Shown here: piece by piece, positions 1 to 64,000 of the stretch
Layout of the letters: every line of letters begins with the position of its first letter
Numbering within the stretch: the stretch's first letter is position 1
Source of the DNA: Sulfitobacter sp. BSw21498
Lineage (GTDB): Bacteria > Pseudomonadota > Alphaproteobacteria > Rhodobacterales > Rhodobacteraceae
Assembly: GCF_006064855.1 (NCBI RefSeq)
Contig: NZ_CP040753.1
Location: forward strand, 620,001-684,000
DNA: 64,000 bases
Reading direction: 5' to 3'
The notes under the pieces: model-generated
Told to the model about the DNA's origin: nothing
Database searches by the model: none
What the model saw: only the letters and a program-made list of their open reading frames with translations
Made by a program: the position numbers and the translations under genes

Positions 1-292
1 AAAATTTCTTCATTTTGGAAATGGCTGTGAAATACAGAATCATCAAACACTTTTCGTAATTACCTAAAATATGGTCCTCGGGTTTTGAAGTTCGTTCCAT
101 ATCTTGCCATAGGTTTGGTATCTTTTGAGTGTAGGATGTTGGTTTAACTATATGATAATAAATGAGTTTTACCAATATAATGAGTATACTTGATAAATAA
201 TCCGTCTCGGTGCATCATTTTTTTGTCAGATATCTGAGTCTGGCGAGGGGAGTGCTTTGGCCCAAGCGGCTAAAGCGAGGAGGAGGAAAGTG

Positions 293-1438
293 ATGCAGAA
301 AAATAATCTAATAAAGGTGGCCGCTGCGCTAAGTTTAATGTCAGCCGCTGGGGTTGCTCAAGCCGATACAATGCGGATCGCCCACGGGTTCCCGGCTCAA
401 TCAATTGTAGATGATACCTTTAAAACGCTCGCGCAACATGTCGAAGAAAATACTGATCTTGATACCGAAGTTTTCGCGCTAACGGTGCTGGATCTCAAGC
501 AAGCTTCACCAGGGCTAACATCTGGCGTGGCGGATTCTACTATGCTGTTAACCGCCTATTTTCCAAGCGAGTTTTCTGAACAGAATTTCGTCGCAGATCT
601 GACAATGGTTGCTAATTTGGGAGAACGGCCAACCAGCATCGGTGCGACGGTGGGTGGGGCGTTGATGGAATATGTCACAATTCAATGTCCTGAGTGCGTT
701 GAGCAGAATTTGGCTCAGAACCAGATTGGGCTAGCGTTCGCACCAGGTTCTCAATTCTCGTTGCTGTGCAAGGAGCCCATATCATCGGTCGCTGACGTCA
801 GGGGCCGTGCGATACGTGGTCCAGTGAGTGTATTTCGACGTTGGGCTGAAACCATGGGGGCCTCACCGATAACGATTTCTGCGAATGAAGTTTTCGATGG
901 TCTAAATCAGGGCCTTGTCGATTGCACTATCAACGCAGTGGGCGAAATGAGTAACCTAAGCCTTTTTGATGTTGTCGGTGGAATTACTCCGGGCATGCCA
1001 GGAGGGACATTTGGCGGCTCGGGTATCGGGCAGTTGAACCTTGATTTTTGGCTGAGCCTTTCGCTCGAGGATCGCAAGGCAGTGGCGCGTGGTATGTCGA
1101 AAGCCACCGCTTTCATGGTTACCGGATACATGAAGCAAGAAGTGATAGACCTTCAAACCGCACGTGATCAAGGAATTGCGATAGTTGAGGCTGATCCCGA
1201 TCTGAAATCTGCAACTGAAGCATTCATCAAGGATGATATCGAGACAATCAAAGCGATCTATCGCGATGATTTCGGCTTGGAAAAAGTTGATGAAAAAGTC
1301 GAAACTTTCATAGGATTGTTGGAAAAATGGAAAGCTTTGACCGACCCACTTGATCCGACTGACACTGAAGCTTTAACCGAGCTGTACTGGACCGAAATAC
1401 ATTCGAAGTTGAACCTTGAAACCTACGGCCTGAATTAG
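293..1438 (+). CDS. TRAP transporter solute-binding protein (DctP family)
   Basis: Periplasmic solute receptor of a tripartite ATP-independent periplasmic transporter. The protein is about 381 aa. It begins with a signal peptide (MQKNN, a hydrophobic stretch, then an AQA-D cleavage region), and the mature protein opens with MRIAHGFPAQSIVDDTF, typical of DctP/TAXI-like receptors. I chose ATG 293 over the upstream TTG 257 because a strong GAGGAGGAGG ribosome site lies just before 293 and the signal peptide then starts at residue 1. The two permease genes follow directly, so the three form one operon. The substrate cannot be read from the sequence; the linked SMP-30-type lactonase suggests a sugar acid or lactone, which is inference. 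Base composition is more AT-rich than the second half of the window. Confidence 0.88.
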   Translation: MQKNNLIKVAAALSLMSAAGVAQADTMRIAHGFPAQSIVDDTFKTLAQHVEENTDLDTEVFALTVLDLKQASPGLTSGVADSTMLLTAYFPSEFSEQNFVADLTMVANLGERPTSIGATVGGALMEYVTIQCPECVEQNLAQNQIGLAFAPGSQFSLLCKEPISSVADVRGRAIRGPVSVFRRWAETMGASPITISANEVFDGLNQGLVDCTINAVGEMSNLSLFDVVGGITPGMPGGTFGGSGIGQLNLDFWLSLSLEDRKAVARGMSKATAFMVTGYMKQEVIDLQTARDQGIAIVEADPDLKSATEAFIKDDIETIKAIYRDDFGLEKVDEKVETFIGLLEKWKALTDPLDPTDTEALTELYWTEIHSKLNLETYGLN

Positions 1439-1463
1439 GCTGTTGGATAATGGGGTTCCAATC

Positions 1464-2018
1464 ATGATCAAAAACAATCTTCGCCCAGGGTCAATTGGAC
1501 TTTGGGCGGCGGTCGACAAGATTGTCGATCTACTCATGGTGGCGGCTGTAATTGCTGTCCTGCTTATGATGTCACATGTCACGGCTGACGTTATCAGCCG
1601 CTTGATTCTCGGTCGGTCTCTTCCTGGGACAATCGTAATCGTATCTGAATACTATATGGTTGCCTGCGCATTTTTACCTTTGGCGTATACCGAGCGACTG
1701 GGACAGCACATATCCATGGATGCAATTTCTGGACTGTTGCCTCGGCGATGGGGGCAGTTTCAAGTTGCTTGCGGGCATTTGGTTACGCTGGTCGTGTTCA
1801 GCTTGCTTACCTACAGCGCTTGGTTGACAGCGTTAAAAAAATACAAACTTGGGGCCTTCGACATGGAATCCGGCCTGCGTTTGTACGTATGGCCGTCCTA
1901 CTGGCTATTGCCGGTAGGGTGCGGTGTTTTGTGCCTATTCGTAGCCATGCGCTTTTTGCAGTTCTTAATTGGTAGATTGCCCGAAAACGAACCGCTACGC
2001 GGAGATAGTCAATTATGA
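1464..2018 (+). CDS. TRAP transporter small permease (DctQ family)
   Basis: Small membrane subunit of the TRAP transporter, about 184 aa, with four predicted membrane segments (hydrophobic runs near residues 22-45, 57-78, 95-115 and 140-162). This matches the usual four-helix DctQ fold, which supports the large permease in the inner membrane. The frame is open from TTG 1443; ATG 1464 (MIKNNLRPG) is the more natural start. It lies 25 bp after the receptor gene and its TGA overlaps the ATG of the large permease (ATGA at 2015), showing translational coupling. The subunit is poorly conserved in sequence, so the call rests on size, topology and position. Confidence 0.85.
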   Translation: MIKNNLRPGSIGLWAAVDKIVDLLMVAAVIAVLLMMSHVTADVISRLILGRSLPGTIVIVSEYYMVACAFLPLAYTERLGQHISMDAISGLLPRRWGQFQVACGHLVTLVVFSLLTYSAWLTALKKYKLGAFDMESGLRLYVWPSYWLLPVGCGVLCLFVAMRFLQFLIGRLPENEPLRGDSQL

Positions 2019-3322
2019 GCAATCTTGAAATAGGCCTGATTTGCATAGGTGTCCTTGTTTTTTTGGTGGCGAATAGGGTCCCGATTGGATTTGCTCTTAT
2101 TGGCGTGTCTTTTGTAGGAATTTACTGGATCAGTGGACCAAGAGCCGCTTGGGGAACCATCAGTCTAGTGCCGCAGACATTTGCAGCCACATGGACACTG
2201 AGCTCGATTCCGATGTTTCTTATGATGGGCTATGTCAGCTACCGGGCGGGGCTAACGCGCGGTCTGTTCAAATGCGCTCGTCTATGGCTATCGGCGTTGC
2301 CGGGAGGCTTGGCGGTAGCTTCTGTATTTGGGGCCGCTGGTTTCGCAGCCGTCGCAGGCTCCTCCATCGCATGCTCGGCCGCGATGGGTAGGATCGCTTT
2401 CCCAGAAATGGTCAAATATAACTATGATCCAAAGCTTGCGGCTGGCACCCTAGCCGTAGCCGGGACGCTTGGGGCTCTTATTCCCCCGTCAATCCTGATG
2501 ATCCTATACGGTATTATAGCGCAGGTCCCAATTGCGTCACTTTTTGTGGGCGGGATATCTGTCGGTCTGATCACAGCACTTGGTTACATCGGATTGATTA
2601 TTGTGCGGGTGAAGTTGAAGCCTGAACTTGCGCCGGCGGTAAACGAAGAGATCACTTGGGGAATGCGTTTCAGGGCGCTAAGGGAGACAATACCGATCTT
2701 AGTATTGGTCCTGGGGGTGTTCGGAGGTCTTCTCGCTGGGTTCTTTACACCCACAGAGGCGGGAGCGGTGGGATCGGTGCTCTCGATACTTATTTCGATT
2801 GCGTCTCGTTCTTTAAGCTTCGAAGACCTCTGGGAAGCAGCGGTCGAAACCTTAACCACCACGTCTGGCCTTTTTATAATCGGTTGTGGCGCAGCTTTAC
2901 TTATACGTTTCCTCGCGCTCAGCGGTTCAGGAGAATTCATAACAAATCTAGTTATCGGTTTTGGTTCGGATCCGATATTCCTGATCCTCGGGATCGCAGT
3001 AATATACCTTGTTTTGGGTATGTTTCTCGAACCCATCGGCGCAATGCTGCTAACACTTCCAATCGTGCTACCTATTGTCGAGACGGCTGGATTTAACCTC
3101 ATTTGGTTTGGCGTCTTCCTAACCAAACTTCTTGAGATCGGAATGATTTCGCCTCCAATGGGAATGAATGTCTTTGTCATCAAAGGGGTTGTTGGCGACA
3201 AGGTATCTCTAGGTGGTATTTTTCAGGGAATTTTGTGGTTTCTGATGATTGACTTGGTCATCGGCAGCATACTTGTCGCCTTCCCAGAGTTGGTATTGAT
3301 ACCGGTCTCATGGTTGAATTAG
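2015..3322 (+). CDS. TRAP transporter large permease (DctM family)
   Basis: Large membrane subunit and ion-coupled transport channel of the TRAP system, 435 aa, the normal DctM length. It is almost entirely hydrophobic with about 12 membrane segments. Family landmarks are PIGFALIGVSFVGIYW near the N terminus, the small-residue-rich stretch with GSSIACSAAMGRIAFPEM around residue 115-135, GTLGALIPPSILMILYGI near 150, and FLEPIGAMLLTLPIVLPI near 330. The start overlaps dctQ by 4 bp. A strong hairpin follows the stop, so transcription of dctPQM likely ends there. Substrate specificity is unknown. Confidence 0.92.
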   Translation: MSNLEIGLICIGVLVFLVANRVPIGFALIGVSFVGIYWISGPRAAWGTISLVPQTFAATWTLSSIPMFLMMGYVSYRAGLTRGLFKCARLWLSALPGGLAVASVFGAAGFAAVAGSSIACSAAMGRIAFPEMVKYNYDPKLAAGTLAVAGTLGALIPPSILMILYGIIAQVPIASLFVGGISVGLITALGYIGLIIVRVKLKPELAPAVNEEITWGMRFRALRETIPILVLVLGVFGGLLAGFFTPTEAGAVGSVLSILISIASRSLSFEDLWEAAVETLTTTSGLFIIGCGAALLIRFLALSGSGEFITNLVIGFGSDPIFLILGIAVIYLVLGMFLEPIGAMLLTLPIVLPIVETAGFNLIWFGVFLTKLLEIGMISPPMGMNVFVIKGVVGDKVSLGGIFQGILWFLMIDLVIGSILVAFPELVLIPVSWLN

Positions 3323-3324
3323 AG

Positions 3325-3355
3325 GTTAGGCCGGTAAAATTTTTATCGGCCTAAC
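3325..3355 (+). terminator. Hairpin terminator after the TRAP operon
   Basis: The arms GTTAGGCCG and CGGCCTAAC are perfect complements and are extended by A-rich/T-rich inner pairs. The hairpin starts 3 bp after the dctM stop. No long T-tract follows, so efficiency is uncertain. Confidence 0.6.
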
Positions 3356-3435
3356 GCACATACGTTTCTACGTTTAGACAAGCTTGGTGAAAACCAGCTC
3401 AGAAGATAACGAGTTTAACCTGAATCGAAAGTTTG

Positions 3436-3924
3436 ATGGACAAAAAATCGTGGGCAAGAATTCGAACGCCGGGGTACCAAATTCGGCGTTTACACCAGTT
3501 ATCAGTTGCCGTTTTCCTGGATTGCTTGCAGCACGTTAACTTGACGCCGATCCAATATACGATCCTTGTGATAATCGATATGGAGCCCGGAGTTGAGCAA
3601 ACGAGCATTGCATCGCGAGCTGGTTTAGATGCCTCAACTGTCGCCGACGTAGTGAAGCGGCTTGTAAAGCACGGTATGGTCAAACGAGAAGTCGGGATAA
3701 GAGATAAACGATCTCGTGTAGCGTTTATAACTTCGTCCGGCAAAGTAGCTATCACCGATGCCGCGCCCCTTATTGAAGACGCTATTCAGAATATGCTCTC
3801 GCCGTTGGCCAGTGATGAGCAACAGAATTTCCTAAGTATGATAGATCGTATCCTTACACACAATACGTCTGAGAAATTGGTATCGACTGACGGAAGGCCT
3901 TGGCAACGGGAATTAAGGTCGTGA
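3436..3924 (+). CDS. MarR-family transcriptional regulator
   Basis: Winged-helix DNA-binding regulator of about 162 aa, normal for MarR. The recognisable core runs from residue 35 to 105: LTPIQYTILVIIDMEPG, then the helix-turn-helix IASRAGLDASTVADVVKRLVKHGMV, then the wing with DKRSRVAFITSSGK. ATG 3436 is preferred over the adjacent in-frame TTG 3433. It sits alone between the TRAP operon and the lactonase gene, all on the same strand, so it is the likely local regulator, perhaps responding to an aromatic or carboxylic ligand (inference). No operator was identified. Confidence 0.85.
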   Translation: MDKKSWARIRTPGYQIRRLHQLSVAVFLDCLQHVNLTPIQYTILVIIDMEPGVEQTSIASRAGLDASTVADVVKRLVKHGMVKREVGIRDKRSRVAFITSSGKVAITDAAPLIEDAIQNMLSPLASDEQQNFLSMIDRILTHNTSEKLVSTDGRPWQRELRS

Positions 3925-4142
3925 AGCAAAGAAGTGATATGCGAAAATGATTTAGGGTTTAGAGCCGCACATTTTGATCGGTATCCGTGTCGGGATTACT
4001 AGGGGTCGTGCCTGGCCTTTCAATAAACGGCGTGTGGAATTTCTCTATCAAGATGACAGCGTAGAACTCGCATACCCGTTAATTATCTGAGTTTTATTAC
4101 CCGTTAATAAATGCAAAAAACTTGTAAAAAGGGCGATTTAAT

Positions 4143-5057
4143 ATGAAGCTTACTAAAGTTTGCGAGGGTCTAGACTTTCCCGAGGGACCAATAGCTATGG
4201 CTGACGGCACGGTCATTTTAGTCGAAATCCGGGGTCAGACACTATCTCGCGTAGACCCCGAGGGTAAGATCGATGTTATCGCAAAGCTCGGGGGAGGGCC
4301 AAACGGTGCCGCCGTCGGTCCTGACGGTATGATATATGTCTGCAATAACGGCGGCTTTGTTTGGACCGAGACAGATGGCATCAGGCGTCCGATTGGAACT
4401 CCAGAGGGCTATAAAGGAGGGTCAATCCAACGAGTGGATCCTAGTAACGGCTCTTTCGAAACGATTTATGAGAGCTGTGAAGGTCAGCCGCTCAGAGGGC
4501 CAAATGATATAGTCTTCGATGCGAATGGAGGCTTCTACTTCACAGATCTTGGCAAGTCGACATCAACCTATGTGCATCACGGTGCTTTTTACTATGCCAA
4601 GACTGACGGCAGTCATATAGCTCGGGTTCATTCACCGATGATCACACCTAATGGAATTGGGCTTTCCCCAGACAACAGCACGGTTTACGTCGCTGAAACG
4701 AGGACCAGTCGAATATGGAGCTTCGACCTTGTCGCGCCAGGAGAAATTGGACCGCTATCATTCGATATGCCCGGTAGACTGGTTGCAACGCTGCCTGACT
4801 ACCAGCTGCTCGATAGCTTGGCTGTTCAGGCGGATGGTAAGATATGCGTCGCAACGCTGATGCGCGGCGGTATCAGCATAGTGTGCCCCGAAAGCGGCGA
4901 AGTCGAGTTCGTCGAGGTGGAGGGGGACCCCTATACCACAAACATTTGCTTTGGCGGAGAGGACATGAGCGATGCATGGATTACGGCTTCAGGAACCGGA
5001 TGTCTTTATCATGCGAGATGGAAGTCACCAGGCCTCCGTTTGAATTATAACGGGTGA
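4143..5057 (+). CDS. SMP-30/gluconolactonase-type hydrolase (six-bladed propeller)
   Basis: Predicted divalent-metal-dependent lactone hydrolase of 304 aa. SMP-30/LRE hallmarks are the N-terminal LDFPEGP motif (metal-binding Glu14), GPNDIVFDANGGFYFTD near residue 120 (metal Asn), TPNGIGLSPDNSTVYVAE near 170, and the LLDSLAVQADGKI blade near 220 with a candidate metal Asp. ATG 4143 is preceded by an A/G-rich AAAAGGG. With the nearby TRAP transporter it suggests uptake and ring-opening of a sugar lactone or similar compound (inference). A diverged copy of its 3' end lies at 14631-14835. The 194-bp gap before the next gene contains only a short hairpin. Confidence 0.85.
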   Translation: MKLTKVCEGLDFPEGPIAMADGTVILVEIRGQTLSRVDPEGKIDVIAKLGGGPNGAAVGPDGMIYVCNNGGFVWTETDGIRRPIGTPEGYKGGSIQRVDPSNGSFETIYESCEGQPLRGPNDIVFDANGGFYFTDLGKSTSTYVHHGAFYYAKTDGSHIARVHSPMITPNGIGLSPDNSTVYVAETRTSRIWSFDLVAPGEIGPLSFDMPGRLVATLPDYQLLDSLAVQADGKICVATLMRGGISIVCPESGEVEFVEVEGDPYTTNICFGGEDMSDAWITASGTGCLYHARWKSPGLRLNYNG

Positions 5058-5152
5058 AAAGGGAGCTATCTTGATTTCACTGCGAGATGGTATTGTGTCG
5101 CAAACGGCCCAAACCGGACATTCGCTGAGGACCGAAATGCGGCAGTGCAGCC

Positions 5153-5171
5153 CACCCCAAAACGGGGGGTG
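5153..5171. terminator. Short GC hairpin between convergent genes
   Basis: CACCCC and GGGGTG form a 6-bp stem between the convergent ends of the lactonase and the phosphoesterase gene. It could act as a weak bidirectional terminator. There is no T-tract. Confidence 0.3.
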
Positions 5172-5252
5172 ATGGTCCATTCGATGGATCAAACCATTGA
5201 ACTGCAAACAGGTGGTACTGAACGTCGTTGGCGATCTGCGCCGACACACAAT

Positions 5253-8200
5253 CTAGCGTGAGACGGTTCCACCCAAGACGACTCCAACCCGAACGGTGAA
5301 GTAGACGCCGTCGCGTCCGGTAATGACTTTTGCAATCATTTGGGTTTTGTCCAACAACATTTGGAGGTATTTTTTTTCCCGCTCTTGTCTTCCATTTAGT
5401 CGCCATATGAATGAGCTGTGGCGGAACAAGTTCAAGAGGTTTGTAGTTTCACCTTTGTCATCAAACACTCGCCAAAGAGCCGCGTGACAACGGTCAAACA
5501 AAGTAAAGAGACGTTCATTGTATAGATAGTGATATGCTTCAACTAGTCGCGCTCGTTCCATATCATTTAAATCACTAATTTGCGCAGTATGGGTCGCCAA
5601 GTCTACAACTGAGCGAGCGGCTGTATAATGATCACCCTTCAAGATCGATTGTTCCAGGGCCTTTCGAAGAAGCGATACAGAATCATTGCCATTTTTTCGC
5701 GCTAGATCCGCAATGGTTAGCTGAATGTTGCTAGCAATAACGGAACTCTTCTTTTTCTCCGCCTTCCGTAACAGCCTATTTAGCTGAAGCAATTTCTTCT
5801 CTTCATCGACGGTTTGCTCAGCGATGATAACTTCTGCATGCAATGCTTGATTGGTGTGTTTCGATATTTTTATCACGTCCTTTGCGGCTTGAATTGCATC
5901 TGCTGTCTCATCCATGCTGTCCAAGCAGAGAGCATAGCTCAACTTAGCTAACTGCTTTTGTGGTCGGTTGAGCAAATCATAGTCTAGATCTTCAAATAGC
6001 ACCTTTGCATCGATATGCTGCCCGGTCATTCGAAGCGACCTTGCGTGTGCATATTTGAGAAAGTTAACCTCTGAGACTAGATCCGAACCTTTACCTAATA
6101 AACTCAAAATATCCTCGCAAAGTCTGCTAGCACTTCTAAAATGATCCCCATCGATGAGTTTTCCAATAAATGCTGAAGCCAATGCCGTCGCCGCTCTAAT
6201 TTCCTCGTCCTCGTCTAATTCAAGTGCCCTGTTTAGGGCGCGATAAATGAGCGTATTTGCATTAACAATCTCATGGTCCCCGCATACTGCTAGAGCCACT
6301 CGTCTGGCGATCTGAGACTTTTCTATATTTCCGGATTTCCAATCATTTCCGAAAAAGAGATTGAGTGCGCCCACGTCAATTTGTTTAGCTTTCTCAGCAT
6401 CTGTGATTTCTCGGATGTATTCTCGCACAGGTCTTGGGACCGATAGTGTTTTAAAAGTGGACGCTTCTTGTATACCATCCAGCTGCACTAGAGTGCTGGT
6501 GTCGATTAAAGATCTTTCATGCAAGATGCGAGCGTGGACTGGGCCAAATGGATGGGGGCCCAGAAATCGTTTGAGGGTAGCTAATTGTTCGCCCCTTGGC
6601 AGTGCAGAAAGTGCAAGCAACAACTGAAATGCTCTGCCAGTGTTTCGATCTTCCGCACCCTGTAAGTCTGATACCGCAGCTACTAATCCTGATGGTACCG
6701 AACCACCAACAACTTGGCTGTCCGAATAGTCTGGGTCAACCGCAACCAACTCTCCGATAGACATGTATTCTAGATCCCGTAAAGCAGAATCAATCCGGCC
6801 GGGAACACCATCTGTGTGACGGAACAAGATCGATGCGTTGGCGGGTTTACTATAAGTCTCACTGCCAAGTTCACTTTCCTTGACGTAGATAGCTAGATCA
6901 GGCTCATCGAGTGGCTTAAGCGTAATAATCCGGAATGTTACGGATTTGGGCGGTTTCCTGCACCGTAAGACAACGAATGCTTCAGGTGCATAGTCTCGGA
7001 TCGTTTGAGCAATATCCTCTACGTCAAGAAGTACGCTTCCTTCGATGGGGCTTTGAAGCGTAACCTCAATATCATTGAGGACCAAAATACACTTCCCGGC
7101 ATCAGATAGGGCCTCACACATATCTGGAAATGTAGTTCCAAATTGAATTTTGAAACTTTCGAGAAATGCTTCTCTACTTGAAAAATCCGACAAATTTACA
7201 TAATAAATGTCCTTAATTGTGGCATCAACGTCTTCAATGATGGAAGACAGAAAGCCGTCGAGCCCCATTCCCCAATCTGAAGCCACCCAAAGCACGCGAT
7301 CGCTCTTTAAGAATTCAATGCAGGTGCTTCTTTCCAAAGCTCGAATTCTCTTATGGGCGCTTGTAGACTCTGGTGATTGCTGTCGAAGCAAATCCATATC
7401 AAATTTGCTATCAACATTGAGTGAAACTGCCTGTTCTTCGGCTTTAACATTAGGATCGGCCACCAACGCCAATGGCCGCGGTTTCTTCGAATCTTGATAA
7501 TCAAAAGAGAAACTATTTGTATATTCATCAAGATCCAACGTAAAGTCTGGCTTTAGCTTGAGGCTACCATCACTGACTTTTGTTAAGCGGCGAGGCCAAC
7601 ATTGGAATTTCTTACTAGTTGCCTGAGATGAAATTTCGTTGTTGGAATATCCTTGAATTCGATCAATTTCGCCCCCACCAAAGGTTTGAAGGCCAAACAA
7701 AGACGCGGCTTGTAGCTCCCTCCTCGGGCTACTACCGCCGATCGTAATCGTCCTAGCTGTAGGTTCGTGCATGTGCCCGAACAGATGCAGGTCGAATCGA
7801 CCGGAAGGGTTAACATCATTTTCCCATGTGGTTGAGCCTCCTGCATTCAACCAACTAGGTGGTTGGTGAGTAACAATAAGGTTTATGTCATTTTTACTCG
7901 CCCAAGCATCTGGATCTCGATCTGTAATCGCTAGTAATTGTTTGGCATCAACGTGCAATTCACCTTCATAGTCACCACCACCGAGTTGCAACCAAGTCGA
8001 GTTAAGCGCAGCGATGCCAACTTGGGTGTCCTTTTTCTTAAATATGTATGAGGCGTCGCCCGGCAATAGACCAATCTTCTCTGGCTCCAAATGTAAGCCT
8101 TCTGAGATGGCATTACTTCTCCAAACCATAAACTGTTCAAAACACTGGCCTATAAAAGTACGGTATTGAGATCCTTCAGCCCAAAATTCCCCTCTTAACG

Positions 8201-8552
8201 CATCGTTTTTCCAATATTGTGAGAGTGCAATGGCCTCAGCCGAGCTTGATTTCGGGCGCTGTAAGTCATGGTTTCCAGGGACCGTCAAGACTTGAGGCCT
8301 ATCTTGAAACTGGTCTATGTGGTCCAGAATATCGCGCAAAATTTCGTCAAAAGCTTCGAACTCACTAGCCGCACCAAACTGTACAAGGTCACCTGAAAAC
8401 ACTACGAGATCAATTGGACCAGTACGATTTTGCAGATTTTCAAGATCATCCAGTAATAGGGTTTTGAAGCGTGGCCACATATCTTCCAAACCACTAGCAC
8501 CTACGTGTATGTCGCTAAAATGTAGCCAACGAAAACCGGTTGAATCAGTCAA
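5253..8552 (-). CDS. Metallophosphoesterase with degenerate STAND-like NTPase and helical repeats
   Basis: Large protein of about 1099 aa with three parts. Residues 5-270 are a calcineurin-like metallophosphoesterase with all blocks visible: HFSDIH (11-16), SGDLV (53-57), GNHD (93-96), THQPP (228-232) and GHMHE (259-263). Around 405-500 an NTPase-like core shows a degenerate P-loop (ASDWGMGLDGF near 424, lacking the GK[ST] lysine) and a Walker-B-like CILVLNDIE (488-496). The C-terminal 450 residues are alpha-helical and resemble TPR repeats. The frame is open to TTG 8597, but AAGGAG lies just upstream of TTG 8552, giving MTDSTGFRW. AT-rich composition and nearby IS elements suggest horizontal transfer. 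Possible roles are nucleotide-signal cleavage or phage defence; neither is shown. Confidence 0.75.
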   Translation of the reverse strand: MTDSTGFRWLHFSDIHVGASGLEDMWPRFKTLLLDDLENLQNRTGPIDLVVFSGDLVQFGAASEFEAFDEILRDILDHIDQFQDRPQVLTVPGNHDLQRPKSSSAEAIALSQYWKNDALRGEFWAEGSQYRTFIGQCFEQFMVWRSNAISEGLHLEPEKIGLLPGDASYIFKKKDTQVGIAALNSTWLQLGGGDYEGELHVDAKQLLAITDRDPDAWASKNDINLIVTHQPPSWLNAGGSTTWENDVNPSGRFDLHLFGHMHEPTARTITIGGSSPRRELQAASLFGLQTFGGGEIDRIQGYSNNEISSQATSKKFQCWPRRLTKVSDGSLKLKPDFTLDLDEYTNSFSFDYQDSKKPRPLALVADPNVKAEEQAVSLNVDSKFDMDLLRQQSPESTSAHKRIRALERSTCIEFLKSDRVLWVASDWGMGLDGFLSSIIEDVDATIKDIYYVNLSDFSSREAFLESFKIQFGTTFPDMCEALSDAGKCILVLNDIEVTLQSPIEGSVLLDVEDIAQTIRDYAPEAFVVLRCRKPPKSVTFRIITLKPLDEPDLAIYVKESELGSETYSKPANASILFRHTDGVPGRIDSALRDLEYMSIGELVAVDPDYSDSQVVGGSVPSGLVAAVSDLQGAEDRNTGRAFQLLLALSALPRGEQLATLKRFLGPHPFGPVHARILHERSLIDTSTLVQLDGIQEASTFKTLSVPRPVREYIREITDAEKAKQIDVGALNLFFGNDWKSGNIEKSQIARRVALAVCGDHEIVNANTLIYRALNRALELDEDEEIRAATALASAFIGKLIDGDHFRSASRLCEDILSLLGKGSDLVSEVNFLKYAHARSLRMTGQHIDAKVLFEDLDYDLLNRPQKQLAKLSYALCLDSMDETADAIQAAKDVIKISKHTNQALHAEVIIAEQTVDEEKKLLQLNRLLRKAEKKKSSVIASNIQLTIADLARKNGNDSVSLLRKALEQSILKGDHYTAARSVVDLATHTAQISDLNDMERARLVEAYHYLYNERLFTLFDRCHAALWRVFDDKGETTNLLNLFRHSSFIWRLNGRQEREKKYLQMLLDKTQMIAKVITGRDGVYFTVRVGVVLGGTVSR

Positions 8553-8850
8553 AATGCGATACTCCTTAGTGCGACAATGCACGCACCCTGATTGCAAAGC
8601 TATTTCCTTTCAAGGGAATGATGGCCTTAAAGGGATGGTTTGGCAGAAAACTGTCGCGACTGTATGCCTCTATATATATTCGCATACGCAGCGAATGCCC
8701 GCATTCCGCCCTTTCAGCGCGCGACGTAAGTAGAGTTTTCCCACCCAGCTGCATTGGTTTACTGTCCAAAGTCGCCTGCCATTGTTTCCTAACAATTCAA
8801 CTAATGCGAATATCATGGCACATCGGTTCGGTGTGTGAAACATTTCGGAT
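8553..8850. promoter_or_regulatory. Divergent intergenic region
   Basis: About 300 bp between the minus-strand phosphoesterase gene and the plus-strand unknown gene. It must hold both promoters. It includes an AT-rich TATATATATTCGCATACG tract near 8671-8690. No operator could be assigned and the reading frames across it look spurious. Confidence 0.35.
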
Positions 8851-9573
8851 ATGATCGAATACCAAACCCTCGCTGACGACCATCCCGACCTTTTACAGTC
8901 ACCGCTGCTACGTGCAGCTCTTCTAACCTTGCAATATACGCAAGAACACGGATCGATAGGGATCACTAAAACCAAGGCGTTCAAGCGTACCTTCGTGCAT
9001 TGGGCTGTACAGAATTTTGACTGGCCCGGAGAAGGTGCGGATGAGGTATTCCGTTATCATAAGGTGGTCAATGAAGCCGACTTCGCTCCGCTCGAAGTGC
9101 TGCACTTCCTGCTGATCGAATTACGCCTGGGTCGCCACTTCAAAGATGAGTTCCGGCTCACCAAGCGTGGCAAAGAGTTGGCCCAATCCCCCGGGCGCTT
9201 ATTTGTCGAATTGATCCCGTATTTTGTACACGAGGTCGATCACACCTCTTATGCGCGCTTTGATGACCAACCCTTCGGGAATTGGGATGTCTGGATGAAT
9301 GTGATCAACGTAGAGGCCGATCACGGCATCAGCGACGTTGCCTTATACCAAAAGTTCTATGTTGAACCGGAGAGTGACCGCAATGCTGCCAAGCGGGACA
9401 CATACGCCTTCAAGGCCTGCGTTTTGCGACCGCTTGAATGGGCCGGACTGCTGATGTCGTCCCAAGAGCAGGGCTTGGAAATGCGCGCTGTCCACGTGTT
9501 TAAAAGCCCTCTCTGGCGCAGTGTTTTGAAGTTAGACACTGACGATATGCTTCAATCGGTACTCTTGCAGTGA
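8851..9573 (+). CDS. Uncharacterised 240-aa protein
   Basis: I do not recognise a named family. The protein is soluble and mixed alpha/beta with no signal peptide or membrane segment. Notable stretches are LLRAALLTLQYTQEHG (15-35), GITKTKAFKRTFVHWA (38-53), LEVLHFLLIELRLGR (near 80-95) and FRLTKRGKELAQSPGRLF (about 100-117). The last resembles the winged-helix 'LTKRGKEL' segment seen in some plasmid or mobile-element proteins, which would fit a DNA-binding or replication-associated role, but this is weak. ATG 8851 follows a short AT-rich leader. It is divergent from the phosphoesterase gene and upstream of the SOS polymerase pair. Codon use looks like a real gene and the frame is uninterrupted. 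Confidence 0.65.
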   Translation: MIEYQTLADDHPDLLQSPLLRAALLTLQYTQEHGSIGITKTKAFKRTFVHWAVQNFDWPGEGADEVFRYHKVVNEADFAPLEVLHFLLIELRLGRHFKDEFRLTKRGKELAQSPGRLFVELIPYFVHEVDHTSYARFDDQPFGNWDVWMNVINVEADHGISDVALYQKFYVEPESDRNAAKRDTYAFKACVLRPLEWAGLLMSSQEQGLEMRAVHVFKSPLWRSVLKLDTDDMLQSVLLQ

Positions 9574-9721
9574 GGTGCTCTTCACATTCTGTAAGCACGG
9601 CAGGGGCTTAGGGCGCTATCCTCCATCGTTGAGTTTGCAAACTCGGTTCGTTCTGATGCCAGTCTCCTGTCCGCATTGCCCCAAACCAAACTTGACATCG
9701 GGCAGGTGAATCGCCGATTGA

Positions 9722-9736
9722 GAACAAATAGCGAAC
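9722..9736 (+). promoter_or_regulatory. LexA (SOS) box upstream of umuD-like gene
   Basis: The sequence GAACAAATAGCGAAC is an exact GAAC-N7-GAAC, the direct-repeat operator bound by LexA in alphaproteobacteria. It lies 14 bp upstream of the umuD-like ATG, where bound LexA would block transcription. It predicts DNA-damage induction of the umuDC-type operon. Confidence 0.85.
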
Positions 9737-9749
9737 AGTTAGGATTTCT

Positions 9750-10184
9750 ATGCCCGTTTACCCAGTTGATGAACCCGTCCACATGCCTTCCCAACCTGTT
9801 CGAATTGTCAGCACACCAGTCAGCGCAGGTTTTCCTTCGCCAGCTGGAGACGACCTCGAAGATGAGATCGACCCTATGGCATGGGTGGTTAGACATCCTG
9901 CATCGACTTTTTGGTGGCGCGTGGAAGGGGACTGCCTCTGGGACGCTGGGATACGTGATGGTGACATCATCGCTGTAGACCGTGCTGGCAAGCGCCGCAT
10001 TGGGCGAGCCGTGCTGGCCGTAGTGGAGGGTGCTGTCACAGCAAAGATCCTGCGTAAAAGAGGTGACAGGTACTACCTCGCGCCTGCGAATAGCCAGGAG
10101 CAGTTCCCCGACGTCGAATTGACAGAGGATAGCGAGATCTGGGGCGTCATCGCTGGTGTTGTCCGGCGTTACGACTTGGCATGA
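9750..10184 (+). CDS. umuD: UmuD/LexA-like autoprotease subunit of DNA polymerase V, with Cys at the catalytic Ser position
   Basis: Homologue of UmuD (S24/LexA peptidase fold), 144 aa, which after RecA-stimulated self-cleavage activates the translesion polymerase encoded next door. The cleavage region SAGFPSPAGDD (Ala26-Gly27) is intact. The active-site block reads VEGDCLWDAGIRDGD, where the family has GDS: the nucleophile position is Cys62 (codon TGC). The general-base Lys is present at about residue 99 (VTAKILRKR). ATG 9750 lies just after an SOS box and its stop overlaps umuC by 4 bp (ATGA), indicating coupled translation. The substitution could leave slow or thiol-based cleavage, or none. 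Confidence 0.88.
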   Translation: MPVYPVDEPVHMPSQPVRIVSTPVSAGFPSPAGDDLEDEIDPMAWVVRHPASTFWWRVEGDCLWDAGIRDGDIIAVDRAGKRRIGRAVLAVVEGAVTAKILRKRGDRYYLAPANSQEQFPDVELTEDSEIWGVIAGVVRRYDLA

Positions 10185-11452
10185 AACGGCCTATTGCCAT
10201 CAGTGACAGCGCGAACTTCTATGTGAGCGCTGAGCGCATATTCGATCCAACGCTAAAGAACGTCCCGGTGATCGTGCTATCCAATAACGACGGCTGCGCC
10301 ATAGCGCGCAGTGACGAGGCCAAAGCCTTGGGGATCAAGATGGGCACTCCGCTGCATCACATCCGCGATAAAGTCGAAGCCCATGGTATCCGGGTTTTCA
10401 GCTCCAACTACACCCTCTATGGCGACATCTCTCGTCGGGTGGTTGAGGTCTATGAAGACTTTACGCCAAACGTCGAGATCTATTCCATCGATGAGTGCTT
10501 CCTCGACTTTGTCGGGTTCAAAGACCGCACTGCACATGCCATGGCACTGCGTGCAGCGGTTCTAAGGAGGGTAGGGGTGCCAGTACGCATCGGCATCGCA
10601 CCGACCAAGACACTTGCGAAATGCGCAAATGATATCGCCAAGAAGAACCCCATCTTTGCAGGGGTCTTGGATATGATGGATGAGAGCCTTGCAAGCTGGC
10701 TGCTGCCACGCGTGCCCGTCGGGGACATCTGGGGCGTTGGTCGAAAGACCACCGACAAGTTGAAGGCCCTGGGTGTACACACGGCAGCTGATCTTCGTGA
10801 TCTGCCAATTCGGCAAGCCCGGGCTGTCGGCACTGTGGTGCTGGAGAGGATCGTGTTGGAGCTACAGGGTGAGGCCTGCCTCGCCTTTGAAGACGTAGAG
10901 CCACAGCGCAAAGGTATGGCTGTAACGCGGTCCGCAGGCACTCCGATGACAGACTTCGACACGCTGTTCCAAGCGATCACTGCGCACGCATCACGGGGCG
11001 CTGAAAAGCTACGCCAGCACGGCTTGGTTGCTGGTACGCTGACTGTGTTCTTTCACACCAATAAGCACCGGCCAGATCGTCCTCAGTATGCAGCATCCAG
11101 AACAACCCGCATGACACCGATGTCGTCGGATACTTTGGATCTCGTTGAAGCTGCTCGACGCTGCGCTGAAGCTGGCTGGCCAAAGTCAGATACCGAAACC
11201 TTTGGCTTCACCAAGGCCGGCATTATGCTGAATGATCTGGTGCGGTTTGAAGATCGCCCTCAAACGCTCTTCGACCAAGCCCGTCCGAAATCACCGGCTT
11301 TGATGAAGGCTTTAGATGAGGTGAATGATCGGTTCGGGAAGAAGACAATCGTTCTTGCAAGCGAAGGTATGGAGCAGACGTGGCGACTTCGCGCAGATCA
11401 TCGAAGCCCGCGCTATACCACGCGAATGGAAGATCTACCGGTGGTGCGGTAG
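10181..11452 (+). CDS. umuC: Y-family translesion DNA polymerase V catalytic subunit (UmuC)
   Basis: Error-prone polymerase that copies damaged DNA during the SOS response, 423 aa, the usual UmuC length. Catalytic carboxylates are present: Asp9 in ISDSANFYVSAERIF and Asp104-Glu105 in IYSIDECFLDF. The fingers motif VLSNNDGCAIARSDEAKALG is intact, followed by helix-hairpin-helix residues (DIWGVGRKTTDKLKALGV) and the C-terminal FGFTKAGIMLNDL block of UmuC proteins. The ATG overlaps the umuD stop. It is co-regulated by the SOS box at 9722. Such cassettes are common on mobile replicons, and this one lies next to the IS-rich region. Confidence 0.93.
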   Translation: MKRPIAISDSANFYVSAERIFDPTLKNVPVIVLSNNDGCAIARSDEAKALGIKMGTPLHHIRDKVEAHGIRVFSSNYTLYGDISRRVVEVYEDFTPNVEIYSIDECFLDFVGFKDRTAHAMALRAAVLRRVGVPVRIGIAPTKTLAKCANDIAKKNPIFAGVLDMMDESLASWLLPRVPVGDIWGVGRKTTDKLKALGVHTAADLRDLPIRQARAVGTVVLERIVLELQGEACLAFEDVEPQRKGMAVTRSAGTPMTDFDTLFQAITAHASRGAEKLRQHGLVAGTLTVFFHTNKHRPDRPQYAASRTTRMTPMSSDTLDLVEAARRCAEAGWPKSDTETFGFTKAGIMLNDLVRFEDRPQTLFDQARPKSPALMKALDEVNDRFGKKTIVLASEGMEQTWRLRADHRSPRYTTRMEDLPVVR

Positions 11453-11799
11453 CCGGGCGAACTTGTCCAAAAGGTTTAGATCGTTCTGCGAAGGGCTGGG
11501 TTTAGGCTGGTTGTTCGCTTCGAGCCAGCCGCCAACGAATGCAGTGATATCGCAAAGACACTTAGCTTACGCATTGCATATTCGATATTGAAACAAGTTC
11601 CTGATGAGCATGCACAAGCCGAGCTTTGGACACAAGCGGCTTCAGTCGCAGAATATCCGTTGCCGATATAGCAAGGCAAGTTGGTTAGATTGAGACTGGG
11701 GTTGTATGAATGGTTTGCCGCCAGCTTGATCGAAGCTGAGGCGGATTGTAGCGATCTGAACTGCGAATTCAGCTTAGCAGAATAGCGTAGAATATATAC
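11453..11799. other. Non-coding or decayed stretch after umuC
   Basis: No convincing gene. A roughly 63-codon open stretch on the plus strand (about 11480-11671, ending ...AEYPLPI) has coding-like composition but no good start or ribosome site and may be a gene remnant. No terminator hairpin was recognised. Confidence 0.4.
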
Positions 11800-12116
11800 T
11801 CAATTGGCTGAATAAAATCCAATGTGCGATACTGCGATGTAAGCGGACCGTTCGCTTCCTATCGCCAATATCCCAATTCGCCTAAGGCACATTGGGTCAA
11901 ATACCGCTTCTACCCGATGCGACACAAGTGAAGAAAAGGGAGCCCTGATCTTCTGCCAGCGTGGTTGGGCAACAAAATCAGTGCGAAAAGATTGCCACGA
12001 TTTGGTTAATTGTGCTGTGCGGAGCCGAACGTCGTAGGTGTCTCCATCACCCCATACCTCAATCTCGATGCCGTCCATCGCGCTTGCATCGACATCTGAA
12101 CCATCTTCGCAAAGGT
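11800..12116 (-). pseudogene. CIA30-domain protein, 3' fragment cut by an IS
   Basis: The minus-strand frame gives about 105 aa resembling the C-terminal two thirds of bacterial CIA30-domain proteins (homologous to mitochondrial complex I assembly factor NDUFAF1): EDGSDVDASAMDGIEIEVWG, then YDVRLRT, SWQSFRTDF, W-x-K-IRAPFSSL, and LRRIGILAIG before a short C terminus. The 5' end is missing exactly where the terminal inverted repeat of the IS3-type element begins (12117), so the gene was truncated by insertion or an associated deletion. The missing part is not visible on the far side of the IS (after 14594). Confidence 0.7.
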
Positions 12117-12177
12117 TGACCTGAGCCCCAAGTTCCCTCCAGCTTTGAGCGGAGTCCTTGGAGTTAAATCTTTGGCG

Positions 12178-12293
12178 TTAAGCCGCCATCTTGTCCATTG
12201 TCTTTCTCTGCAAAAATTCCATCGGTGTCAGGTTGCCCAATGCTGAATGTGGTCTGCGCCAGTTGTAATCCTCCTGCCATTCTTCAAGCGTTT
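12178..12293 (-). pseudogene. IS3-type OrfB, C-terminal fragment of the outer element
   Basis: Encodes the last 38 or so residues of the outer transposase (TLEEWQEDYNWRRPHSALG, then the NLTPMEFLQRK end and a TAA stop at 12178). The split is caused by the inner IS. Deleting the inner IS with one GTTT repeat rejoins this piece in frame to the fragment at 13547-14274. Confidence 0.85.
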
Positions 12294-12360
12294 TGACCTG
12301 CCCCCCGAAACTTCCCTCAGTTTAATGTAGAGTTTGCTCAACCTTCGAAGGAGCAAACAG

Positions 12361-12624
12361 ATGCGACAGAGCCGTTTTACTGAAGCCCAAATTATCGGAA
12401 TGATCAAAGAACAGGAAGCTGGCATGCCGACGGCAGAGGTGTGCCGCAGGCATGGCTTGAGTCCCGCGTCGTTCTACAAGTTCAAAGCCAAATATGGTGG
12501 CATGAACGTTTCTGATACTCATCGCCTTAGATCGCTGGAGGATGAGAACGCCAAGCTGAAGCGCCTTCTGGCGGACACGATGTTGGACAATGTTGTGTTG
12601 AAGGATTTGCTGGGAAAGAACTGA
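12361..12624 (+). CDS. IS3-family transposase OrfA (inner IS)
   Basis: DNA-binding helper of the transposase, 87 aa, with the HTH_8/HTH_Tnp_1 fold: [17 protein letters not shown], then the turn [18 protein letters not shown], then a leucine-rich coiled coil ([19 protein letters not shown]) ending DLLGKN. ATG 12361 follows AAGGAGC. The orfB frame is -1 relative to orfA and stays open upstream through GKELTTPNV, so an OrfAB fusion by -1 frameshift near GGGAAAGAA (12612-12620) is likely, as in other IS3 elements. Confidence 0.88.
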
Positions 12625-12635
12625 CGACACCGAAT

Positions 12636-13520
12636 GTGCGACGGGCCGCAGCACGCAAGGCAATGCGAGACCATGATATCTCGCAGCGCCGGGCGTGCAG
12701 GCTTGTCGGTGTCGATCCCAAGACCGTCCGGCGCGATCAGTCACCGGATAATCCAGAAGTTCGCGAAGAGATGAAAGCGATTGCCAGCAAGCGACGGCGC
12801 TTTGGCTACCGCCGGATCGGTGTGCTGCTGGAACGCAAGGGAAGGATCATGAACCACAAGAAACTGTATCGCCTTTATACTGAAGAAAAGCTGGGCGTTA
12901 GACGGCGCAGGGGCCGCAAGCGTGCGCGTGGCTCGCGGACACCAATGCCGGTTGCTTTGCGTCCTGGCGAGCGTTGGTCCTTAGATTTTGTGTCGGATAC
13001 GTTCGGCGCGTCACGCAAGTTCCGCATGCTGGCTGTAAACGACGATTGTTGCCGCGAGAACCTCTGCTTGGTGGCTGACACCAGCATCTCGGGCGCTCGT
13101 GTCGCGCGGGAACTTGACGCGCTTGTCCGTATTTATGGAAAGCCTGCCTGCATTGTCAGTGATAACGGCACGGAGTTTACCAGTCGTGCGATCCTAAAAT
13201 GGGCCGGTGATAACGACGTTGATTGGCATTACATCGACCCCGGCAAACCCCAGCAGAATGGCTTCATAGAAAGCTTCAATGGCAGCCTGCGCGACGAGCT
13301 GTTGAATGAGGAAATCTTCGATACGTTGGATGACGCCCGTCGCAAGCTGGCACTCTGGCGATACGACTACAACAACGTCAGGCCGCACTCATCGCTTGGG
13401 AACCAAACACCGGCAGAAGCTCGTCGAGCGCTTGAGCAATTTGAGGGCTCCGCGCAAGACGCGCTTGCCCAAACTGACGACGAAGAATATGAAACCCAGA
13501 CCCGCAAACTCTCGTTATGA
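12636..13520 (+). CDS. IS3-family transposase OrfB, DDE integrase core (inner IS)
   Basis: Catalytic part of the transposase, about 294 aa from GTG 12636, although it is probably made as an OrfAB frameshift product. It contains the HTH_21 stretch ([16 protein letters not shown]) and an rve-type DDE core: first Asp in WSLDFVSD, second in VSDNGTEF, Glu in NGFIESFNG, all present. The end ([16 protein letters not shown]) is typical of IS3 OrfB. No interruptions, so the enzyme is likely functional. It differs clearly in sequence from the outer element's OrfB, so these are two distinct IS types rather than copies. Confidence 0.9.
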
Positions 13521-13546
13521 ATGAGGGAGCCTCGGGGGGCAGGTCA

Positions 13547-14274
13547 GTTTCGCGGGCGTCACCCAGTGTTCCAAACAACGTTTCGTTGAGACATTCGTCT
13601 CGTAGCTTGCCGTTGAAGCTTTCGATAAAGCCATTCTGCTGGGGTTTTCCAGGCGCGATGTAATGCCAATCGATACCCGTGTCTTGAACCCATTTGAGGA
13701 TCGCCATACTGGTGAACTCAGTTCCGTTGTCTGAAACTATTGTCTTCGGCATGCCTCGTTCTGCGATCACCTTGTCCAGTTCACGAGCAACCCGGTGTCC
13801 GGACAGCGATGTATCAGCAACCAGAACCAAGTTCTCACGACTGAAGTCATCGACGACTGCCAAGATGCGAAACCTGCGCCCGTCTGTCAGCGCGTCTGAC
13901 ACGAAGTCCAAGCTCCAGCGTTGGTTCGGGCCATCCGGCAGCACCATTGGCTTCCTTGTGCCCAAAGCACGCTTTCGGCCACCTCTACGGCGTACCTGAA
14001 GCTTCTCTTCGACGTAAATGCGCCTGACCTTTTTGTGGTTCACGACAAAACCCTCCTGCGCAATCATCACGTGGACACGACGACAACCAAACCGTCGCCG
14101 TTCTCGCGAAACCCGTTTGATAGCATCTCGCAGTTCAGCATCATCACCACGACGCGACAGATACCGCACCGATGACCGATCAACTTGCAGCACATCGCAC
14201 GCCCGTCGCTGACTGACCTGATGAACTTCCATCAAGTGAACCACAGCTTTCCGCTTCGCTACGGGCGTCACCAC
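13547..14274 (-). pseudogene. IS3-type OrfB, N-terminal and core fragment of the outer element
   Basis: About 242 codons of the outer transposase from MVTPVAKRKAV at 14274 through the DDE motifs ([24 protein letters not shown]) to FGTLGDARE, where the inner IS begins. Its frame then runs on by chance into antisense sequence of the inner IS down to 13378. Without the insertion it would continue into the fragment at 12178-12293. It is likely inactive in the present arrangement. Confidence 0.88.
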
Positions 14275-14531
14275 TTTTTTGAATTGATGTCTCGCAGCAT
14301 GGCGTTGTCCAACATCTGTTCGGCCAGTAGCTTCTTCAGCTTACCGTTCTCGTCTTCCAACGCTCGCAGCCGCTTCGCGTCAGACGGCTCCATGCCGCCG
14401 TACTTCGATTTGTATTTGTAGAACGTCGCTGAACTGATCCCATGCCGCCGACATACATCGGCAGTCTTCTCGCCAGATTCCTGTTCCTTGATCATCGCTA
14501 TGATCTGTTCGTCCGTAAATCTCGCCTTCAT
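14268..14531 (-). CDS. IS3-family transposase OrfA (outer IS)
   Basis: Small helix-turn-helix protein of 87 aa (MKARFTDEQIIAMIKEQESG, then TADVCRRHGISSATFYKYKS, then a leucine-rich helix ending INSKKW). It overlaps the orfB start by 7 bp in a different frame, the usual IS3 layout. ATG 14531 is preceded by AAAGGACGGAC. It is intact, but its partner OrfB is split. Confidence 0.88.
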   Translation of the reverse strand: MKARFTDEQIIAMIKEQESGEKTADVCRRHGISSATFYKYKSKYGGMEPSDAKRLRALEDENGKLKKLLAEQMLDNAMLRDINSKKW

Positions 14532-14630
14532 TTGTCCGTCCTTTTGTTGGGCGGACTCTACACAAATTTGGAGGAGTTTTAGGGGCTCAGGTCAATGCCG
14601 TCAGCGTTCAGGAGCCGGCTAATATAGGGG

Positions 14631-14835
14631 CGGGATCAGCATTGTGTGCCCCGAAAGCGGCGAAGTCGAATTCGTCGAGGTGGAGGGGGACCCCTATACC
14701 ACAAACATTTATACCACAAACATTTGCTTTGGCGGTGAGGGTATGAGCGATGCATGGATTACGGCTTCAGGAACGGGATGTCTTTATGGCGCGCGCTGGA
14801 AGGCACCAGGCCTTCGCTTGAATTATAACGGGTGA
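14631..14835 (+). pseudogene. 3' fragment of an SMP-30-type gene, diverged copy of the end of 4143-5057
   Basis: The DNA from about 14631 to 14893 closely matches 4867 to about 5116, including the stop codon and some 50 bp of downstream sequence. The encoded end (MCPESGEVEFVEVEG, WITASGTGCLYGARWK, LRLNYNG) is nearly the same as in the intact gene, with several substitutions. It lacks the first three quarters of the gene, and an in-frame 15-bp tandem duplication inserts an extra YTTNI. The match stops where the IS110-type element starts. It looks like the remnant of a paralogue or of a duplication broken up by IS activity. Confidence 0.8.
14696..14725 (+). repeat. 15-bp tandem duplication in the SMP-30 fragment
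   Basis: ATACCACAAACATTT occurs twice in a row (14696-14710, 14711-14725); the intact gene has it once (near 4933-4947). The frame is kept. Confidence 0.9.
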
Positions 14836-14974
14836 AACGGGAGCTATTTTTGTTACACTGGGAGATGGTAATATGTCGCGAACGGCCCAAAGCATACGTA
14901 ATTGGGCTGGCCTCTGTTCTGAGGTCGAGCTCCCGATGAGATCACAGGATTACTGTGAACAAGGGAGATGAGAA

Positions 14975-16009
14975 ATGGAATATTTTGCCGGAATAGACGT
15001 GTCGCTGCGATCCTGTGCGCTTTGCATTGTTGATGGCAAGGGAAAGGTATTGCTTGAGCGAGAGCTGCCATGCGAGGTCAGCGACATCGCTGAGTATCTT
15101 GGAACGTTTCCCCATCCGATTGAACGGGTTGGTTTTGAAGCCGGCACCATGAGCCAGCATCTGTTCCATGGCCTGAAAGCGGAAGGTTTTGACGTTGTCT
15201 GCATGGAAGCACGTCAGGTGAATGCAGCGCTGTCGGCAATGCGCAACAAGACAGACAAAAATGACGCACGCGGCATCGCGCAAGTACTGCGCACCGGTTG
15301 GTTCAGCCCTGTTCACATGAAGAGCCGCGAAGCGCATGGCGTCCGTGCATTGCTGAGCACCCGCAAAGCGCTTTTGAAGAAGACGATGGACCTCGCCAAT
15401 GAGGTTCGTGGGCTGTTGAAGATCTTTGGCATTCGCCTGCCCATGACCGTGAAGCACGGCAGTTTTGACGGTGTCGTGCGACCGTTGATCGAGATGGATG
15501 AAGTTCTGACCCACGCTTTGGTGCCACTCTTGGACGCACGTGTGGTTTTGTATCAGCACTTTCTGGAACTGGATCGGCGCGTCAAACGCGCTGCCAGTAA
15601 TGATGAGGTGTGCATGCGGATGATGACGGTCCCAGGCGTTGGTCCGATTGCATCCCTGACTTTCAAAGCCGCTGTGGACGATCCGACGCGCTTCAAACGA
15701 TCTCGCACTGTTGGCGCGCATTTTGGGCTGACACCGCGACGATACCAGTCTGGTGAGCACGACAATCCTGGCCGCATATCGAAAGCGGGGGACAGAGACG
15801 TCCGCGCAACTTTGTACGCCGCGGCCAACGCTTTGCTCATGCGAACGATGGCCGGGTCTCAGATCAAATCGTGGGGCATGCGGTTGATGCGCACCAAGGG
15901 ACGTCGCCGCGCCGTTGTGGCTGTCGCACGCAAACTCGCCGTCTTGCTCCACCGGATGTGGATTGATGGCACGGAATTCCGTCAGGATCAGGTGGGAGGC
16001 AAAGCATGA
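14975..16009 (+). CDS. IS110-family transposase (DEDD RuvC-like plus Transposase_20)
   Basis: Site-specific recombinase-like transposase, 344 aa, full family length. The N-terminal RuvC-like domain starts FAGIDVSLRSCALCIVD (first Asp, about residue 8), with the later acidic residue in VGFEAGTM (about 50) and the basic/acidic KTDKNDARGIAQVL block (about 91-105). The C-terminal Transposase_20 domain contains MMTVPGVGPIASLTF, RSRTVGAHFGLTPRRYQSG and a candidate catalytic Ser region near SKAGDRDVRATLY. ATG 14975 follows AAGGGAGATG. No stop codons interrupt it, so it may be active. IS110 enzymes use an element-encoded bridge RNA for target choice (family knowledge). Confidence 0.93.
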   Translation: MEYFAGIDVSLRSCALCIVDGKGKVLLERELPCEVSDIAEYLGTFPHPIERVGFEAGTMSQHLFHGLKAEGFDVVCMEARQVNAALSAMRNKTDKNDARGIAQVLRTGWFSPVHMKSREAHGVRALLSTRKALLKKTMDLANEVRGLLKIFGIRLPMTVKHGSFDGVVRPLIEMDEVLTHALVPLLDARVVLYQHFLELDRRVKRAASNDEVCMRMMTVPGVGPIASLTFKAAVDDPTRFKRSRTVGAHFGLTPRRYQSGEHDNPGRISKAGDRDVRATLYAAANALLMRTMAGSQIKSWGMRLMRTKGRRRAVVAVARKLAVLLHRMWIDGTEFRQDQVGGKA

Positions 16010-16247
16010 TCTAAAACGCCATCACCAACCTGACGGGGTCGTCCCTCACCGGACGAGGTTCGTGGGAAAAGCCGAAAATGTCTGCTGCGCATCTTGAAGC
16101 GCGTCTCAAAGCAAGGCTCTCCACGTCCGATCCGACATATGCGTGCAGCGGTGCCATCACGGCATCAACCAGACTGCGAAGAGAAGCGTGACCCGGATGA
16201 GTGACAAAGACCCGAAAGAAAGAAGGAAAATGAGCTTGACCCAAACA
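16010..16247 (+). ncRNA. Candidate bridge-RNA-bearing 3' end of the IS110-type element
   Basis: About 240 bp of non-coding DNA between the transposase stop and the subterminal repeat, with no credible reading frame and several short complementary segments (e.g. GGGGTCGTCC and GGACGAGG near 16035-16065). In IS1111-group elements the bridge RNA is encoded in this 3' region. Structure and loop guides were not worked out, so this is positional inference. Confidence 0.35.
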
Positions 16248-16369
16248 CCCAATTAGAGAAGCTGCCGTTCGCCTTGTGCCCCAGCACTGCGGTGATCCGT
16301 TCAACAAGCGGTCCTTTGTGGAGCGGTTGCGTGGTTGCGCAACTTGGTTGGCTCTGTAGTATTCGACCC

Positions 16370-16792
16370 ATGATAAAATACCTTGGGAAATGCCTTTGCG
16401 GCGAAGTCACATATATTGCTGAAGGGCGGCCAATCGTCGTTGCGCAATGTCATTGTGAAGAGTGTCGCCGCCTAAGCGGAACAGGTCATACAGTAGGTGC
16501 CATGTTCAAGTCAGAGGCCGTGAGCGTGAGCGGAAAACTGAGCGAATTCAAGTACTCATCCGGAAAGGATTCAGAGGTTACTAAGGCCTTTTGCTCGAAT
16601 TGCGGTAGTCCAGTTTATGGAAAGAATACCCGATTAGAAGATCATCTGACGTTCACGCTTGGCACGATGGACGATGCCAGTGGATTGGACGTTGAGGTTG
16701 TCATATTTGAGCGCGACAAACCCCATTGGGATCAACTCGGAAAAGAGGTCGTCTCATTTGCAACCCAGCCTGATTGGAAACCTGAGGGCTAA
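16370..16792 (+). CDS. GFA-family zinc protein (CENP-V/GFA domain)
   Basis: Small cytoplasmic protein of the glutathione-dependent formaldehyde-activating (GFA/CENP-V) fold, about 140 aa, full length. All zinc ligands are visible: KCLCGEVTY (about residues 5-13), QCHCEECRRLSG (about 28-39) and FCSNCGSPVYG (about 75-85). The frame is open further upstream, but ATG 16370 gives the normal family N terminus. Specific chemistry varies within the family and is not known here. It sits between IS110-type DNA and a repeat-bearing non-coding stretch and is flanked by two copies of CACCCAATTAGAGA. Confidence 0.88.
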   Translation: MIKYLGKCLCGEVTYIAEGRPIVVAQCHCEECRRLSGTGHTVGAMFKSEAVSVSGKLSEFKYSSGKDSEVTKAFCSNCGSPVYGKNTRLEDHLTFTLGTMDDASGLDVEVVIFERDKPHWDQLGKEVVSFATQPDWKPEG

Positions 16793-16831
16793 GTACCAAT
16801 ATGGCTCACTTTCGGCTGCATTCACGAAACC

Positions 16832-16845
16832 CACCCAATTAGAGA
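16832..16845. repeat. 14-bp direct repeat flanking the GFA gene
   Basis: CACCCAATTAGAGA here is identical to 16246-16259, which overlaps the right end of the IS110-type element. Similarity does not extend much further on either side. Confidence 0.7.
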
Positions 16846-16901
16846 CGCCAGCGCCGACGTTTGTGATAGTCGCAAGCGACATGACCTTTTCTGGAATAAG
16901 C

Positions 16902-16955
16902 GGCGCTTTCTAGGGCGTTATCGCCGGCGCTTTCTAGGGCGTTATCGCCGGCGCT
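16902..16955. repeat. 24-bp tandem repeat, 2.25 copies
   Basis: The unit starting GGCGCTTTCTAGGGCG and ending TTATCGCC occurs at 16902-16925 and 16926-16949, followed by a partial third copy (GGCGCT). Confidence 0.9.
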
Positions 16956-17243
16956 ATCATCTGGGCGTAAAAAGCGGTTATTCCTTGCTCAGAAGGCTAA
17001 CTTTGCTCAGCGACGCTGAGGTTTGCGAAAAGTGTAGCATCGATCATAACGGGTTTGTTGCTGACCTTAGCCACGATGGGCAAGATGCGAGCCTTTACCC
17101 GAATGTATTCCCTAGATCGGATCCTGAGACCGCCAAATGCCAACAGATGTGAAAATATCTCTGCAACGCTCCTTATTGAATTTATGCTTTCTTGGCAGAA
17201 GTCCTGTGTCATTTCCGTAGAAAACCAGGCGATACCTATCTCG

Positions 17244-17945
17244 TTAATTCTCTTGCTGGTCTACGAACATCCGGTCTTTCGCAGCGGTGATGTGGTGGCG
17301 CATCGTAGCCTGCGCCACTTCGGGCTGTTGTAGGCGGATCGCGTCGAGTATGGCACGGTGCTCTGCCAGCACCAGCTCCTGCCTGACCGGGGCATCAAGC
17401 AGGGTCAGGGAACGCGATAGTTTGACGCCATAAGCAATCTGTTCGCTCAAGGATTCCAGTACTGAAGAAAAGAACGGGTTCTTGGCTGCGCGGGCGATTG
17501 CCAGATGAAGACGCTGGTCAGCCTCTACGCCCGGGGCGTTTTGCTGATAGGTTTGCTCCATTTCCAGGTAAGCCGCATCCATCGCCGCAATATCCTCGTC
17601 ATCGCGCCGCCGCGCCGCCCAAGCGGCCGCAGCCCCTTCGACCTCGATGCGAAACTCGTAACAACGTTGGACATCCGAGACCGACTCAAGTGGCACAAAA
17701 CTGATCAACTCGCGATCGGGACGGCGCAGTACGTAGCTTCCCGATCCCCGGCGCGACTGTACGATGCCATCGTCGCGCAGGCGCGACAGCGCTCCGCGCA
17801 CCACTGGTCGCGACACACCGAAGTTTTCGGCCAGCACCTCTTCGGTCGGCAGTCGACTGTGTACTGGATACTCTTCTTCAAGGATCTTGGTCAGGAGCTG
17901 ATCATATACTTGATCTGCCAGTGAGGGCCGCCTTGTTTCTGACAA
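17244..17945 (-). CDS. GntR-family regulator (FadR/FCD subfamily)
   Basis: Transcription factor of about 233 aa. The N-terminal winged helix is clear: SLADQVYDQLLTKILEEEY, then LPTEEVLAENFGVSRPVVRGALSRL and the wing RRGSGSYV. The C-terminal FCD ligand domain has its metal-type residues in the FRIEVEGAAAAWAA, LHLAIARAAKNPFF and LAEHRAILDAI blocks. The frame is open to 18071, but TTG 17945 is chosen because AAGGAG lies 6 bp before it and the N terminus then matches the family (MSETRRPSL). It is downstream of tctCBA on the same strand and is probably the repressor of this catabolic unit, with a sugar acid or carboxylate as effector (inference). Confidence 0.88.
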   Translation of the reverse strand: MSETRRPSLADQVYDQLLTKILEEEYPVHSRLPTEEVLAENFGVSRPVVRGALSRLRDDGIVQSRRGSGSYVLRRPDRELISFVPLESVSDVQRCYEFRIEVEGAAAAWAARRRDDEDIAAMDAAYLEMEQTYQQNAPGVEADQRLHLAIARAAKNPFFSSVLESLSEQIAYGVKLSRSLTLLDAPVRQELVLAEHRAILDAIRLQQPEVAQATMRHHITAAKDRMFVDQQEN

Positions 17946-18082
17946 CGTGATCTCCTTGCTTAATGCCGGACGTGCGGTGTGTTCTTTATAGCCCGCGTTT
18001 GAGTAAAAGACAGGGGTGGCGCGCGCGCGACTGCAATATGACTGACCGCCCCTGTCGAAAGGGACGGTCAAAGGCCGAGTCG

Positions 18083-19612
18083 CTATTTTGCAGTGCCGAC
18101 GGCTGGGGCCTTTGTCGGTTTTCGGATCACTAAAAAGTAGAAGAAAACCAGCGTGAGCACGACAAAGAATAGGCTATCGGGATTGGTAAAGAAGGTCGTT
18201 GGGTCGCCGTTCGACAGCGCTAGAGAGCGGCGCAGGAACTCCTCCAGATTCGGCCCGAGAATATAGCCCAGCAACATGGTGATCACCGGAAAGCCATTGC
18301 GGCGCAGGTAGAAGGCCAAGACCCCCATGGCCAGTGCCATAAACATCTGAAAGGTCGAATAGGTGGAAACATAGCTGCCCACCACGGCCAGAAGCGCGAT
18401 CACGGCGTAAAGCACATCCTTGCGCACCGTGACGATCTTGATGAAATAGGGCCCGATCAACCACAGCGTCAGTGGGATCAACACCACGGCACTGAACAGT
18501 AGCGCGGCCAGCATCGGGGCAATAAGCCCGGCCTGATCCGCCATCAGCTGTGGCCCGGGCTGGATGCCGTTGATCACTAGAACGCCGAGCATGATGGCGG
18601 TGATCGGATCGCCGGGAATTCCGAAGGTGAGCATCGGCACCATGGCCCCGCCGCAGACCGCATTGTTGGCGCTTTCGGACGCGGCAATGCCCTTGGGGTT
18701 GCCCTTGCCAAAGGTCTCGGGCTCGCTCGAGGTGCGGACGGTTTCGGTATAGGCGAGGAACGACCCCATCGAGCCACCTGCGCCCGGCAGGGTGCCGACG
18801 AAATAGCCAATCAGACTGGATTTGACGTAGCAACCAAAGCCGATTTTGCGAATGTCTGACAATGGGGGCAGAAAATCCCGTCGGCGGATCTTGACCTTGT
18901 CCGCTGCGGCTGCGGCGGCGGCACCGATATCGGCCCGCGTGACTGCTTGGGTCAGCACTTCGGCGATGGCAAAGGTGCCGATGATCACCGGCATCAAGTC
19001 GATCCCGGCGGTCAGGCTGGAATAGCCATAGGTGAAGCGGGTGATCGGCTCCATTGCGTCAAGCCCAACCGTAGCGAGCATCAGACCGATGCAAGCAGCA
19101 AGCCCTGCCTGCGGAATGCGCCCGCGCTGAGCGATCACCACGACGATGATCGCAAAGGCCAGCAGCGAAAACTTGCCCGTGGTTTTTACCAAAAGCGACA
19201 GTTCGGCCACGAAAGGGGCGAGCGCAATCAGCAATAGCGCCCCGATTGCGCCGCCGATCATCGAGCCCAATGCGGCATGGCCAAGCGCCAGCGCGCCTTT
19301 GCCCTGCTGTTGCATGGGATAGCCGTCAAGCGCGGTCATCATGGAGGACGGCGCGCCGGGAATGTTGATCGTAGTGGCGGTAATTGACCCACCACACATG
19401 CCGGCCATATAGATGCTGGCACAGGCCATCAGCGCGGTCTCAACGCTGAGCGTGTAGGTCAAGGGCAGCAAGAGCGCCATCGCCAGTGTCGCGGTCAAGC
19501 CCGGAATGGCGGCAAAGATCGTGCCGATCACGAAGCCGAGGATCACATACGTAAAGTTGACCGGGTCGGCCAGCAGGGAAAAACTGCTGAAAACGAGGAA
19601 GATGAAGTCCAT
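18083..19612 (-). CDS. tctA: Tripartite tricarboxylate transporter, large permease TctA
   Basis: Large inner-membrane subunit of a TTT-family secondary transporter, 509 aa, normal length. Hallmarks are GFVIGTIFAAIPGLTATLAM near residue 30, the GGSITATTINIPGAPSSMMTALDGYPM block near 75-100, and its internal-repeat counterpart VGTLPGAGGSMGSFLAYT near 270 with AANNAVCGGAMVPMLTFGIPG near 310. About 11-12 membrane segments. It begins 3 bp after tctB ends, so the two are co-transcribed. Together with tctC it imports a carboxylate-type substrate, plausibly the one consumed by the dehydrogenase and RraA-like protein upstream. Confidence 0.94.
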   Translation of the reverse strand: MDFIFLVFSSFSLLADPVNFTYVILGFVIGTIFAAIPGLTATLAMALLLPLTYTLSVETALMACASIYMAGMCGGSITATTINIPGAPSSMMTALDGYPMQQQGKGALALGHAALGSMIGGAIGALLLIALAPFVAELSLLVKTTGKFSLLAFAIIVVVIAQRGRIPQAGLAACIGLMLATVGLDAMEPITRFTYGYSSLTAGIDLMPVIIGTFAIAEVLTQAVTRADIGAAAAAAADKVKIRRRDFLPPLSDIRKIGFGCYVKSSLIGYFVGTLPGAGGSMGSFLAYTETVRTSSEPETFGKGNPKGIAASESANNAVCGGAMVPMLTFGIPGDPITAIMLGVLVINGIQPGPQLMADQAGLIAPMLAALLFSAVVLIPLTLWLIGPYFIKIVTVRKDVLYAVIALLAVVGSYVSTYSTFQMFMALAMGVLAFYLRRNGFPVITMLLGYILGPNLEEFLRRSLALSNGDPTTFFTNPDSLFFVVLTLVFFYFLVIRKPTKAPAVGTAK

Positions 19613-19615
19613 GGT

Positions 19616-20065
19616 TTAACCCCACAGGGTCGGGAGGCGAACCCCGAACAATTGCTGGAACATGACAAAGGCGACCCCGACGATTGCCGCTGATATGATG
19701 GCCTTTAGGACCAGTTTCTCGAAGGGCGAAAACAACAGGATCAGCGCAAAGACAAAAAGGCCGGATGAAACGAAGTAACCCAACGGCTTGAATGCCACGA
19801 TGTAGAAGAAGATCGCCACCACCACCCAGACATGGGTGTAGCTGCGCTTCTGATCGGCTGGTGCGGTCTCTGGCTCGGCCCGCAGCGCCTGCACGATCAG
19901 GAGGCTGCAAAAGACAATCGCTGCTGCGCCCACAAGAATCGGAAAGAAAGCAGGTGTCAGCCCGCCGTCGCTAATCGGCGCGCCTATGTTCAGGGCCGTA
20001 ACCAGATAACCAATGGACACTGCAAGAGTGACGTACAGAAATACCAATTGCCTATTAATGAGCAT
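19616..20065 (-). CDS. tctB: Tripartite tricarboxylate transporter, small permease TctB
   Basis: Small membrane subunit, about 149 aa with four hydrophobic segments. The frame continues upstream to 20326, but ATG 20065 (MLINRQLVFLYVTLAVSIGY) is preceded by TTGGAGAAG and gives the family's N terminus. Conserved features include a GLTPAFFPILVGAAAI segment near residue 35 and a long C-terminal hydrophobic hairpin. It lies between tctC and tctA and is tightly linked to tctA. Confidence 0.88.
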   Translation of the reverse strand: MLINRQLVFLYVTLAVSIGYLVTALNIGAPISDGGLTPAFFPILVGAAAIVFCSLLIVQALRAEPETAPADQKRSYTHVWVVVAIFFYIVAFKPLGYFVSSGLFVFALILLFSPFEKLVLKAIISAAIVGVAFVMFQQLFGVRLPTLWG

Positions 20066-20224
20066 CGTCTTCTCCAAGGATGGGTGTGAGGGGTCGCCCG
20101 CACAAGCCGGCTTTCGGTGCGGTGGGGTGCATTGCCCCGCGTGCCGGTGGCTTCGACTTCGACTTCGAATGAGGTAAAACAGCGGTTGGCCAGCGGTCAC
20201 GTCGTATCGCTGGCCGCGCCGAAA

Positions 20225-20257
20225 CCATGTCTCCAACCCGTCGAGCCGGAGACATGG
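20225..20257 (-). terminator. Hairpin between tctC and tctB
   Basis: CCATGTCTCC and GGAGACATGG form a perfect 10-bp stem with a 13-nt loop, 11 bp past the tctC stop. There is no T-tract. A likely role is 3'-end stabilisation or attenuation that lets the receptor mRNA exceed that of the permeases, as is common in binding-protein operons (inference). Confidence 0.5.
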
Positions 20258-20268
20258 GGGCATGAGGG

Positions 20269-21234
20269 TTACAGGTTCAGTTCGTCCATCAGCGTGAACG
20301 TCTTGGTCTGCAATTCGTCGATCCAACCGACAACTTCATCCGAGCCCAACCAATCGGCGGTCACCCCAATTTGCGCCAGCCAGTCTTTGAACTCGGGACT
20401 GTCGTAGGCAGCCTTGAAGGTGGCCTCCAAGGTTTCGACCGCCTCATCGGGGGTGTTGGCCGGAGCCGCGAGCACGATGAAGCTGCCGGTTTGCAGGTCG
20501 TGGCCTTTGGATTTCAAGGTCGGCACATCGGTGTAGGTGGCGTTCTGCACCGAAGTTAGCTCCACCACGCCCTTGGCATCGCCCGAGGCCAGGATGCCGC
20601 TGAAGTCGCCAAGGCTCGAAATGGCCGCATCCAACTCACCCGAAAGCAGCGCTTCGGCTTCGGCGCTGGACGAGCCCGCATAGGTGATGACGTTGAAATC
20701 CACGTCGAGCAGTTTTTCCAGCTGCATTGCCGAGAGATACGGACCAGAGCCCTTGGGGGCCACGCCGACCCGCACTTGGCCAGGGTTTTCCTTGGCGCGG
20801 GAGATCAGGTCCTCGTAGCTTTCGATGCCCGAATGCTTGGAGACGACAATGGCGTCGGCCTCAGAGGTGATGCGGGCGATCGGCTTCATCTTGTCCAGCG
20901 AATAGCCCGGCACCATCTCGCCGCGGGGCAGGGTGATGATGCTGTCATAGGTCAGCACGCCGACCGTGTGTCCATCAGGGCGCGCGTTGGTCATCTGGAT
21001 CAGCCCGGTGGCGGTGACTGCGCCGGCGATGTTTTCCACATAGATGGATTTGGGCAAGTCCTGCTCGGCGATGTTGCTGATCTTGCGCGAGATCGCGTCA
21101 GCGCCGCCCCCAGCAGGCCATGGCACGATCAGACGGATATCACGGGCCGGGAACTCCGCCGCCGCGACGGTTGTACCCAGAACGGCTGCGCCAAGCGCAA
21201 TACCAAATGTGGCTTTCAAGCTTTTGTAAAACAT
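20269..21234 (-). CDS. tctC: Tripartite tricarboxylate transporter solute receptor TctC
   Basis: Periplasmic binding protein (Bug/TctC family), 321 aa. A signal peptide (MFYKSLKATFGIALGAAVLG, cleavage after the VAAA region) precedes the family opening FPARDIRLIVPWPAGGGADAISR. Other family blocks are VENIAGAVTATGLIQM near 65-80 and VGVAPKGSGPYLSAMQLEKL near 150. ATG 21234 is preceded by GAGGAGGAAC. A wide 580-bp gap separates it from the dehydrogenase upstream, so it probably has its own promoter. The ligand is unknown. Confidence 0.92.
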   Translation of the reverse strand: MFYKSLKATFGIALGAAVLGTTVAAAEFPARDIRLIVPWPAGGGADAISRKISNIAEQDLPKSIYVENIAGAVTATGLIQMTNARPDGHTVGVLTYDSIITLPRGEMVPGYSLDKMKPIARITSEADAIVVSKHSGIESYEDLISRAKENPGQVRVGVAPKGSGPYLSAMQLEKLLDVDFNVITYAGSSSAEAEALLSGELDAAISSLGDFSGILASGDAKGVVELTSVQNATYTDVPTLKSKGHDLQTGSFIVLAAPANTPDEAVETLEATFKAAYDSPEFKDWLAQIGVTADWLGSDEVVGWIDELQTKTFTLMDELNL

Positions 21235-21766
21235 AGATCTGTTCCTCCTCTACAGATGTCGTGGGCCAGACGGAGTCTGGCGTCATGCGTGCGCCGACTG
21301 GTCCGGAAAAGCTGCGCTTTGCCGGCTCGGCATTCTGACTGTTGGTCAGCATTGTCGTTGGTGGGCTGCGCCATGGGGCCAGATAGATCGGCTATCGCAT
21401 GGCTACCGGTTCTGGTGGCGGTGCAGGCACGACGTGCACCAGTCCCGTCTTTGTCTTGCGCTCGGAAACACGAAAGCTGTGCCTCCGATACGGTCGATGC
21501 GATCCTCCCCTTTCGCCTTGGCCTATTGCTTCACCGGGTGTCTGCCCATGGGGCCGTGGCCGTTGAAGCTTTAGTCACATTATGCAGTGATATTTTACAA
21601 ATCAACACAAATATGCCTGATAAACCGTCCTAATTCACCTATTTATGTGCAATATTTGTTCGGAATAAATACACATACTGCCAAATTCATTTATAAATGG
21701 TCGTAAATCTCTATTCAGACGGCGCGTTCCGCATAAGGTGTAAAGTCACTCCCCAAAAGTTCGGAT
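21235..21766. promoter_or_regulatory. Promoter region of tctC with candidate GntR operator
   Basis: About 530 bp with no gene. The segment TATGTGCAATATTTGT at 21644-21659 is shared, with a one-base gap, with TATGTGTCAATATTTGT at 24221-24237 upstream of the rraA-like gene. Both lie in AT-rich DNA upstream of the two transcription units of this cluster and may be binding sites for the GntR protein at 17244 (inference). Confidence 0.4.
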
Positions 21767-21795
21767 CAGCCCGCCGACATAGGGACGGCGGGCTG
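21767..21795 (-). terminator. Terminator after the aldehyde dehydrogenase gene
   Basis: CAGCCCGCCG and CGGCGGGCTG form a perfect 10-bp GC-rich stem with a 9-nt loop, 18 bp past the dehydrogenase stop. On the minus strand a short T-run (CTTTT) follows a few bases later. Confidence 0.7.
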
Positions 21796-21812
21796 TCTGT
21801 GCGCCTTCTTTG

Positions 21813-23333
21813 TCAATCTGCCCTAAGATCGGCAGGCAGCAGCGCCTCCGGCAAGTTTTGGTAACAGACAGGACGCAGGAACCGCCGAATCGACAGGGTG
21901 CCGACAGATGTCGCGCCAAAGTTGGTCGAGGCCGGATAAGGTCCGCCATGGACCATCGTGTCCGCCACTTCGACACCGGTGGGGAAGCCATTGGCAAGCA
22001 CCCGTCCGGCCATCTGCTCAAGCACAGGCAGAAGCGTGCGCGCCAGATCGATGTCACCGTCGTCCATTTGCAGCGTCGTCGTCAGCTGACCTTTGAAATT
22101 GGCGGCCACCGCCTGCATCTGCTCGGCGTCCTTGACCCGGATCACCAGACCCAGCGGGCCAAACACCTCTTCCGCCAGCTCTTCGTTGGTCATCCAATCT
22201 TCGGCCGAAACATCGAACAGATAGGGCGCAGCGGATCGGCCCTCGCAGGTACTGGTCAGCAGCGATTTCACGCCAGCCCCTTCGGACACGCGTCGCGCGC
22301 CGTCACGGTAAGCATCGGCCATGCCATCGGTCAGCATGGTTTGGGCGGCCACAGCTTTCAGACCTTCGCTGGCAGCGTTCACGAAGGCATCCGCTTCTGG
22401 CCCGTCTACCACGATCGCGATGCCGGGATTGGTGCAGAATTGGCCCGCGCCCATGGTCAGGCTCGCGGCCCAGCCGGTGCCCAGGTCGGCGCCCCGCGCG
22501 GCTGCAGCCTTCGGCAGTACGAACATCGGATTGACACTGCCCAACTCGCCAAAGAACGGGATCGGCTCGGGGCGTTTAGCGCAAAGGTCAAACAGCGCGC
22601 GCCCGCCGCCAAGGCTGCCGGTAAAGCCAACGGCCTTGATCCGAGGATCGGTCACAAGCGTCTCACCCACCGCGCGACTGCCGCCTTGCACGAAGCTGAA
22701 GATGCCGCCGTCCATGTCAAGTTTGGCCAGCGCCGCAACGATGGCATCGCCGACAATCTCGCCGGTACCGGGGTGCGCACCATGGCCTTTGACCACGACT
22801 GGACAGCCCGCTGCCAGCGCCGCAGCGGTGTCGCCACCAGCGGTGGAGAAAGCGAGAGGGAAGTTCGAAGCGCCAAACACGGCAACCGGGCCGATGGGGC
22901 GTTGCATCATCCGCAGATCAGGGCGCGGCAGCGGCTGGCGATCCGGCAGGGCGGTGTCGTGGCGGCGGTCGAGGTAGGCACCATCCCGAATATGAGTTGC
23001 GAACAAACGCAGCTGACCAGTGGTGCGGCCGCGCTCGCCCTCAAGCCGCGCATCGGGCAGGCCGGTTTCAGCGGCGCCGATCTCTGTGATCTGAGCGCCA
23101 CGGGCGTCGATCTCATCGGCGATGGTTTCCAGCAGCACGGCCCGCTCTTCGCGTGAGGTGGCTGCGAATTCAGGGAAGGCAGCATGTGCGGCAGCACAGG
23201 CCTCTGCGACCAGCTCGGGCGAACCGGCCGAGTATTCGAAGGCCGCGCCGCTGGCCGGTGCGGAGGAGAATTTGGCTTCAGCGCTCACGCGCTTGCCAGC
23301 AATCAGATGGTCGCCATGTGGTGTGAATGTCAT
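21813..23333 (-). CDS. Aldehyde dehydrogenase, 2-oxoglutarate-semialdehyde type
   Basis: NAD(P)-dependent aldehyde dehydrogenase, 506 aa, resembling the family that oxidises 2,5-dioxopentanoate (2-oxoglutarate semialdehyde) to 2-oxoglutarate at the end of non-phosphorylating pentose, aldarate and hydroxyproline pathways. Visible are the cofactor-binding region (PIGPVAVFGASNFPLAFS near 145), FTGSLGGGRAL near 240, the catalytic Glu in FFGELGSVNP (about 265) and catalytic Cys in GAGQFCTNPG (about 299). It starts 2 bp after the rraA-like gene ends, so the two form one operon. Product assignment is by family resemblance; related dehydrogenases act on other short semialdehydes. Confidence 0.85.
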   Translation of the reverse strand: MTFTPHGDHLIAGKRVSAEAKFSSAPASGAAFEYSAGSPELVAEACAAAHAAFPEFAATSREERAVLLETIADEIDARGAQITEIGAAETGLPDARLEGERGRTTGQLRLFATHIRDGAYLDRRHDTALPDRQPLPRPDLRMMQRPIGPVAVFGASNFPLAFSTAGGDTAAALAAGCPVVVKGHGAHPGTGEIVGDAIVAALAKLDMDGGIFSFVQGGSRAVGETLVTDPRIKAVGFTGSLGGGRALFDLCAKRPEPIPFFGELGSVNPMFVLPKAAAARGADLGTGWAASLTMGAGQFCTNPGIAIVVDGPEADAFVNAASEGLKAVAAQTMLTDGMADAYRDGARRVSEGAGVKSLLTSTCEGRSAAPYLFDVSAEDWMTNEELAEEVFGPLGLVIRVKDAEQMQAVAANFKGQLTTTLQMDDGDIDLARTLLPVLEQMAGRVLANGFPTGVEVADTMVHGGPYPASTNFGATSVGTLSIRRFLRPVCYQNLPEALLPADLRAD

Positions 23334-23335
23334 AT

Positions 23336-24061
23336 TTATCGTCCTGCCTTTTTACGCCATGCGTTGAATTTCACGATGCTATCGTCGTCGGTACCGGGGT
23401 AGAGGCCGATGATCCCCGCGCCATCATTGACCTGCTCGAGAACAAAATCCTCATAGGCTTCCATTTCGCTGCATTCGTCCGCGATTTCATCTGCGAGATG
23501 CGCCGGGATAACCATGACACCGTCGCCATCACCCAGCATCACATCGCCAGGAAAGACTGCTGCATCACCGCAAGAGATCGGAACATTGATATCGATCGCC
23601 TCGTGCAGGGTCAGGTTCGTAGGGGCGGAAGGCCGCGCAAAATAGGCGGGCATATCCAGCGCGCCAATGCCAGCCGCGTCGCGCACGCCGCCATCGGATA
23701 CCACACCTGCAACACCGCGGTGCTGCAGCCGTGTAATAAGGATCGAACCAGCTGTTGCAGCGCGGCAATCCTTACGCGCGTCCATCACCAGCACATGCCC
23801 CTCGGGGCAAGTCTCTACGGCGACACGCTGTTTGTGGTCACGATTGCGGAATACGGTGATTGGGTTGCGATCCTCGCGCGCCGGGATGTAGCGCAGCGTA
23901 AAAGCCTGCCCCACCATGGTCACTGCCTTGCGCTCTACCGGCGTGACGCCCTGTACGAACTGATTGCGCAATCCCCGCTTGTAAAGCGCGGTAGCCACAG
24001 AGGCTGTCGAGACCTTGCGTAATTTGTCGCGGGTTTCGTCAGACAGGTTGTATTCGTTCAT
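23336..24061 (-). CDS. RraA-like protein (RraA/HMG-CHA aldolase superfamily)
   Basis: Protein of about 241 aa with the RraA fold. Core motifs are VSTASVATALYKRGLRNQF near the N terminus, GQAFTLRYIPAR near 55, VLVMDARKDCRAATAG near 90-105, and the metal/substrate site GVAGVVSDGGVRDAAG near 120-135 (Arg-Asp), then FPGDVMLGDGDGVMVIP near 175. It is longer than classical RNase E inhibitor RraA and resembles members that act as 4-hydroxy-2-oxo-acid aldolases or unknown lyases. ATG 24061 is preceded by GGGGAAGAAG. Its operon with a ketoglutarate-semialdehyde-type dehydrogenase suggests a role in sugar-acid breakdown rather than RNA decay (inference). Confidence 0.82.
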   Translation of the reverse strand: MNEYNLSDETRDKLRKVSTASVATALYKRGLRNQFVQGVTPVERKAVTMVGQAFTLRYIPAREDRNPITVFRNRDHKQRVAVETCPEGHVLVMDARKDCRAATAGSILITRLQHRGVAGVVSDGGVRDAAGIGALDMPAYFARPSAPTNLTLHEAIDINVPISCGDAAVFPGDVMLGDGDGVMVIPAHLADEIADECSEMEAYEDFVLEQVNDGAGIIGLYPGTDDDSIVKFNAWRKKAGR

Positions 24062-24689
24062 TACTTCTTCCCCTGGTGTAGAGTTTTGCACTTCGAGAAA
24101 AATAGGGCTTTGTAGATATTTCCTTCCCTTTGCAGCGATACCGCTCAGGGTCCGGAACTTTCGAAGATCTCTAGCCTGCTCCTCCCGAAGCCTTAGGCAA
24201 AGAGCTATACCCGCGCGACATATGTGTCAATATTTGTAATACTAATTTGTCCAAAATACGTAGTTAATCCCGACATATGCCGCAAAAAATATTACTAATA
24301 ATTACATAATGGCTGGGGAGAGCAGCAGCTCAAGCTGCATTTTGCCTTACTCCGATACGAATAAAACTACCTCACTGTCGCCATCGGAACCGTCGCTACG
24401 GCTTTCGTGATCAGGTTTCAGGCATGTGAGGCGAAAAGTGGGCGACGCCCTTGTACTTCCGAGACTGACTAAATGATGATTGGGAAATAGTCGGTTGCCG
24501 GATGTGGAAGTCTAGCGTTCTGAGCCGGATTGGTCCTGCGCCGGTTGGAATCTGCGATAATTTTTGACTGCTCGGGAACGAGGAAGCGGACATCGTTTGT
24601 TACTGCAGCGAAGGACCGCTCTGCGCCCGTCATAAAATCATTCGCGTGCGATTCCGAGCTGACTTTCACGGTGTCAGATTGCACTGCTG
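24062..24689. other. Intergenic region upstream of the rraA-like gene
   Basis: About 630 bp. It holds the promoter of the rraA-dehydrogenase operon, including the shared TATGTGTCAATATTTGT element at 24221-24237, in AT-rich sequence. No convincing gene is present; the short frames seen here lack family features. Confidence 0.4.
24221..24237. promoter_or_regulatory. Candidate GntR operator upstream of rraA-like gene
   Basis: TATGTGTCAATATTTGT matches TATGTGCAATATTTGT at 21644-21659, apart from one extra base. Position and pairing suggest a shared regulator. Confidence 0.35.
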
Positions 24690-24749
24690 TGCAGCTTCAC
24701 AAAACCCGCAAACCCTCATCATAAATGAGGGGGCGTCGGGGGCAGGTCA
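24690..24749 (+). mobile_element. Solo right-end remnant of an IS407-like element
   Basis: AAACCCGCAAACCCTCATC, followed by ATAAATGAGGGGGCGTCGG and GGGCAGGTCA (ending 24749), resembles the last 55 bp of the inner IS (ACCCGCAAACTCTCG...GAGGGAGCCTCGG...GGGCAGGTCA, ending 13546), including the transposase C-terminal codons (KTRKPSS versus QTRKLSL). No left end or transposase body is present. It is a relic of a related IS. Confidence 0.65.
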
Positions 24750-24875
24750 GGTCCAGCTCGGAGCATACGATGCATTGAGCGGCATTGTCTTGGTTGTACT
24801 GCCGGATGGATATGCCGCTTTTCGACAGGTCAAGAACGGCGCTTTGGACCGACATCCATTGCAGCAAGCTTAGTC

Positions 24876-26267
24876 TTAACAAACAATCCGGTAGAGTTCG
24901 TTCACAAGGTCTTGTTCTCTAAACGGTTTGCTGATGATGGATGCTCCATTGTAGGCACTTCCCAAATCTGACCTATCCTGACCGCTTAGAATTAGAAACG
25001 GGACTGACAGCTCAGAGAGCTGCAACGCTATGGCATCGGTCGTCTCATGACCGAGATTCACATCAAGTAGTGCGGCGTCTGGGATTTCACGCATAGCTTC
25101 CAGCGCATTCGCCACGGACGTGAACGGCCCGCTCACTGTCGCGCCTCGAGTCTCAAGGATATCTGCGATGTCCAGACCGATGATTGGATCATCTTCAATA
25201 ACCAATATCCTTTGGCCCGAGAAAGAGACACCCCCGAGGCCTTGCTCTCGCGTCCTCGTAGCTGCAGGCGTAGGTTTGTCCGACGTTTCCCGTTGAAAGC
25301 TGTCTTTGATGACGATGTCACATATCAAACCTTGAGGTGCGAAATCGAGCTTTACAGTGCCTTCATCCCGCAGGGAATTTTGCAGGATTGTTGAGCCGAT
25401 GCCAGTGCTGCGTTCAGCAGCAACAGTTGGTCCATCAGACTCTGCCCATCTGATATGACACTCGCGTCCGACACTGGTGATGGATACTGAAACCTTGCCT
25501 GCCGCGACCGAGAGCGCCCCGTGTTTCAACGCATTTGTCAGCAGCTCGTGAAAGATCATAGCTAGGGCCTCGGATGCCTCACCCGAGAACCAGACGCTTG
25601 TGTTGCCAGTCACAGAAATACGGGTTTGCCAGTCGGCGAACACATCCATCTGCATTTTCAATATTTCGGACAGGCTTGAGCGCTCGGCCTCTTTAGCGAT
25701 CAGGACTTTATTTGAACGGGAAAGGGCCGCCAAACGCTCTACCAGTGTGTTTGCGAACTGCTCAACAGTATCATTCTTCTTTGACGTTTGACGGATCATG
25801 GCGTTCATGATCGTAAAGGTGTTCGAAACGCGGTGGTTGAGCTCGTTTGATAGCAGTCTGAGGCGATCCTCGTTCTGCTTTGTCTCGGTAATATCGATGA
25901 CATGGCCAATAAACTTGGTGATCTCGCCTTTATCCGAAAACTTTGGCATCCCCTTTGCGCTGATCCAGCGATCCACGCCGTCCGCGCGCTGTATGCGCGT
26001 CTCAAAGGACCATGATTTCCGATCATTCAGGGACGCGGTCAACAGGGCGTTTACCCGCTCCCGGTCTTCTTCTACGACATGCTTAAGGAAGATCTCTGCG
26101 CTCCAATGAGGAAGCAGACTGTCATATCCAAATATCCGGTCATGTCGCAAATTTCGCAGTGCCGTGCCCGTTACGGCGTCCAACTCCCAAATTCCGATTT
26201 CAGACGTTGCAAGCAGAAGGTCCAGGTGCTCGCCTGAATTATCCAAAAGGGCAGGGTTATCCTTCAA
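24876..26267 (-). CDS. PAS-HWE-type histidine kinase with C-terminal receiver
   Basis: Hybrid sensor kinase of about 463 aa with no membrane segments, so it is cytoplasmic. In order: a PAS domain with PAC tail (about 15-130, ending IGHVIDITETKQNEDRL), an HWE/HisKA_2 dimerisation region with phospho-acceptor His in SNELNHRVSNTFTI (about 147), an HWE-type ATPase (HELLTNALKHGAL near 240, the W-x-E in IRWAESDG near 273, TGIGSTIL near 288), and a receiver (RILVIEDDPIIGLDIA, phospho-acceptor Asp in AALLDVNLG near 395, Lys in SKPF). The frame is open to GTG 26288, but AGGAGG lies 5 bp before TTG 26267. HWE kinases often feed light or general-stress signalling in alphaproteobacteria. PAS lacks an obvious LOV cysteine motif. 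Confidence 0.88.
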   Translation of the reverse strand: MKDNPALLDNSGEHLDLLLATSEIGIWELDAVTGTALRNLRHDRIFGYDSLLPHWSAEIFLKHVVEEDRERVNALLTASLNDRKSWSFETRIQRADGVDRWISAKGMPKFSDKGEITKFIGHVIDITETKQNEDRLRLLSNELNHRVSNTFTIMNAMIRQTSKKNDTVEQFANTLVERLAALSRSNKVLIAKEAERSSLSEILKMQMDVFADWQTRISVTGNTSVWFSGEASEALAMIFHELLTNALKHGALSVAAGKVSVSITSVGRECHIRWAESDGPTVAAERSTGIGSTILQNSLRDEGTVKLDFAPQGLICDIVIKDSFQRETSDKPTPAATRTREQGLGGVSFSGQRILVIEDDPIIGLDIADILETRGATVSGPFTSVANALEAMREIPDAALLDVNLGHETTDAIALQLSELSVPFLILSGQDRSDLGSAYNGASIISKPFREQDLVNELYRIVC

Positions 26268-26330
26268 CGTGGCCTCCTGACGGATCACGCTTCACACAGA
26301 AGGCAGCTCACACAGAAGGCAGCGCTCAAT

Positions 26331-28664
26331 TCACCCATCACGATTACCTTGGCTCAACTGTGAGCCGGAAGCGAGCGCCTTGGCAACTACGTCGCCGAGA
26401 TGACTGTCCGCGAACGGCTTTGCGAGGCGTGCTGCCATGTAACGATAGGACCCCTCCGGCAATTCGCCGTAGCCAGTGCAAAGGATAATGGGTAGGTCCG
26501 GTTTGTGCGCCGCAATCCTCTCTGAAAGCTGAACGCCGGTCATTCCGGGCATGCCTTGGTCCGTGATGACAAGGTCGATATCCGAATTTTCCGCAAGAAT
26601 AGAGAGCGCATCATCACCGTTCGTAGCATCCAAAACATCATGTCCCATATCCTCGAGTATGGCGACCGTTCCCATCAGAACAAGACAGTCATCGTCGACG
26701 ACAAGTATCCGAAGATCCCTATCAAGAGGGGAGGGGGCAGACTGGTGCGATGGCTCTTGCTCGTTCACGATAATTGCTTCTTTGCTCAAACTCGGAAGCA
26801 CGATTTCCGCGGTCGTACCTTGGCCCGGAGCGCTTTTAAGCCTAAATGCTCCGCCAGACTGTTTGGCAAGGCCGTGAACCATGCTCAAACCAAGCCCCGT
26901 ACCTTTGCCCACGCCTTTTGTCGTGAAAAAAGGCTCGGTGGCTTGGGATAGGGTCTGGGCATCCATTCCCGGTCCGTCGTCGATAACCGAAATGGACAAA
27001 TAGTCTCCGTCAAGCAAATCCGCTGGTGCGTCGTTTTCCAGCTTCTTGACATTCACTGATAGCTGGCCTTGGCCGTCAAGTGCATCTCGTGCGTTCACTG
27101 CGAGGTTCAGTATCGCCATCTCCAGCTGACCCATATCGACCATAGCCGCAGGCAGATCAGGTGCGAAGTTGTACGATATCTCGATCCCGGGTCCAACAGA
27201 GCTGCGCAGAAGCTGGTCCATGTCTTGAATGCTTTGTAGGTCTACAGCCTTAGGCGCAAGTTCCTGTTTCTTTGCGAAGGCAAGCATATGCTGAACGAGC
27301 CGCTTCCCGCGATCCGCACCTGCGAGCGCATTTTGCAGCAGGGCATTTGCTTGATCGCTCTCATTGCTCGCATGTTTTTGCAAGAGGTGCAGGCTAGACT
27401 GGATGGCGGCAAGTAAGTTGTTGAAATCGTGCGCGACGCCTCCGGTAAGCTGTCCCAAAGTCTCGATCTTGCGGGATTGCGCCAGCGCCTCTTCGGTCTG
27501 CCTAAGCTGTTCTTCCTGCCTGCGACGCTCGTCGACATTGCGTCCTGTTGCAAATATCACCCCGCCATTAACAACAGCGGTCCACCCGTACCAATGCCGA
27601 TTGCCCTGCGTGTCTACTATCCTGATTTCAGAATGATCGACTTTCCCGGTTTCCGACAACCCAGCGAAAAGGTCGTGCGCGTAAGCCTTGTCCTCTTCGG
27701 CAATGAGCGTGTCAAACAGCATACCCTTTAGATCGGCTGGCGCATATCCCAGCTGTCTCTCCCAAGCGTCACTTGCCTCAAGATAGCGGCCTTCAAGGGA
27801 AAGGATAAGGTGAAGATCAGGCGACGCGGACCACAGCTTGCTGCGCTCGGCGCGGCGGAGTTCCAGCTCGGCTTCCCGCGCCATTTCCTCGGTGATGTCT
27901 CGTGCGGTGGCATAGATTTTGCCATCGTTAGGCACTGAAACCCACGACAGCCAGCGATAGCCGCCGTTCCGGTGGCGGTACCGGTTGACGAAACGAAGAA
28001 CAGGCTGGTTGTTCTTGCAAGCCTCGAACGCTTGAAGCGTGTCTTCAAGATCATCGGGGTGAACAAGATCTGGGAAGGGGGTAGATGCAAGATCTTGTTG
28101 CGTCCAGCCCAAGACCGCTGTCATCGCCGGGTTACACTGCTCGAAGATTCCAAGGTGATTTGAGACGACTTGGATGTCCGGGGAAACGTCCCACGTCTTG
28201 GCTCTAGCGCCTAGCTCAGCCTTGATCTTATTTTCCAGCTCAACCGCACGTTCTTTCAAACGCAGCTCGTTCTGTTCGCGTTCGGTGACGTCAAAAAACA
28301 ACAAACCGAAGCGATTTTCGCTGACGGGGAATGCGCGAATATCGTAGGTGCGCCCGAGCTCTGAAACAGGGCCAACAAAAGTTTGAGGCTGCTGAACGAT
28401 CGCGACCCGAGCGAACCCTTCAAGCCAATGTTTTTCTACACCGGGAATAACCTCTGTGACGAGCTTTCCCGCAATGCCCTGCGAACTCAGCCCTGTAAGC
28501 TGCGACCACGCTTCGTTCACATGGAGGTACCGCCAATTGACCTCATTGTCGCTTTCGTGAACGACTTCAGCAATCACCAACCCCTCGTGAAGCCGATTAA
28601 ATACGGAAGGCCAATCTACATCGGACAGATGTTCCTGCCGACGCTCCGAACGGAGGTTGCTCAT
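26331..28664 (-). CDS. Multi-PAS hybrid histidine kinase
   Basis: Soluble hybrid kinase of about 777 aa. Three PAS domains in series (roughly 20-135, 165-285 and 290-405; the second and third carry WSPD/WDVSPD-like starts and R-x-ITEEM/R-x-VDERR exits) lead by a coiled coil to a HisKA domain with His in LTGGVAHDFNNLLA (about 420), an HATPase_c domain (NLAVNARDAL, DDGPGMD, GKGTGLGLSMVHGL), and a C-terminal receiver (VVDDDCLVL, Asp in LVITDQGMPG, Lys in LAKPF). ATG 28664 follows GGGAAGG. No cognate output gene is adjacent. It is immediately upstream of the HWE kinase in the same direction, so the pair may form one phosphorelay. Confidence 0.9.
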   Translation of the reverse strand: MSNLRSERRQEHLSDVDWPSVFNRLHEGLVIAEVVHESDNEVNWRYLHVNEAWSQLTGLSSQGIAGKLVTEVIPGVEKHWLEGFARVAIVQQPQTFVGPVSELGRTYDIRAFPVSENRFGLLFFDVTEREQNELRLKERAVELENKIKAELGARAKTWDVSPDIQVVSNHLGIFEQCNPAMTAVLGWTQQDLASTPFPDLVHPDDLEDTLQAFEACKNNQPVLRFVNRYRHRNGGYRWLSWVSVPNDGKIYATARDITEEMAREAELELRRAERSKLWSASPDLHLILSLEGRYLEASDAWERQLGYAPADLKGMLFDTLIAEEDKAYAHDLFAGLSETGKVDHSEIRIVDTQGNRHWYGWTAVVNGGVIFATGRNVDERRRQEEQLRQTEEALAQSRKIETLGQLTGGVAHDFNNLLAAIQSSLHLLQKHASNESDQANALLQNALAGADRGKRLVQHMLAFAKKQELAPKAVDLQSIQDMDQLLRSSVGPGIEISYNFAPDLPAAMVDMGQLEMAILNLAVNARDALDGQGQLSVNVKKLENDAPADLLDGDYLSISVIDDGPGMDAQTLSQATEPFFTTKGVGKGTGLGLSMVHGLAKQSGGAFRLKSAPGQGTTAEIVLPSLSKEAIIVNEQEPSHQSAPSPLDRDLRILVVDDDCLVLMGTVAILEDMGHDVLDATNGDDALSILAENSDIDLVITDQGMPGMTGVQLSERIAAHKPDLPIILCTGYGELPEGSYRYMAARLAKPFADSHLGDVVAKALASGSQLSQGNRDG

Positions 28665-28896
28665 GGTGGTCTTACCTTCCCTGTCCCAAGTCTGTACGTC
28701 GCTCTGGCGGCACCGATTAGGCAAAAATAGAATGAGAAGCCTGTGTGACAACCCACTGGGAATAAAAAAAGGTACTGAAATCTAGGTCGGTGCCTGTAGC
28801 CGTAAGGCACCCCTAGCTTTGTCGACATTTTGGTTGGAATTTTATCAACGCACTAGCCAGACTGTCCCCAATCTTTAAAGCTGCGGACCCGAGATT

Positions 28897-29961
28897 TTAC
28901 TGGTTTGGATCTCCGAAAAAGGGGGCAAGGGCCGAGAAGTCAGTAAGACGGGACGTGCCGTTGTAAACAGGGTTCAATGCGCTCAGCGATGCCGAGGTCC
29001 CCATCGTGTGGTAATGGGCAGAGCCATGGGCGTGTTGGCCACGGGTGGCGGTATAATTGATCCCCTCGACCCCGCGGGTAATCGGGTAATGTAGAAGGAC
29101 GCCGTATTCTGACGCAGGCCGGAGGGGGAGCGAAAGGTGATGCGCGCCACCATTGTAGCGCAGGCCGGTGCGCCACTTCACCAATGGTACTTTGGTTTGG
29201 TTCATGGGCGGCGTTGCGCCGTGCGGGGTAGAAAGTTTCTTGGCGAGCGCTGCAAGAGGAAGGCAGATCGGGGGCAGGTGGCGCGGTTGCTTCAGCGCAT
29301 CGCGTTGAAGCAACCGCGCCAGCGGGCCGGCGGTGTAACTCCCAAAAAGGCGCTCGCGCATGCCGCCCATCAGCATCGTATTGGGCAGGGGGAATTTTTC
29401 GCGGAAACGTCGCGGCATCAGGGCCGAGCTGTATGCAAAGGGATCTTTCCGTGGGTCGTCATAGTGGTCAAAAGATTCCCCAAGCGGGCGGGGGCCCGCC
29501 ATATGTTCGGCGATCGGGCGGTCAGCATACATGTCGAGCATGCTGGCGATTAAGGCCTGCGCGCCTTTGCGATCCATGTCGTCGATGAGCGTCGCAAGAG
29601 AGCGCTGCGGGTAGCCGCGCCAGACCAGTCGTTCATCCACATCAATGCTCAGGCACCATCTGCCCTCTGAGAGCCCATCTAGAAGGGTCCCGCGCCAGGC
29701 GCGTTTATCCTTTGCATAGGTGGAACCCTCTTGGGGCGCAAAGACGGTGACATCGGGTTCGCGCGCAAGGATATCGGGGGTTTCATCGGTTGAACGGTCG
29801 TCCACTACGACGAACTGCATGTCCCCCATGGCGCGATAGTGCGCGAAGAGATCGGGGAGCAGATGTGCCTCGTTATGGATTAGAAACAGGCAGAGAATGC
29901 GTTTATCGAAAGATAGAGGGCCGCTGACATGGTTTAGGTATTCCTGCCACGGAGCTGTCAT
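28897..29961 (-). CDS. Family 2-type glycosyltransferase
   Basis: Glycosyltransferase-A fold protein of about 354 aa. The N terminus has RILCLFLIHNEAHLLPDLF, then VVVDDRSTDETPDI with the nucleotide-binding Asp, and the DxD-like pair in WCLSIDVDERLVW (about residues 108-120). These fit the Glyco_tranf_2_4 group, often annotated as acting on capsule or exopolysaccharide. The frame is open upstream, but ATG 29961 (MTAPWQEYL) gives the expected N terminus. No membrane segments. It points away from the GT25/GT4/GT25 genes, separated by a 668-bp gap. Donor and acceptor are unknown. Confidence 0.8.
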   Translation of the reverse strand: MTAPWQEYLNHVSGPLSFDKRILCLFLIHNEAHLLPDLFAHYRAMGDMQFVVVDDRSTDETPDILAREPDVTVFAPQEGSTYAKDKRAWRGTLLDGLSEGRWCLSIDVDERLVWRGYPQRSLATLIDDMDRKGAQALIASMLDMYADRPIAEHMAGPRPLGESFDHYDDPRKDPFAYSSALMPRRFREKFPLPNTMLMGGMRERLFGSYTAGPLARLLQRDALKQPRHLPPICLPLAALAKKLSTPHGATPPMNQTKVPLVKWRTGLRYNGGAHHLSLPLRPASEYGVLLHYPITRGVEGINYTATRGQHAHGSAHYHTMGTSASLSALNPVYNGTSRLTDFSALAPFFGDPNQ

Positions 29962-30629
29962 ATCGTGTCTCTTTCCAAAAAAGCACCCAATATAACATTT
30001 TTCAAGGATAGCTACTGCACAATGAAAACTTAGGCACCAAACAGCTGACTTCGTAAACTGTTTCGATATCCAATGGAACACCTTCGTGTCCCTAAACACA
30101 GTCTCTGCATCTGTGCTGCCGGAGGTTCAACTATGTGGCTGAGGCTGACCGTCGGAAGGTACATCGTTATGAAAAAAGAACTTGCTGGCGGGATAGCCGT
30201 AAGCTGAAAAATGCGCGATGCAGGGTTGGTAGGAGAGCGGGCCGGGTATTGCGCCCTCTGCTGCGCGGTCTGTTCAGCCCAAGGTAACCCCTCGCAATAC
30301 GCTATGATTAAACCAGCCTGACAGGTCGTAACTCTCACCGCTGCACCCTCAATCGGACACGTATGGACCCTTGCCATCGATGTGGTTACATATAGCAATG
30401 TTGCTTGATATCTTGACGGCAAAGCCGCTGCTGCACGATCAAAATTATTTGTGGGCACAGCGTCGATAATATTTGCGTCGCGTCGACGGTATGGATGATG
30501 ATTGGATCACAGTAATGATTGATATGACTAAGGCCGCAGATCAGGCGATGGTTGTGGATAGTCGCGCCCGCGCATGCACCGATGCGGCACGCGTTCACGA
30601 GAACCTCCAGTCAAGCGGGAACGCATAAG
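29962..30629. other. Non-coding gap between divergent glycosyltransferase genes
   Basis: About 670 bp. Overlapping frames exist (e.g. minus strand 30030-30458), but none shows a family motif or ribosome site. It is presumably the divergent promoter region. Confidence 0.4.
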
Positions 30630-31385
30630 ATGTGGCCGTCCTATGTGATTAACCTTGCTGACAACACCGCCCGTCTTGACGCGGTCACTAAAATTATGAC
30701 CGCACAGGGCATTGCCTTCGAGCGGGTCGAAGGCGTGAACGGCTGGGCCTTGACCGAGGCCGAGATTGCCCGAACCTACGACGCCATGCGCAATGCCAAA
30801 GAGGGCCGTCATCCGTTGGTGCCGGCTGAAATCGGGTGTTACCTGTCGCATATAGCGGCGTGGCAGCGCATTGCAGACGGTGACGCCGCAGGCGGATTTA
30901 TCTTTGAAGATGATTTCGACGCAACATCGCAGCTCGGGCCCGTTTTAAGGGCGCTGAGCGTCGACACAGCTGGCGACTGGGATATGACCAAACTGTTCAC
31001 GCTGGATAAAGATGTGGAGCTTTGTGGCCCACGGTCATTGCTTGATGATGTCTTGATCGGCACGCCCTACCGTGTGCCAACCTGTCTGATAGGTTATGCG
31101 CTCACCAAAAGCGCGGCTGCGCGTTTGGTTGCCCAAGCCTTGCCGTTTTTCCGTCCCGTAGATGAAGACCAAAAATTCGTCTGGGAAACCGGGCTGCGGG
31201 TCGCTTTGGTTTTGCCGCCGCCTGTGGTTCTTGGGGATCAGCAGACCGTTACCGGAACAGTCGGACGGGCGCGGCGCACAGCGCGTCGCGGCGGTTTCGT
31301 TCAATTTCTGCACCGCGCACGTTACGCGCTGAGGTATCGCCTTGCTTTGGCGCGGCATAGACGGCGCGAAGGATGGCGCACGTGA
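30630..31385 (+). CDS. Glycosyltransferase family 25 (LPS-type)
   Basis: About 251 aa. GT25 hallmarks are present: the N-terminal YVINLADNTARLDAV, then FERVEGVNG, the GCYLSHIAAWQRI block (about 75-87) and the acidic FIFEDDFDA (about 96-104), which is the metal/nucleotide DxD-type site. These enzymes add galactose or similar sugars to lipooligosaccharide or other surface glycans. ATG 30630 is preferred to the upstream in-frame TTG. The last 13 bp overlap the following GT4 gene, so the genes are translationally coupled. The C terminus is rich in Arg, suggesting peripheral membrane association. Confidence 0.87.
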   Translation: MWPSYVINLADNTARLDAVTKIMTAQGIAFERVEGVNGWALTEAEIARTYDAMRNAKEGRHPLVPAEIGCYLSHIAAWQRIADGDAAGGFIFEDDFDATSQLGPVLRALSVDTAGDWDMTKLFTLDKDVELCGPRSLLDDVLIGTPYRVPTCLIGYALTKSAAARLVAQALPFFRPVDEDQKFVWETGLRVALVLPPPVVLGDQQTVTGTVGRARRTARRGGFVQFLHRARYALRYRLALARHRRREGWRT

Positions 31386-32434
31386 CCGCGGCCAAGACCA
31401 GGGAGCCACGGGTTCTCCACATTCACTTTGGCAAAGAAGGTGGCGCCGAACGGTTCTTTGTGAACCTAGCCCATGCCTTTGCCGAGCGCGGCGTCGAGCA
31501 GCGTTTTATTATCCGGCCTAACCGCAGTTGGGAGCCAGAGATATCCCCGCTTGGTCCGGTGATACGCAATAATTTCAGCCGCATCTCGCCGATGTCGCTT
31601 GTCGCGCATTATCAAGCTGACCGTTGGGTGAAAAGTTGGAAGCCAGACGCGGTAATGGCATGGATGCCACGGGCGGGCCGGCTTTTGCACAGCTGGCCTG
31701 ATACTGTAAAGCTCGCTCGGATGGGTGACTTTCCGCAAAACCTCAAGCATTTTGGCAAATGCGACCTGCTTGTCGGTAATCTGCCCGGCATTGCAACGCG
31801 GTGTCGGGATCTTGGCTGGACCAAGCCTGTGCTGACAATCTCAAACTTTGCACGGGACATTACGCCGGTCGCGATTGACCGCGCCAGCCTGAACACGCCC
31901 GAGGACGCTTTTGTCGTGGCTGCAAGCGGACGCTTTGTGCCGCGCAAGGGGTTTGATGTGCTGATACGGGCTGTGGCCAAGCTGCCTGGGGCTCATCTAT
32001 GGTTGCTGGGCGACGGTCGGGAACGCGGCAACCTTGAGGCGTTAGCGCGCGAGCTTGGCATGGCAGAGAGGGTTCATTTTACCGGCTGGGTATCCGAGCC
32101 ATTTCACGTCGTGGCTGCCGCCGATGCTTTCGTTATGCCCTCGCGCCATGAACCGCTTGGCAACACTCTTTTGGAGGCCTGGAAAGTCGGCGTGCCAACC
32201 GTTGCCACCCGGTCCGAAGGGCCGGATTGGTATATGCGGGATGGCATTGACGGTATCGTAACCGAAATCGATGATCACGACGCGATTGCGGCAGGTTTGG
32301 CGCGCATCCGCGATGATAAAACGCTCGCTGCGACTTTTGTTGCTGGCGCCCGTGAGCGTCTGGACCAGTATTTTAGCAAATCCGCCATTGTGGACGCCTA
32401 TCTAAAAGTCTTCTCTGGCGACTTCAGCGGTTAG
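31373..32434 (+). CDS. Glycosyltransferase family 4 (GT-B fold)
   Basis: About 353 aa with a two-Rossmann GT-B layout. The N-terminal half opens VLHIHFGKEGGAERFFVNLA (acceptor side). The C-terminal half has VAASGRFVPRKGFDVLIRAV (near 180-200), the nucleotide-binding LWLLGDGRERGNLEALA and the EX7E-type motif in MPSRHEPLGNTLLEAWKVGVPTVA (near 258-280), all intact. It lies between two GT25 genes in an overlapping operon, so it likely builds one branch of a cell-surface oligosaccharide. It is similar to glycosyltransferases that act in LPS core synthesis. Sugar specificity cannot be told. Confidence 0.9.
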   Translation: MAHVTAAKTREPRVLHIHFGKEGGAERFFVNLAHAFAERGVEQRFIIRPNRSWEPEISPLGPVIRNNFSRISPMSLVAHYQADRWVKSWKPDAVMAWMPRAGRLLHSWPDTVKLARMGDFPQNLKHFGKCDLLVGNLPGIATRCRDLGWTKPVLTISNFARDITPVAIDRASLNTPEDAFVVAASGRFVPRKGFDVLIRAVAKLPGAHLWLLGDGRERGNLEALARELGMAERVHFTGWVSEPFHVVAAADAFVMPSRHEPLGNTLLEAWKVGVPTVATRSEGPDWYMRDGIDGIVTEIDDHDAIAAGLARIRDDKTLAATFVAGARERLDQYFSKSAIVDAYLKVFSGDFSG

Positions 32435-32438
32435 CTTG

Positions 32439-33191
32439 ATGCGCGCGCTTGTCATCAATCTTGCCCGTGAAACGCAACGGTTGGCATTTCAGCGCGCCCA
32501 GGCTGAACGGCTGGGTTTAGGGCTTGATGTGGTGCCCGCGATAGGCGTGGCGCAGCTGCCAAGCCTTGCGAATGATCTGGATTGGAGCCGCTGGCAAAGA
32601 CCTTTACGAGATGTCGAAAAAGCGTGCCTTTTGTCGCATCGGTCTGCGTGGCAGCGGGTTGTCGCAGCGGGCGAGCCGGTCCTCATCCTGGAGGATGACG
32701 CGTGGCTTATGCCTTCTGTCGCCCCGTTTCTTGCCCAAGCCAGCCAGATTACGGGCATAGAACACCTGAGCCTTGAAACACGCGGCCGTAAAAAGCTGTT
32801 GGGGGCCGCGCACCCGCAGATGCCAGACCTGCGGCGGCTGTGGCTCGACCGAAGCGGGGCCGCCGCTTATGTCCTTTGGCCCGAAGGGGCGCGTAAGCTT
32901 CTTGAGCGGTCGGCGAAAGTGCCGGCGCTCGCAGACGCCGTGATCGTAGAGACCCCCCAGCTCAAGCGCTGGCAGTCCGCCCCCGCACAAGCCATCCAAA
33001 TCGATATGGCGTCACGGTATGGGCTCACGCCTCCTATTCCGGTGAGCAGCGCAATTTCTAGCGTGGCGCGGCCGTTGCAGGGCGGAACCCGTCATCGTTT
33101 TAGGCGATATATGCGGCAGTTGGTGATGGGGGCTGTCATGCTGCGCCCGGGCACTGAACGCATTGAGCTTTGGCCGCAGGTAGATGGTTAG
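32439..33191 (+). CDS. Glycosyltransferase family 25 (second copy)
   Basis: About 250 aa, related to the gene at 30630 but clearly diverged. Motifs are RALVINLARETQRLAFQRAQ, the CLLSHRSAWQRVVAAGEPVLILEDDAWL block (about 63-90; acidic EDD) and a middle segment AAYVLWPEGARKLLE typical of GT25. ATG 32439 follows the GT4 stop by 4 bp and is preferred over TTG 32436. Third gene of the operon. The pattern GT25-GT4-GT25 suggests sequential sugar additions on one glycan. Confidence 0.87.
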   Translation: MRALVINLARETQRLAFQRAQAERLGLGLDVVPAIGVAQLPSLANDLDWSRWQRPLRDVEKACLLSHRSAWQRVVAAGEPVLILEDDAWLMPSVAPFLAQASQITGIEHLSLETRGRKKLLGAAHPQMPDLRRLWLDRSGAAAYVLWPEGARKLLERSAKVPALADAVIVETPQLKRWQSAPAQAIQIDMASRYGLTPPIPVSSAISSVARPLQGGTRHRFRRYMRQLVMGAVMLRPGTERIELWPQVDG

Positions 33192-33292
33192 ACGCTGCCA
33201 AGCTGCGTAAGGGCCGGTGCGAAGCCATGATGCGGCCACAAGTCCGAGCGCACCGATGCGCATAATCCCTACGCGTCATCGGTACCTCGAAC

Positions 33293-34345
33293 TCACAGCA
33301 CCTTCGATGAAGTGCTCAGCCTTGTAAGCCAGGGCGCCAAAGATTTGGTCCTTTGATCCTGAGCTGCGAAAAATTCTGCATTTTTAATACAGTTCGCGAG
33401 GAGCTCTTTGGTCACGCCGATGCGATCATACCGTCTGGCGCGATCTGCATCGTACCAACCGAACTTTTGTTGCTGGTCTACGATGAGGAGACATCGATGT
33501 ATGGCCTGAAGCGCTGCGAACCTGAAGAAAACGGATCTATTTTGCTGTTTCAAAACGCCGGTTTGCTCCAGAAGTTCGACCGATTTGTCCGCTGTAAACG
33601 GCCAGAATTCGTCGGCGACAAGGAAGACAGCATCCTCCATCCCAATTCTGCGGCCGTAATCCTCCCAGTCGAACCATATGATCCTACCGTCATCTGAAAC
33701 GGCTGCGTTTCCTGGTCGGGCGTCCCATTTCACAAATTCTACGGGCAAGCCTAGAATGCTATGTGCGAGCGCGTTTTCATCAATTTCGGGGGCAGGGGCA
33801 TCTAGGGCTTGTCCAAGACGCCGCGGTCCGGATGCAAAGCGCATCGCCCACGCAGGATTGGTCGCAATCGAGGGGGTCTCGCGCAAGAAGTCCTTTTGAA
33901 TAGTCCGCTTTATACGCATCAGACTTTCGATTGCCGCAACAGCAAGGTCATCTCTGTCAGCGCCCGACCGTCGCAACAATGCACTTGTCAGACGTCTGCT
34001 GCCCACATCGCTTTGAAATGTCCAGCCGTCGTGTACACCGAGCAAAGCTGGAACGTCCGCCTCGGCCTGTGAAAGATATTCTAGAATACGAATTTCTCTT
34101 AGCCGGCGTTTTGGGTCAGCGCGCCATGACGCGATGATCTGTTGGTCGTGAAAATGTATCCGGACGCTCGCCCTTTCCCGCCCTCCGGGGGCGGTTATTT
34201 TTTCTATGGGTTTGCCAAAAAAAGCTTCTGCTGCCTGTGCGGCATGATCTGCCGACGGGCGCTTTGGTTTGGGGTTTTTGTTTGGATGGTCTGGCGTATT
34301 CACGTGATATTCAACCTGTACGGGTGGCGCTGTGTAATGAATCAA
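33293..34345 (-). CDS. APH/choline-kinase-like phosphotransferase
   Basis: Protein-kinase-like small-molecule phosphotransferase, up to 350 aa. The catalytic loop is FVKWDARPGNAAVSDDGRII (about 205-225): Asp and Asn are present but the usual His of HxD is Lys (KWD). The metal-binding DxD-type residues follow in WFDWEDYGR. An N-terminal lobe with IHFHDQQIIASWRAD near 70 may supply the ATP-binding Lys equivalent. The start is uncertain (TTG 34345 used; a GTG near 34303 is possible). It is convergent with the glycosyltransferase operon and could phosphorylate a sugar or lipid headgroup (inference). It is not a known resistance enzyme. Confidence 0.72.
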   Translation of the reverse strand: MIHYTAPPVQVEYHVNTPDHPNKNPKPKRPSADHAAQAAEAFFGKPIEKITAPGGRERASVRIHFHDQQIIASWRADPKRRLREIRILEYLSQAEADVPALLGVHDGWTFQSDVGSRRLTSALLRRSGADRDDLAVAAIESLMRIKRTIQKDFLRETPSIATNPAWAMRFASGPRRLGQALDAPAPEIDENALAHSILGLPVEFVKWDARPGNAAVSDDGRIIWFDWEDYGRRIGMEDAVFLVADEFWPFTADKSVELLEQTGVLKQQNRSVFFRFAALQAIHRCLLIVDQQQKFGWYDADRARRYDRIGVTKELLANCIKNAEFFAAQDQRTKSLAPWLTRLSTSSKVL

Positions 34346-34681
34346 GCTAGGAACGAAAAGGATAACCTGCCGGCATCTACCTCTTTTTGATTACAGCGGG
34401 AGTGTTTCATTGCTATTGTGTATGAAATAGAAACGTTTCTTCTTTTGCCTTAAAAGTATCACAATTCTATGATGGTGCATTATTTCAGTTTAAAATCAAC
34501 GTATTAGAGATAAAAGTCCTTTTTGCGCATCGTTTGGCTTGGCCCGCTGATTTCATGGCTCTTGCGCGCTTTTTCCTGCACGCTATAGATTAGTTTAGTT
34601 CTCTACACCCCAGTTTTTCAAATTCGCAGTCATGCTGCAAAGTCACACCTAGTATTTTTAGGTTCAAAGGATGCTCATCAA
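34346..34681. promoter_or_regulatory. AT-rich upstream region of the RTX gene
   Basis: About 335 bp, strikingly AT-rich compared with its surroundings, with no gene. It should contain divergent promoters for the kinase-like gene and the RTX gene. No clear operator was identified. Confidence 0.35.
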
Positions 34682-36325
34682 ATGACCGATATCCGAGGTA
34701 ATGATCAAGACAACGTCATCAACGGCACTTCTAATGGTGACACCATCAACGCCAAAGACGGTGATGATACCGTCTTCGGTATGGCGGGAAATGACGATAT
34801 CGATGGTGATGATGGCAATGACGTTATTTACGGCGGTGATGGCGATGACACCATCGACGGCGGCAAGGGGCAAGACACTGTTTACGGCGGCGCCGGCAAC
34901 GATAAGATAACCGGAGGTTCCGGCAGCGGCTCCGGCAGCGGATCTGGCAGCAGTGCTGGGGATAAGCTCTATGGCGAAGCGGGCGATGATACCATTTACG
35001 GCAGCAAGGGTGATGACCGTCTAGCAGGCGGTGATGGTGACGATTACATCAAGGCCGGTTCCGGAGATGACGTTGTTCTGGGGGGTAACGGGAACGACAC
35101 CCTCTACGGTCAAAAGGGTGACGACAGCATTTCCGGCGGTAAAGGCGATGACCTGATCTACGGCGGATCGGGCGATGATGTCATCCGCGGAAACGATGGC
35201 GATGACACCATTAGCGGTGGATCCGGCGACGACATTATCTGCGGCGATGACGGTGACGATGTTATCTTCGGCGGCTCTGGCAACGACAGCCTGTACGGCG
35301 GCGCGGGAGAGGACCTCATGTTTGGCGGGAAAGGCGGCTCTGGTTCCGGTTATGGCTCCGGTGGCGGGGGCGACTCCTTTTACGTCGGTCGGCAGGGCGG
35401 TGGTACCGACACCGTGTATGGTGGTGCTCCTGGGAGCAAGTATTTAAGCGGTGGTACAGGTGGCAGCGGCGGAAGCAAGAACCCTCCGTACGGGTCTGCG
35501 AGCGGACAAGACATAAACGACATCCTTTATGTCGAGGGTCCAGTGACGGTCACGCTCCAAAGCGGAGAGACCTTCACTTTGACTCCTGGTCAAATGCGCC
35601 AGATCGTAAACAAGCATGACGACATCGACGATGATCTTCAGGATGGTGGCGTTGTTCTCTTGGATGATGGCACGCGCGTAGTATTTGACGACATCGGTAA
35701 AATTGCTTCCGTTGAGGATGCCAGCCCGCCCCCTAAAGTCATCTGCTTTACCCCCGGCACGTTGATCGCAACGGACCGTGGTCAGGTGCGCGTAGAAGAC
35801 ATTCGCGAAGGTGATCGCCTGATTACCCGTGACAGCGGCTTGCAACCCGTTTGTTGGGTAGGATCGAAAGCCCTTTCTGCGCAGCACCTGCAAGGCCACC
35901 CCGAGCTGCGCCCTGTTCTGATTCAGGCCGGTTCAATCGCGCCCAACATCCCAGAAGTCGATATGCTGGTGTCGCCGAACCACAGAATGCTCATGACCGG
36001 CAGTTCCGTTCAGATGATCATGTCGGAAACCGAAGTTCTAATCGCTGCGAAACATATGACTGGAAAAGCCGGCATTACGACGGTCGAGGCGTATACTGGC
36101 GTGAATTACATTCACATCATGTGCGAACAACACCAAGTGATCCTGGCCAATGGCGCGTGGACTGAAAGCTTCCAGCCCGGCGAATATTCATTAGAAGGGC
36201 TGTACGACGCCCAGAGAAATGAGATCTTTACCCTATTCCCCGAATTGCACTCTGTCGAAGGGGTGCAAAAATTCCAATCAGCGCGGACGGTTGCCAAAAG
36301 GTTTGAAGCCCAACTTCTCATGTAA
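34682..36325 (+). CDS. RTX-repeat protein with C-terminal Hint domain
   Basis: About 547 aa and very acidic. Residues 1-240 hold roughly 20 calcium-binding RTX nonapeptides (GGDGDDTIDGG-like), interrupted near residue 80-92 by a Gly-Ser run and near 220-235 by another. After a linker (240-350) comes a Hint_2-type domain starting VICFTPGTLIATDRGQVRVEDI (Cys near 358) and containing VSPNHRMLM and HQVILANG (about 425-490). RTX repeats fold on Ca2+ outside the cell after type I export; no exporter genes are nearby. Hint domains can self-process, so the protein may be cleaved or linked at the cell surface (inference). The family is common in Rhodobacterales. ATG 34682 was chosen because RTX repeats begin at once. 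Confidence 0.87.
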   Translation: MTDIRGNDQDNVINGTSNGDTINAKDGDDTVFGMAGNDDIDGDDGNDVIYGGDGDDTIDGGKGQDTVYGGAGNDKITGGSGSGSGSGSGSSAGDKLYGEAGDDTIYGSKGDDRLAGGDGDDYIKAGSGDDVVLGGNGNDTLYGQKGDDSISGGKGDDLIYGGSGDDVIRGNDGDDTISGGSGDDIICGDDGDDVIFGGSGNDSLYGGAGEDLMFGGKGGSGSGYGSGGGGDSFYVGRQGGGTDTVYGGAPGSKYLSGGTGGSGGSKNPPYGSASGQDINDILYVEGPVTVTLQSGETFTLTPGQMRQIVNKHDDIDDDLQDGGVVLLDDGTRVVFDDIGKIASVEDASPPPKVICFTPGTLIATDRGQVRVEDIREGDRLITRDSGLQPVCWVGSKALSAQHLQGHPELRPVLIQAGSIAPNIPEVDMLVSPNHRMLMTGSSVQMIMSETEVLIAAKHMTGKAGITTVEAYTGVNYIHIMCEQHQVILANGAWTESFQPGEYSLEGLYDAQRNEIFTLFPELHSVEGVQKFQSARTVAKRFEAQLLM

Positions 36326-36340
36326 GAAGCGGGCGGGCCA

Positions 36341-36377
36341 CTCTGACGGCGGTGACTTATCCGTCCCGTCGTCAGAG
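36341..36377. terminator. Hairpin between convergent RTX and ynfA-type genes
   Basis: CTCTGACG (36341-36348) pairs with CGTCAGAG (36370-36377). No T-tract. A possible shared terminator. Confidence 0.4.
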
Positions 36378-36394
36378 CGGCGTGCCTATGTGGT

Positions 36395-36721
36395 CTATCC
36401 CGCGCGGGGTGCCAGAAGGATTAATCCTGCACCAAGAACGCACAAGCCCGCGCCAGCAACGTCCCAAAGATCCGGCCGCTGCTCCTCCACAACCCACATC
36501 CACACAAGCGATGCCGCGATATAGATGCCGCCATAGGCCGCAAACGCCCGACCGGCGAAACCGGCCTCTACCATCGCCAGCAAGCCCGTAAATACCGCCA
36601 GACATAGCAGCCCCGGCACCAGCCACAGCGGCGACGCACCACGCCACCACGCCCAGACCGCAAAACACCCCGCGATCTCGGCCAAGGCCGCAAGCGGATA
36701 GAGCAGGGCGGCAGGCATCAT
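36395..36721 (-). CDS. YnfA/UPF0060-family small membrane protein
   Basis: 108 aa with four hydrophobic helices and the family signature [16 protein letters not shown] near the N terminus, [19 protein letters not shown] in the middle and [19 protein letters not shown] end. YnfA is related to small multidrug-resistance proteins; transport of specific substrates is debated. Its ATG overlaps the end of the merR-type gene (36718-36721), so it is in the same operon and may be metal- or stress-regulated. Confidence 0.9.
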
Positions 36722-37143
36722 GCGGCGGCCCCGTGGTCAGCAAGGCATTCCTCGTGATCGCGCAGCACCTCGAGAATGCGACAGTCGGCCACCCGATCCG
36801 CATTGCACGCACCAATCATTCGCTGCAATTCAACGCGGAGCGCCTCGAGCCGCACAAGCCGCGCCTCGACTTCGCGGAGCTGCCTTCGGGCGATAGCATC
36901 GACCTCAGCGCAAGAACGATCGGGCGAGTCTGACAGGCCCAGGAGCTCTCGGATCGCTTCAAGCGGAAAGCCAAGCTGGCGGGAATGGCGGATGAAGGCG
37001 AGGCGGTCCAACTGGGTATTTTCGTACCGCCGCTGCCCGCCTTCGGTGCGACCGGGTTCAGGCATAAGGCCAATCTGTTCGTAGTAGCGGATCGTTTGCA
37101 CCTTGGTGCCGGTGCGCTTTGCCAATGTTCCAATGGCGAGCAT
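36718..37143 (-). CDS. MerR-family metal-responsive regulator (CadR/PbrR-like)
   Basis: 141-aa activator-repressor that senses heavy metals. The N-terminal helix-turn-helix ([21 protein letters not shown], then [17 protein letters not shown]) is followed by a dimerisation helix. Cysteines at 78, 113 and 121 match the metal-binding cysteines of CadR/PbrR-type proteins, with a further Cys133, which favours Cd, Pb or Zn over Hg or Cu. It is divergent from the P-type ATPase gene; two palindromes in the intergenic region are likely its operators. ynfA follows in an overlapping operon. Confidence 0.9.
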
Positions 37144-37159
37144 GTATGATCTCCTTTAT

Positions 37160-37176
37160 CCTACAGTCGTTGTAGG
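37160..37176. promoter_or_regulatory. MerR-type operator upstream of the regulator gene
   Basis: CCTACAGTCGTTGTAGG is a perfect 6-bp-arm palindrome 17 bp from the regulator ATG and similar to the second dyad at 37315-37329. It probably mediates autoregulation. Confidence 0.7.
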
Positions 37177-37308
37177 TTTTGGAGGCGTTTCGCGCAAGCC
37201 TGTAGGTCAGAATCGCCCGTCAGCTGCGCACAAGGTGGGCGTCGTTGAATGGCGTTATGTCCCCAGTGCTCTAATGCCGGGGCCTGATAAAAAAAAATCA
37301 AATATCGC

Positions 37309-37339
37309 TTGAAGCTACAGTTGCTGTAGGTCGTATGTC
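37309..37339 (+). promoter_or_regulatory. MerR-regulated promoter of the metal ATPase operon
   Basis: A -35 hexamer TTGAAG (37309-37314), a perfect dyad CTACAGTTGCTGTAG (37315-37329) and a -10 TATGTC (37334-37339) give a 19-bp spacer, the over-long spacing typical of MerR-activated promoters. It lies 34 bp upstream of the ATPase start. Confidence 0.8.
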
Positions 37340-37372
37340 TGCCTCTGACGGTGAATCAGATTGGAAGATAAG

Positions 37373-39652
37373 ATGGCGGACGGCAAGGCGGTACAACGGG
37401 AATGGCGGGTTACGGGAATGGACTGCGGGGCCTGCGCGGCCAAGGTGCGCGGCGCGGTGGAACGTTTGCCGGGGGTTGCGGAGGTCGATGTTGCGCTGAT
37501 GTCCGAACGGCTGCGCCTGACGCTCAACGACGGTGAAACCTCGCCCGAGCGCATCGAGAAAACGGTGCGCGGCATTGGTTTTGGCATTTCGCCGAAGGGG
37601 GCGAAGGCAGAAAAGCCGAAAGCCGGTTTCGTTCTGCCTGACGACGCGATGCCTGACGATGACGGGGCGGGGCCTGAGCCACGCAGCGCCCCTGATGCAC
37701 CGCCAGAACCTAATTGGTATCAGACTGCGAAAGCGCGTTTGGTGCTTGGCAGCGGTGCCTTGCTTGCTACGGGATGGGCCTCGCGGTTGATCCTGCCAGC
37801 CGAGGTTTCACACTGGGTGTTCGTTCTGGCCACATTGATTGGGCTCATTCCCGTGGCCCGCCGTGCGGTCGCAATGGCGCGGGTGGGGATGCCGTTTACC
37901 ATCGAAATGCTGATGACCATCGCCGCGAGTGGTGCGCTTGTGATCGGAGAGCCGGAAGAGGCCGCGCTGGTGGTCTTTCTCTTTGCCGTGGGCGAATTTC
38001 TGGAAGGTGTCTCTGCCGGGAAGGGGCGTAACAGCATCCGTGCGCTGACCAAGCTGGTGCCGAAAGCGGCGCGGCTTGAAGTGGGCAGTAAGACACGCGA
38101 GGTGGCGGCAGAGACGCTCAGCGTCGGGCAGATCGTGCAGGTGCGCCCCGGTGACCGGGTGCCTTGTGATGGCAAGGTGGTCAGCGGCACTTCGGGCGTC
38201 GATGAAAGCCCCGTTACCGGCGAAAGTGTGCCGCGCCTCAAAGAGCCGGACGCGGAGGTGTTTGCCGGATCGATCAATACCGAAGCCCTACTGCGCGTGC
38301 GCGTCACCAAAGCCGCGGCAGACAACACCATCGCCCGAATTGTGCGGCTGGTCGAAGAGGCAGAAAGCGCCCGCGCGCCGACCGAGCGGTTCATCGACCG
38401 GTTCAGCCGCATCTATATGCCCGCCGTGGTGGGCTTGGCTGTATTGGTCGCCGTCGTGCCCCCGCTTGCCTTCGGAGGCGCGTGGGACGAATGGGTCTAT
38501 CGTGCACTGGCCTTGCTGCTGATCGGCTGCCCCTGTGCACTGGTGATTTCGGTGCCCGCGTCGATCACCTCGGCCCTGTCCACCGGGGCGCGCAACGGGT
38601 TGTTGATGAAGGGCGGCGCAGTGATTGAAGCGGCCGCGCGGGTCACGCATGTGGCCTTTGACAAGACCGGAACGTTGACCCACGGAAAGCCGCAAGTGAC
38701 CGATGTGCGAACCATCGTCGGCGACGAAACAGGTCTTTTGGCCCTTGCCGCCGGAGTAGAGAGCGGCGCGAGCCACCCGCTGGGCCAAGCTATTTGCAGC
38801 GCGGCTGAAGCGCACGGGATCGACCCCGCCACTGCGACACAGTCACGCGCCTTGCCCGGCAAAGGGGCCAGGGCGGTGATTGCAGGGGCTACCATTTGCG
38901 TGGGCTCACCCCGTTTGGCGGCAGAACGCGGGGCGCTGTCAGAGGCTTTGCGCGCCGAGGTCGAAACACTCGAGGCGCAGGGCAAAACCGTGGTGATCGT
39001 ACTGCGCGATGACGTCGCTCAAGGCATCATTGCCCTGCGTGATGAACCGCGCGCCGATGCGGCAGCGGCGGTGGCGCAGTTGAACGCCTTGGGAATTTCA
39101 TCGGTCATGCTTACAGGGGACAACAGCCGCACAGCCTTTTCTATCGCAGAAGGGCTTGGCATCGACCATAGGTCAGAGCTGATGCCCGAGGATAAGGTCG
39201 CGGCCATTCAAAGCCTGGCGGCTGAGGCCAAGGTCATGATGATCGGCGACGGAATCAACGACGCGCCTGCATTAGCCGCAGCGCATGTGGGCGTTGCGAT
39301 GGGGTCCGGCACCGATGTGGCGCTCGAGACAGCTGATGCAGCGATTTTGCGCGACCGGGTGACAGATGTACCCTCCCAAATCCGGCTTGCCCGCGCGACG
39401 ATGGGCAATATCCGGCAGAACATTGCCATAGCTCTTGGACTAAAGGGCATATTCCTTGTTACGACGATGCTCGGCGTGACGGGCCTCTGGATCGCGATCC
39501 TGGCTGATACTGGGGCAACCGTTCTGGTGACGTTGAACGCGCTGCGTCTGCTGTTCTTCCGGCCAACCGTTGCTGATGGGCTGGCCGAACCCGCCAGCCG
39601 CACTACAACCTATAATAACCACATTTTGAACCCTCGGAAGGACACGATATGA
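37373..39652 (+). CDS. Heavy-metal P1B-type ATPase, Zn/Cd/Pb exporter (ZntA-like)
   Basis: Inner-membrane pump of about 759 aa exporting Zn2+, Cd2+ or Pb2+. An N-terminal heavy-metal-associated domain carries GMDCGACAAKV (Cys18, Cys21). Then come membrane helices, the TGES-type actuator (PVTGESVP), the channel motif CPCALVIS, the phosphorylation site DKTGTLT, the nucleotide motif SHPLG, the hinge GDGINDAPALA and the C-terminal helix ADTGATVLVTLNALRLL, whose Asp is typical of ZntA-type pumps. ATG 37373 follows GGAAGATAAG and is preferred to TTG 37361. The promoter is a MerR-type one. Its stop overlaps the DUF411 gene by 4 bp, so the genes are coupled. Confidence 0.93.
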   Translation: MADGKAVQREWRVTGMDCGACAAKVRGAVERLPGVAEVDVALMSERLRLTLNDGETSPERIEKTVRGIGFGISPKGAKAEKPKAGFVLPDDAMPDDDGAGPEPRSAPDAPPEPNWYQTAKARLVLGSGALLATGWASRLILPAEVSHWVFVLATLIGLIPVARRAVAMARVGMPFTIEMLMTIAASGALVIGEPEEAALVVFLFAVGEFLEGVSAGKGRNSIRALTKLVPKAARLEVGSKTREVAAETLSVGQIVQVRPGDRVPCDGKVVSGTSGVDESPVTGESVPRLKEPDAEVFAGSINTEALLRVRVTKAAADNTIARIVRLVEEAESARAPTERFIDRFSRIYMPAVVGLAVLVAVVPPLAFGGAWDEWVYRALALLLIGCPCALVISVPASITSALSTGARNGLLMKGGAVIEAAARVTHVAFDKTGTLTHGKPQVTDVRTIVGDETGLLALAAGVESGASHPLGQAICSAAEAHGIDPATATQSRALPGKGARAVIAGATICVGSPRLAAERGALSEALRAEVETLEAQGKTVVIVLRDDVAQGIIALRDEPRADAAAAVAQLNALGISSVMLTGDNSRTAFSIAEGLGIDHRSELMPEDKVAAIQSLAAEAKVMMIGDGINDAPALAAAHVGVAMGSGTDVALETADAAILRDRVTDVPSQIRLARATMGNIRQNIAIALGLKGIFLVTTMLGVTGLWIAILADTGATVLVTLNALRLLFFRPTVADGLAEPASRTTTYNNHILNPRKDTI

Positions 39653-40116
39653 CCCTCACACGACGCAGCTTGTTGGCCTGTACTGCGAGCTTTGCCGCCG
39701 CCGCACCCTTTGCGGCATGGGCCAAAGAGAAACCTGCGATCCACGTGATGAAAGACCCCAACTGCGGGTGCTGCTCAGCTTGGATCAATATCCTGGAAAA
39801 AGAGGGCTTTGCTGTCACGACTGAACGCAGCCTAGGAACGCTCTTGATCCGCTACAAGCAAGACAACGGCATTCCGCAGAACATGGCGTCTTGTCATACC
39901 GGAAAGATCGACGGCTATATGATTGAAGGCCATGTGCCGCCCGCTGACATCCGCAAACTACTGGCCGAGCGTCCAGACGCCATTGGCCTCGCCGTACCGG
40001 GGATGCCCTATGGTTCGCCGGGAATGGGGCCAGAGACCAAGCGCGAAGCGTATGACGTGTTTTTGATCGCCCGCGATGGCAGCACCGAAGTGTTCTCGAG
40101 CTACGAAGCCGCGTAA
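39649..40116 (+). CDS. DUF411 metal-binding protein, Tat-type signal
   Basis: 155 aa. The signal (LTRRSLLACTASFAAAAPF) has a twin-Arg, consistent with Tat export to the periplasm. The DUF411 core shows the CxxCC metal-binding site in MKDPNCGCCSAWI (about 38-50), MASCHTGKIDGYMIEGHVPP (about 83-102), and GLAVPGMPYGSPGM. Members are often found beside copper or cadmium exporters and are thought to bind metal. It overlaps the ATPase stop (ATGA) and precedes a CDF exporter. Confidence 0.85.
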   Translation: MTLTRRSLLACTASFAAAAPFAAWAKEKPAIHVMKDPNCGCCSAWINILEKEGFAVTTERSLGTLLIRYKQDNGIPQNMASCHTGKIDGYMIEGHVPPADIRKLLAERPDAIGLAVPGMPYGSPGMGPETKREAYDVFLIARDGSTEVFSSYEAA

Positions 40117-40155
40117 CGCGCAGCGATTGCTCTCCCGAAAAAAAAGGTAGCCCCC

Positions 40156-41103
40156 ATGTCCCAAGATCACGCCCATATTGACCCGCAAAGCGGTGATCGC
40201 AGAGTGTCGGTCGCGATTTGGGCGAATGCGCTGCTCACGGTCGCGCAGATTGTGGGCGGGGTGTTATCAGGGTCGCTTGCGCTTGTCGCCGATGCGCTTC
40301 ACAACTTTTCTGATATGGCCTCTTTGGTCATTGCGTTTGTCGCCCGCAAAATTGCGCGGCGGCCGGCGGATGCGCGCATGACATTCGGCTATGGCCGGAT
40401 CGAAATCGTGGCCGCCCTTATCAACTATACCACGCTGATTCTGGTCGGCTTTTACCTAATATACGAGGGCGGAATGCGCCTGATCGACCCGCCTCAAGTG
40501 GCGGGCTGGACCGTGGTCATTCTGGGCTGTGTTGCGCTTGTGATTGATACCCTGACAGCGCTGCTGACCTATTCCATGCAAAAGGACAGTGTGAACATCA
40601 GGGCGCTGTTCTTGCATAACCTGTCAGATGCGCTGGCCTCGGTCGCAGTGATTTTCGGCGGTACGCTCATTATTCTGTATGACCTGCGTTGGGTCGATCC
40701 TGCGATCACAATCGGTATCGCTGTGTATATCCTCTATCTTGCGCTGACCGAAATCGGCGGACCGATCCGCATGCTTATGCTGGGCAGCCCACCTGATATG
40801 GATGCCACCGCAGTCGTCGAGGCGATGACCAAAATGGACGGGGTGCGTGACGTGCATCACGTGCACCTATGGCAGATGCAAGAACATGAGGTGGCGCTTG
40901 ATTGTCATGTCGTGTTGGTGGGGCAGGACTGGACCGAACTTGACGCCGTGAAGCGCGAGCTTAAACGAACGCTCGCGGTTGATTTCGGTATTTCCCATTC
41001 AAGCCTTGAATTTGAAACCTCTGCCAGCGCGCACGACGGCGCATCGTTGTTTGGTCACGAGCAACCACCCAAGGCGGGTGGCACAAAGCCGGAGCACAGC
41101 TGA
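40156..41103 (+). CDS. Cation diffusion facilitator (CDF) metal exporter
   Basis: 315 aa with six hydrophobic segments. CDF features are ALVADALHNFSDMASLVIAF (HxxxD metal site, about 52-71), a second site in LFLHNLSDALASVAVI (about 155-170), and a C-terminal cytoplasmic domain with HHVHLWQMQEHEVALDCHVV typical of the metal-dimerised fold. The DALHNFSD/NLSDA pairs match Zn/Cd exporters of the CzcD type. ATG 40156 follows AAGGTAGCCCCC. It likely shares the ATPase operon. The C-terminal end is short and hydrophilic. Confidence 0.9.
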   Translation: MSQDHAHIDPQSGDRRVSVAIWANALLTVAQIVGGVLSGSLALVADALHNFSDMASLVIAFVARKIARRPADARMTFGYGRIEIVAALINYTTLILVGFYLIYEGGMRLIDPPQVAGWTVVILGCVALVIDTLTALLTYSMQKDSVNIRALFLHNLSDALASVAVIFGGTLIILYDLRWVDPAITIGIAVYILYLALTEIGGPIRMLMLGSPPDMDATAVVEAMTKMDGVRDVHHVHLWQMQEHEVALDCHVVLVGQDWTELDAVKRELKRTLAVDFGISHSSLEFETSASAHDGASLFGHEQPPKAGGTKPEHS

Positions 41104-41105
41104 CC

Positions 41106-42407
41106 CTAATCAGAGACCTTGACCCATGTCCGCATCCCGCCGACGGCGTGGCTCAACATGTGGCAATGGATCAACCAACGCCCCGGATTGTCGAAGACGC
41201 AGATTACATCCCTGCTTTCGCCTGCGGCAACCAGTGATGTATCGCGCAGGTCACCGAGGCTACCATCAGGGGCAACCTCGTAGAAATGGTGGCCGTGCAG
41301 GTGAATGCCGTGCGGGAATGCGGTATCGTTCGCGAAGGTGATCCGCGCAGTCTCGCCGCGCTCAAACGCAGCAAACGGGTCGTCGTGCAGGTCAGAGATA
41401 TCGTTGAAGGACCAGATATTAGCCCCCCCGTGTCGCCCGCCCATAGCGCCGCCCATCATGGTGAGCGTCAGATGCTGGCTGGGGTCGCCCGGCGTTGGCA
41501 GGTTCGGCACTGCAAGCGGGGCAATCGGTTTGGGCTTTCGATCTGTGTTTGTACCAGAGATTGCCAACTCAGCCAGACGGTAGGACCCCTGCCGCGACTG
41601 CATGTCAAAGCCCACGGGACCGGTGATATCAACGATCAGATCCGCCCGCTGCGCGGGGGCCAGCACGAGGTCAGTCAAGTTGCGCGGCGTTTCAAGTGCC
41701 ATGCCGTCTAGTGCAACGACCGATCCGGTGACGCCGGTAACCGCCAACGGAAAGATGCGGTTTGTGGCCGCGTTGATAATACGGAGCCGGACACGGTCAG
41801 TTTTTTTCACCGCATCCTGCGAGAGGAAGCCCCGCGCGAAATTGCCCATATAGCCTGCGTGGGCGACGCTGTGCATATCCGAGAATTCGTCGACGAGGCT
41901 GCCATCTTCGGCGATGATCCAATCAGACAGAAGTACCGTGATGTCATGGTCCACATCTGGGGGCAGATCATCCTCGATGATCAATGGCCCCATCATGCCG
42001 CGTGCGACCTGCTCTTGCGAGATGTAGTGCGAATGATACCAATAGGTCCCCGCGTCCGGTGGCACAAAGCTATAGGTCTTGTTGTCGCCGGGGTTGATCA
42101 GATCCTGTGTCATCATCGGTACCCCGTCCATCCGGTTTTCAAGCCGAATGCCATGCCAATGGACAGCGGTGCCTTCGTCCAGACCGTTCTCGACCTCCAC
42201 CGTCATACGTTCGCCGCGTTTCACCCTGATCTCTGGCCCAGGCATCGACCCGTTGAAGCCCAGCATTGCGGTTCTGCCTTCGCCTTCCGGCAGGATCTGC
42301 CGCGTGACGGGTTCGGCCCTAAGCGTGAAAGGAGCCCCAGCTGCCAATCCCGGCAGGGGGAAGATCGCTGTGGCTGAAACGCTCGCGAGAAACTGTCGTC
42401 TATTCAT
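41106..42407 (-). CDS. Multicopper oxidase (CueO-like)
   Basis: 433 aa. The twin-Arg signal (MNRRQFLASVSATAIFPLPG) indicates Tat export. Four copper motifs are intact: VHWHGIRLE (about 82), YWYHSHYISQEQ (about 122), FPHGIHLHGHHFYEV (about 364) and IHCHMLSHAVGGM (about 411-425), so types 1, 2 and 3 copper are expected. CueO-type enzymes oxidise Cu(I) in the periplasm to limit toxicity. It lies convergent with the CDF gene and upstream of nothing but its own terminator region; the cupredoxin and second oxidase genes follow in the same direction. Confidence 0.92.
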   Translation of the reverse strand: MNRRQFLASVSATAIFPLPGLAAGAPFTLRAEPVTRQILPEGEGRTAMLGFNGSMPGPEIRVKRGERMTVEVENGLDEGTAVHWHGIRLENRMDGVPMMTQDLINPGDNKTYSFVPPDAGTYWYHSHYISQEQVARGMMGPLIIEDDLPPDVDHDITVLLSDWIIAEDGSLVDEFSDMHSVAHAGYMGNFARGFLSQDAVKKTDRVRLRIINAATNRIFPLAVTGVTGSVVALDGMALETPRNLTDLVLAPAQRADLIVDITGPVGFDMQSRQGSYRLAELAISGTNTDRKPKPIAPLAVPNLPTPGDPSQHLTLTMMGGAMGGRHGGANIWSFNDISDLHDDPFAAFERGETARITFANDTAFPHGIHLHGHHFYEVAPDGSLGDLRDTSLVAAGESRDVICVFDNPGRWLIHCHMLSHAVGGMRTWVKVSD

Positions 42408-42461
42408 ATCGTGTCTTACCGGATGAGTTCAAAGTTGGCGCTAGCTAGGAAAAAGAGTGCT

Positions 42462-42492
42462 TTCGGGGCCGACCAATGTGACCGGCCCCGAA
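42462..42492 (-). terminator. Terminator downstream of the cupredoxin-CusF gene
   Basis: TTCGGGGCCG and CGGCCCCGAA form a perfect 10-bp stem with an 11-nt loop, 8 bp past the cupredoxin-CusF stop. A T-run (CTCTTTTT) follows further along on the minus strand. Confidence 0.7.
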
Positions 42493-42499
42493 GCTGGGT

Positions 42500-43234
42500 T
42501 TACTTCATCTGTGTGACGGTGAGCTTGCCTTTGACGCGGTCAGCGACGAATGCGATGTCCTGACCTTCTTTCATCTTGGCGATCAGCGCCTCATCAGCTT
42601 TGAACACCATGGTCATGGACGGCATGTCGAGGTTTTCAAGCGGCCCGTGGATGATGGTGACCTTTTTGCCTTTGGCGTCGACTTTTTTGATCTTGCCCGT
42701 GGAGAAGACAGCAGGTGCCGCTGGGGCCTCGTCTGACTGCGCCACAGTAATCGGACCGTGCATGCCGGATTCATAGTGGCCGGGGATCAGGCATGCGAAC
42801 TCAAAGCTGCCGTCATTGCTGAAGGTCCAGATCACTTCGCCATTCATGCCGGGATCCAGACGCACAGAATTCGGGTCGTCATGCTCCATATCCATCTTGG
42901 CCATGGCTTCTTTGTGCTCGGAATTGCCGTCCATCGTGTCGATCACGAATTCATGCTCGATCTCGCCTTTGTTGGTGACGTCGAAGCGGATGGTTTCACC
43001 TTTTTTGATGTCGAACTCGGACGGTTCAAAGATCATCTCGCCGTCGTCGGTCTCGCGCATGGTGACTTCGATCGTGCGGTCGACGGCGTCTGCCTTACCG
43101 GGCATGCCGATCGCCATTTCTTTATGCATGTCGCCGTGGCCATCATTGCCGTGGCCGCCGTCATGGCTGCCAGCAGCGAAAGCAGGGGCCGAAAGGAGCA
43201 GTGTCAGGGCGGTCGAGATAAGAAGTTTGTTCAT
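42500..43234 (-). CDS. Cupredoxin-CusF fusion, periplasmic copper-binding protein
   Basis: About 244 aa: signal peptide (MNKLLISTALTLLLSAPAFA), a His/Gly/Asp-rich linker, a cupredoxin domain (about 55-165; type-1-like ligands in IEHEFVI and FACLIPGHYESGMHG, i.e. His, Cys, His, Met) and a CusF-like barrel (about 175-244; IIHGPLENLDMPSMTMVF). The CusF Trp that caps Cu(I) is Met here. Both modules are copper binders, so the protein may pass copper between the two oxidation states or to an oxidase (inference). The frame is open to 43375; ATG 43234 gives the signal peptide. Confidence 0.85.
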   Translation of the reverse strand: MNKLLISTALTLLLSAPAFAAGSHDGGHGNDGHGDMHKEMAIGMPGKADAVDRTIEVTMRETDDGEMIFEPSEFDIKKGETIRFDVTNKGEIEHEFVIDTMDGNSEHKEAMAKMDMEHDDPNSVRLDPGMNGEVIWTFSNDGSFEFACLIPGHYESGMHGPITVAQSDEAPAAPAVFSTGKIKKVDAKGKKVTIIHGPLENLDMPSMTMVFKADEALIAKMKEGQDIAFVADRVKGKLTVTQMK

Positions 43235-43289
43235 GGTTTTTCCTGTAAGTTTTGGTGATTGTGGTTTTTCATAGTGTTCCAAGGGCCCT

Positions 43290-44648
43290 TCAGCCCTTGG
43301 AGGTAGGTTTGGGCGTGATTTGTGTTTTAGGACTGTGGTTCTGCGCAAAGTCCGGCAGCTCTCCGGTCCATTCATACGCCTCGGTGCCCGGTGGGTTTTC
43401 GTACCAACCGGGATCTTCGTAATCGTCCGCGTCGATGCCCTGGCGCACCTTCACGACCGAAAACATGCCGCCCATCTCCAGCGGGCCATGCGGCCCCCAG
43501 CCGGCCATCATCGGCACGGTGTTGTCGGGCAGCGGCATCGACATTTCGCCCATATCCGCCATGCCGGCCGTGCCCATGGGCATAAATTCCGGCTGCACGC
43601 GGCGGACTTGGCGCGTCATGTTCGAACTGTTGGTGCCGATCAGCGTCGGCACGTCATGACCCATCGCATTCATGGTATGGTGCGACTTGTGGCAGTGGAT
43701 CGCCCAATCGCCCAGATGGTCTGCGGTGAACTCGTAGGCGCGCATGGCACCCACGGGGATGTCGATCGACACCTCGGGCCATTGCGCCGATTCCGGCACC
43801 CAGCCGCCATCGGTGCAGGTGACCTTGAAGTCATAGCCGTGCATGTGGATCGGGTGGTTTGTCATCGTCAGGTTGCCGACGCGCACGCGCACCTTGTCCC
43901 CTTGATTGACCACAAGCGGGTCGATGTCAGGGAAAATCCGGCTGTTCCAAGTCCACAAGTTGAAATCTGCCATGGTCATGATGCGCGGAATGTAGGTGCC
44001 CGGATCAATGTCGAAAGCATTCAGCATGATCAGGAAATCCCGATCAACCCGCATGAAGTCCGGGTCTTTGGGGTGGACCACGAACATGCCCATCATACCC
44101 ATCGCCATCTGCACCATCTCATCCCCATGGGGGTGATACATGAAGGTGCCGGATTTGGTCAGGTCGAACTCATAGACAAAGGTCTTGCCCGGCGGAATAC
44201 CGGGGTGGCTGAGCCCGCCGACACCGTCCATGCCCGAGGGCAAGATCAGCCCGTGCCAGTGTACCGTTGTGTGCTCGGGCAGGCGGTTGGTCACATAGAT
44301 ACGGACGCGGTCGCCTTCGACGGCTTCGATGGTTGGGCCGGTGGATTGGCCATTGTACCCCCAAAGACGCGCAACCATCCCGTCGGCCAATTCGCGCTCG
44401 ACCGGTTCTGCAACAAGGTGGAATTCCTTAACCCCGTTGTTCATCCGGTGCGGCAAAGTCCACCCATTGAGCGTTACGACCGGATTGTAGTCAGGCCCGC
44501 TGGTGGGGCGGGTGGGGGTCTGGGTGAGGGCACTGTCCATCACCGCGGCTTCGGGCAGGCCCATGTTCATGGTCTGGCCCCATGCTTTGGAGGAAACAAG
44601 CGTGGCCCCAGCCGCGCCGGCCCCTAGCAGTTGACGTCTGTTCATCAT
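43290..44648 (-). CDS. Multicopper oxidase, second type
   Basis: About 452 aa. A twin-Arg signal (MNRRQLLGAGAAGATLV) is followed by a Met-rich mature N terminus. Copper motifs are TTVHWHGLILP (about 115), FMYHPHGDEM (about 153), NHPIHMHGYDF (about 263) and IHCHKSHHTMNAM (about 317-330). The middle motif is YHPHGDEM rather than YHSH, a variant found in copper-resistance oxidases. A Met-rich stretch (EFMPMGTAGMADMGEMSMP) near 355-375 may bind Cu(I). ATG 44648 is chosen from two adjacent ATGs after CAGGAAAA. It belongs to the same strand cluster as the TolC-type gene and the cupredoxin. Confidence 0.9.
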   Translation of the reverse strand: MMNRRQLLGAGAAGATLVSSKAWGQTMNMGLPEAAVMDSALTQTPTRPTSGPDYNPVVTLNGWTLPHRMNNGVKEFHLVAEPVERELADGMVARLWGYNGQSTGPTIEAVEGDRVRIYVTNRLPEHTTVHWHGLILPSGMDGVGGLSHPGIPPGKTFVYEFDLTKSGTFMYHPHGDEMVQMAMGMMGMFVVHPKDPDFMRVDRDFLIMLNAFDIDPGTYIPRIMTMADFNLWTWNSRIFPDIDPLVVNQGDKVRVRVGNLTMTNHPIHMHGYDFKVTCTDGGWVPESAQWPEVSIDIPVGAMRAYEFTADHLGDWAIHCHKSHHTMNAMGHDVPTLIGTNSSNMTRQVRRVQPEFMPMGTAGMADMGEMSMPLPDNTVPMMAGWGPHGPLEMGGMFSVVKVRQGIDADDYEDPGWYENPPGTEAYEWTGELPDFAQNHSPKTQITPKPTSKG

Positions 44649-44665
44649 GTGATTGTTTTCCTGTC

Positions 44666-46129
44666 TCAATGTCCTGCACCGCCACCGGCGGCGATTTGCG
44701 TCTCTGCGCCTGCACCACCGCCGCCGCTGCCACCGCCATAGATCGCGGCGGTCAGACCAGCCGAGGCCAGCCAGAAGTCGCGTTTGGCGTTAGCCGCTTC
44801 CAACTCGCTCGACAGCTTCTCGCGCGCGTCATTGAGCAAGTCGAAGGTGCTGGTGATCATGCCGTTGTTGCTCAGCAGCGCCTCTTCGTTGATTGTGCGC
44901 CGCAGGGGCATCACCACGTCCGAATAGTGCCGCGCAATCTGGTGGCTTGAGCGATAGGCCGTGGCTGCTGCGCGTGCCTCGGACCGCACATTCACCGCTT
45001 GTTCAGCCAGCACATTCGCAGCCTGAAGGTAGCTCAGCTCTGCCTTGCGCATCCGCGCCTTGCCGCTGTCGAAGATCGGGATGACGAATTCGAACTCGAC
45101 CTGCGGGGTGATGCTGGTCTCGATCTCGCCGTCTTCTACCTCGCGTTCAATCTCTGCGCCGGCGATCACTTCAAGGTCGGTCAAGGTGCGGGTTGCATCG
45201 GTCAGCCCATAACCCTTGGCTGTGGCCGCGAGCCCCAGCCGCGCCACTTCCAGATCAACCCGATTGGCAAGCGCCAGCCGTTCGATCCCGCGGTGACCAT
45301 TCACTGTGTTGGGCACGCGGGGTAGGGCATCGGGCACGTAATACGCCACGTCTTGCCCCCAGAGCCCCATCAAACGGGTCAGCTGTTCCTTAGCCAATTC
45401 CGCATCAAGCCGCGCCCGCGCCACCTGACCGGCCATCTCGGCGTTAAAGGCCTGCTCGCGCGCTTGTGCCGCCTTGTTAAGAGCACCGGTTTTGCCAAGC
45501 TGTTGCGCCAGTTCTGCGGCCGCATCGGTGGTGATGGCGGCGCGTTTCAGATAGCTCACCGTCTCGAACGCCGCGACGGCGTTGACCCAAGCTTCGCGAG
45601 TCTCGTTTGCCAGTGCCAGCGTGTCATTGACGGCTTGCATCTGCGCCTGTTGGAACTGCACTTCGGCAGCGGCGATGCGCTGTTTGCGAGTGCGAGCATC
45701 CAGCAGGTTGACGGCGATCATGCTTTCAAGGGCCCGGTACAGCCCCACCTCAGGCGCGCCGATGCCCAAAAGACCAACCGAGACGACAGGGTTTTCAGGC
45801 GTGGACTGTTGCCATGCTTCTGCTGCCGACAGACCGATCTGCGCGTAAGACGCCTGTAGCCCCTTGTTATTCAGCAAAGCGACTTGCACGGCGGTTTCGG
45901 CGTTAATTGTCTTGCCCTGCACCATGGCGCGGACTTGTTTCGAAGTGGCCACCGTTTCGGACTGCGACTGCGCCCAAACGGTGCGCTTGCCAATCGCTTT
46001 GGAGGTGCGCGTCTCGACGGCGGCAAAGCCCGCATCGCGTGCGGAATAGCTGACGGGCAAGGTCGAGGCTGTGCAGGCGCCAAGAACGAGCGGCGTGATG
46101 ACAGCGGCTGTTTTCAATGTCCAACGCAT
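44666..46129 (-). CDS. TolC-family outer-membrane efflux lipoprotein
   Basis: About 487 aa. The N terminus has a signal with LGACTAS, a lipobox (Cys near residue 19), followed by long alpha-helical heptad stretches (two OEP repeats near 70-260 and 275-460) typical of TolC/OprM channels that complete efflux pumps. The C terminus is rich in Gly, ending GGGSGGGGAGAET-like. No RND pump or adaptor is next to it, which is unusual; it may work with a pump elsewhere or with the ATPase/CDF products. It overlaps the small lipoprotein gene upstream (ATGA at 46129) and is followed by the second oxidase gene. Confidence 0.87.
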   Translation of the reverse strand: MRWTLKTAAVITPLVLGACTASTLPVSYSARDAGFAAVETRTSKAIGKRTVWAQSQSETVATSKQVRAMVQGKTINAETAVQVALLNNKGLQASYAQIGLSAAEAWQQSTPENPVVSVGLLGIGAPEVGLYRALESMIAVNLLDARTRKQRIAAAEVQFQQAQMQAVNDTLALANETREAWVNAVAAFETVSYLKRAAITTDAAAELAQQLGKTGALNKAAQAREQAFNAEMAGQVARARLDAELAKEQLTRLMGLWGQDVAYYVPDALPRVPNTVNGHRGIERLALANRVDLEVARLGLAATAKGYGLTDATRTLTDLEVIAGAEIEREVEDGEIETSITPQVEFEFVIPIFDSGKARMRKAELSYLQAANVLAEQAVNVRSEARAAATAYRSSHQIARHYSDVVMPLRRTINEEALLSNNGMITSTFDLLNDAREKLSSELEAANAKRDFWLASAGLTAAIYGGGSGGGGAGAETQIAAGGGAGH

Positions 46130-46407
46130 CAGTGGTTCATCCCCTGCATCGGTGCCTGTTCCGCGTTCAGCCGTCGCCAGTCGAGCGGTTCCACCACGCC
46201 ACGTCGGCGGTAGCCTGCAAAGGGCTGTTCAGTGGCGGTTGTGGCGCTGCCACGCGCGCTGCTGTCAGCAGCGGTCATCGCGGCGACTTCGGGCAGGGGG
46301 GTGGGCTGTTGCACATAGGCAGTCGTGACATCGGGAAAGGGTGGAAGCGTGGTTGCGCAAGCCCCAAGGGTCAGGGACATCGCCCCTGCAATCAATACTG
46401 TTTTCAT
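46129..46407 (-). CDS. Small predicted lipoprotein in the copper cluster
   Basis: 92 aa. Signal MKTVLIAGAMSLTLGACA with lipobox Cys near residue 17; the mature part is short and without known domains (PFAGYRRRGVVEPLDWRRL near 63-81), ending with Met-Asn-His. It overlaps the TolC gene by 1 bp (ATGA), so the two are coupled. I cannot assign a family. Its role may be assembly or stabilisation of the channel (inference). Confidence 0.72.
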   Translation of the reverse strand: MKTVLIAGAMSLTLGACATTLPPFPDVTTAYVQQPTPLPEVAAMTAADSSARGSATTATEQPFAGYRRRGVVEPLDWRRLNAEQAPMQGMNH

Positions 46408-46493
46408 GGATATTTGACCTGAAATTTAGGTGATCTTGCCCGCGGACGCAAATGTATCGCAGGCGCAAATGCCGCTATGCAGCGGCGATCAGG

Positions 46494-46877
46494 TCAGGCT
46501 CGAGGGGGGCGCAGCTGGCTGGTTGCGTCGGCTGAGGCCATGGACCGGTAGCTGAGCGCGAAACAGGCGGATTGAACGGCTGTCACTTCAGCGTGCTGCG
46601 ATGCGCAAAGCGCAGCAGTCATGCATATGCCGCCGCAGCAGGCGTCACCTTCAAAGCTGTCAGGTGTGTCGTCGGGCGCAGGCTGAGCGACCGCAGCTTG
46701 CTGCGCATGATTCAAGGCCATCTCAGAATCAGCCCCAGTGTGGTGCGTCGCATGTGCACCCTCGTGCATCCCGCTGTTCGCGTGCGCCGACGAGGGGGGC
46801 AGCAACAAAAAGCCGCATACCAATACCGCGCCTAGAACGAGGCGAAAGAGGTTTGATATGGATTTAAGACAACGCAT
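46494..46877 (-). CDS. His/Cys-rich exported protein, likely metal-linked
   Basis: About 127 aa. A hydrophobic segment (LFRLVLGAVLVCGFLLLPP) serves as signal or anchor; the rest has a His-rich region (MHEGAHATHHTG) and a Cys-rich core (ACCGGICMTAALCASQH). This composition suits copper binding. No recognised domain. ATG 46877 is used rather than the TTG 2 codons upstream. It is first in the direction of the copper cluster and separated from the lipoprotein gene by 86 bp. Confidence 0.65.
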   Translation of the reverse strand: MRCLKSISNLFRLVLGAVLVCGFLLLPPSSAHANSGMHEGAHATHHTGADSEMALNHAQQAAVAQPAPDDTPDSFEGDACCGGICMTAALCASQHAEVTAVQSACFALSYRSMASADATSQLRPPRA

Positions 46878-47339
46878 GGGCAAATCAGTGCCTTACACAA
46901 AGCGATCTGTCAACGCGTCCAGCGCTGGAAGCTTTGGCGACTTGTGGCAGAAACCCGCCAAAGGCCCACATGATTGACGCTGTGTCTGAGCCTGGGGCCA
47001 TGCGCCATGAACTAGAACTCGACCCTCCGCAAAGTTCTGATCTGCAGCTAGGCTAGGCTCGTTTTTCTGCCTGCGCCAAGAACCATGCGACGACGCTATG
47101 AATTGCAGCGTTTCGTTCGGATGTTGGCGTGATGAGCGAGTGAAAATCCTGTTTGCCGGCCATGCGCTTCGGTGTGATCTGTATCAGCCGCTTGGCTGCA
47201 CTGTCGGTGTAAGCGACCAAGGGCTTTGCCACGCCCGGCATTCAGGTGGTCTGTAGCCCGGTGTGGTGCGTCGAACGCAGCAGCGACTGCCACGTGATAG
47301 CTTCGCCCTTGCGATGGAAAATCCAGCCTTTTGGGCCGT
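46878..47339. other. Gap with an unassigned short frame
   Basis: About 460 bp. A minus-strand frame of 62 codons (47053-47241; ends ...VVAWFLAQAEKRA) looks like the tail of a larger protein, possibly a decayed gene, but no family can be named. Otherwise nothing recognised. Confidence 0.35.
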
Positions 47340-47681
47340 CTATCCAAACACTTTCTTTACGAACTGGGATTTCAGACCCATTTGGCCGACTCCAGGAACC
47401 TTGCAGTCGATGTCGTGATCGCCGTCGACCAACCGAATGCCGCGCACCTTGGTTCCGACTTTAACCACGGACGAAGACCCTTTGATCTTCAGGTCCTTAA
47501 TCACGGTGACGGTGTCACCATCCTCTAGCACATTCCCGACGCTATCGCGGGTGGCCGGCGCGGTGTCGGAGGGGTCTTGAGCGCCCCATTCGTGTCCACA
47601 CTCTGGGCAATTCAATAAGGCATCGACCTGATAGACGTAGATCGAGGCGCATTCGGGGCATGGGGGAGCTGTGTCATTCAT
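47340..47681 (-). CDS. YjdM/PhnA-family zinc-ribbon protein
   Basis: About 113 aa. N-terminal zinc ribbon: PPCPECASIYVYQVDALLNCPECGHEW (two CxxC knuckles, spaced about 16 residues). It is followed by the PhnA/YjdM domain (DGDTVTVIKDLKIKGSSSVVKVGTKV, then GHDIDCKV-like). The family is historically tied to alkylphosphonate genes but its function is not known. The frame is open to 47717; ATG 47681 (MNDTAPP) is used. Monocistronic. Confidence 0.88.
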   Translation of the reverse strand: MNDTAPPCPECASIYVYQVDALLNCPECGHEWGAQDPSDTAPATRDSVGNVLEDGDTVTVIKDLKIKGSSSVVKVGTKVRGIRLVDGDHDIDCKVPGVGQMGLKSQFVKKVFG

Positions 47682-47867
47682 AGGACCGTTCGATACCCCG
47701 AAACCAAACCGGAGCACAGAGGAAACTCTGCGCCATCAAGTTTCAGGGTTCTGACTGGCGTTTGGGCGTTGTCTATCCGCAGGGTTGAAAGACCTGTCGC
47801 GGGGGACGAGGGACGAGGGATGGGGGGCGTTGACCCATCGCTTGGCCAAAGCGGGATTGATCGAGGT

Positions 47868-48269
47868 TTAGGCGCTTTCGTCATCCGCGTCTGCCGCGCC
47901 CAGCGTATCTTCGAGGTGCCAGATCTTGGAAACGATCTGCCACCCATTCTCACCCCTCACAAAGCCAAGATGGTCGACAAAGATGTTTTGATGCGCGCGA
48001 ATACGGATTTTGACCGTTGCACTGATCGGCGACAGGTGGTCGATCATCAATACCTCGGCCTCACGCGGTTGGCCTTTGGACGCCGGTGACAGACGCCCCG
48101 CAACGTCGCGGCTAAAGCTGTCTATAGGCTCTACAAAGATCGATCCGTTGTCGGCATCAAACAAGCTGGATTGCGGGTGGAACACGGCGTTCAGCTTTTG
48201 GATATCACAGTCATGGATCGCGTCGAAATAGGTGTCGACTGCGGCAAGAAGATCGGGGTCGAGTGTCAT
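47868..48269 (-). CDS. NTF2-like (SnoaL/lumazine-binding-type) protein
   Basis: About 133 aa with the cone-shaped NTF2-like fold pattern: an N-terminal helix (DLLAAVDTYFDAIHDCDIQKLNAVFHPQ), a core SSLFDADNGS and VKIRIRAHQNIFVDHLGFVRGENGWQIVSKIW near the end. Such proteins bind or isomerise small molecules; a specific function cannot be assigned. ATG 48269 follows GGAGATGATCTC and is preferred to the ATG 11 codons upstream. It ends with an acidic tail. Confidence 0.75.
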   Translation of the reverse strand: MTLDPDLLAAVDTYFDAIHDCDIQKLNAVFHPQSSLFDADNGSIFVEPIDSFSRDVAGRLSPASKGQPREAEVLMIDHLSPISATVKIRIRAHQNIFVDHLGFVRGENGWQIVSKIWHLEDTLGAADADDESA

Positions 48270-48952
48270 GAGATCATCTCCATCTGACGTTGCTGTTATC
48301 ACCTTGCCACCAAACCAAAAGCCGCGAAACTGGCAAAAGTGACAATATCCCGGTCGGATGCCGCAAATACGGGAGGACGTTATTCGAGCTGACGCGCCTA
48401 GGTCTGTATGATTGCCCGAACGGTTGCGCGCTGAGCCAAATTTTAGCCCCCCGCGCCGAGGTATCCGTCGATAATTCTACTTTTGCGATAAATAATACCC
48501 TCAGGGGTAGACGAGTCGAAAAGGGTATCGTAACACCTTTTCATCGATCGCAGGTCAGCCCTGCGTGAGAGTTTAAAAAAGAGATATTTGACAAGGTATA
48601 TTGTTATCGACTCGATCACCCTTTCTAACCGATGGGGCGTATAGATGGATGACATTTTTTGTGAAACTTATATTTCTCGATTTTGAGTTTTCCGCGTCGG
48701 TTTTATTGCAATGACGCTACAGTATGGATGCTAAAAATCTATTTCATTACCAACTTGGGGGTGCCGTATTTCGCGGTGCCCTCAATTTATGAATTAGCAC
48801 AGTACACTTTAAACGAGTGTCAATTCTGCAACAAGTACATACGTTCGTTCAAATGGTTGTGAACTGTGGGTTGTGCGTCTGAAGTCTCTGGGGAAAACAG
48901 GAGTTGTTCAATTTCGACGTGTATAAACGTAAGTATAGAAAGTGAATATTTC
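48270..48952. other. Intergenic region, AT-rich toward the lipoprotein gene
   Basis: About 680 bp with no convincing gene. The second half (48560-48950) is notably AT-rich and contains the promoter of the lipoprotein gene at 48953. No regulatory motif was recognised. Confidence 0.4.
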
Positions 48953-49597
48953 ATGAAATTCTCAACATTCAAACTCGCCTTGGCTACCCCTGTCATCGCA
49001 GTCGCCTTGAGTGCATGCGGCAGCAGCAACGGTATTGCTGACTATGAAGAGCTGGTAAATAAAGCCGACGCCGTAATCGATCGCGTAAAAGTAGTGGGCG
49101 ACTACAACGAGGAAACGAAAGAGTACCAAAACATCACCACCGCTGAGGAAATGTCCCAGCGTTCCGGTTCGGCAACATATACCGGCGTCGCCGGTTTGTG
49201 GGTGGCCGACAGCGAGGAAATCCTTGCGCAGCGCATGGAAAATGATGCAGACCCCGCCGTTGTTGCGGCACTCAATCTGACTGCGGACTTCGACAGCTCC
49301 TCCATCACCGGTTCGATGACGAATCTGCAAACGAACGAGGAAGACATGACCGTAAGCGGTCAAATTGATCTGGCTAACGGCTCCATCTCTGGCGGTGATC
49401 TGACGGCCGATCTTACGGGAACGATTGAAACAACCGGCGACGGCCCTGATGAAACTCTTACCTTGGTAGGGACAACAACCGGCGCGTTCGTGGGCGACAA
49501 CGCAGAAGCCGCTGTAGGCGAAATTGAGGCGACCCTCAGCAACGGCGAGAGCGATGGCTCCTTTGTCGGCGGCGGCTGGATTGTCGAAGAGAAATAA
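48953..49597 (+). CDS. TbpB-like surface lipoprotein
   Basis: About 214 aa. Signal (MKFSTFKLALATPVIAVALS) with lipobox Cys22. The mature part is acidic and beta-rich. The tail (AFVGDNAEAAVGEIEA ... GESDGSFVGGGW) resembles the beta-barrel domain of transferrin-binding-protein-B-like lipoproteins (Slam substrates), where a GxFxGxxAxExGG-type motif recurs; that domain is only about 110 aa here. ATG 48953 is preferred to the upstream frame start at 48866 because of the signal peptide. It is followed 37 bp later by an outer-membrane barrel gene, a possible partner. Confidence 0.65.
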   Translation: MKFSTFKLALATPVIAVALSACGSSNGIADYEELVNKADAVIDRVKVVGDYNEETKEYQNITTAEEMSQRSGSATYTGVAGLWVADSEEILAQRMENDADPAVVAALNLTADFDSSSITGSMTNLQTNEEDMTVSGQIDLANGSISGGDLTADLTGTIETTGDGPDETLTLVGTTTGAFVGDNAEAAVGEIEATLSNGESDGSFVGGGWIVEEK

Positions 49598-49624
49598 TAC
49601 TCTCCGGAACTTCAGTAAAATTTG

Positions 49625-49644
49625 GGGGCGGCATATGTCGCCCC
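49625..49644 (+). promoter_or_regulatory. Hairpin covering the start codon of the barrel gene
   Basis: GGGGCG (49625-49630) pairs with CGCCCC (49639-49644), loop GCATATGT, which encloses the likely ATG 49635 and its G-rich ribosome site. It could limit translation of the barrel relative to the lipoprotein. Confidence 0.45.
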
Positions 49645-50717
49645 TTAACCTCCTAAAAATGTTGAGAATTAATTTGTTGAACCTATTCAAAGCGGGCACC
49701 GCTATTCTATTGTGCGGCTTGGCGACCGCGCCCTTGGCAGATCCTCTGCCAGTATGGAAATCCGCGATGATATCGGGATCTCAGCGTCTGAGCTTTTTTA
49801 GCGTGCTCAAGGCCAAACCGCCGGGACACGAGACTTACCTGAAGCGCCTTATGCGGTATGACGGTTTGATGCACCGACCTGGAAGGGGGCCGCAGAAGCT
49901 GCTGTCCTACGTGGGGCTCAAGCCGTTGATCGGCTACGATTCCAACATCAACAACGGTCTGCCCGGCGACGAATTCAATATCGGAAAGTTTACCTTCCGC
50001 ACCGACGAAGAAGATCAGGCCAAGGCGGGGATGACCGTGGGTGCCAGGGCGATGGGTACGCTACTGTACAGCGTTGCACCGGCGCATGTTCTCAAATTTT
50101 CTGCCTACGGCTCATACGAATTCGCCCCCGAACACAGCCTGTCAAAACACGCTGTCGGGGCGTCGGCGTGCCTTGGCAGCCATGTCGCGTCTTATACCTG
50201 GATCGACAGTTGCGCGGGCGTGCGCGTTGCCGAAAAGAAGAACGCCAGCGTCGAAGAAGTGTACGCGTCGCTTGGCGGATCGCAGGCCTTCGCGACTGGC
50301 TGGGGGCACCACGAAGCAAAATGGGCGTTCAAAAGATCGTTCCGGGATGACTATCCGAAAAGTTATCTCAACGTTGGTTTGCTGAGCGCCATGCCCGATG
50401 TGGGCGCAATCTATACGGGTGTAAGTTGGGGCGAGGAAATCGCGGGAAAACACACATCACGATGGGGGGCGACTGCGTCGATCACACGTCCCGTATTAAA
50501 ACGAAAGACAACACTTTCTATTTCATATGGGAATTTCGGGGGAGGTTCGCACTTCGGAGAACCGAGAGAAGACAATCAGTACGCAGTAAATATAAAAAGT
50601 CAGGTTCACAAGAATGTCGCCGTGAGTTTCGGTTATTCCTGGAATAACTCGAACGTCGCGTTTTATGATGAGAACAGCGTGCTGTTTGGCGTAGATATAA
50701 AATCTATTTCATTTTGA
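49635..50717 (+). CDS. Outer-membrane beta-barrel protein, possibly Slam-like
   Basis: About 360 aa. Signal-like N terminus (LFKAGTAILLCGLATAPLADP). The mature part has repeated amphipathic strands (LSYVGLKPLIGYDSNINNG, HVLKFSAYGSYEF, VAVSFGYSWNNSNVAFYD) and ends in Phe (VDIKSISF), the signal used by the BAM complex. The GYDSNINNG strand recalls the C-terminal barrel of Slam proteins, which export surface lipoproteins; here the usual N-terminal TPR part is absent. It lies directly after a TbpB-like lipoprotein. Either 49635 or the ATG at 49659 may be the start. Function is inferred from context only. Confidence 0.6.
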   Translation: MSPLNLLKMLRINLLNLFKAGTAILLCGLATAPLADPLPVWKSAMISGSQRLSFFSVLKAKPPGHETYLKRLMRYDGLMHRPGRGPQKLLSYVGLKPLIGYDSNINNGLPGDEFNIGKFTFRTDEEDQAKAGMTVGARAMGTLLYSVAPAHVLKFSAYGSYEFAPEHSLSKHAVGASACLGSHVASYTWIDSCAGVRVAEKKNASVEEVYASLGGSQAFATGWGHHEAKWAFKRSFRDDYPKSYLNVGLLSAMPDVGAIYTGVSWGEEIAGKHTSRWGATASITRPVLKRKTTLSISYGNFGGGSHFGEPREDNQYAVNIKSQVHKNVAVSFGYSWNNSNVAFYDENSVLFGVDIKSISF

Positions 50718-50944
50718 TATTCCCTTCGTTTTGTATTTCAATTCCTGATGAAAACATATTACGTTTCCCATAGCGAATAACCCTAATGGCATATGTGTCT
50801 ATAAGAGGTTTTTGACGGATCAAGCTGCGCCCGTATTCAGCTCAGGGTTGATATCTCTTTGGTTGCGTCGGGACCTCGCGTGGGTAGCACTTGAGCGAGG
50901 ATGCAATTTACCGAGATATCGGCTTTCCCATCCGCGATATCCGC

Positions 50945-51415
50945 TTACATCGGGATGCTGGTGTTCCGCTTGATTTCGCGCAGCACTACGTTGGTCTGGG
51001 CGCTTTCGACCGCTGGCAGACGGAACAGAAAATCTTCGAGAAACCGGTTATAGGCGGCGATGTCACGACATAGGACGCGCATCTGGTAGTCGGCTTGCCC
51101 GGTCGTGGCATAACATTCCAGCACCTCGGCGCGATGCGCAATTGCGTTAATGAACTCGGCCAGTTTCTCCTGATTATGGCGGGCCAATTGCACCTGTACC
51201 AAGGCCTGAAAACTATTGCCTGCCTTGGTCGGGGATACGTCCGCGCGATACCGCTCGATGACGCCCGCGTCTTCAAAGGCCTTGACCCGTCGCCAGCAGG
51301 CAGAAGCGGACATGCCTGCCTTGTCGGCCAATTCGGCATTCGAGATACGGCAATCGCGCTGCAAGAGATCAAGCAACCGACGGTCGCGGTCGTCAAAGTT
51401 CATCTGGTCAGACAT
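50945..51415 (-). CDS. Lrp/AsnC-family regulator
   Basis: 156 aa. N-terminal helix-turn-helix (DDRDRRLLDLLQRDCRISNAELADKAGMSASACWRRVKAFEDAG, about 6-50) and a C-terminal RAM ligand domain (VQLARHNQEKLAEF, ECYATTGQADYQMRVLCRDIAAY). Lrp-type proteins respond to amino acids. It is divergent from the indolepyruvate oxidoreductase gene (118-bp gap), so it most likely controls that enzyme and senses aromatic or branched-chain amino acids. Confidence 0.9.
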   Translation of the reverse strand: MSDQMNFDDRDRRLLDLLQRDCRISNAELADKAGMSASACWRRVKAFEDAGVIERYRADVSPTKAGNSFQALVQVQLARHNQEKLAEFINAIAHRAEVLECYATTGQADYQMRVLCRDIAAYNRFLEDFLFRLPAVESAQTNVVLREIKRNTSIPM

Positions 51416-51533
51416 TTCATCTTCCTTGTCATATGCGAATACAATTTTCGATCATTCCGCAATCGGGTGCAAGTGGGGAGAGATATTTCACGGAAATGTG
51501 GTTTGATGGTCATGACAGCCAAGGATCGCCATT

Positions 51534-54500
51534 ATGACCAAAGAGACCCACGACTTTTACCCCTACGCCCTGTCGGACCGCTATACGCGGACCGAAGGAA
51601 CAGTGTTTCTGACCGGCACGCAAGCGCTGGTACGGATTATGCTGGATCAGGCGCGGCGCGATACGGCGCAGGGGCTGAACACTGCGGGGTTTATCTCGGG
51701 ATATCGCGGCTCGCCGCTTGGGGCCGTCGATCTAGAGCTTTGGCGCGCGCGGGATGTGACGAAGGACAATAATATCACCTTTATGCCCGCTGTAAACGAA
51801 GACCTCGGGGCGACAGCCGTCTTGGGCGCGCAGCAGGCGGTGCTCGACCCTCATTGCGAAGTCGAGGGCGTGTTCTCCATGTGGTATGGCAAGGGGCCGG
51901 GCGTTGACCGGTCAGGCGATGCACTGCGCCACGGCAACGCCTATGGGTCGTCGCCCAAGGGCGGCGTTCTGGTTGTTGCGGGGGACGACCACGGGTGCGT
52001 GTCGTCATCGATGCCGCATCAGTCCGATGTGGCGTTCATGACGTGGATGATGCCCACGCTAAACCCTGCAAACGTGGGCGAATTCCTTGTGTTTGGCGCG
52101 TACGGGCTGGCGCTTAGCCGGTTTTCGGGCACATGGGTCGGTTTCAAGGCGATCTCTGAAACGGTGGAAAGCGGGCAATCGGTGATCCTGCGCCCTGACC
52201 GCGCGTTCACTCTTCCGCAGTTCACTCCACCGCCCGGCGGTCTGCATGTACGCCGCTCTGATATGCCGAGCCCCGAGATCGAGACACGTCTGGAACATAA
52301 GCTGCGTGCCGTCGAAGCCTTTGTCGAAGCCAACCCGATCGACAAGCGCATCTATGATCTGGAAGACGCGATCTTTGGCATCGTCACCACCGGCAAGGGC
52401 CATCTGGACCTGATGGAAGCGCTGCGTCTGTTGGGGTTGGACGAGGCGGCGTGTCGGCGCTTGGGGATCGATATTTACAAGGTCGGGATGGTCTGGCCCT
52501 TGGCGCGACGGGATGCGCTGGCATTTGTGTCCGACACCAAAGAGGTGCTGGTGATCGAGGAAAAACGCGGCATCATCGAAAGCCAGCTTAAGGAATATTT
52601 CTACGATTGGCCGGGGCACAAGCCCGGTCGCATGGTCGGCAAACACCGCGCGGCGGGCGATCCGCTGCTGCCATGGACCGGAGAGCTAAGCCCGCTGGCA
52701 TTGGTGCCGGTCGTGGCCGAACGGCTTGATGCGTTCTTTCCGGATGAAAACCTGCTGCAAAAGGCGCGTGCGCTGACTGAAAAGCCGCCTGTTTTGTTGA
52801 ACGTGCCAGGGGCCAAGCGCACGCCGTATTTCTGTTCGGGTTGTCCGCATAATACATCGACAAAACTGCCCGAGGGCTCGCAGGCTGCATCGGGCATTGG
52901 CTGTCACGTCATGGCGGGGTGGATGGACCGCGAAACCGGCGGTTATGCGCAAATGGGCGGCGAGGGCGTGCCGCATGTGGTGGCGTCCAAGTTTAACGGT
53001 GGCAAGCATTTATTCCAGAACCTGGGCGAGGGCACGTGGTACCACTCGGGCTCGCTTGCCATTCGTCAGGCGGTCGCGGCACAGACGAATATAACGTATA
53101 AAATCCTTTATAACGATGCGGTTGCGATGACGGGCGGGCAACCCGTGGACGGGCCGATCAGCGTGGCCGGTATCGCCCAAACGTGTCGTGCCGAAGGGGT
53201 GGCGCGGATCGCGCTGGTGTCGGATGTCATCGACAAATTCGACCGTGCTGATTTCCCGCAAGGCACCAGCTTCCATTCGCGCGAAGACATGGATATCGTC
53301 CAGCGCGACCTGCGCGAGGTCAAAGGCGTATCGGTGCTGATCTACGAGCAAACCTGTGCCACCGAAAAACGCCGCCGCCGCAAACGCGGCCAGATGGAGG
53401 ACCCAAAACGCTTTGCCTTCATCAACCCGGCTGTCTGCGAAGGCTGCGGCGATTGCTCGCTCGAAAGCAACTGCCTGAGCATCGAGCCGCTGGAGACTGA
53501 ACTGGGCCGCAAGCGCAAGATCAACCTGTCGAGCTGCAACAAGGATTTTTCCTGTCTGAACGGTTTCTGCCCGAGCTTTGTGACCCTTGAAGGCGCTGTT
53601 CGGCGCAAGAAAACCGGTGCCGAGGTGGATATCGACGCGCTGCTGTCCGACATAACCCCGCCCGTATTGCCAAAGTTGCAGACGCCATTTGACCTGTTGG
53701 TCACAGGGGTTGGCGGCACGGGGGTCATTACCGTGGGCGCGTTGATCACGATGGCGGCGCATCTGGAAGGCAAGGGGTCAAGCGTGCTGGATTTCACCGG
53801 CTTTGCGCAGAAATTCGGGACCGTGCTGAGCTTTATCAGGATCGGGACGTCACCCGATGCGATCCATCAGGTGCGTATTGACCACGGGGCGGCGGATGCC
53901 GTGATTGGATGCGATATCGTCGTGTCTTCAGCCGCGCAGGCCTCGGTATATTATGGGGCCGACACCAAGGTTGTGCTGAACCTTGCGGAAATGCCGACGG
54001 GTGATCTGGTGCTGCACCGCGATGCGCAGCTGCACACCGATCTGCGTGAGGAGGTTATCCGCGCTACAGTGGGGGGCGAGAACCTTGTTGGTTTTGACGC
54101 CAACGCCATGGCCGAACGGTTTTTAGGCGATACGGTTTTTGCAAATATGATGATGCTGGGCTTCGCGTGGCAAAAAGGGCTGGTGCCGGTATCCCACGCG
54201 GCATTGCGACAGGCGATTGTATTGAACGGCGTGGCTATAAACAAAAACCACCGCGCCTTTGATCTGGGTCGCATTATGGCGGCAACGCCCGATGCGCTTG
54301 CCTTGCCGCAAAAGACAAAGCCGACAGCGGACAGCCCCGCGATTATCGCAGACCGGGCTGAACGGCTGCGTGCGTATCAAGACGACGGATATGCGCAGCG
54401 CTATCTTGATCGCTTAGCTCAATTCCGCAGCGCACTTCCGCGCGCTCACGCCGAAGATCTGACGCAGGTTGCCGCCAAGGCGTTGTACAAGCTGATGGCG

Positions 54501-54953
54501 TTCAAAGATGAATACGAGGTCGCGCGTCTGCACAGCGACCCCACCTTTGCCGCGCTGCTGGAGGAAGAGTTCGAGCCGGGGTTCAAGATCAACTATCACA
54601 TGGCCCCGCCAATCGTATCCTTGCGCAAGGATGCACGCGGGCGCCCGGTTAAGCGTGCTTTCGGTGGATGGCTCACCCCTGTGCTGTCCGGCCTTGCGAA
54701 GCTCAGCCCGCTGCGTGGTACGACGCTGGATGTGTTTGGCTACACGCAAGAGCGCCGCGAAGAGGTGGCCCTGATCCGCTGGTACGAAGATTTGATGGAT
54801 GAGCTGCCGGCCAAGGTTGATGATGCACGCAGTGAGGTAGTGCATAAGCTGCTGGCGTTGCCGTTGGATATACGCGGTTTCGGACCGGTAAAACACGCCG
54901 CTGTCGAAGCCGCGCATGCGCAAGAGCTACAGTTGAGAGCGGCGCTAGAATAG
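51534..54953 (+). CDS. Indolepyruvate ferredoxin oxidoreductase, fused alpha-beta form
   Basis: 1139 aa, the size of the one-chain form in alpha-proteobacteria. It oxidatively decarboxylates aryl or branched 2-oxo acids (from amino-acid transamination) to acyl-CoA, using TPP and an Fe-S centre. Order: alpha-type part (GFISGYRGSPLGAVDLELWRA near 45), TPP-binding part with CSGCPHNTSTKLPEGS near 430, GIGCHVMAGWMDRETGGYAQMGGEGV near 455, an Fe-S motif CEGCGDCSLESNC near 635, then the beta-type domain (LLVTGVGGTGVITVGALI near 725; FTGFAQKFGTVLSFIRIG near 760). Divergent Lrp regulator. ATG 51534 is clear. Confidence 0.92.
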   Translation: MTKETHDFYPYALSDRYTRTEGTVFLTGTQALVRIMLDQARRDTAQGLNTAGFISGYRGSPLGAVDLELWRARDVTKDNNITFMPAVNEDLGATAVLGAQQAVLDPHCEVEGVFSMWYGKGPGVDRSGDALRHGNAYGSSPKGGVLVVAGDDHGCVSSSMPHQSDVAFMTWMMPTLNPANVGEFLVFGAYGLALSRFSGTWVGFKAISETVESGQSVILRPDRAFTLPQFTPPPGGLHVRRSDMPSPEIETRLEHKLRAVEAFVEANPIDKRIYDLEDAIFGIVTTGKGHLDLMEALRLLGLDEAACRRLGIDIYKVGMVWPLARRDALAFVSDTKEVLVIEEKRGIIESQLKEYFYDWPGHKPGRMVGKHRAAGDPLLPWTGELSPLALVPVVAERLDAFFPDENLLQKARALTEKPPVLLNVPGAKRTPYFCSGCPHNTSTKLPEGSQAASGIGCHVMAGWMDRETGGYAQMGGEGVPHVVASKFNGGKHLFQNLGEGTWYHSGSLAIRQAVAAQTNITYKILYNDAVAMTGGQPVDGPISVAGIAQTCRAEGVARIALVSDVIDKFDRADFPQGTSFHSREDMDIVQRDLREVKGVSVLIYEQTCATEKRRRRKRGQMEDPKRFAFINPAVCEGCGDCSLESNCLSIEPLETELGRKRKINLSSCNKDFSCLNGFCPSFVTLEGAVRRKKTGAEVDIDALLSDITPPVLPKLQTPFDLLVTGVGGTGVITVGALITMAAHLEGKGSSVLDFTGFAQKFGTVLSFIRIGTSPDAIHQVRIDHGAADAVIGCDIVVSSAAQASVYYGADTKVVLNLAEMPTGDLVLHRDAQLHTDLREEVIRATVGGENLVGFDANAMAERFLGDTVFANMMMLGFAWQKGLVPVSHAALRQAIVLNGVAINKNHRAFDLGRIMAATPDALALPQKTKPTADSPAIIADRAERLRAYQDDGYAQRYLDRLAQFRSALPRAHAEDLTQVAAKALYKLMAFKDEYEVARLHSDPTFAALLEEEFEPGFKINYHMAPPIVSLRKDARGRPVKRAFGGWLTPVLSGLAKLSPLRGTTLDVFGYTQERREEVALIRWYEDLMDELPAKVDDARSEVVHKLLALPLDIRGFGPVKHAAVEAAHAQELQLRAALE

Positions 54954-55050
54954 AACTTGATAGTTCAGTTTAACTTCGGATTTAAAATAAATAAAAACAG
55001 TGGGATGCGGTGGTTTTATAATGTTATGCTTCAGCGTTAAGTGTCTGAAT

Positions 55051-55758
55051 TCACTGACCCGCTGACTGCGTAAAATCAAGCCAGATCGGCAGGTGATCCG
55101 AGGCGCGGCGGGCGTCGTCCGTCTCGCATACGCCGCCGTCTGTGACGTTCAGCGCGGCGTCTACCGCGATGCGGTCCAGTGCTGCCAGCGGCAGGCGTGC
55201 GTGATAGCTTTTGCCCGGAGCATAGATTTCAAAATGATGCGCCAGCCGTCCAAGACCGACGTTCAGCGACCACTCATTCATGTCGCCCGCGATAAGCGTC
55301 GGGCGTTGAGACTGTTCATCCAGATGCGCGATCAACGCTGAAAGCTGCGCGCGACGCGATCTGCGCATAAGGCCCAGATGGGTGGCGATGATGCGCATGG
55401 GGATATCGTAGAGGTCGAAATCGACAACCATCGCACCGCGGGGTTCCATCCCGGGCAGGTTCAGGTGTTTGACATCGACCAGCTTTGCGTCGGGGCTTAA
55501 TAGAACGGCGTTGCCATGCCACCCGATGCTGACTTCACTGGGGACGGGCACGGCGATCAGCCCGGTTTGCGCGGTCACCTGATCCACCGGCAGCGCCGAG
55601 GGGCGGGGCCCAAGCCGCATGTCGGCTTCTTGCAGCACGACAATGTCTGCATTGAGCGTCTCTATCACCCTCATCACGCGGTCCGGGTCGCGCTTGCGAT
55701 CCGTGCCCATGGCCTTGCGCATGTTATAGCTGGCGATGCGAAGGGTGGTCTGGGTCAC
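55051..55758 (-). CDS. Endonuclease/exonuclease/phosphatase-family protein
   Basis: About 235 aa. Fold landmarks are RIASYNMRKAMG near the N terminus (Asn), IVVLQEADM (catalytic Glu), RIIATHLGLMRRSRRAQ (His/Asn region), LIAGDMNEWS (Asp-x-Asn), and a closing SDHLPIWLDF (catalytic Asp-His). Members include DNase I-like nucleases and phosphodiesterases. The frame runs on to 55860, but GTG 55758 follows TAGGAGC and overlaps the cls stop by 4 bp (GTGA), indicating coupling with the cardiolipin synthase gene. Confidence 0.88.
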   Translation of the reverse strand: MTQTTLRIASYNMRKAMGTDRKRDPDRVMRVIETLNADIVVLQEADMRLGPRPSALPVDQVTAQTGLIAVPVPSEVSIGWHGNAVLLSPDAKLVDVKHLNLPGMEPRGAMVVDFDLYDIPMRIIATHLGLMRRSRRAQLSALIAHLDEQSQRPTLIAGDMNEWSLNVGLGRLAHHFEIYAPGKSYHARLPLAALDRIAVDAALNVTDGGVCETDDARRASDHLPIWLDFTQSAGQ

Positions 55759-57119
55759 AAGATCGGTGCTCCTATGCGAAAGACGCCCTCGGCTAGGCGG
55801 CGGGGCAGATGCGGACTTGGCATGTTTTCGTGGCACTCTGCCTCTCGGGCCTTGAACCAATCCGACAGGATTGCCACGCTGTTTGCGTCATAAACGAATA
55901 ACATCGCCTCAAAGTTCAAAAGCATACTGCGCACATCAAAGTTTGCAGTGCCTACCAGCCCCACATCATCAATCAGCGCAGCCTTGGCATGGATCATGGC
56001 GGGTTCGTAATATTTGACTTTAGCACCCGCTGTATGGGCATCGCGCAAGTACCCGCCGCGCGCGAAGTCGGCAATATGCTGGTTGGATTTATGCGGCACC
56101 AGAATACGTACATCGACTCCGCGCAACGCGGCGATGCGCAGCGCATTCGCCAGCGGCTCTGTCGGGACAAAGTACGGGGTGGCGATCCAGATACGGGTTT
56201 GCGCCAGATGCAGCGCACGAATGATCCCGTCGTGCAGCGGGTCTTCGACGATATCAGGGCCCGACGGGATGAGCTGTACCGTGGCATTGCCCGCCGTTGT
56301 GGGGGCGGGCGTAGTAATATGGTCTACATCTTCGCCACAGGCGACTTCCCAGTCGGACCGGAACACATCGCAAAACGTCTGCACCGACTGACCTTCCAGG
56401 GTAAAGGCCAGATCAACCCAGTGATCCGCGTGGGGATGGTCAGACATATAGTGTTCGCCAATATTCATCCCGCCCGAAAAAACGCGCGCGTGATCGGCGA
56501 TGATCATCTTGCGGTGATTGCGCAGGTTCAGGTGGCCACTGCTGGGCAACTGCAGGATCGGCGAAAAGAACAGAACCTCGCCACCCGCCTTACGCAGCGC
56601 TTTGACTGCCTTGGAGGGGCCGCGCAACGTGCCCAGCCGGTCCATCAGCAAGCGGACCTTTACACCATTGCGGGCTTTCTCGGTCAGCGCATTGACGACA
56701 TGATTACCGGTATCGTCATCCGAAACGATATAGAACAGCACATCGATGGTCTGTGTCGCGCTGGTGATCAGCTCCATCGCTGCGGTGTAGGCAGTCTGTG
56801 GTGTTTCATGCAGGTTGAACCGCTGCGCCTCTAGCGCGGGGGGCAGGCCGAAGTTCTGGAACATCTGGTCAAGCGCATGCACCGGAGTTTGTGGATCTTC
56901 CTTTTGAGTAAAGTGGATGGGCTCGTAGCGTTTCCCTTGCTTGCGGAAGCCCAGTGCCAGAAACAGTGGAGCAGCAACATAAGGCATGACCACCAAAAAC
57001 AGGATCCACGCGGCCGTTGATTGCGGGCTGCGGCGCTGTTGCAAAAGAATAAAGGCCACACCAAGCGTCAGCAGGATAACGCCAACAACCTCTATATGAG
57101 TGGTGAGAAATGCAATCAT
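55755..57119 (-). CDS. cls: Cardiolipin synthase (PLD superfamily)
   Basis: 454 aa. Two N-terminal membrane helices (VVGVILLTLGVAFILL, AAWILFLVVMPYVAAPLFLAL) are followed by two phospholipase-D domains, each with an HxKxxxxD motif: HRKMIIADHARVFSGG (about 206-222) and HAKAALIDDVGLVGTANFD (about 393-411). This is the ClsA layout, condensing phosphatidylglycerol to cardiolipin in the inner membrane. ATG 57119 is the only good start. The EEP-family gene follows in the same operon, a pairing that may reflect shared regulation rather than shared chemistry. Confidence 0.9.
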   Translation of the reverse strand: MIAFLTTHIEVVGVILLTLGVAFILLQQRRSPQSTAAWILFLVVMPYVAAPLFLALGFRKQGKRYEPIHFTQKEDPQTPVHALDQMFQNFGLPPALEAQRFNLHETPQTAYTAAMELITSATQTIDVLFYIVSDDDTGNHVVNALTEKARNGVKVRLLMDRLGTLRGPSKAVKALRKAGGEVLFFSPILQLPSSGHLNLRNHRKMIIADHARVFSGGMNIGEHYMSDHPHADHWVDLAFTLEGQSVQTFCDVFRSDWEVACGEDVDHITTPAPTTAGNATVQLIPSGPDIVEDPLHDGIIRALHLAQTRIWIATPYFVPTEPLANALRIAALRGVDVRILVPHKSNQHIADFARGGYLRDAHTAGAKVKYYEPAMIHAKAALIDDVGLVGTANFDVRSMLLNFEAMLFVYDANSVAILSDWFKAREAECHENMPSPHLPRRLAEGVFRIGAPIL

Positions 57120-57490
57120 GGTCGTTTTGCCCCTGAGTCGTAGAAAATCCCGCCATCCGGGCTGCTCAGCTACCTAGCACATAGCGGTCTAGCCGCCACA
57201 TTTTGCAGCATTTTTGCCGAATTTTGACTACAGTGCGCGTGGGTATGGTTCCAGCTTTAGGAAAATTTATTTTCGAGTGTTGTGTCAGGGTGCGGTGAAA
57301 CCGCCTGCGTGGTGTTATTTATAAGGGGCTACGGCGGTAGTGCTCTGCCGAAGGAATGTGCATTTGAGCAACATATTACCGATCACCAACCCGTGATTGG
57401 GAAATCCTGCAACCAGAGCTTAGCTGCCGTGTTGTGTCGATGAAGCGGGAAGCGCCCGCTCCGATACAAACTGATCGAGGAGTTACGATT
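57120..57490. other. Divergent intergenic region
   Basis: About 370 bp between cls and the outer-membrane barrel gene; contains the promoter of the latter. GAGGAGTTACG precedes its ATG. No other feature was recognised. Confidence 0.4.
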
Positions 57491-58099
57491 ATGAAACGCA
57501 CTATGAAACTTGCATCCGCAGCCTTTTTGGCATCCACAGCATTCGCTGGCGCAGCATTCGCTGGTAGCCTGTCGGAGCCAGTGATCGAGCCCGTAATGAC
57601 CGCGCCCGTTGCTGCACCAAACTTGGGCGGCGACTGGACAGGCTTCTACACAGGTCTGCAGTTGGGCTATTCCGAAGCCGACACCAACTTTGGTGTTGAC
57701 GGCGACAACGGTTCCTACGGTTTCCACGCTGGTTATAACTACGACTTCGGTCGCTTCGTACTGGGCGGCGAGCTCGACTATGACAAAACAGACATCGACC
57801 TGGATGACGCAGCCGGCGTAACCCAAGGCAGCATCGACTCCGTTGCTCGTGCGAAAATCAAAGGCGGCTATGATCTGGGCAACACTCTGATCTACGCAAC
57901 CGGCGGTTACGCTCGTGCCGACACGTCCATTGGTGACGAAGACGGTGCCTTCTACGGTATCGGCATGGATTACAAAATCACCGAGCAATACAGCGTTGGT
58001 GCCGAACTTCTCGAGCACAAGTTTGATGACGTAGGCGGTGTTTCCGGTGCAGACGCAGATGTAACCACATTCAACGTTCGTGGTTCCTACCGTTTCTAA
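57491..58099 (+). CDS. Outer-membrane beta-barrel (porin-like) protein
   Basis: About 202 aa. Signal peptide (KLASAAFLASTAFAGAAFAG), then a typical 8-strand OmpA/OmpW-like opening LGGDWTGFYTGLQLGYSEAD and closing FNVRGSYRF with C-terminal Phe. Repeated YGFHAGYNYDFGRFVLGGELDYDK strands support a small barrel of the type common in alpha-proteobacterial surface proteins. ATG 57491 follows GAGGAGTTACGATT; the frame is open further upstream without a signal peptide. The terminator at 58186 indicates a single-gene, probably well-expressed unit. Confidence 0.87.
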   Translation: MKRTMKLASAAFLASTAFAGAAFAGSLSEPVIEPVMTAPVAAPNLGGDWTGFYTGLQLGYSEADTNFGVDGDNGSYGFHAGYNYDFGRFVLGGELDYDKTDIDLDDAAGVTQGSIDSVARAKIKGGYDLGNTLIYATGGYARADTSIGDEDGAFYGIGMDYKITEQYSVGAELLEHKFDDVGGVSGADADVTTFNVRGSYRF

Positions 58100-58185
58100 G
58101 CTGATAAGCTGACAACTGGCGGTGTATCTGCCGAGGGCGTCGCAACGCGATTTCTTCGGCAGATGATATATAAAAAGTGCCAGTC

Positions 58186-58218
58186 AAAAAGGCTGGAGGA
58201 TTATCCTCCGGCCTTTTT
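58186..58218. terminator. Rho-independent terminator between convergent genes
   Basis: AAAAAGGCTGGAGGA pairs with TCCTCCGGCCTTTTT (one T-G mispair), giving a strong stem with an A-tract upstream and a T-tract downstream, so it can serve both the barrel gene and the aminotransferase gene. Confidence 0.88.
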
Positions 58219-58255
58219 AGATTCTTTCATATCGGTTCTTGTCGGGGTGCCGGTG

Positions 58256-59434
58256 TCAGGCTGCAAGCGCTTCGGCAAAATCACACAGGGTGGCCAGTGC
58301 TTGGGCAAAGCGCGTGTTCTCGATCGTCATTGCGACACGGATATGTCCCGCCGCGGCCTCGCCAAAACTTTCGCCAGGCATGACTGCGATGTGGTGTTTC
58401 TCGAGCAATGCATAGGCAAATTCCTCGCCCGTCATACCGGTGCTGCGAATATCCAGCATTACGTACATCGCGCCTTGGGCAGGAACGAGGCTGACGGCGT
58501 TTTGCCGTGCCAGAATATCCTGAGCCAACAACCGGCGACGTTGGAAGGGAGCCGAGATTTCGGTCTCGAACGCAGCGCCCTGGTTCAGCGCGAACAAGGC
58601 GGCATCCTGAATGTATCCCGGCACGCCATAGGTCGTGTGGGTCGCAAGATTGGTCAGATGTTCAATCGCGTCGACCGGCCCGACGATCCAGCCACAACGG
58701 GAACCGGTCATAGCGTGGCTTTTCGACATCGACCCCACGACCAGCGTGTGATCTGCCATACCGTCCAGCGCGCGCGGCGACAGATGTTCGCCTTCCCAAA
58801 CCTGCGTGTCATACACCTCGTCCGAGATCAGCCACATGTTGTGATCCCGGCAGACCTGCGCGATGCCTTCAAGCGTCTCGCGAGAATAGACAACGCCCGT
58901 CGGGTTGTTGGGGGAATTGACCAGCAGCGATGTTGCTCCGGTCTGCTTGGCTGCGGCGGCTATCGCGTCGGGTCGGGGCTGAAATGCATCATCGGCACTG
59001 GCGAAAACGGCATGGGGTAGGGCGCTGACACCGCGGATCGTGCCGGGGTAGGTGGCATAGTACGGATCGATATAAAGCGCGGTATCGCCGGGGTTGCAGG
59101 TCGCCATATGCGCCGCAAACAGCGCACTTTGCCCACCGGGTGTGATCAGCACATTATCGCGCGTTGTGGGGACACCGGTGCGTTCTTGCAGCCGCGCGGC
59201 CACGGCATCGCGCAGGTCGGTGGTGCCGGGAATGGCAGCATAGCCTGTGTGACCGGCCAGCGCTGCACGGTGCATATCTTGCAAGATCGGCGCGGCAGTA
59301 CGGATGTCGTGTTCGCCAATGGTCAGTTCGGTTACATCGGTACCATCCGCGATCATCTGGCGCGCGCGCAAGAATACGCCCCAACCGTCTGATCCGCCGC
59401 CAAGCAGTCCTGTAATACGCGATGATAGTTGCAT
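58256..59434 (-). CDS. PLP-dependent class I/II aminotransferase
   Basis: 392 aa, normal size. Fold-type I landmarks are VLITPGGQSALFAAHM near 95, LVNSPNNPTGVVYSRETLE near 160-180 (substrate-binding Asn), ISDEVYDTQVW near 200 (Asp for the PLP nitrogen), the PLP lysine in VVGSMSKSHAMTGSRCGWIVG (about 232-252), and an Arg near the C terminus in HIRVAMTIEN. It belongs to the aspartate/aromatic group; exact substrates cannot be told. ATG 59434 gives the usual N terminus. It converges with the outer-membrane gene on a shared terminator. Confidence 0.9.
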   Translation of the reverse strand: MQLSSRITGLLGGGSDGWGVFLRARQMIADGTDVTELTIGEHDIRTAAPILQDMHRAALAGHTGYAAIPGTTDLRDAVAARLQERTGVPTTRDNVLITPGGQSALFAAHMATCNPGDTALYIDPYYATYPGTIRGVSALPHAVFASADDAFQPRPDAIAAAAKQTGATSLLVNSPNNPTGVVYSRETLEGIAQVCRDHNMWLISDEVYDTQVWEGEHLSPRALDGMADHTLVVGSMSKSHAMTGSRCGWIVGPVDAIEHLTNLATHTTYGVPGYIQDAALFALNQGAAFETEISAPFQRRRLLAQDILARQNAVSLVPAQGAMYVMLDIRSTGMTGEEFAYALLEKHHIAVMPGESFGEAAAGHIRVAMTIENTRFAQALATLCDFAEALAA

Positions 59435-59659
59435 GCCGTCTCTCCCTCGTAACGTGAAGACGCAGGGGCGCAGAGCAGGGTTGATTTGTCAATCAGGCTT
59501 GACCGCCACGGGCGGGTCGGGCTACGCAGACCGCATGAAGATGATGCCACCCCTTATTTGCTGTATTACCTGCTAAGACCTTCCGGCGGGCTTGCTCACA
59601 TCGTTTTCTTCCCGAGATTTCAGTGCCATGCCCGCGCAATCCTTGCGTAAGGACGCGCC

Positions 59660-61123
59660 ATGACCTCAATCAAGCTGCACAACACGAAGACCCGCAAACG
59701 CGAGGATTTCATCCCAATCGATGATAAAAACGTGCGGATGTATGTCTGTGGGCCGACGGTGTACGACCGCGCCCACTTGGGCAACGCGCGCCCCGTCATC
59801 GTGTTTGACGTGCTCAACCGCCTGCTGCGCCATGTCTATGGCGAGGATCACGTGACCTACGTGCGCAACTTCACGGATGTGGATGACAAGATCAACGCGC
59901 GGGCGGCCGAAAGCGGGCGGTCAATCGGCGATATCACCGCTGAAACGACGCAGTGGTTTCTGGATGATATGGCCGCCGTTGGCGCGCTAGAGCCCAATCA
60001 CATGCCACGCGCCACGGCCTATATTCCGCAGATGGTCGAGATGATCGAAGGGCTGATCGCCAAGGGCCACGGCTATGCCGCCGAGGGGCATGTGCTCTTC
60101 GCCGTTGAAAGTTATAAGGAATATGGTGCGCTGTCGGGGCGGTCGATCGACGACATGATCGCCGGCGCACGCGTCGAAGTAGCCCCCTACAAACGCAACC
60201 CAATGGATTTTGTTTTGTGGAAACCGTCGGACGACGCAACGCCGGGGTGGGACAGTCCTTGGGGTCGCGGCCGTCCGGGCTGGCATATCGAATGTTCGGC
60301 CATGGCGGACGAACTGCTGTGGAAAGAACCCTTGCGTCAGGACCGTCTGTCTGAAGGTGCGAAAAGCCAGCCCCACGTTTTTGACATTCACGGCGGCGGG
60401 CTGGACCTGCAATTCCCGCACCACGAGGACGAAATCGCCCAAAGCTGCTGCGCCAATGGCACCGACGAAATGGCGCGCTACTGGCTGCACAACGAGATGT
60501 TGCAGGTCGAGGGCAAGAAGATGTCCAAGTCGCTTGGTAACTTCTTTACGGTACGGGACTTGTTGGATCAGGGCGTGCCGGGCGAAGTGATCCGTTTCGT
60601 CATGCTCAGCACCCACTATCGCAAGCCGATGGACTGGACGGAGAAGAAGCGCGACGAAGCGGAAAAGACGCTGCGAAAGTGGTTGGATTTGACACGAGAT
60701 TTACAGCCCAGCGATCCGACCACGTTTGCGCCCGATCAGAAACTGTTAGATGCCGTTGCCGACGACCTGAATACGCATCTCGCACTGACCTACCTGAATG
60801 CCCTGACTGCGCAGCCTCAAAAGCTGCTCGACCACGCGCGATGGCTTGGGTTCCTAGGCGACAAGGCGCGGCAGGATGATGAGAAGGCGCGATCTGCTTA
60901 CACAACAAGTATGGGAAGTGGTGCCTCGGACGCGCTGGCTTCGCTGGCCAATCGTCTCGACGAACTGCGACAAACCGCTATGCAAAGCAAAGATTTTTCT
61001 CAGGTCGATGCGTTCAAGAGCGCACTACTCGCAGCGGGAGTTGAGGTAAGGATGAGCAAAACGGGCGTGGATTTACAACCTGCGTCAAACTTCGACCCTG
61101 CCAAACTGGATGCGTTGAAGTGA
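59660..61123 (+). CDS. cysS: Cysteinyl-tRNA synthetase
   Basis: Class I aminoacyl-tRNA synthetase that charges tRNA-Cys, 487 aa. Signature [19 protein letters not shown] (zinc-binding Cys plus HIGH-like HLGN, about 27-45), zinc ligand regions (WHIECSAMA near 211, [19 protein letters not shown] near 236-254) and KMSKSLGN (about 287) are intact. The C-terminal anticodon-binding part is present. ATG 59660 is used. It is followed by citramalate synthase with a hairpin between. Single-copy core gene, a good anchor for phylogenetic placement. Confidence 0.96.
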
Positions 61124-61161
61124 TGTGCTACGCGTCCAGCACTGGTGCTTTTGCAACGTGC

Positions 61162-61191
61162 GGGAGCGAGGGGCCAGCCCCTCACGCTCCC
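61162..61191 (+). terminator. GC-rich hairpin after cysS
   Basis: GGGAGCGAGGGGC pairs with GCCCCTCACGCTCCC with a one-base bulge and a 2-nt loop. No T-tract. It is a REP-like or terminator structure between cysS and cimA. Confidence 0.55.
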
Positions 61192-61229
61192 CGGAGTTTA
61201 CTTGGCAAAATGAAGGAGGGATCGCTGCG

Positions 61230-62846
61230 ATGACCCTCGAACGCCTTTACCTTTACGACACCACGCTGCGCGACGGGCAGCAGACGCAAGGGGTGCAGTT
61301 TTCTACCGCTGAAAAGGTCATCATCGCCACTGCGCTCGACACTTTGGGCGTTGACTATATCGAAGGCGGCTGGCCGGGCGCGAACCCGACGGATAGTGCT
61401 TTTTTCGACGCCGCACCTACCACACGGGCACGAATGACGGCCTTTGGCATGACCAAGCGCAACGGCATGTCGGCGCAAAATGATGATGTACTTGCGGCGG
61501 TGATGAACGCGGGGACGGATACGGTCTGTCTGGTGGGCAAAACCCATGATTTCCACGTCTCGGCAGCCCTTGGCATCACGCTGGAAGAAAACACCGAGAA
61601 TATCGCAAAGTCGATCGCGCATCTGGTGGCCCAAGGACGCGAGGCGTTGTTTGATGCCGAGCATTTCTTTGACGGCTACCGCGCCAACCCCGATTACGCC
61701 CTGACCGCGATCAAGGCGGCTTATGACGCGGGCGCGCGCTGGATTGTGCTGTGCGACACCAATGGCGGCACCATGCCAGCCGAGGTCGGGCGAATCACGG
61801 GCGAGGTCATCGCCGCAGGCATTCCCGGCGATCGTCTGGGCATCCACACCCATAATGACACCGAAAATGCGGTCGCCTGTTCGCTGGCCGCCGTTGATGC
61901 AGGTGCGCGGCAGGTACAGGGGACGTTGAATGGTCTGGGTGAACGCTGCGGCAATGCCAACCTGACCACGCTGATCCCGATCCTACTGCTGAAAGAACCC
62001 TATACCAGCCGCTTTGACACGGGAATCCCCTTGGGCGGCTTGGCCAACCTGACGCAGATCAGCCGCGCGCTGGACGAGATATTGAACCGCGTGCCGCTAA
62101 AGCAAGCGGCCTTTGTCGGGTCGTCGGCCTTTGCGCATAAAGCGGGGCTGCATGCCAGTGCAATCCTGAAGGACCCGTCCACCTACGAGCATATCGATCC
62201 CGCTGTAGTCGGCAATACGCGCATCATTCCCATGTCGAACCAGGCTGGCCAGTCCAACCTGCGCCGCCGACTTGAAAGCGCAGGGTTGACCATCACCAAG
62301 GGAGACCCCGCCTTGGGGCAGATCCTGGACGAGGTGAAAGCGCGCGAGGCCGAAGGCTATAGCTATGACACCGCGCAGGCGAGCTTTGAGCTGCTGGCGC
62401 GCAAGGCCTTGGGGCAGATGCCGGACCTGTTCGAGGTCAAACGCTACCGCGTCACCGTCGAACGGCGTAAAAACAAATATGACCAGATGGTCAGCCTGTC
62501 AGAGGCCGTTGTCGTTGTGAAGGTCGACGGCGAAAAACGTCTGTCGGTGAGCGAAAGTATGGACACAGAGGGCTGTGATCGCGGACCTGTCAATGCGCTG
62601 AGCAAGGCGTTGGTCAAAGATCTGGGGCAGTATTCTGCGTTACTCGAAGACATGCATCTGGTCGATTTCAAGGTGCGGATCACCCAAGGCGGCACCGAAG
62701 CGGTGACACGCGTTATCATCGACAGCGAAGACGGGCAGGGGCGACGCTGGTCCACGGTGGGCGTGTCGGCAAACATCGTTGATGCGTCATTCGAGGCGCT
62801 GCTGGACGCGATCCGCTGGAAGCTGATCCGGGACCGTAAAGGGTAA
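61230..62846 (+). CDS. cimA: Citramalate synthase (CimA-type)
   Basis: About 538 aa. It condenses pyruvate and acetyl-CoA to (R)-citramalate, the threonine-independent route to isoleucine, and belongs to the 2-isopropylmalate/homocitrate synthase family. N-terminal DTTLRDGQQTQGVQFS (metal/substrate motif), DTNGGTMPAEVGRITGE near 175-195 and HTHNDTENAVACSLAAVDAGARQVQGTLNGLGERCGN near 205-240 are typical; the C-terminal LeuA-type regulatory domain is present, including GTEAVTRVIIDSEDG near 490. ATG 61230 follows GAAGGAGGG. The cimA-versus-leuA call is by overall pattern. Confidence 0.9.
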   Translation: MTLERLYLYDTTLRDGQQTQGVQFSTAEKVIIATALDTLGVDYIEGGWPGANPTDSAFFDAAPTTRARMTAFGMTKRNGMSAQNDDVLAAVMNAGTDTVCLVGKTHDFHVSAALGITLEENTENIAKSIAHLVAQGREALFDAEHFFDGYRANPDYALTAIKAAYDAGARWIVLCDTNGGTMPAEVGRITGEVIAAGIPGDRLGIHTHNDTENAVACSLAAVDAGARQVQGTLNGLGERCGNANLTTLIPILLLKEPYTSRFDTGIPLGGLANLTQISRALDEILNRVPLKQAAFVGSSAFAHKAGLHASAILKDPSTYEHIDPAVVGNTRIIPMSNQAGQSNLRRRLESAGLTITKGDPALGQILDEVKAREAEGYSYDTAQASFELLARKALGQMPDLFEVKRYRVTVERRKNKYDQMVSLSEAVVVVKVDGEKRLSVSESMDTEGCDRGPVNALSKALVKDLGQYSALLEDMHLVDFKVRITQGGTEAVTRVIIDSEDGQGRRWSTVGVSANIVDASFEALLDAIRWKLIRDRKG

Positions 62847-62852
62847 GACAAG

Positions 62853-63620
62853 ATGGAGTTTGATGCCGATCTGAACGCCTGCGCGGGAATCGTCGAGCGT
62901 GCCGATCCGCTGCGGTTTCGCGCCAGCATGGCCGCACCTGTCGCAGCGCGGCGCGTGCTGTTCCCGCTTTATGCATTTAACATCGAAGTGGCGCGGGCCC
63001 CGTGGGTGACGCAGGAAACCATGATCGCAGAGATGCGTCTGCAATGGTGGCGCGACGTCTGTGACGAGATCGCAAAGCGCGGCATCGTGCGGCGGCACGA
63101 GGTGGCGACGCCCCTGGCGTTGGCCATCGCGCCCGAGGATGCGGTGCTGCTGGATACGCTGGCTGCGACGCGGCGGTGGGATATCTACCGCGACGCCTTT
63201 GAGGATACCGTGCATTTCGACGCCTATATTGACCAGACCACTGGCAATCTGATGTGGGTGGCTGCCCGCCGTCTGGGGCCGGCGGATGAGGCGACGGTAC
63301 GAGATGCGGCCTATGGCGCGGGGGTGGCTGCATGGCTGCATGCAATCCCGCAGCTGGTCGAGCAGGGGCGCGTGCCGCTGTTGGACGGCACCGACGCAGG
63401 CGTCGTGGCGCTGGCGGAAAAGGCGCGGGCGCGGTTGCAGCGGGCACGGCGAAATCGCAACAGAATCTCCAAGGCGGCGCGTCCGGCGATGTATAGCGTG
63501 GGGGCTGCTGACAAGGTGCTCAGCGCGGCGATGGCATCTCCCGCACGCGTTAGCGCGGGGGAATTGCCGCCGATGAATGATTTCCCGCTGTCATGGCGTG
63601 CGCTGTCGGGGCGCTGGTAG
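62853..63620 (+). CDS. Squalene/phytoene synthase-family protein, NDUFAF6-like
   Basis: 255 aa, starting 6 bp after cimA. It has the SQS/PSY fold pattern (LFPLYAFNIEVARAPWV, then EMRLQWWRDVCDEIAKRG near 50-67 and YIDQTTGNLMWVAARRLGP near 125-143). The aspartate-rich motifs that bind prenyl diphosphate (DDxxD/DxxxD) are missing: the first site reads AFNIEVARA. This matches the non-enzymatic branch related to the complex I assembly factor NDUFAF6, common in alpha-proteobacteria, rather than a carotenoid or hopanoid enzyme. Low sequence similarity; no membrane segments. Confidence 0.75.
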   Translation: MEFDADLNACAGIVERADPLRFRASMAAPVAARRVLFPLYAFNIEVARAPWVTQETMIAEMRLQWWRDVCDEIAKRGIVRRHEVATPLALAIAPEDAVLLDTLAATRRWDIYRDAFEDTVHFDAYIDQTTGNLMWVAARRLGPADEATVRDAAYGAGVAAWLHAIPQLVEQGRVPLLDGTDAGVVALAEKARARLQRARRNRNRISKAARPAMYSVGAADKVLSAAMASPARVSAGELPPMNDFPLSWRALSGRW

Positions 63621-63622
63621 CT

Positions 63623-64000
63623 CTAGACCCGCTCGCTGCGCTGGCGCAGCATCAGCCAGATCAATGACCCGCCCGCTAGAACCAGAAATGGGATCATCGC
63701 GATGTTGACGGCGGCCCAGCCTTCGACAGGGTTGCCGCCGGAACAGTTCATCAGCCCGCCGCTGGACAGCGATGCGAAGGTTACGCCGCCAAACACCAGC
63801 AGATCGTTCAGCCCCTGCATCCGCCCACGTTCATGGGGCTCGTGCGCACCGGCCAACATAGATGTCGCGCCGATAAAACCAAAGTTCCAACCGATGCCAA
63901 GCAGGATCAGAGCGATGTAGAAGTTGTTCAGGTCAACCCCCTGCAGGGCGACCATACCGGCCCCCGCGAGGATCACGATTCCGATCCCAAGAATTTTCTC
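63623..64000 (-). CDS. MFS transporter, C-terminal part (runs off the window)
   Basis: The window ends inside this minus-strand gene; only about 125 C-terminal residues are seen. Helices are visible (ALILLGIGWNFGFIGATSML, LLVFGGVTFASLSSGGLM, WAAVNIAMIPFLVLAGGSLIWLML) with the loop GAHEPHERGRMQGLNDL between them, typical of major-facilitator permeases. The start and substrate are outside the window. It converges with the SQS/PSY-family gene. Confidence 0.8.
   Translation of the reverse strand, partial: EKILGIGIVILAGAGMVALQGVDLNNFYIALILLGIGWNFGFIGATSMLAGAHEPHERGRMQGLNDLLVFGGVTFASLSSGGLMNCSGGNPVEGWAAVNIAMIPFLVLAGGSLIWLMLRQRSERV

Follow-up and report, generated by a model that had tools for sequence, protein, structure and literature searches.

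The usual account of STAND/NLR receptors makes them ATP-driven switches. The described systems closest to the protein analysed here are outlined below. These include (i) DS-8 (DefensePredictor, E. coli; NCBIfam NF053861), a single protein with an N-terminal metallophosphatase and a NACHT domain, whose defence needs both catalytic and NACHT residues (PMC13092281), (ii) SAMD9 and SAMD9L, animal antiviral proteins with family members in bacteria, SAMD9 having AlbA and OB domains and a P-loop that reads GG[T/S] for GK[T/S] (PMC5445408, PMC13245274), (iii) iSTAND and iSTAND2, which have a STAND fold with eroded NTP-binding motifs and occur as the third component of MoxR-vWA ternary systems, described in a paper that also names calcineurin-type effectors on other STAND and TRADD-N proteins (PMC8195603), and (iv) STAND-repeat proteins of P4-type hotspots, on which TIR, SIR2 and nuclease effectors are exchanged and which are discussed as ATP/GTP-dependent (PMC9122126). 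Our literature search, with thin coverage of subscription journals and preprints, found among the titles and abstracts listed no family in which an MPP or SIR2 domain is followed by an inactive STAND domain and TPRs.

The gene of interest lies in a 64,000-nucleotide stretch of the Sulfitobacter sp. BSw21498 genome (contig NZ_CP040753.1, positions 620,001 to 684,000; hereafter, the window) and is present in one copy in that genome (E≤0.001). At E≤1e-5 the protein has 475 relatives, its own entry counted, among the 7996 best candidates scored; 115 of the 120 relatives listed are 1000–1200 aa long. The features of the gene are collected in Table 1. In our preferred reading, to which we give a probability of about 0.66, the product would be a stand-alone, horizontally acquired, NLR-like anti-invader receptor, in which a switch working without canonical ATP hydrolysis unleashes an MPP.

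Table 1. Positions of the gene, its predicted domains and motifs, and two neighbouring features (context only) in the window.
Feature	Residues	Window positions	Strand	Basis
Whole gene: MPP - pseudo-STAND - TPR protein	1099 aa	5253..8552	(-)	ORF and full-length relatives
MPP (calcineurin-like phosphoesterase), predicted effector	5-355	7488..8540	(-)	
Nucleotide-binding-fold domain, STAND type	397-545	6918..7364	(-)	
Degenerate P-loop, SDWGMGLDGF	425-434	7251..7280	(-)	family alignment
Walker-B-like LVLNDIE, first Asp replaced by Asn here	490-496	7065..7085	(-)	
Helical domain, with GxP in DGVPGRID (581-588)	546-620	6693..6917	(-)	
Winged-helix domain	~621-718	6399..6692	(-)	model and CED-4 match
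TPR-type helical repeats, putative sensor	~719-1097	5262..6398	(-)	model, TPR-protein matches
Conserved C-terminal patch, NLLNLFRHSSFIWRL	1038-1052	5397..5441	(-)	
Divergent neighbour, 240-aa protein of unknown function (context only)		8851..9573	(+)	Pfam, plasmid records
umuDC-like pair (context only)		9750..11452	(+)	translations, by eye

The AlphaFold model of the protein is good (pLDDT 87.9) and gives the order MPP, STAND/NLR fold, winged helix and TPRs from the N to the C terminus. The sequence-only reading had counted five intact metallophosphoesterase blocks, and all five were located (SDIHVG 13-18, SGD 53-55, PGNHD 92-96, TH 228-229, GHMH 259-262); at each of the eight ligand positions checked, all those of the 151 family sequences that align there keep the conserved residue, and seven sequences lack the first block. 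Structure prediction had been named as the check for a P-loop-like domain in the middle of the protein, and such a domain was found, with a STAND-type fold: the model contains the NBD-HD-WHD (NOD) fold of the STAND superfamily, and the middle domain finds its best VIA matches in CED-4, APAF-1 and plant NLRs. The CED-4 match runs to the end of the sub-model, and in the winged-helix part model strands 684-687 and 701-704 lie between helices. Foldseek of the core returned Avs3 (8dgc_A, E 8.9e-7), and the list for the middle domain also includes ORC/Cdc6, clamp loaders and other AAA+ chains, with rank 2 among them. The STAND fold also has profile support from hhalign, over a local alignment that extends from Walker B to the winged helix and leaves the P-loop outside. 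G582 is invariant and P584 nearly so (60 rows), and both columns are invariant in 16 of 16 aligned cores; they make up the GxP motif of STAND proteins. Sequence searches added little: the middle domain gave one weak match to PDB sequences, and Pfam listed no STAND, NACHT or NB-ARC model either for the window protein or, among 25 of the 34 families, for the core set; these 25 are mostly TPR, with AAA_14 and AAA_22 each occurring in a single member. The STAND assignment thus rests on structure and hhalign. A Pfam match of the protein to FtsX_ECD scored below its cut-off and was ignored.

The model is helical from residue 707 to 1097, and TPR Pfam matches are present in members of the 16-core alignment (A8). 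The ~450 residues of helical repeats proposed from the sequence shrink to ~380, preceded by the helices of residues 546-620 and the winged helix. Few segments are as conserved as the C-terminal TPR patch, whose SSxxWR is shared without exception by the MPP, SIR2 and TIR types among the 16 cores of A8; one further SIR2 row (P0160) has GSxxWR. This conservation is unlike that of a fast-evolving pathogen sensor and weighs against the receptor reading.

Two kinds of search indicate that the effector varies. Firstly, tblastn against plasmids returned seven records, two of MPP type and five that match only residues ~390-1067. In four of these five (H3, H4, H6, H7) an annotated SIR2 protein lies within or just upstream of the match; SIR2_2 was recognised by Pfam in three of the four plasmid proteins scanned, the fourth being a shorter ORF behind an IS6 gene. 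Secondly, a query of residues 397-1099, scored against the ~8000 best word-sharing candidates, retrieved 81 proteins, the window's own being one; P0131 has TIR/SEFIR, and P0139 and P0140 have SIR2_2. A 16-row core profile found 19 proteins among the ~8000 best word-sharing candidates scored, 16 of them with SIR2_2; the five that bear organism names are all Enterobacterales. Protein cluster P0146 bears an E. coli name, and a megablast search of E. coli complete genomes with two SIR2 versions gave no match.

The 16 cores, drawn from MPP, SIR2 and TIR types, are alignable over their full length. A tree of 88 cores (66 MPP, 21 SIR2, 1 TIR) needs three effector changes, the minimum possible being two. 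In a 40-row test—picked after the first tree, with labels denoting domain content, with P0139 and P0140 long-branched and TIR represented by one protein—a single SIR2 clade (p-AU 0.0018) and a single MPP clade (p-AU 6.6e-5) were both rejected. The same core is found with MPP, SIR2 or TIR, and one common origin of the MPP cores, or of the SIR2 cores, is rejected by the tree test. The effector-switch-sensor layout suggested earlier is hence backed by both structure and effector exchange, and the shared core would probably, as part of our preferred explanation, be a swappable switch-sensor cassette.

SIR2 and TIR are NAD-consuming effectors. That the alternatives to the MPP are of this kind favours a cell-directed nucleotide or nucleic-acid hydrolase as the probable identity of the MPP. 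Profile comparison does not distinguish SbcD/Mre11-like from Rv0805-like activity, since both kinds match (SbcD/Mre11 nucleases, 2e-6; Rv0805, 3.7e-5).

The altered loop occupies the place of the STAND P-loop in the model (strand 420-425, loop, helix 431-438). No GK[ST] stands at this place in any of 151 distinct family sequences of at least 980 aa (that of the window among them), and W427 is invariant (151/151). The Lys position is K in 17 of the 151; the Ser/Thr position is S/T in two, never together with K, and D/E in 126. By contrast, the scan also returned 38 MPP loci outside the family, and 18 of these have G....GK[ST] at residues 400-495; by eye, the 18 belong to several unrelated settings. 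Many of the remaining 20 end before the P-loop region or have other partners. The lack of GK[ST], which the sequence-only reading had noticed in this protein, is therefore real, and is an alteration across the family rather than the decay of one protein. LVLNDIE, read earlier as a retained Walker B, does sit on the Walker-B strand (489-495), but its first acidic position has been replaced in this copy: position 493, which is D in 125 of the 151, is N in the window protein, with D at 494.

It is conceivable, if doubtful, that the family is an unconventional nucleotide-driven STAND switch, in which the W/D-type loop would bind ATP, ADP or another nucleotide with the help of the retained GxP and Walker-B residues, and activation would be driven by nucleotide exchange, as one expects of DS-8. 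Consistent with this are the kept GxP, the prevalence of D at position 493, the essential NACHT residue of DS-8, and the distribution of Lys. In the deep-branching MPP clade, five of eight rows have GK[DE] (L028, L030, L031, L032, L061) and three have no P-loop Lys (L033, L035, L075). In the enterobacterial SIR2 clade, K is kept in 19 of 19 rows (near-duplicates counted), followed by S (GKS) in two, and the loop reads GWGYGK[F/L/S]GF in 14 of the 19. A stepwise disappearance of the P-loop Lys is not borne out: only five of the eight deep MPP rows keep it, and P0140, which joins the SIR2 clade, is without it. Taken together, Lys in 17 of 151 sequences and in all 19 enterobacterial SIR2 rows means that nucleotide binding may partly survive. 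What speaks against a nucleotide switch is that Lys and Ser/Thr do not once coincide in the 151 sequences, and that the window copy is without the first Walker-B Asp too.

A second explanation of the P-loop, namely that the gene is decaying and that the loop was lost with its function, is very improbable. It would fit the degenerate P-loop and Walker B of the window copy, and the several relatives in which the gene is split into two ORFs. Against it, the loop state is common to 151 sequences, and the full-length frame is open from a TTG start codon at 8552, with a ribosome-binding site (AAGGAG) upstream, to the stop at 5253. Further, in L021/L057—the sole close pair with unsaturated dS—dN (0.00-0.04) is lower than dS (0.08-0.29) in all eight segments.

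The distribution of the gene points to acquisition, which had been proposed from its AT-richness and the IS/SOS neighbourhood. Its GC content is 45.4% versus 55.8% for the window, and its GC3 is 0.417 versus 0.485-0.763 in the nine neighbouring ORFs examined. Genomes were drawn from the family (394), from the class (385, overlapping with the former) and from the genus (62), and among them the core was found only in the window's own genome. The umuDC block (8801-11471) is 91.6% identical in a congener without the core, and within the 19-kb stretch compared, similarity to the congener ends at window position 8801, next to the gene. Relatives occur in Alpha-, Beta- and Gammaproteobacteria and, going by the titles of their records, in Nitrospiria, Geobacter, Acidobacteria, Bacteroidetes and a Clostridia MAG. 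Plasmid copies of the core exist in MPP- and SIR2-type versions and viral contigs hold three near-full-length copies; a collection of phage genomes gave no match. The gene, carried by one of 62 congeners, is not a conserved single-copy core gene.

On one flank of the gene lie a TRAP-type transporter (by eye) and MarR and SMP-30 genes (Pfam); on the other are the plasmid-type 240-aa ORF, umuDC and then IS elements (by eye). The 240-aa protein has no Pfam match, occurs in 219 plasmid records and is widespread on alphaproteobacterial plasmids. PADLOC, run on the 43 other window ORFs, returned one DrmC-like match only, from a model that also matches control genes; the window is not a defence island. 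This result lowers our probability for the receptor reading from 0.68 to 0.66 and slightly raises that of its housekeeping rival, considered below.

The neighbours of relatives were compared with a control. No neighbour family recurs in more than four of 42 loci searched for a partner gene. The neighbour sample comprised the 150 nearest genes from 41 of the 42 loci (L036 has no flank), of which one is a fragment from a split family gene, leaving 149 in the test; for the control, 20 stretches on the contigs of these loci yielded 293 called genes, of which 141 were used. PADLOC matches among the 150 include restriction-modification, Cas8f, AbiLi, AbiEii, PD-Lambda-2 and PDC candidates. At E≤1e-40, up to 12 neighbours and one control gene (AbiEii, which is found on both sides) match defence models (Fisher 0.003; 0.02 if overlapping names cut 12 to 9). 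At E≤1e-15 the counts are up to 20 and up to 6 (mad3 twice, mad8, AbiEii, DrmC and Csa3 in the control; Fisher 0.007), with a lower reading of 14 versus 6 that is not significant (Fisher 0.11); in all of these, member counts are inferred from family names, the cut-offs were set after viewing, and genes of the same locus are not independent. By the defence-island survey suggested earlier, an excess of defence-model matches surrounds the relatives, within these limits, but not the window gene.

These surroundings bear on a further alternative: a phosphoesterase receptor that serves stress signalling or housekeeping and plays no part against invaders, its mobile neighbourhood being incidental. 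MPP enzymes have many cellular roles, and both the lone DrmC-like match in the window, where PADLOC recognises no defence system, and the conserved C-terminal patch would suit such a role. We consider it unlikely, given the restriction to one of the genomes searched at all three ranks, the lack of a recurrent neighbour family, the exchange of the MPP for SIR2 and TIR, and the plasmid copies, one of which, on a Proteus plasmid, has CBASS genes 2.3 kb from its SIR2 ORF and core ORF.

In the preferred receptor reading, the TPR array and the STAND fold would keep the N-terminal MPP inactive at rest. An invader-derived signal bound by the TPR region would act as the trigger, upon which the STAND fold would rearrange or assemble. 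Canonical ATP hydrolysis would presumably play no part in this step, because the P-loop is without Lys and Ser/Thr. The MPP would then cut nucleic acid or nucleotide and stop the infected cell, much as is supposed for DS-8 and for the core's SIR2 and TIR versions, which serve as the analogy.

How, then, does the locus compare with known systems? DS-8 shares with the window protein a single gene and an N-terminal metallophosphatase. The window protein scores 64.4 bits against the DS-8 model NF053861, over MPP residues 11-270 only and under the 790 cut-off. It is without a canonical NACHT P-loop, whereas a DS-8 relative, L107, has an intact one (GESQSGKTTL); L107 is a contig-edge piece below the 790-bit cut-off, and three of six DS-8-type loci were examined (L103, L105 and L107). 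PADLOC's PDC-S60 is matched at positions 3-244 only of its 1027-position model, and the PADLOC models that family proteins match are matched over the MPP or SIR2 part only. The proposal that this is an undescribed system needs qualifying: single-protein MPP+NACHT defence has already been tested in DS-8, so the kind is known, and what stands is a separate family with an altered P-loop. The eroded NTP-binding motifs on a STAND fold are common to the window protein and to iSTAND and iSTAND2; these belong to ternary systems, whereas the window protein combines enzyme and TPRs in a single chain, and the 42 loci show no partner that recurs. The P4-hotspot proteins are likewise reported to exchange effectors on a chassis of STAND and repeats, as here; the Avs proteins are compared under the same head, Avs3 being the Foldseek match to the core given above.

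SAMD9 has the order SIR2-like, Lys-less STAND-like NTPase, TPR, which equals that of the SIR2 version of the present core. Its P-loop is GG[T/S] versus WGxGx[D/E]GF here (GLD in the window protein), and the window protein model has no C-terminal OB fold; human SAMD9 is best viewed as analogous in layout, with a P-loop loss of its own. A more far-reaching view, which we hold tentatively and with less than even confidence, is that of a distinct family of NLR-like immune receptors: a purely ligand-driven latch whose ATP-hydrolysis switch was abandoned in the distant past, with SSxxWR as a conserved C-terminal site and MPP, SIR2 and TIR interchangeable, to which SAMD9 would be a parallel and possibly kin.

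NLR-like receptors, inactive STANDs and MPP+NACHT defence were thus known already; added here is a family with a fixed pseudo-P-loop. Also new is the same core with SIR2 and TIR in place of the MPP, single origins being rejected. A wide family in which the P-loop is lost, yet the fold persists, the effector has changed more than once and selection has remained in force, offers a direct test of the need for ATP hydrolysis. With it, MPP effectors are found beyond DS-8 in a separate family of receptors, and there is a bacterial comparison for SAMD9, whose P-loop is also without Lys—in a single bacterial protein with a layout like that of human APAF-1 and plant disease-resistance proteins.

The effector and core are encoded by separate ORFs, with the split falling at the junction between them, in five of the nine annotated plasmid copies that have an effector part (loci L116, L118, L119, L120 and L122). 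The nine copies counted are H1, H2, H3, H4, H6, H7, H10, H14 and H16, with the effector part of H10 presumed from its position. The split may reflect (i) damage, (ii) sequencing error, or (iii) a genuine two-gene form.

Among 12-residue segments, the C-terminal FRHSSFIWRL patch ranks second in conservation, behind only a metallophosphoesterase (MPP) active-site block. Such high conservation is oddly out of keeping with a pathogen sensor.

Upstream of the window gene lies a 240-aa protein with no Pfam match; it is carried by 219 plasmid records, mostly rhizobial, and matched in 9 of 60 related genomes (counting the window's own). A transposase resembling that of IS110 clusters in the window with two IS3-like elements, as judged by eye. 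umuDC adjoins an MPP-type copy on a Pseudomonas plasmid (locus L118), the same arrangement as in the window, and neighbour clustering groups a UmuD-like gene (named by eye) common to locus L022 and the window. Two SIR2 versions, on different plasmids, each have a TrlF family AAA-like ATPase gene nearby.

Coordinates of the features described
Feature	Locus	Position
FRHSSFIWRL patch	window	5397-5441
240-aa protein	window	8851-9573
umuDC	window	9750-11452
IS cluster	window	12334-16009
umuDC	L118	5847-7545
TrlF family gene	L112	1-1964
TrlF family gene	L113	1849-4464
TIR-like/DS-8-type protein	L103	1081-3624

By eye, in non-family loci L040-L081, the same MPP domain is fused to varied partners: NB-ARC-like, NACHT-like, GPxKFGKT-type, GTPase-like, caspase-like, TIR-like and TPR. 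In L103, an N-terminus that appears TIR-like by eye replaces MPP on a core of the type found in DS-8, the E. coli metallophosphatase-NACHT defence system; this core keeps an intact GKS.
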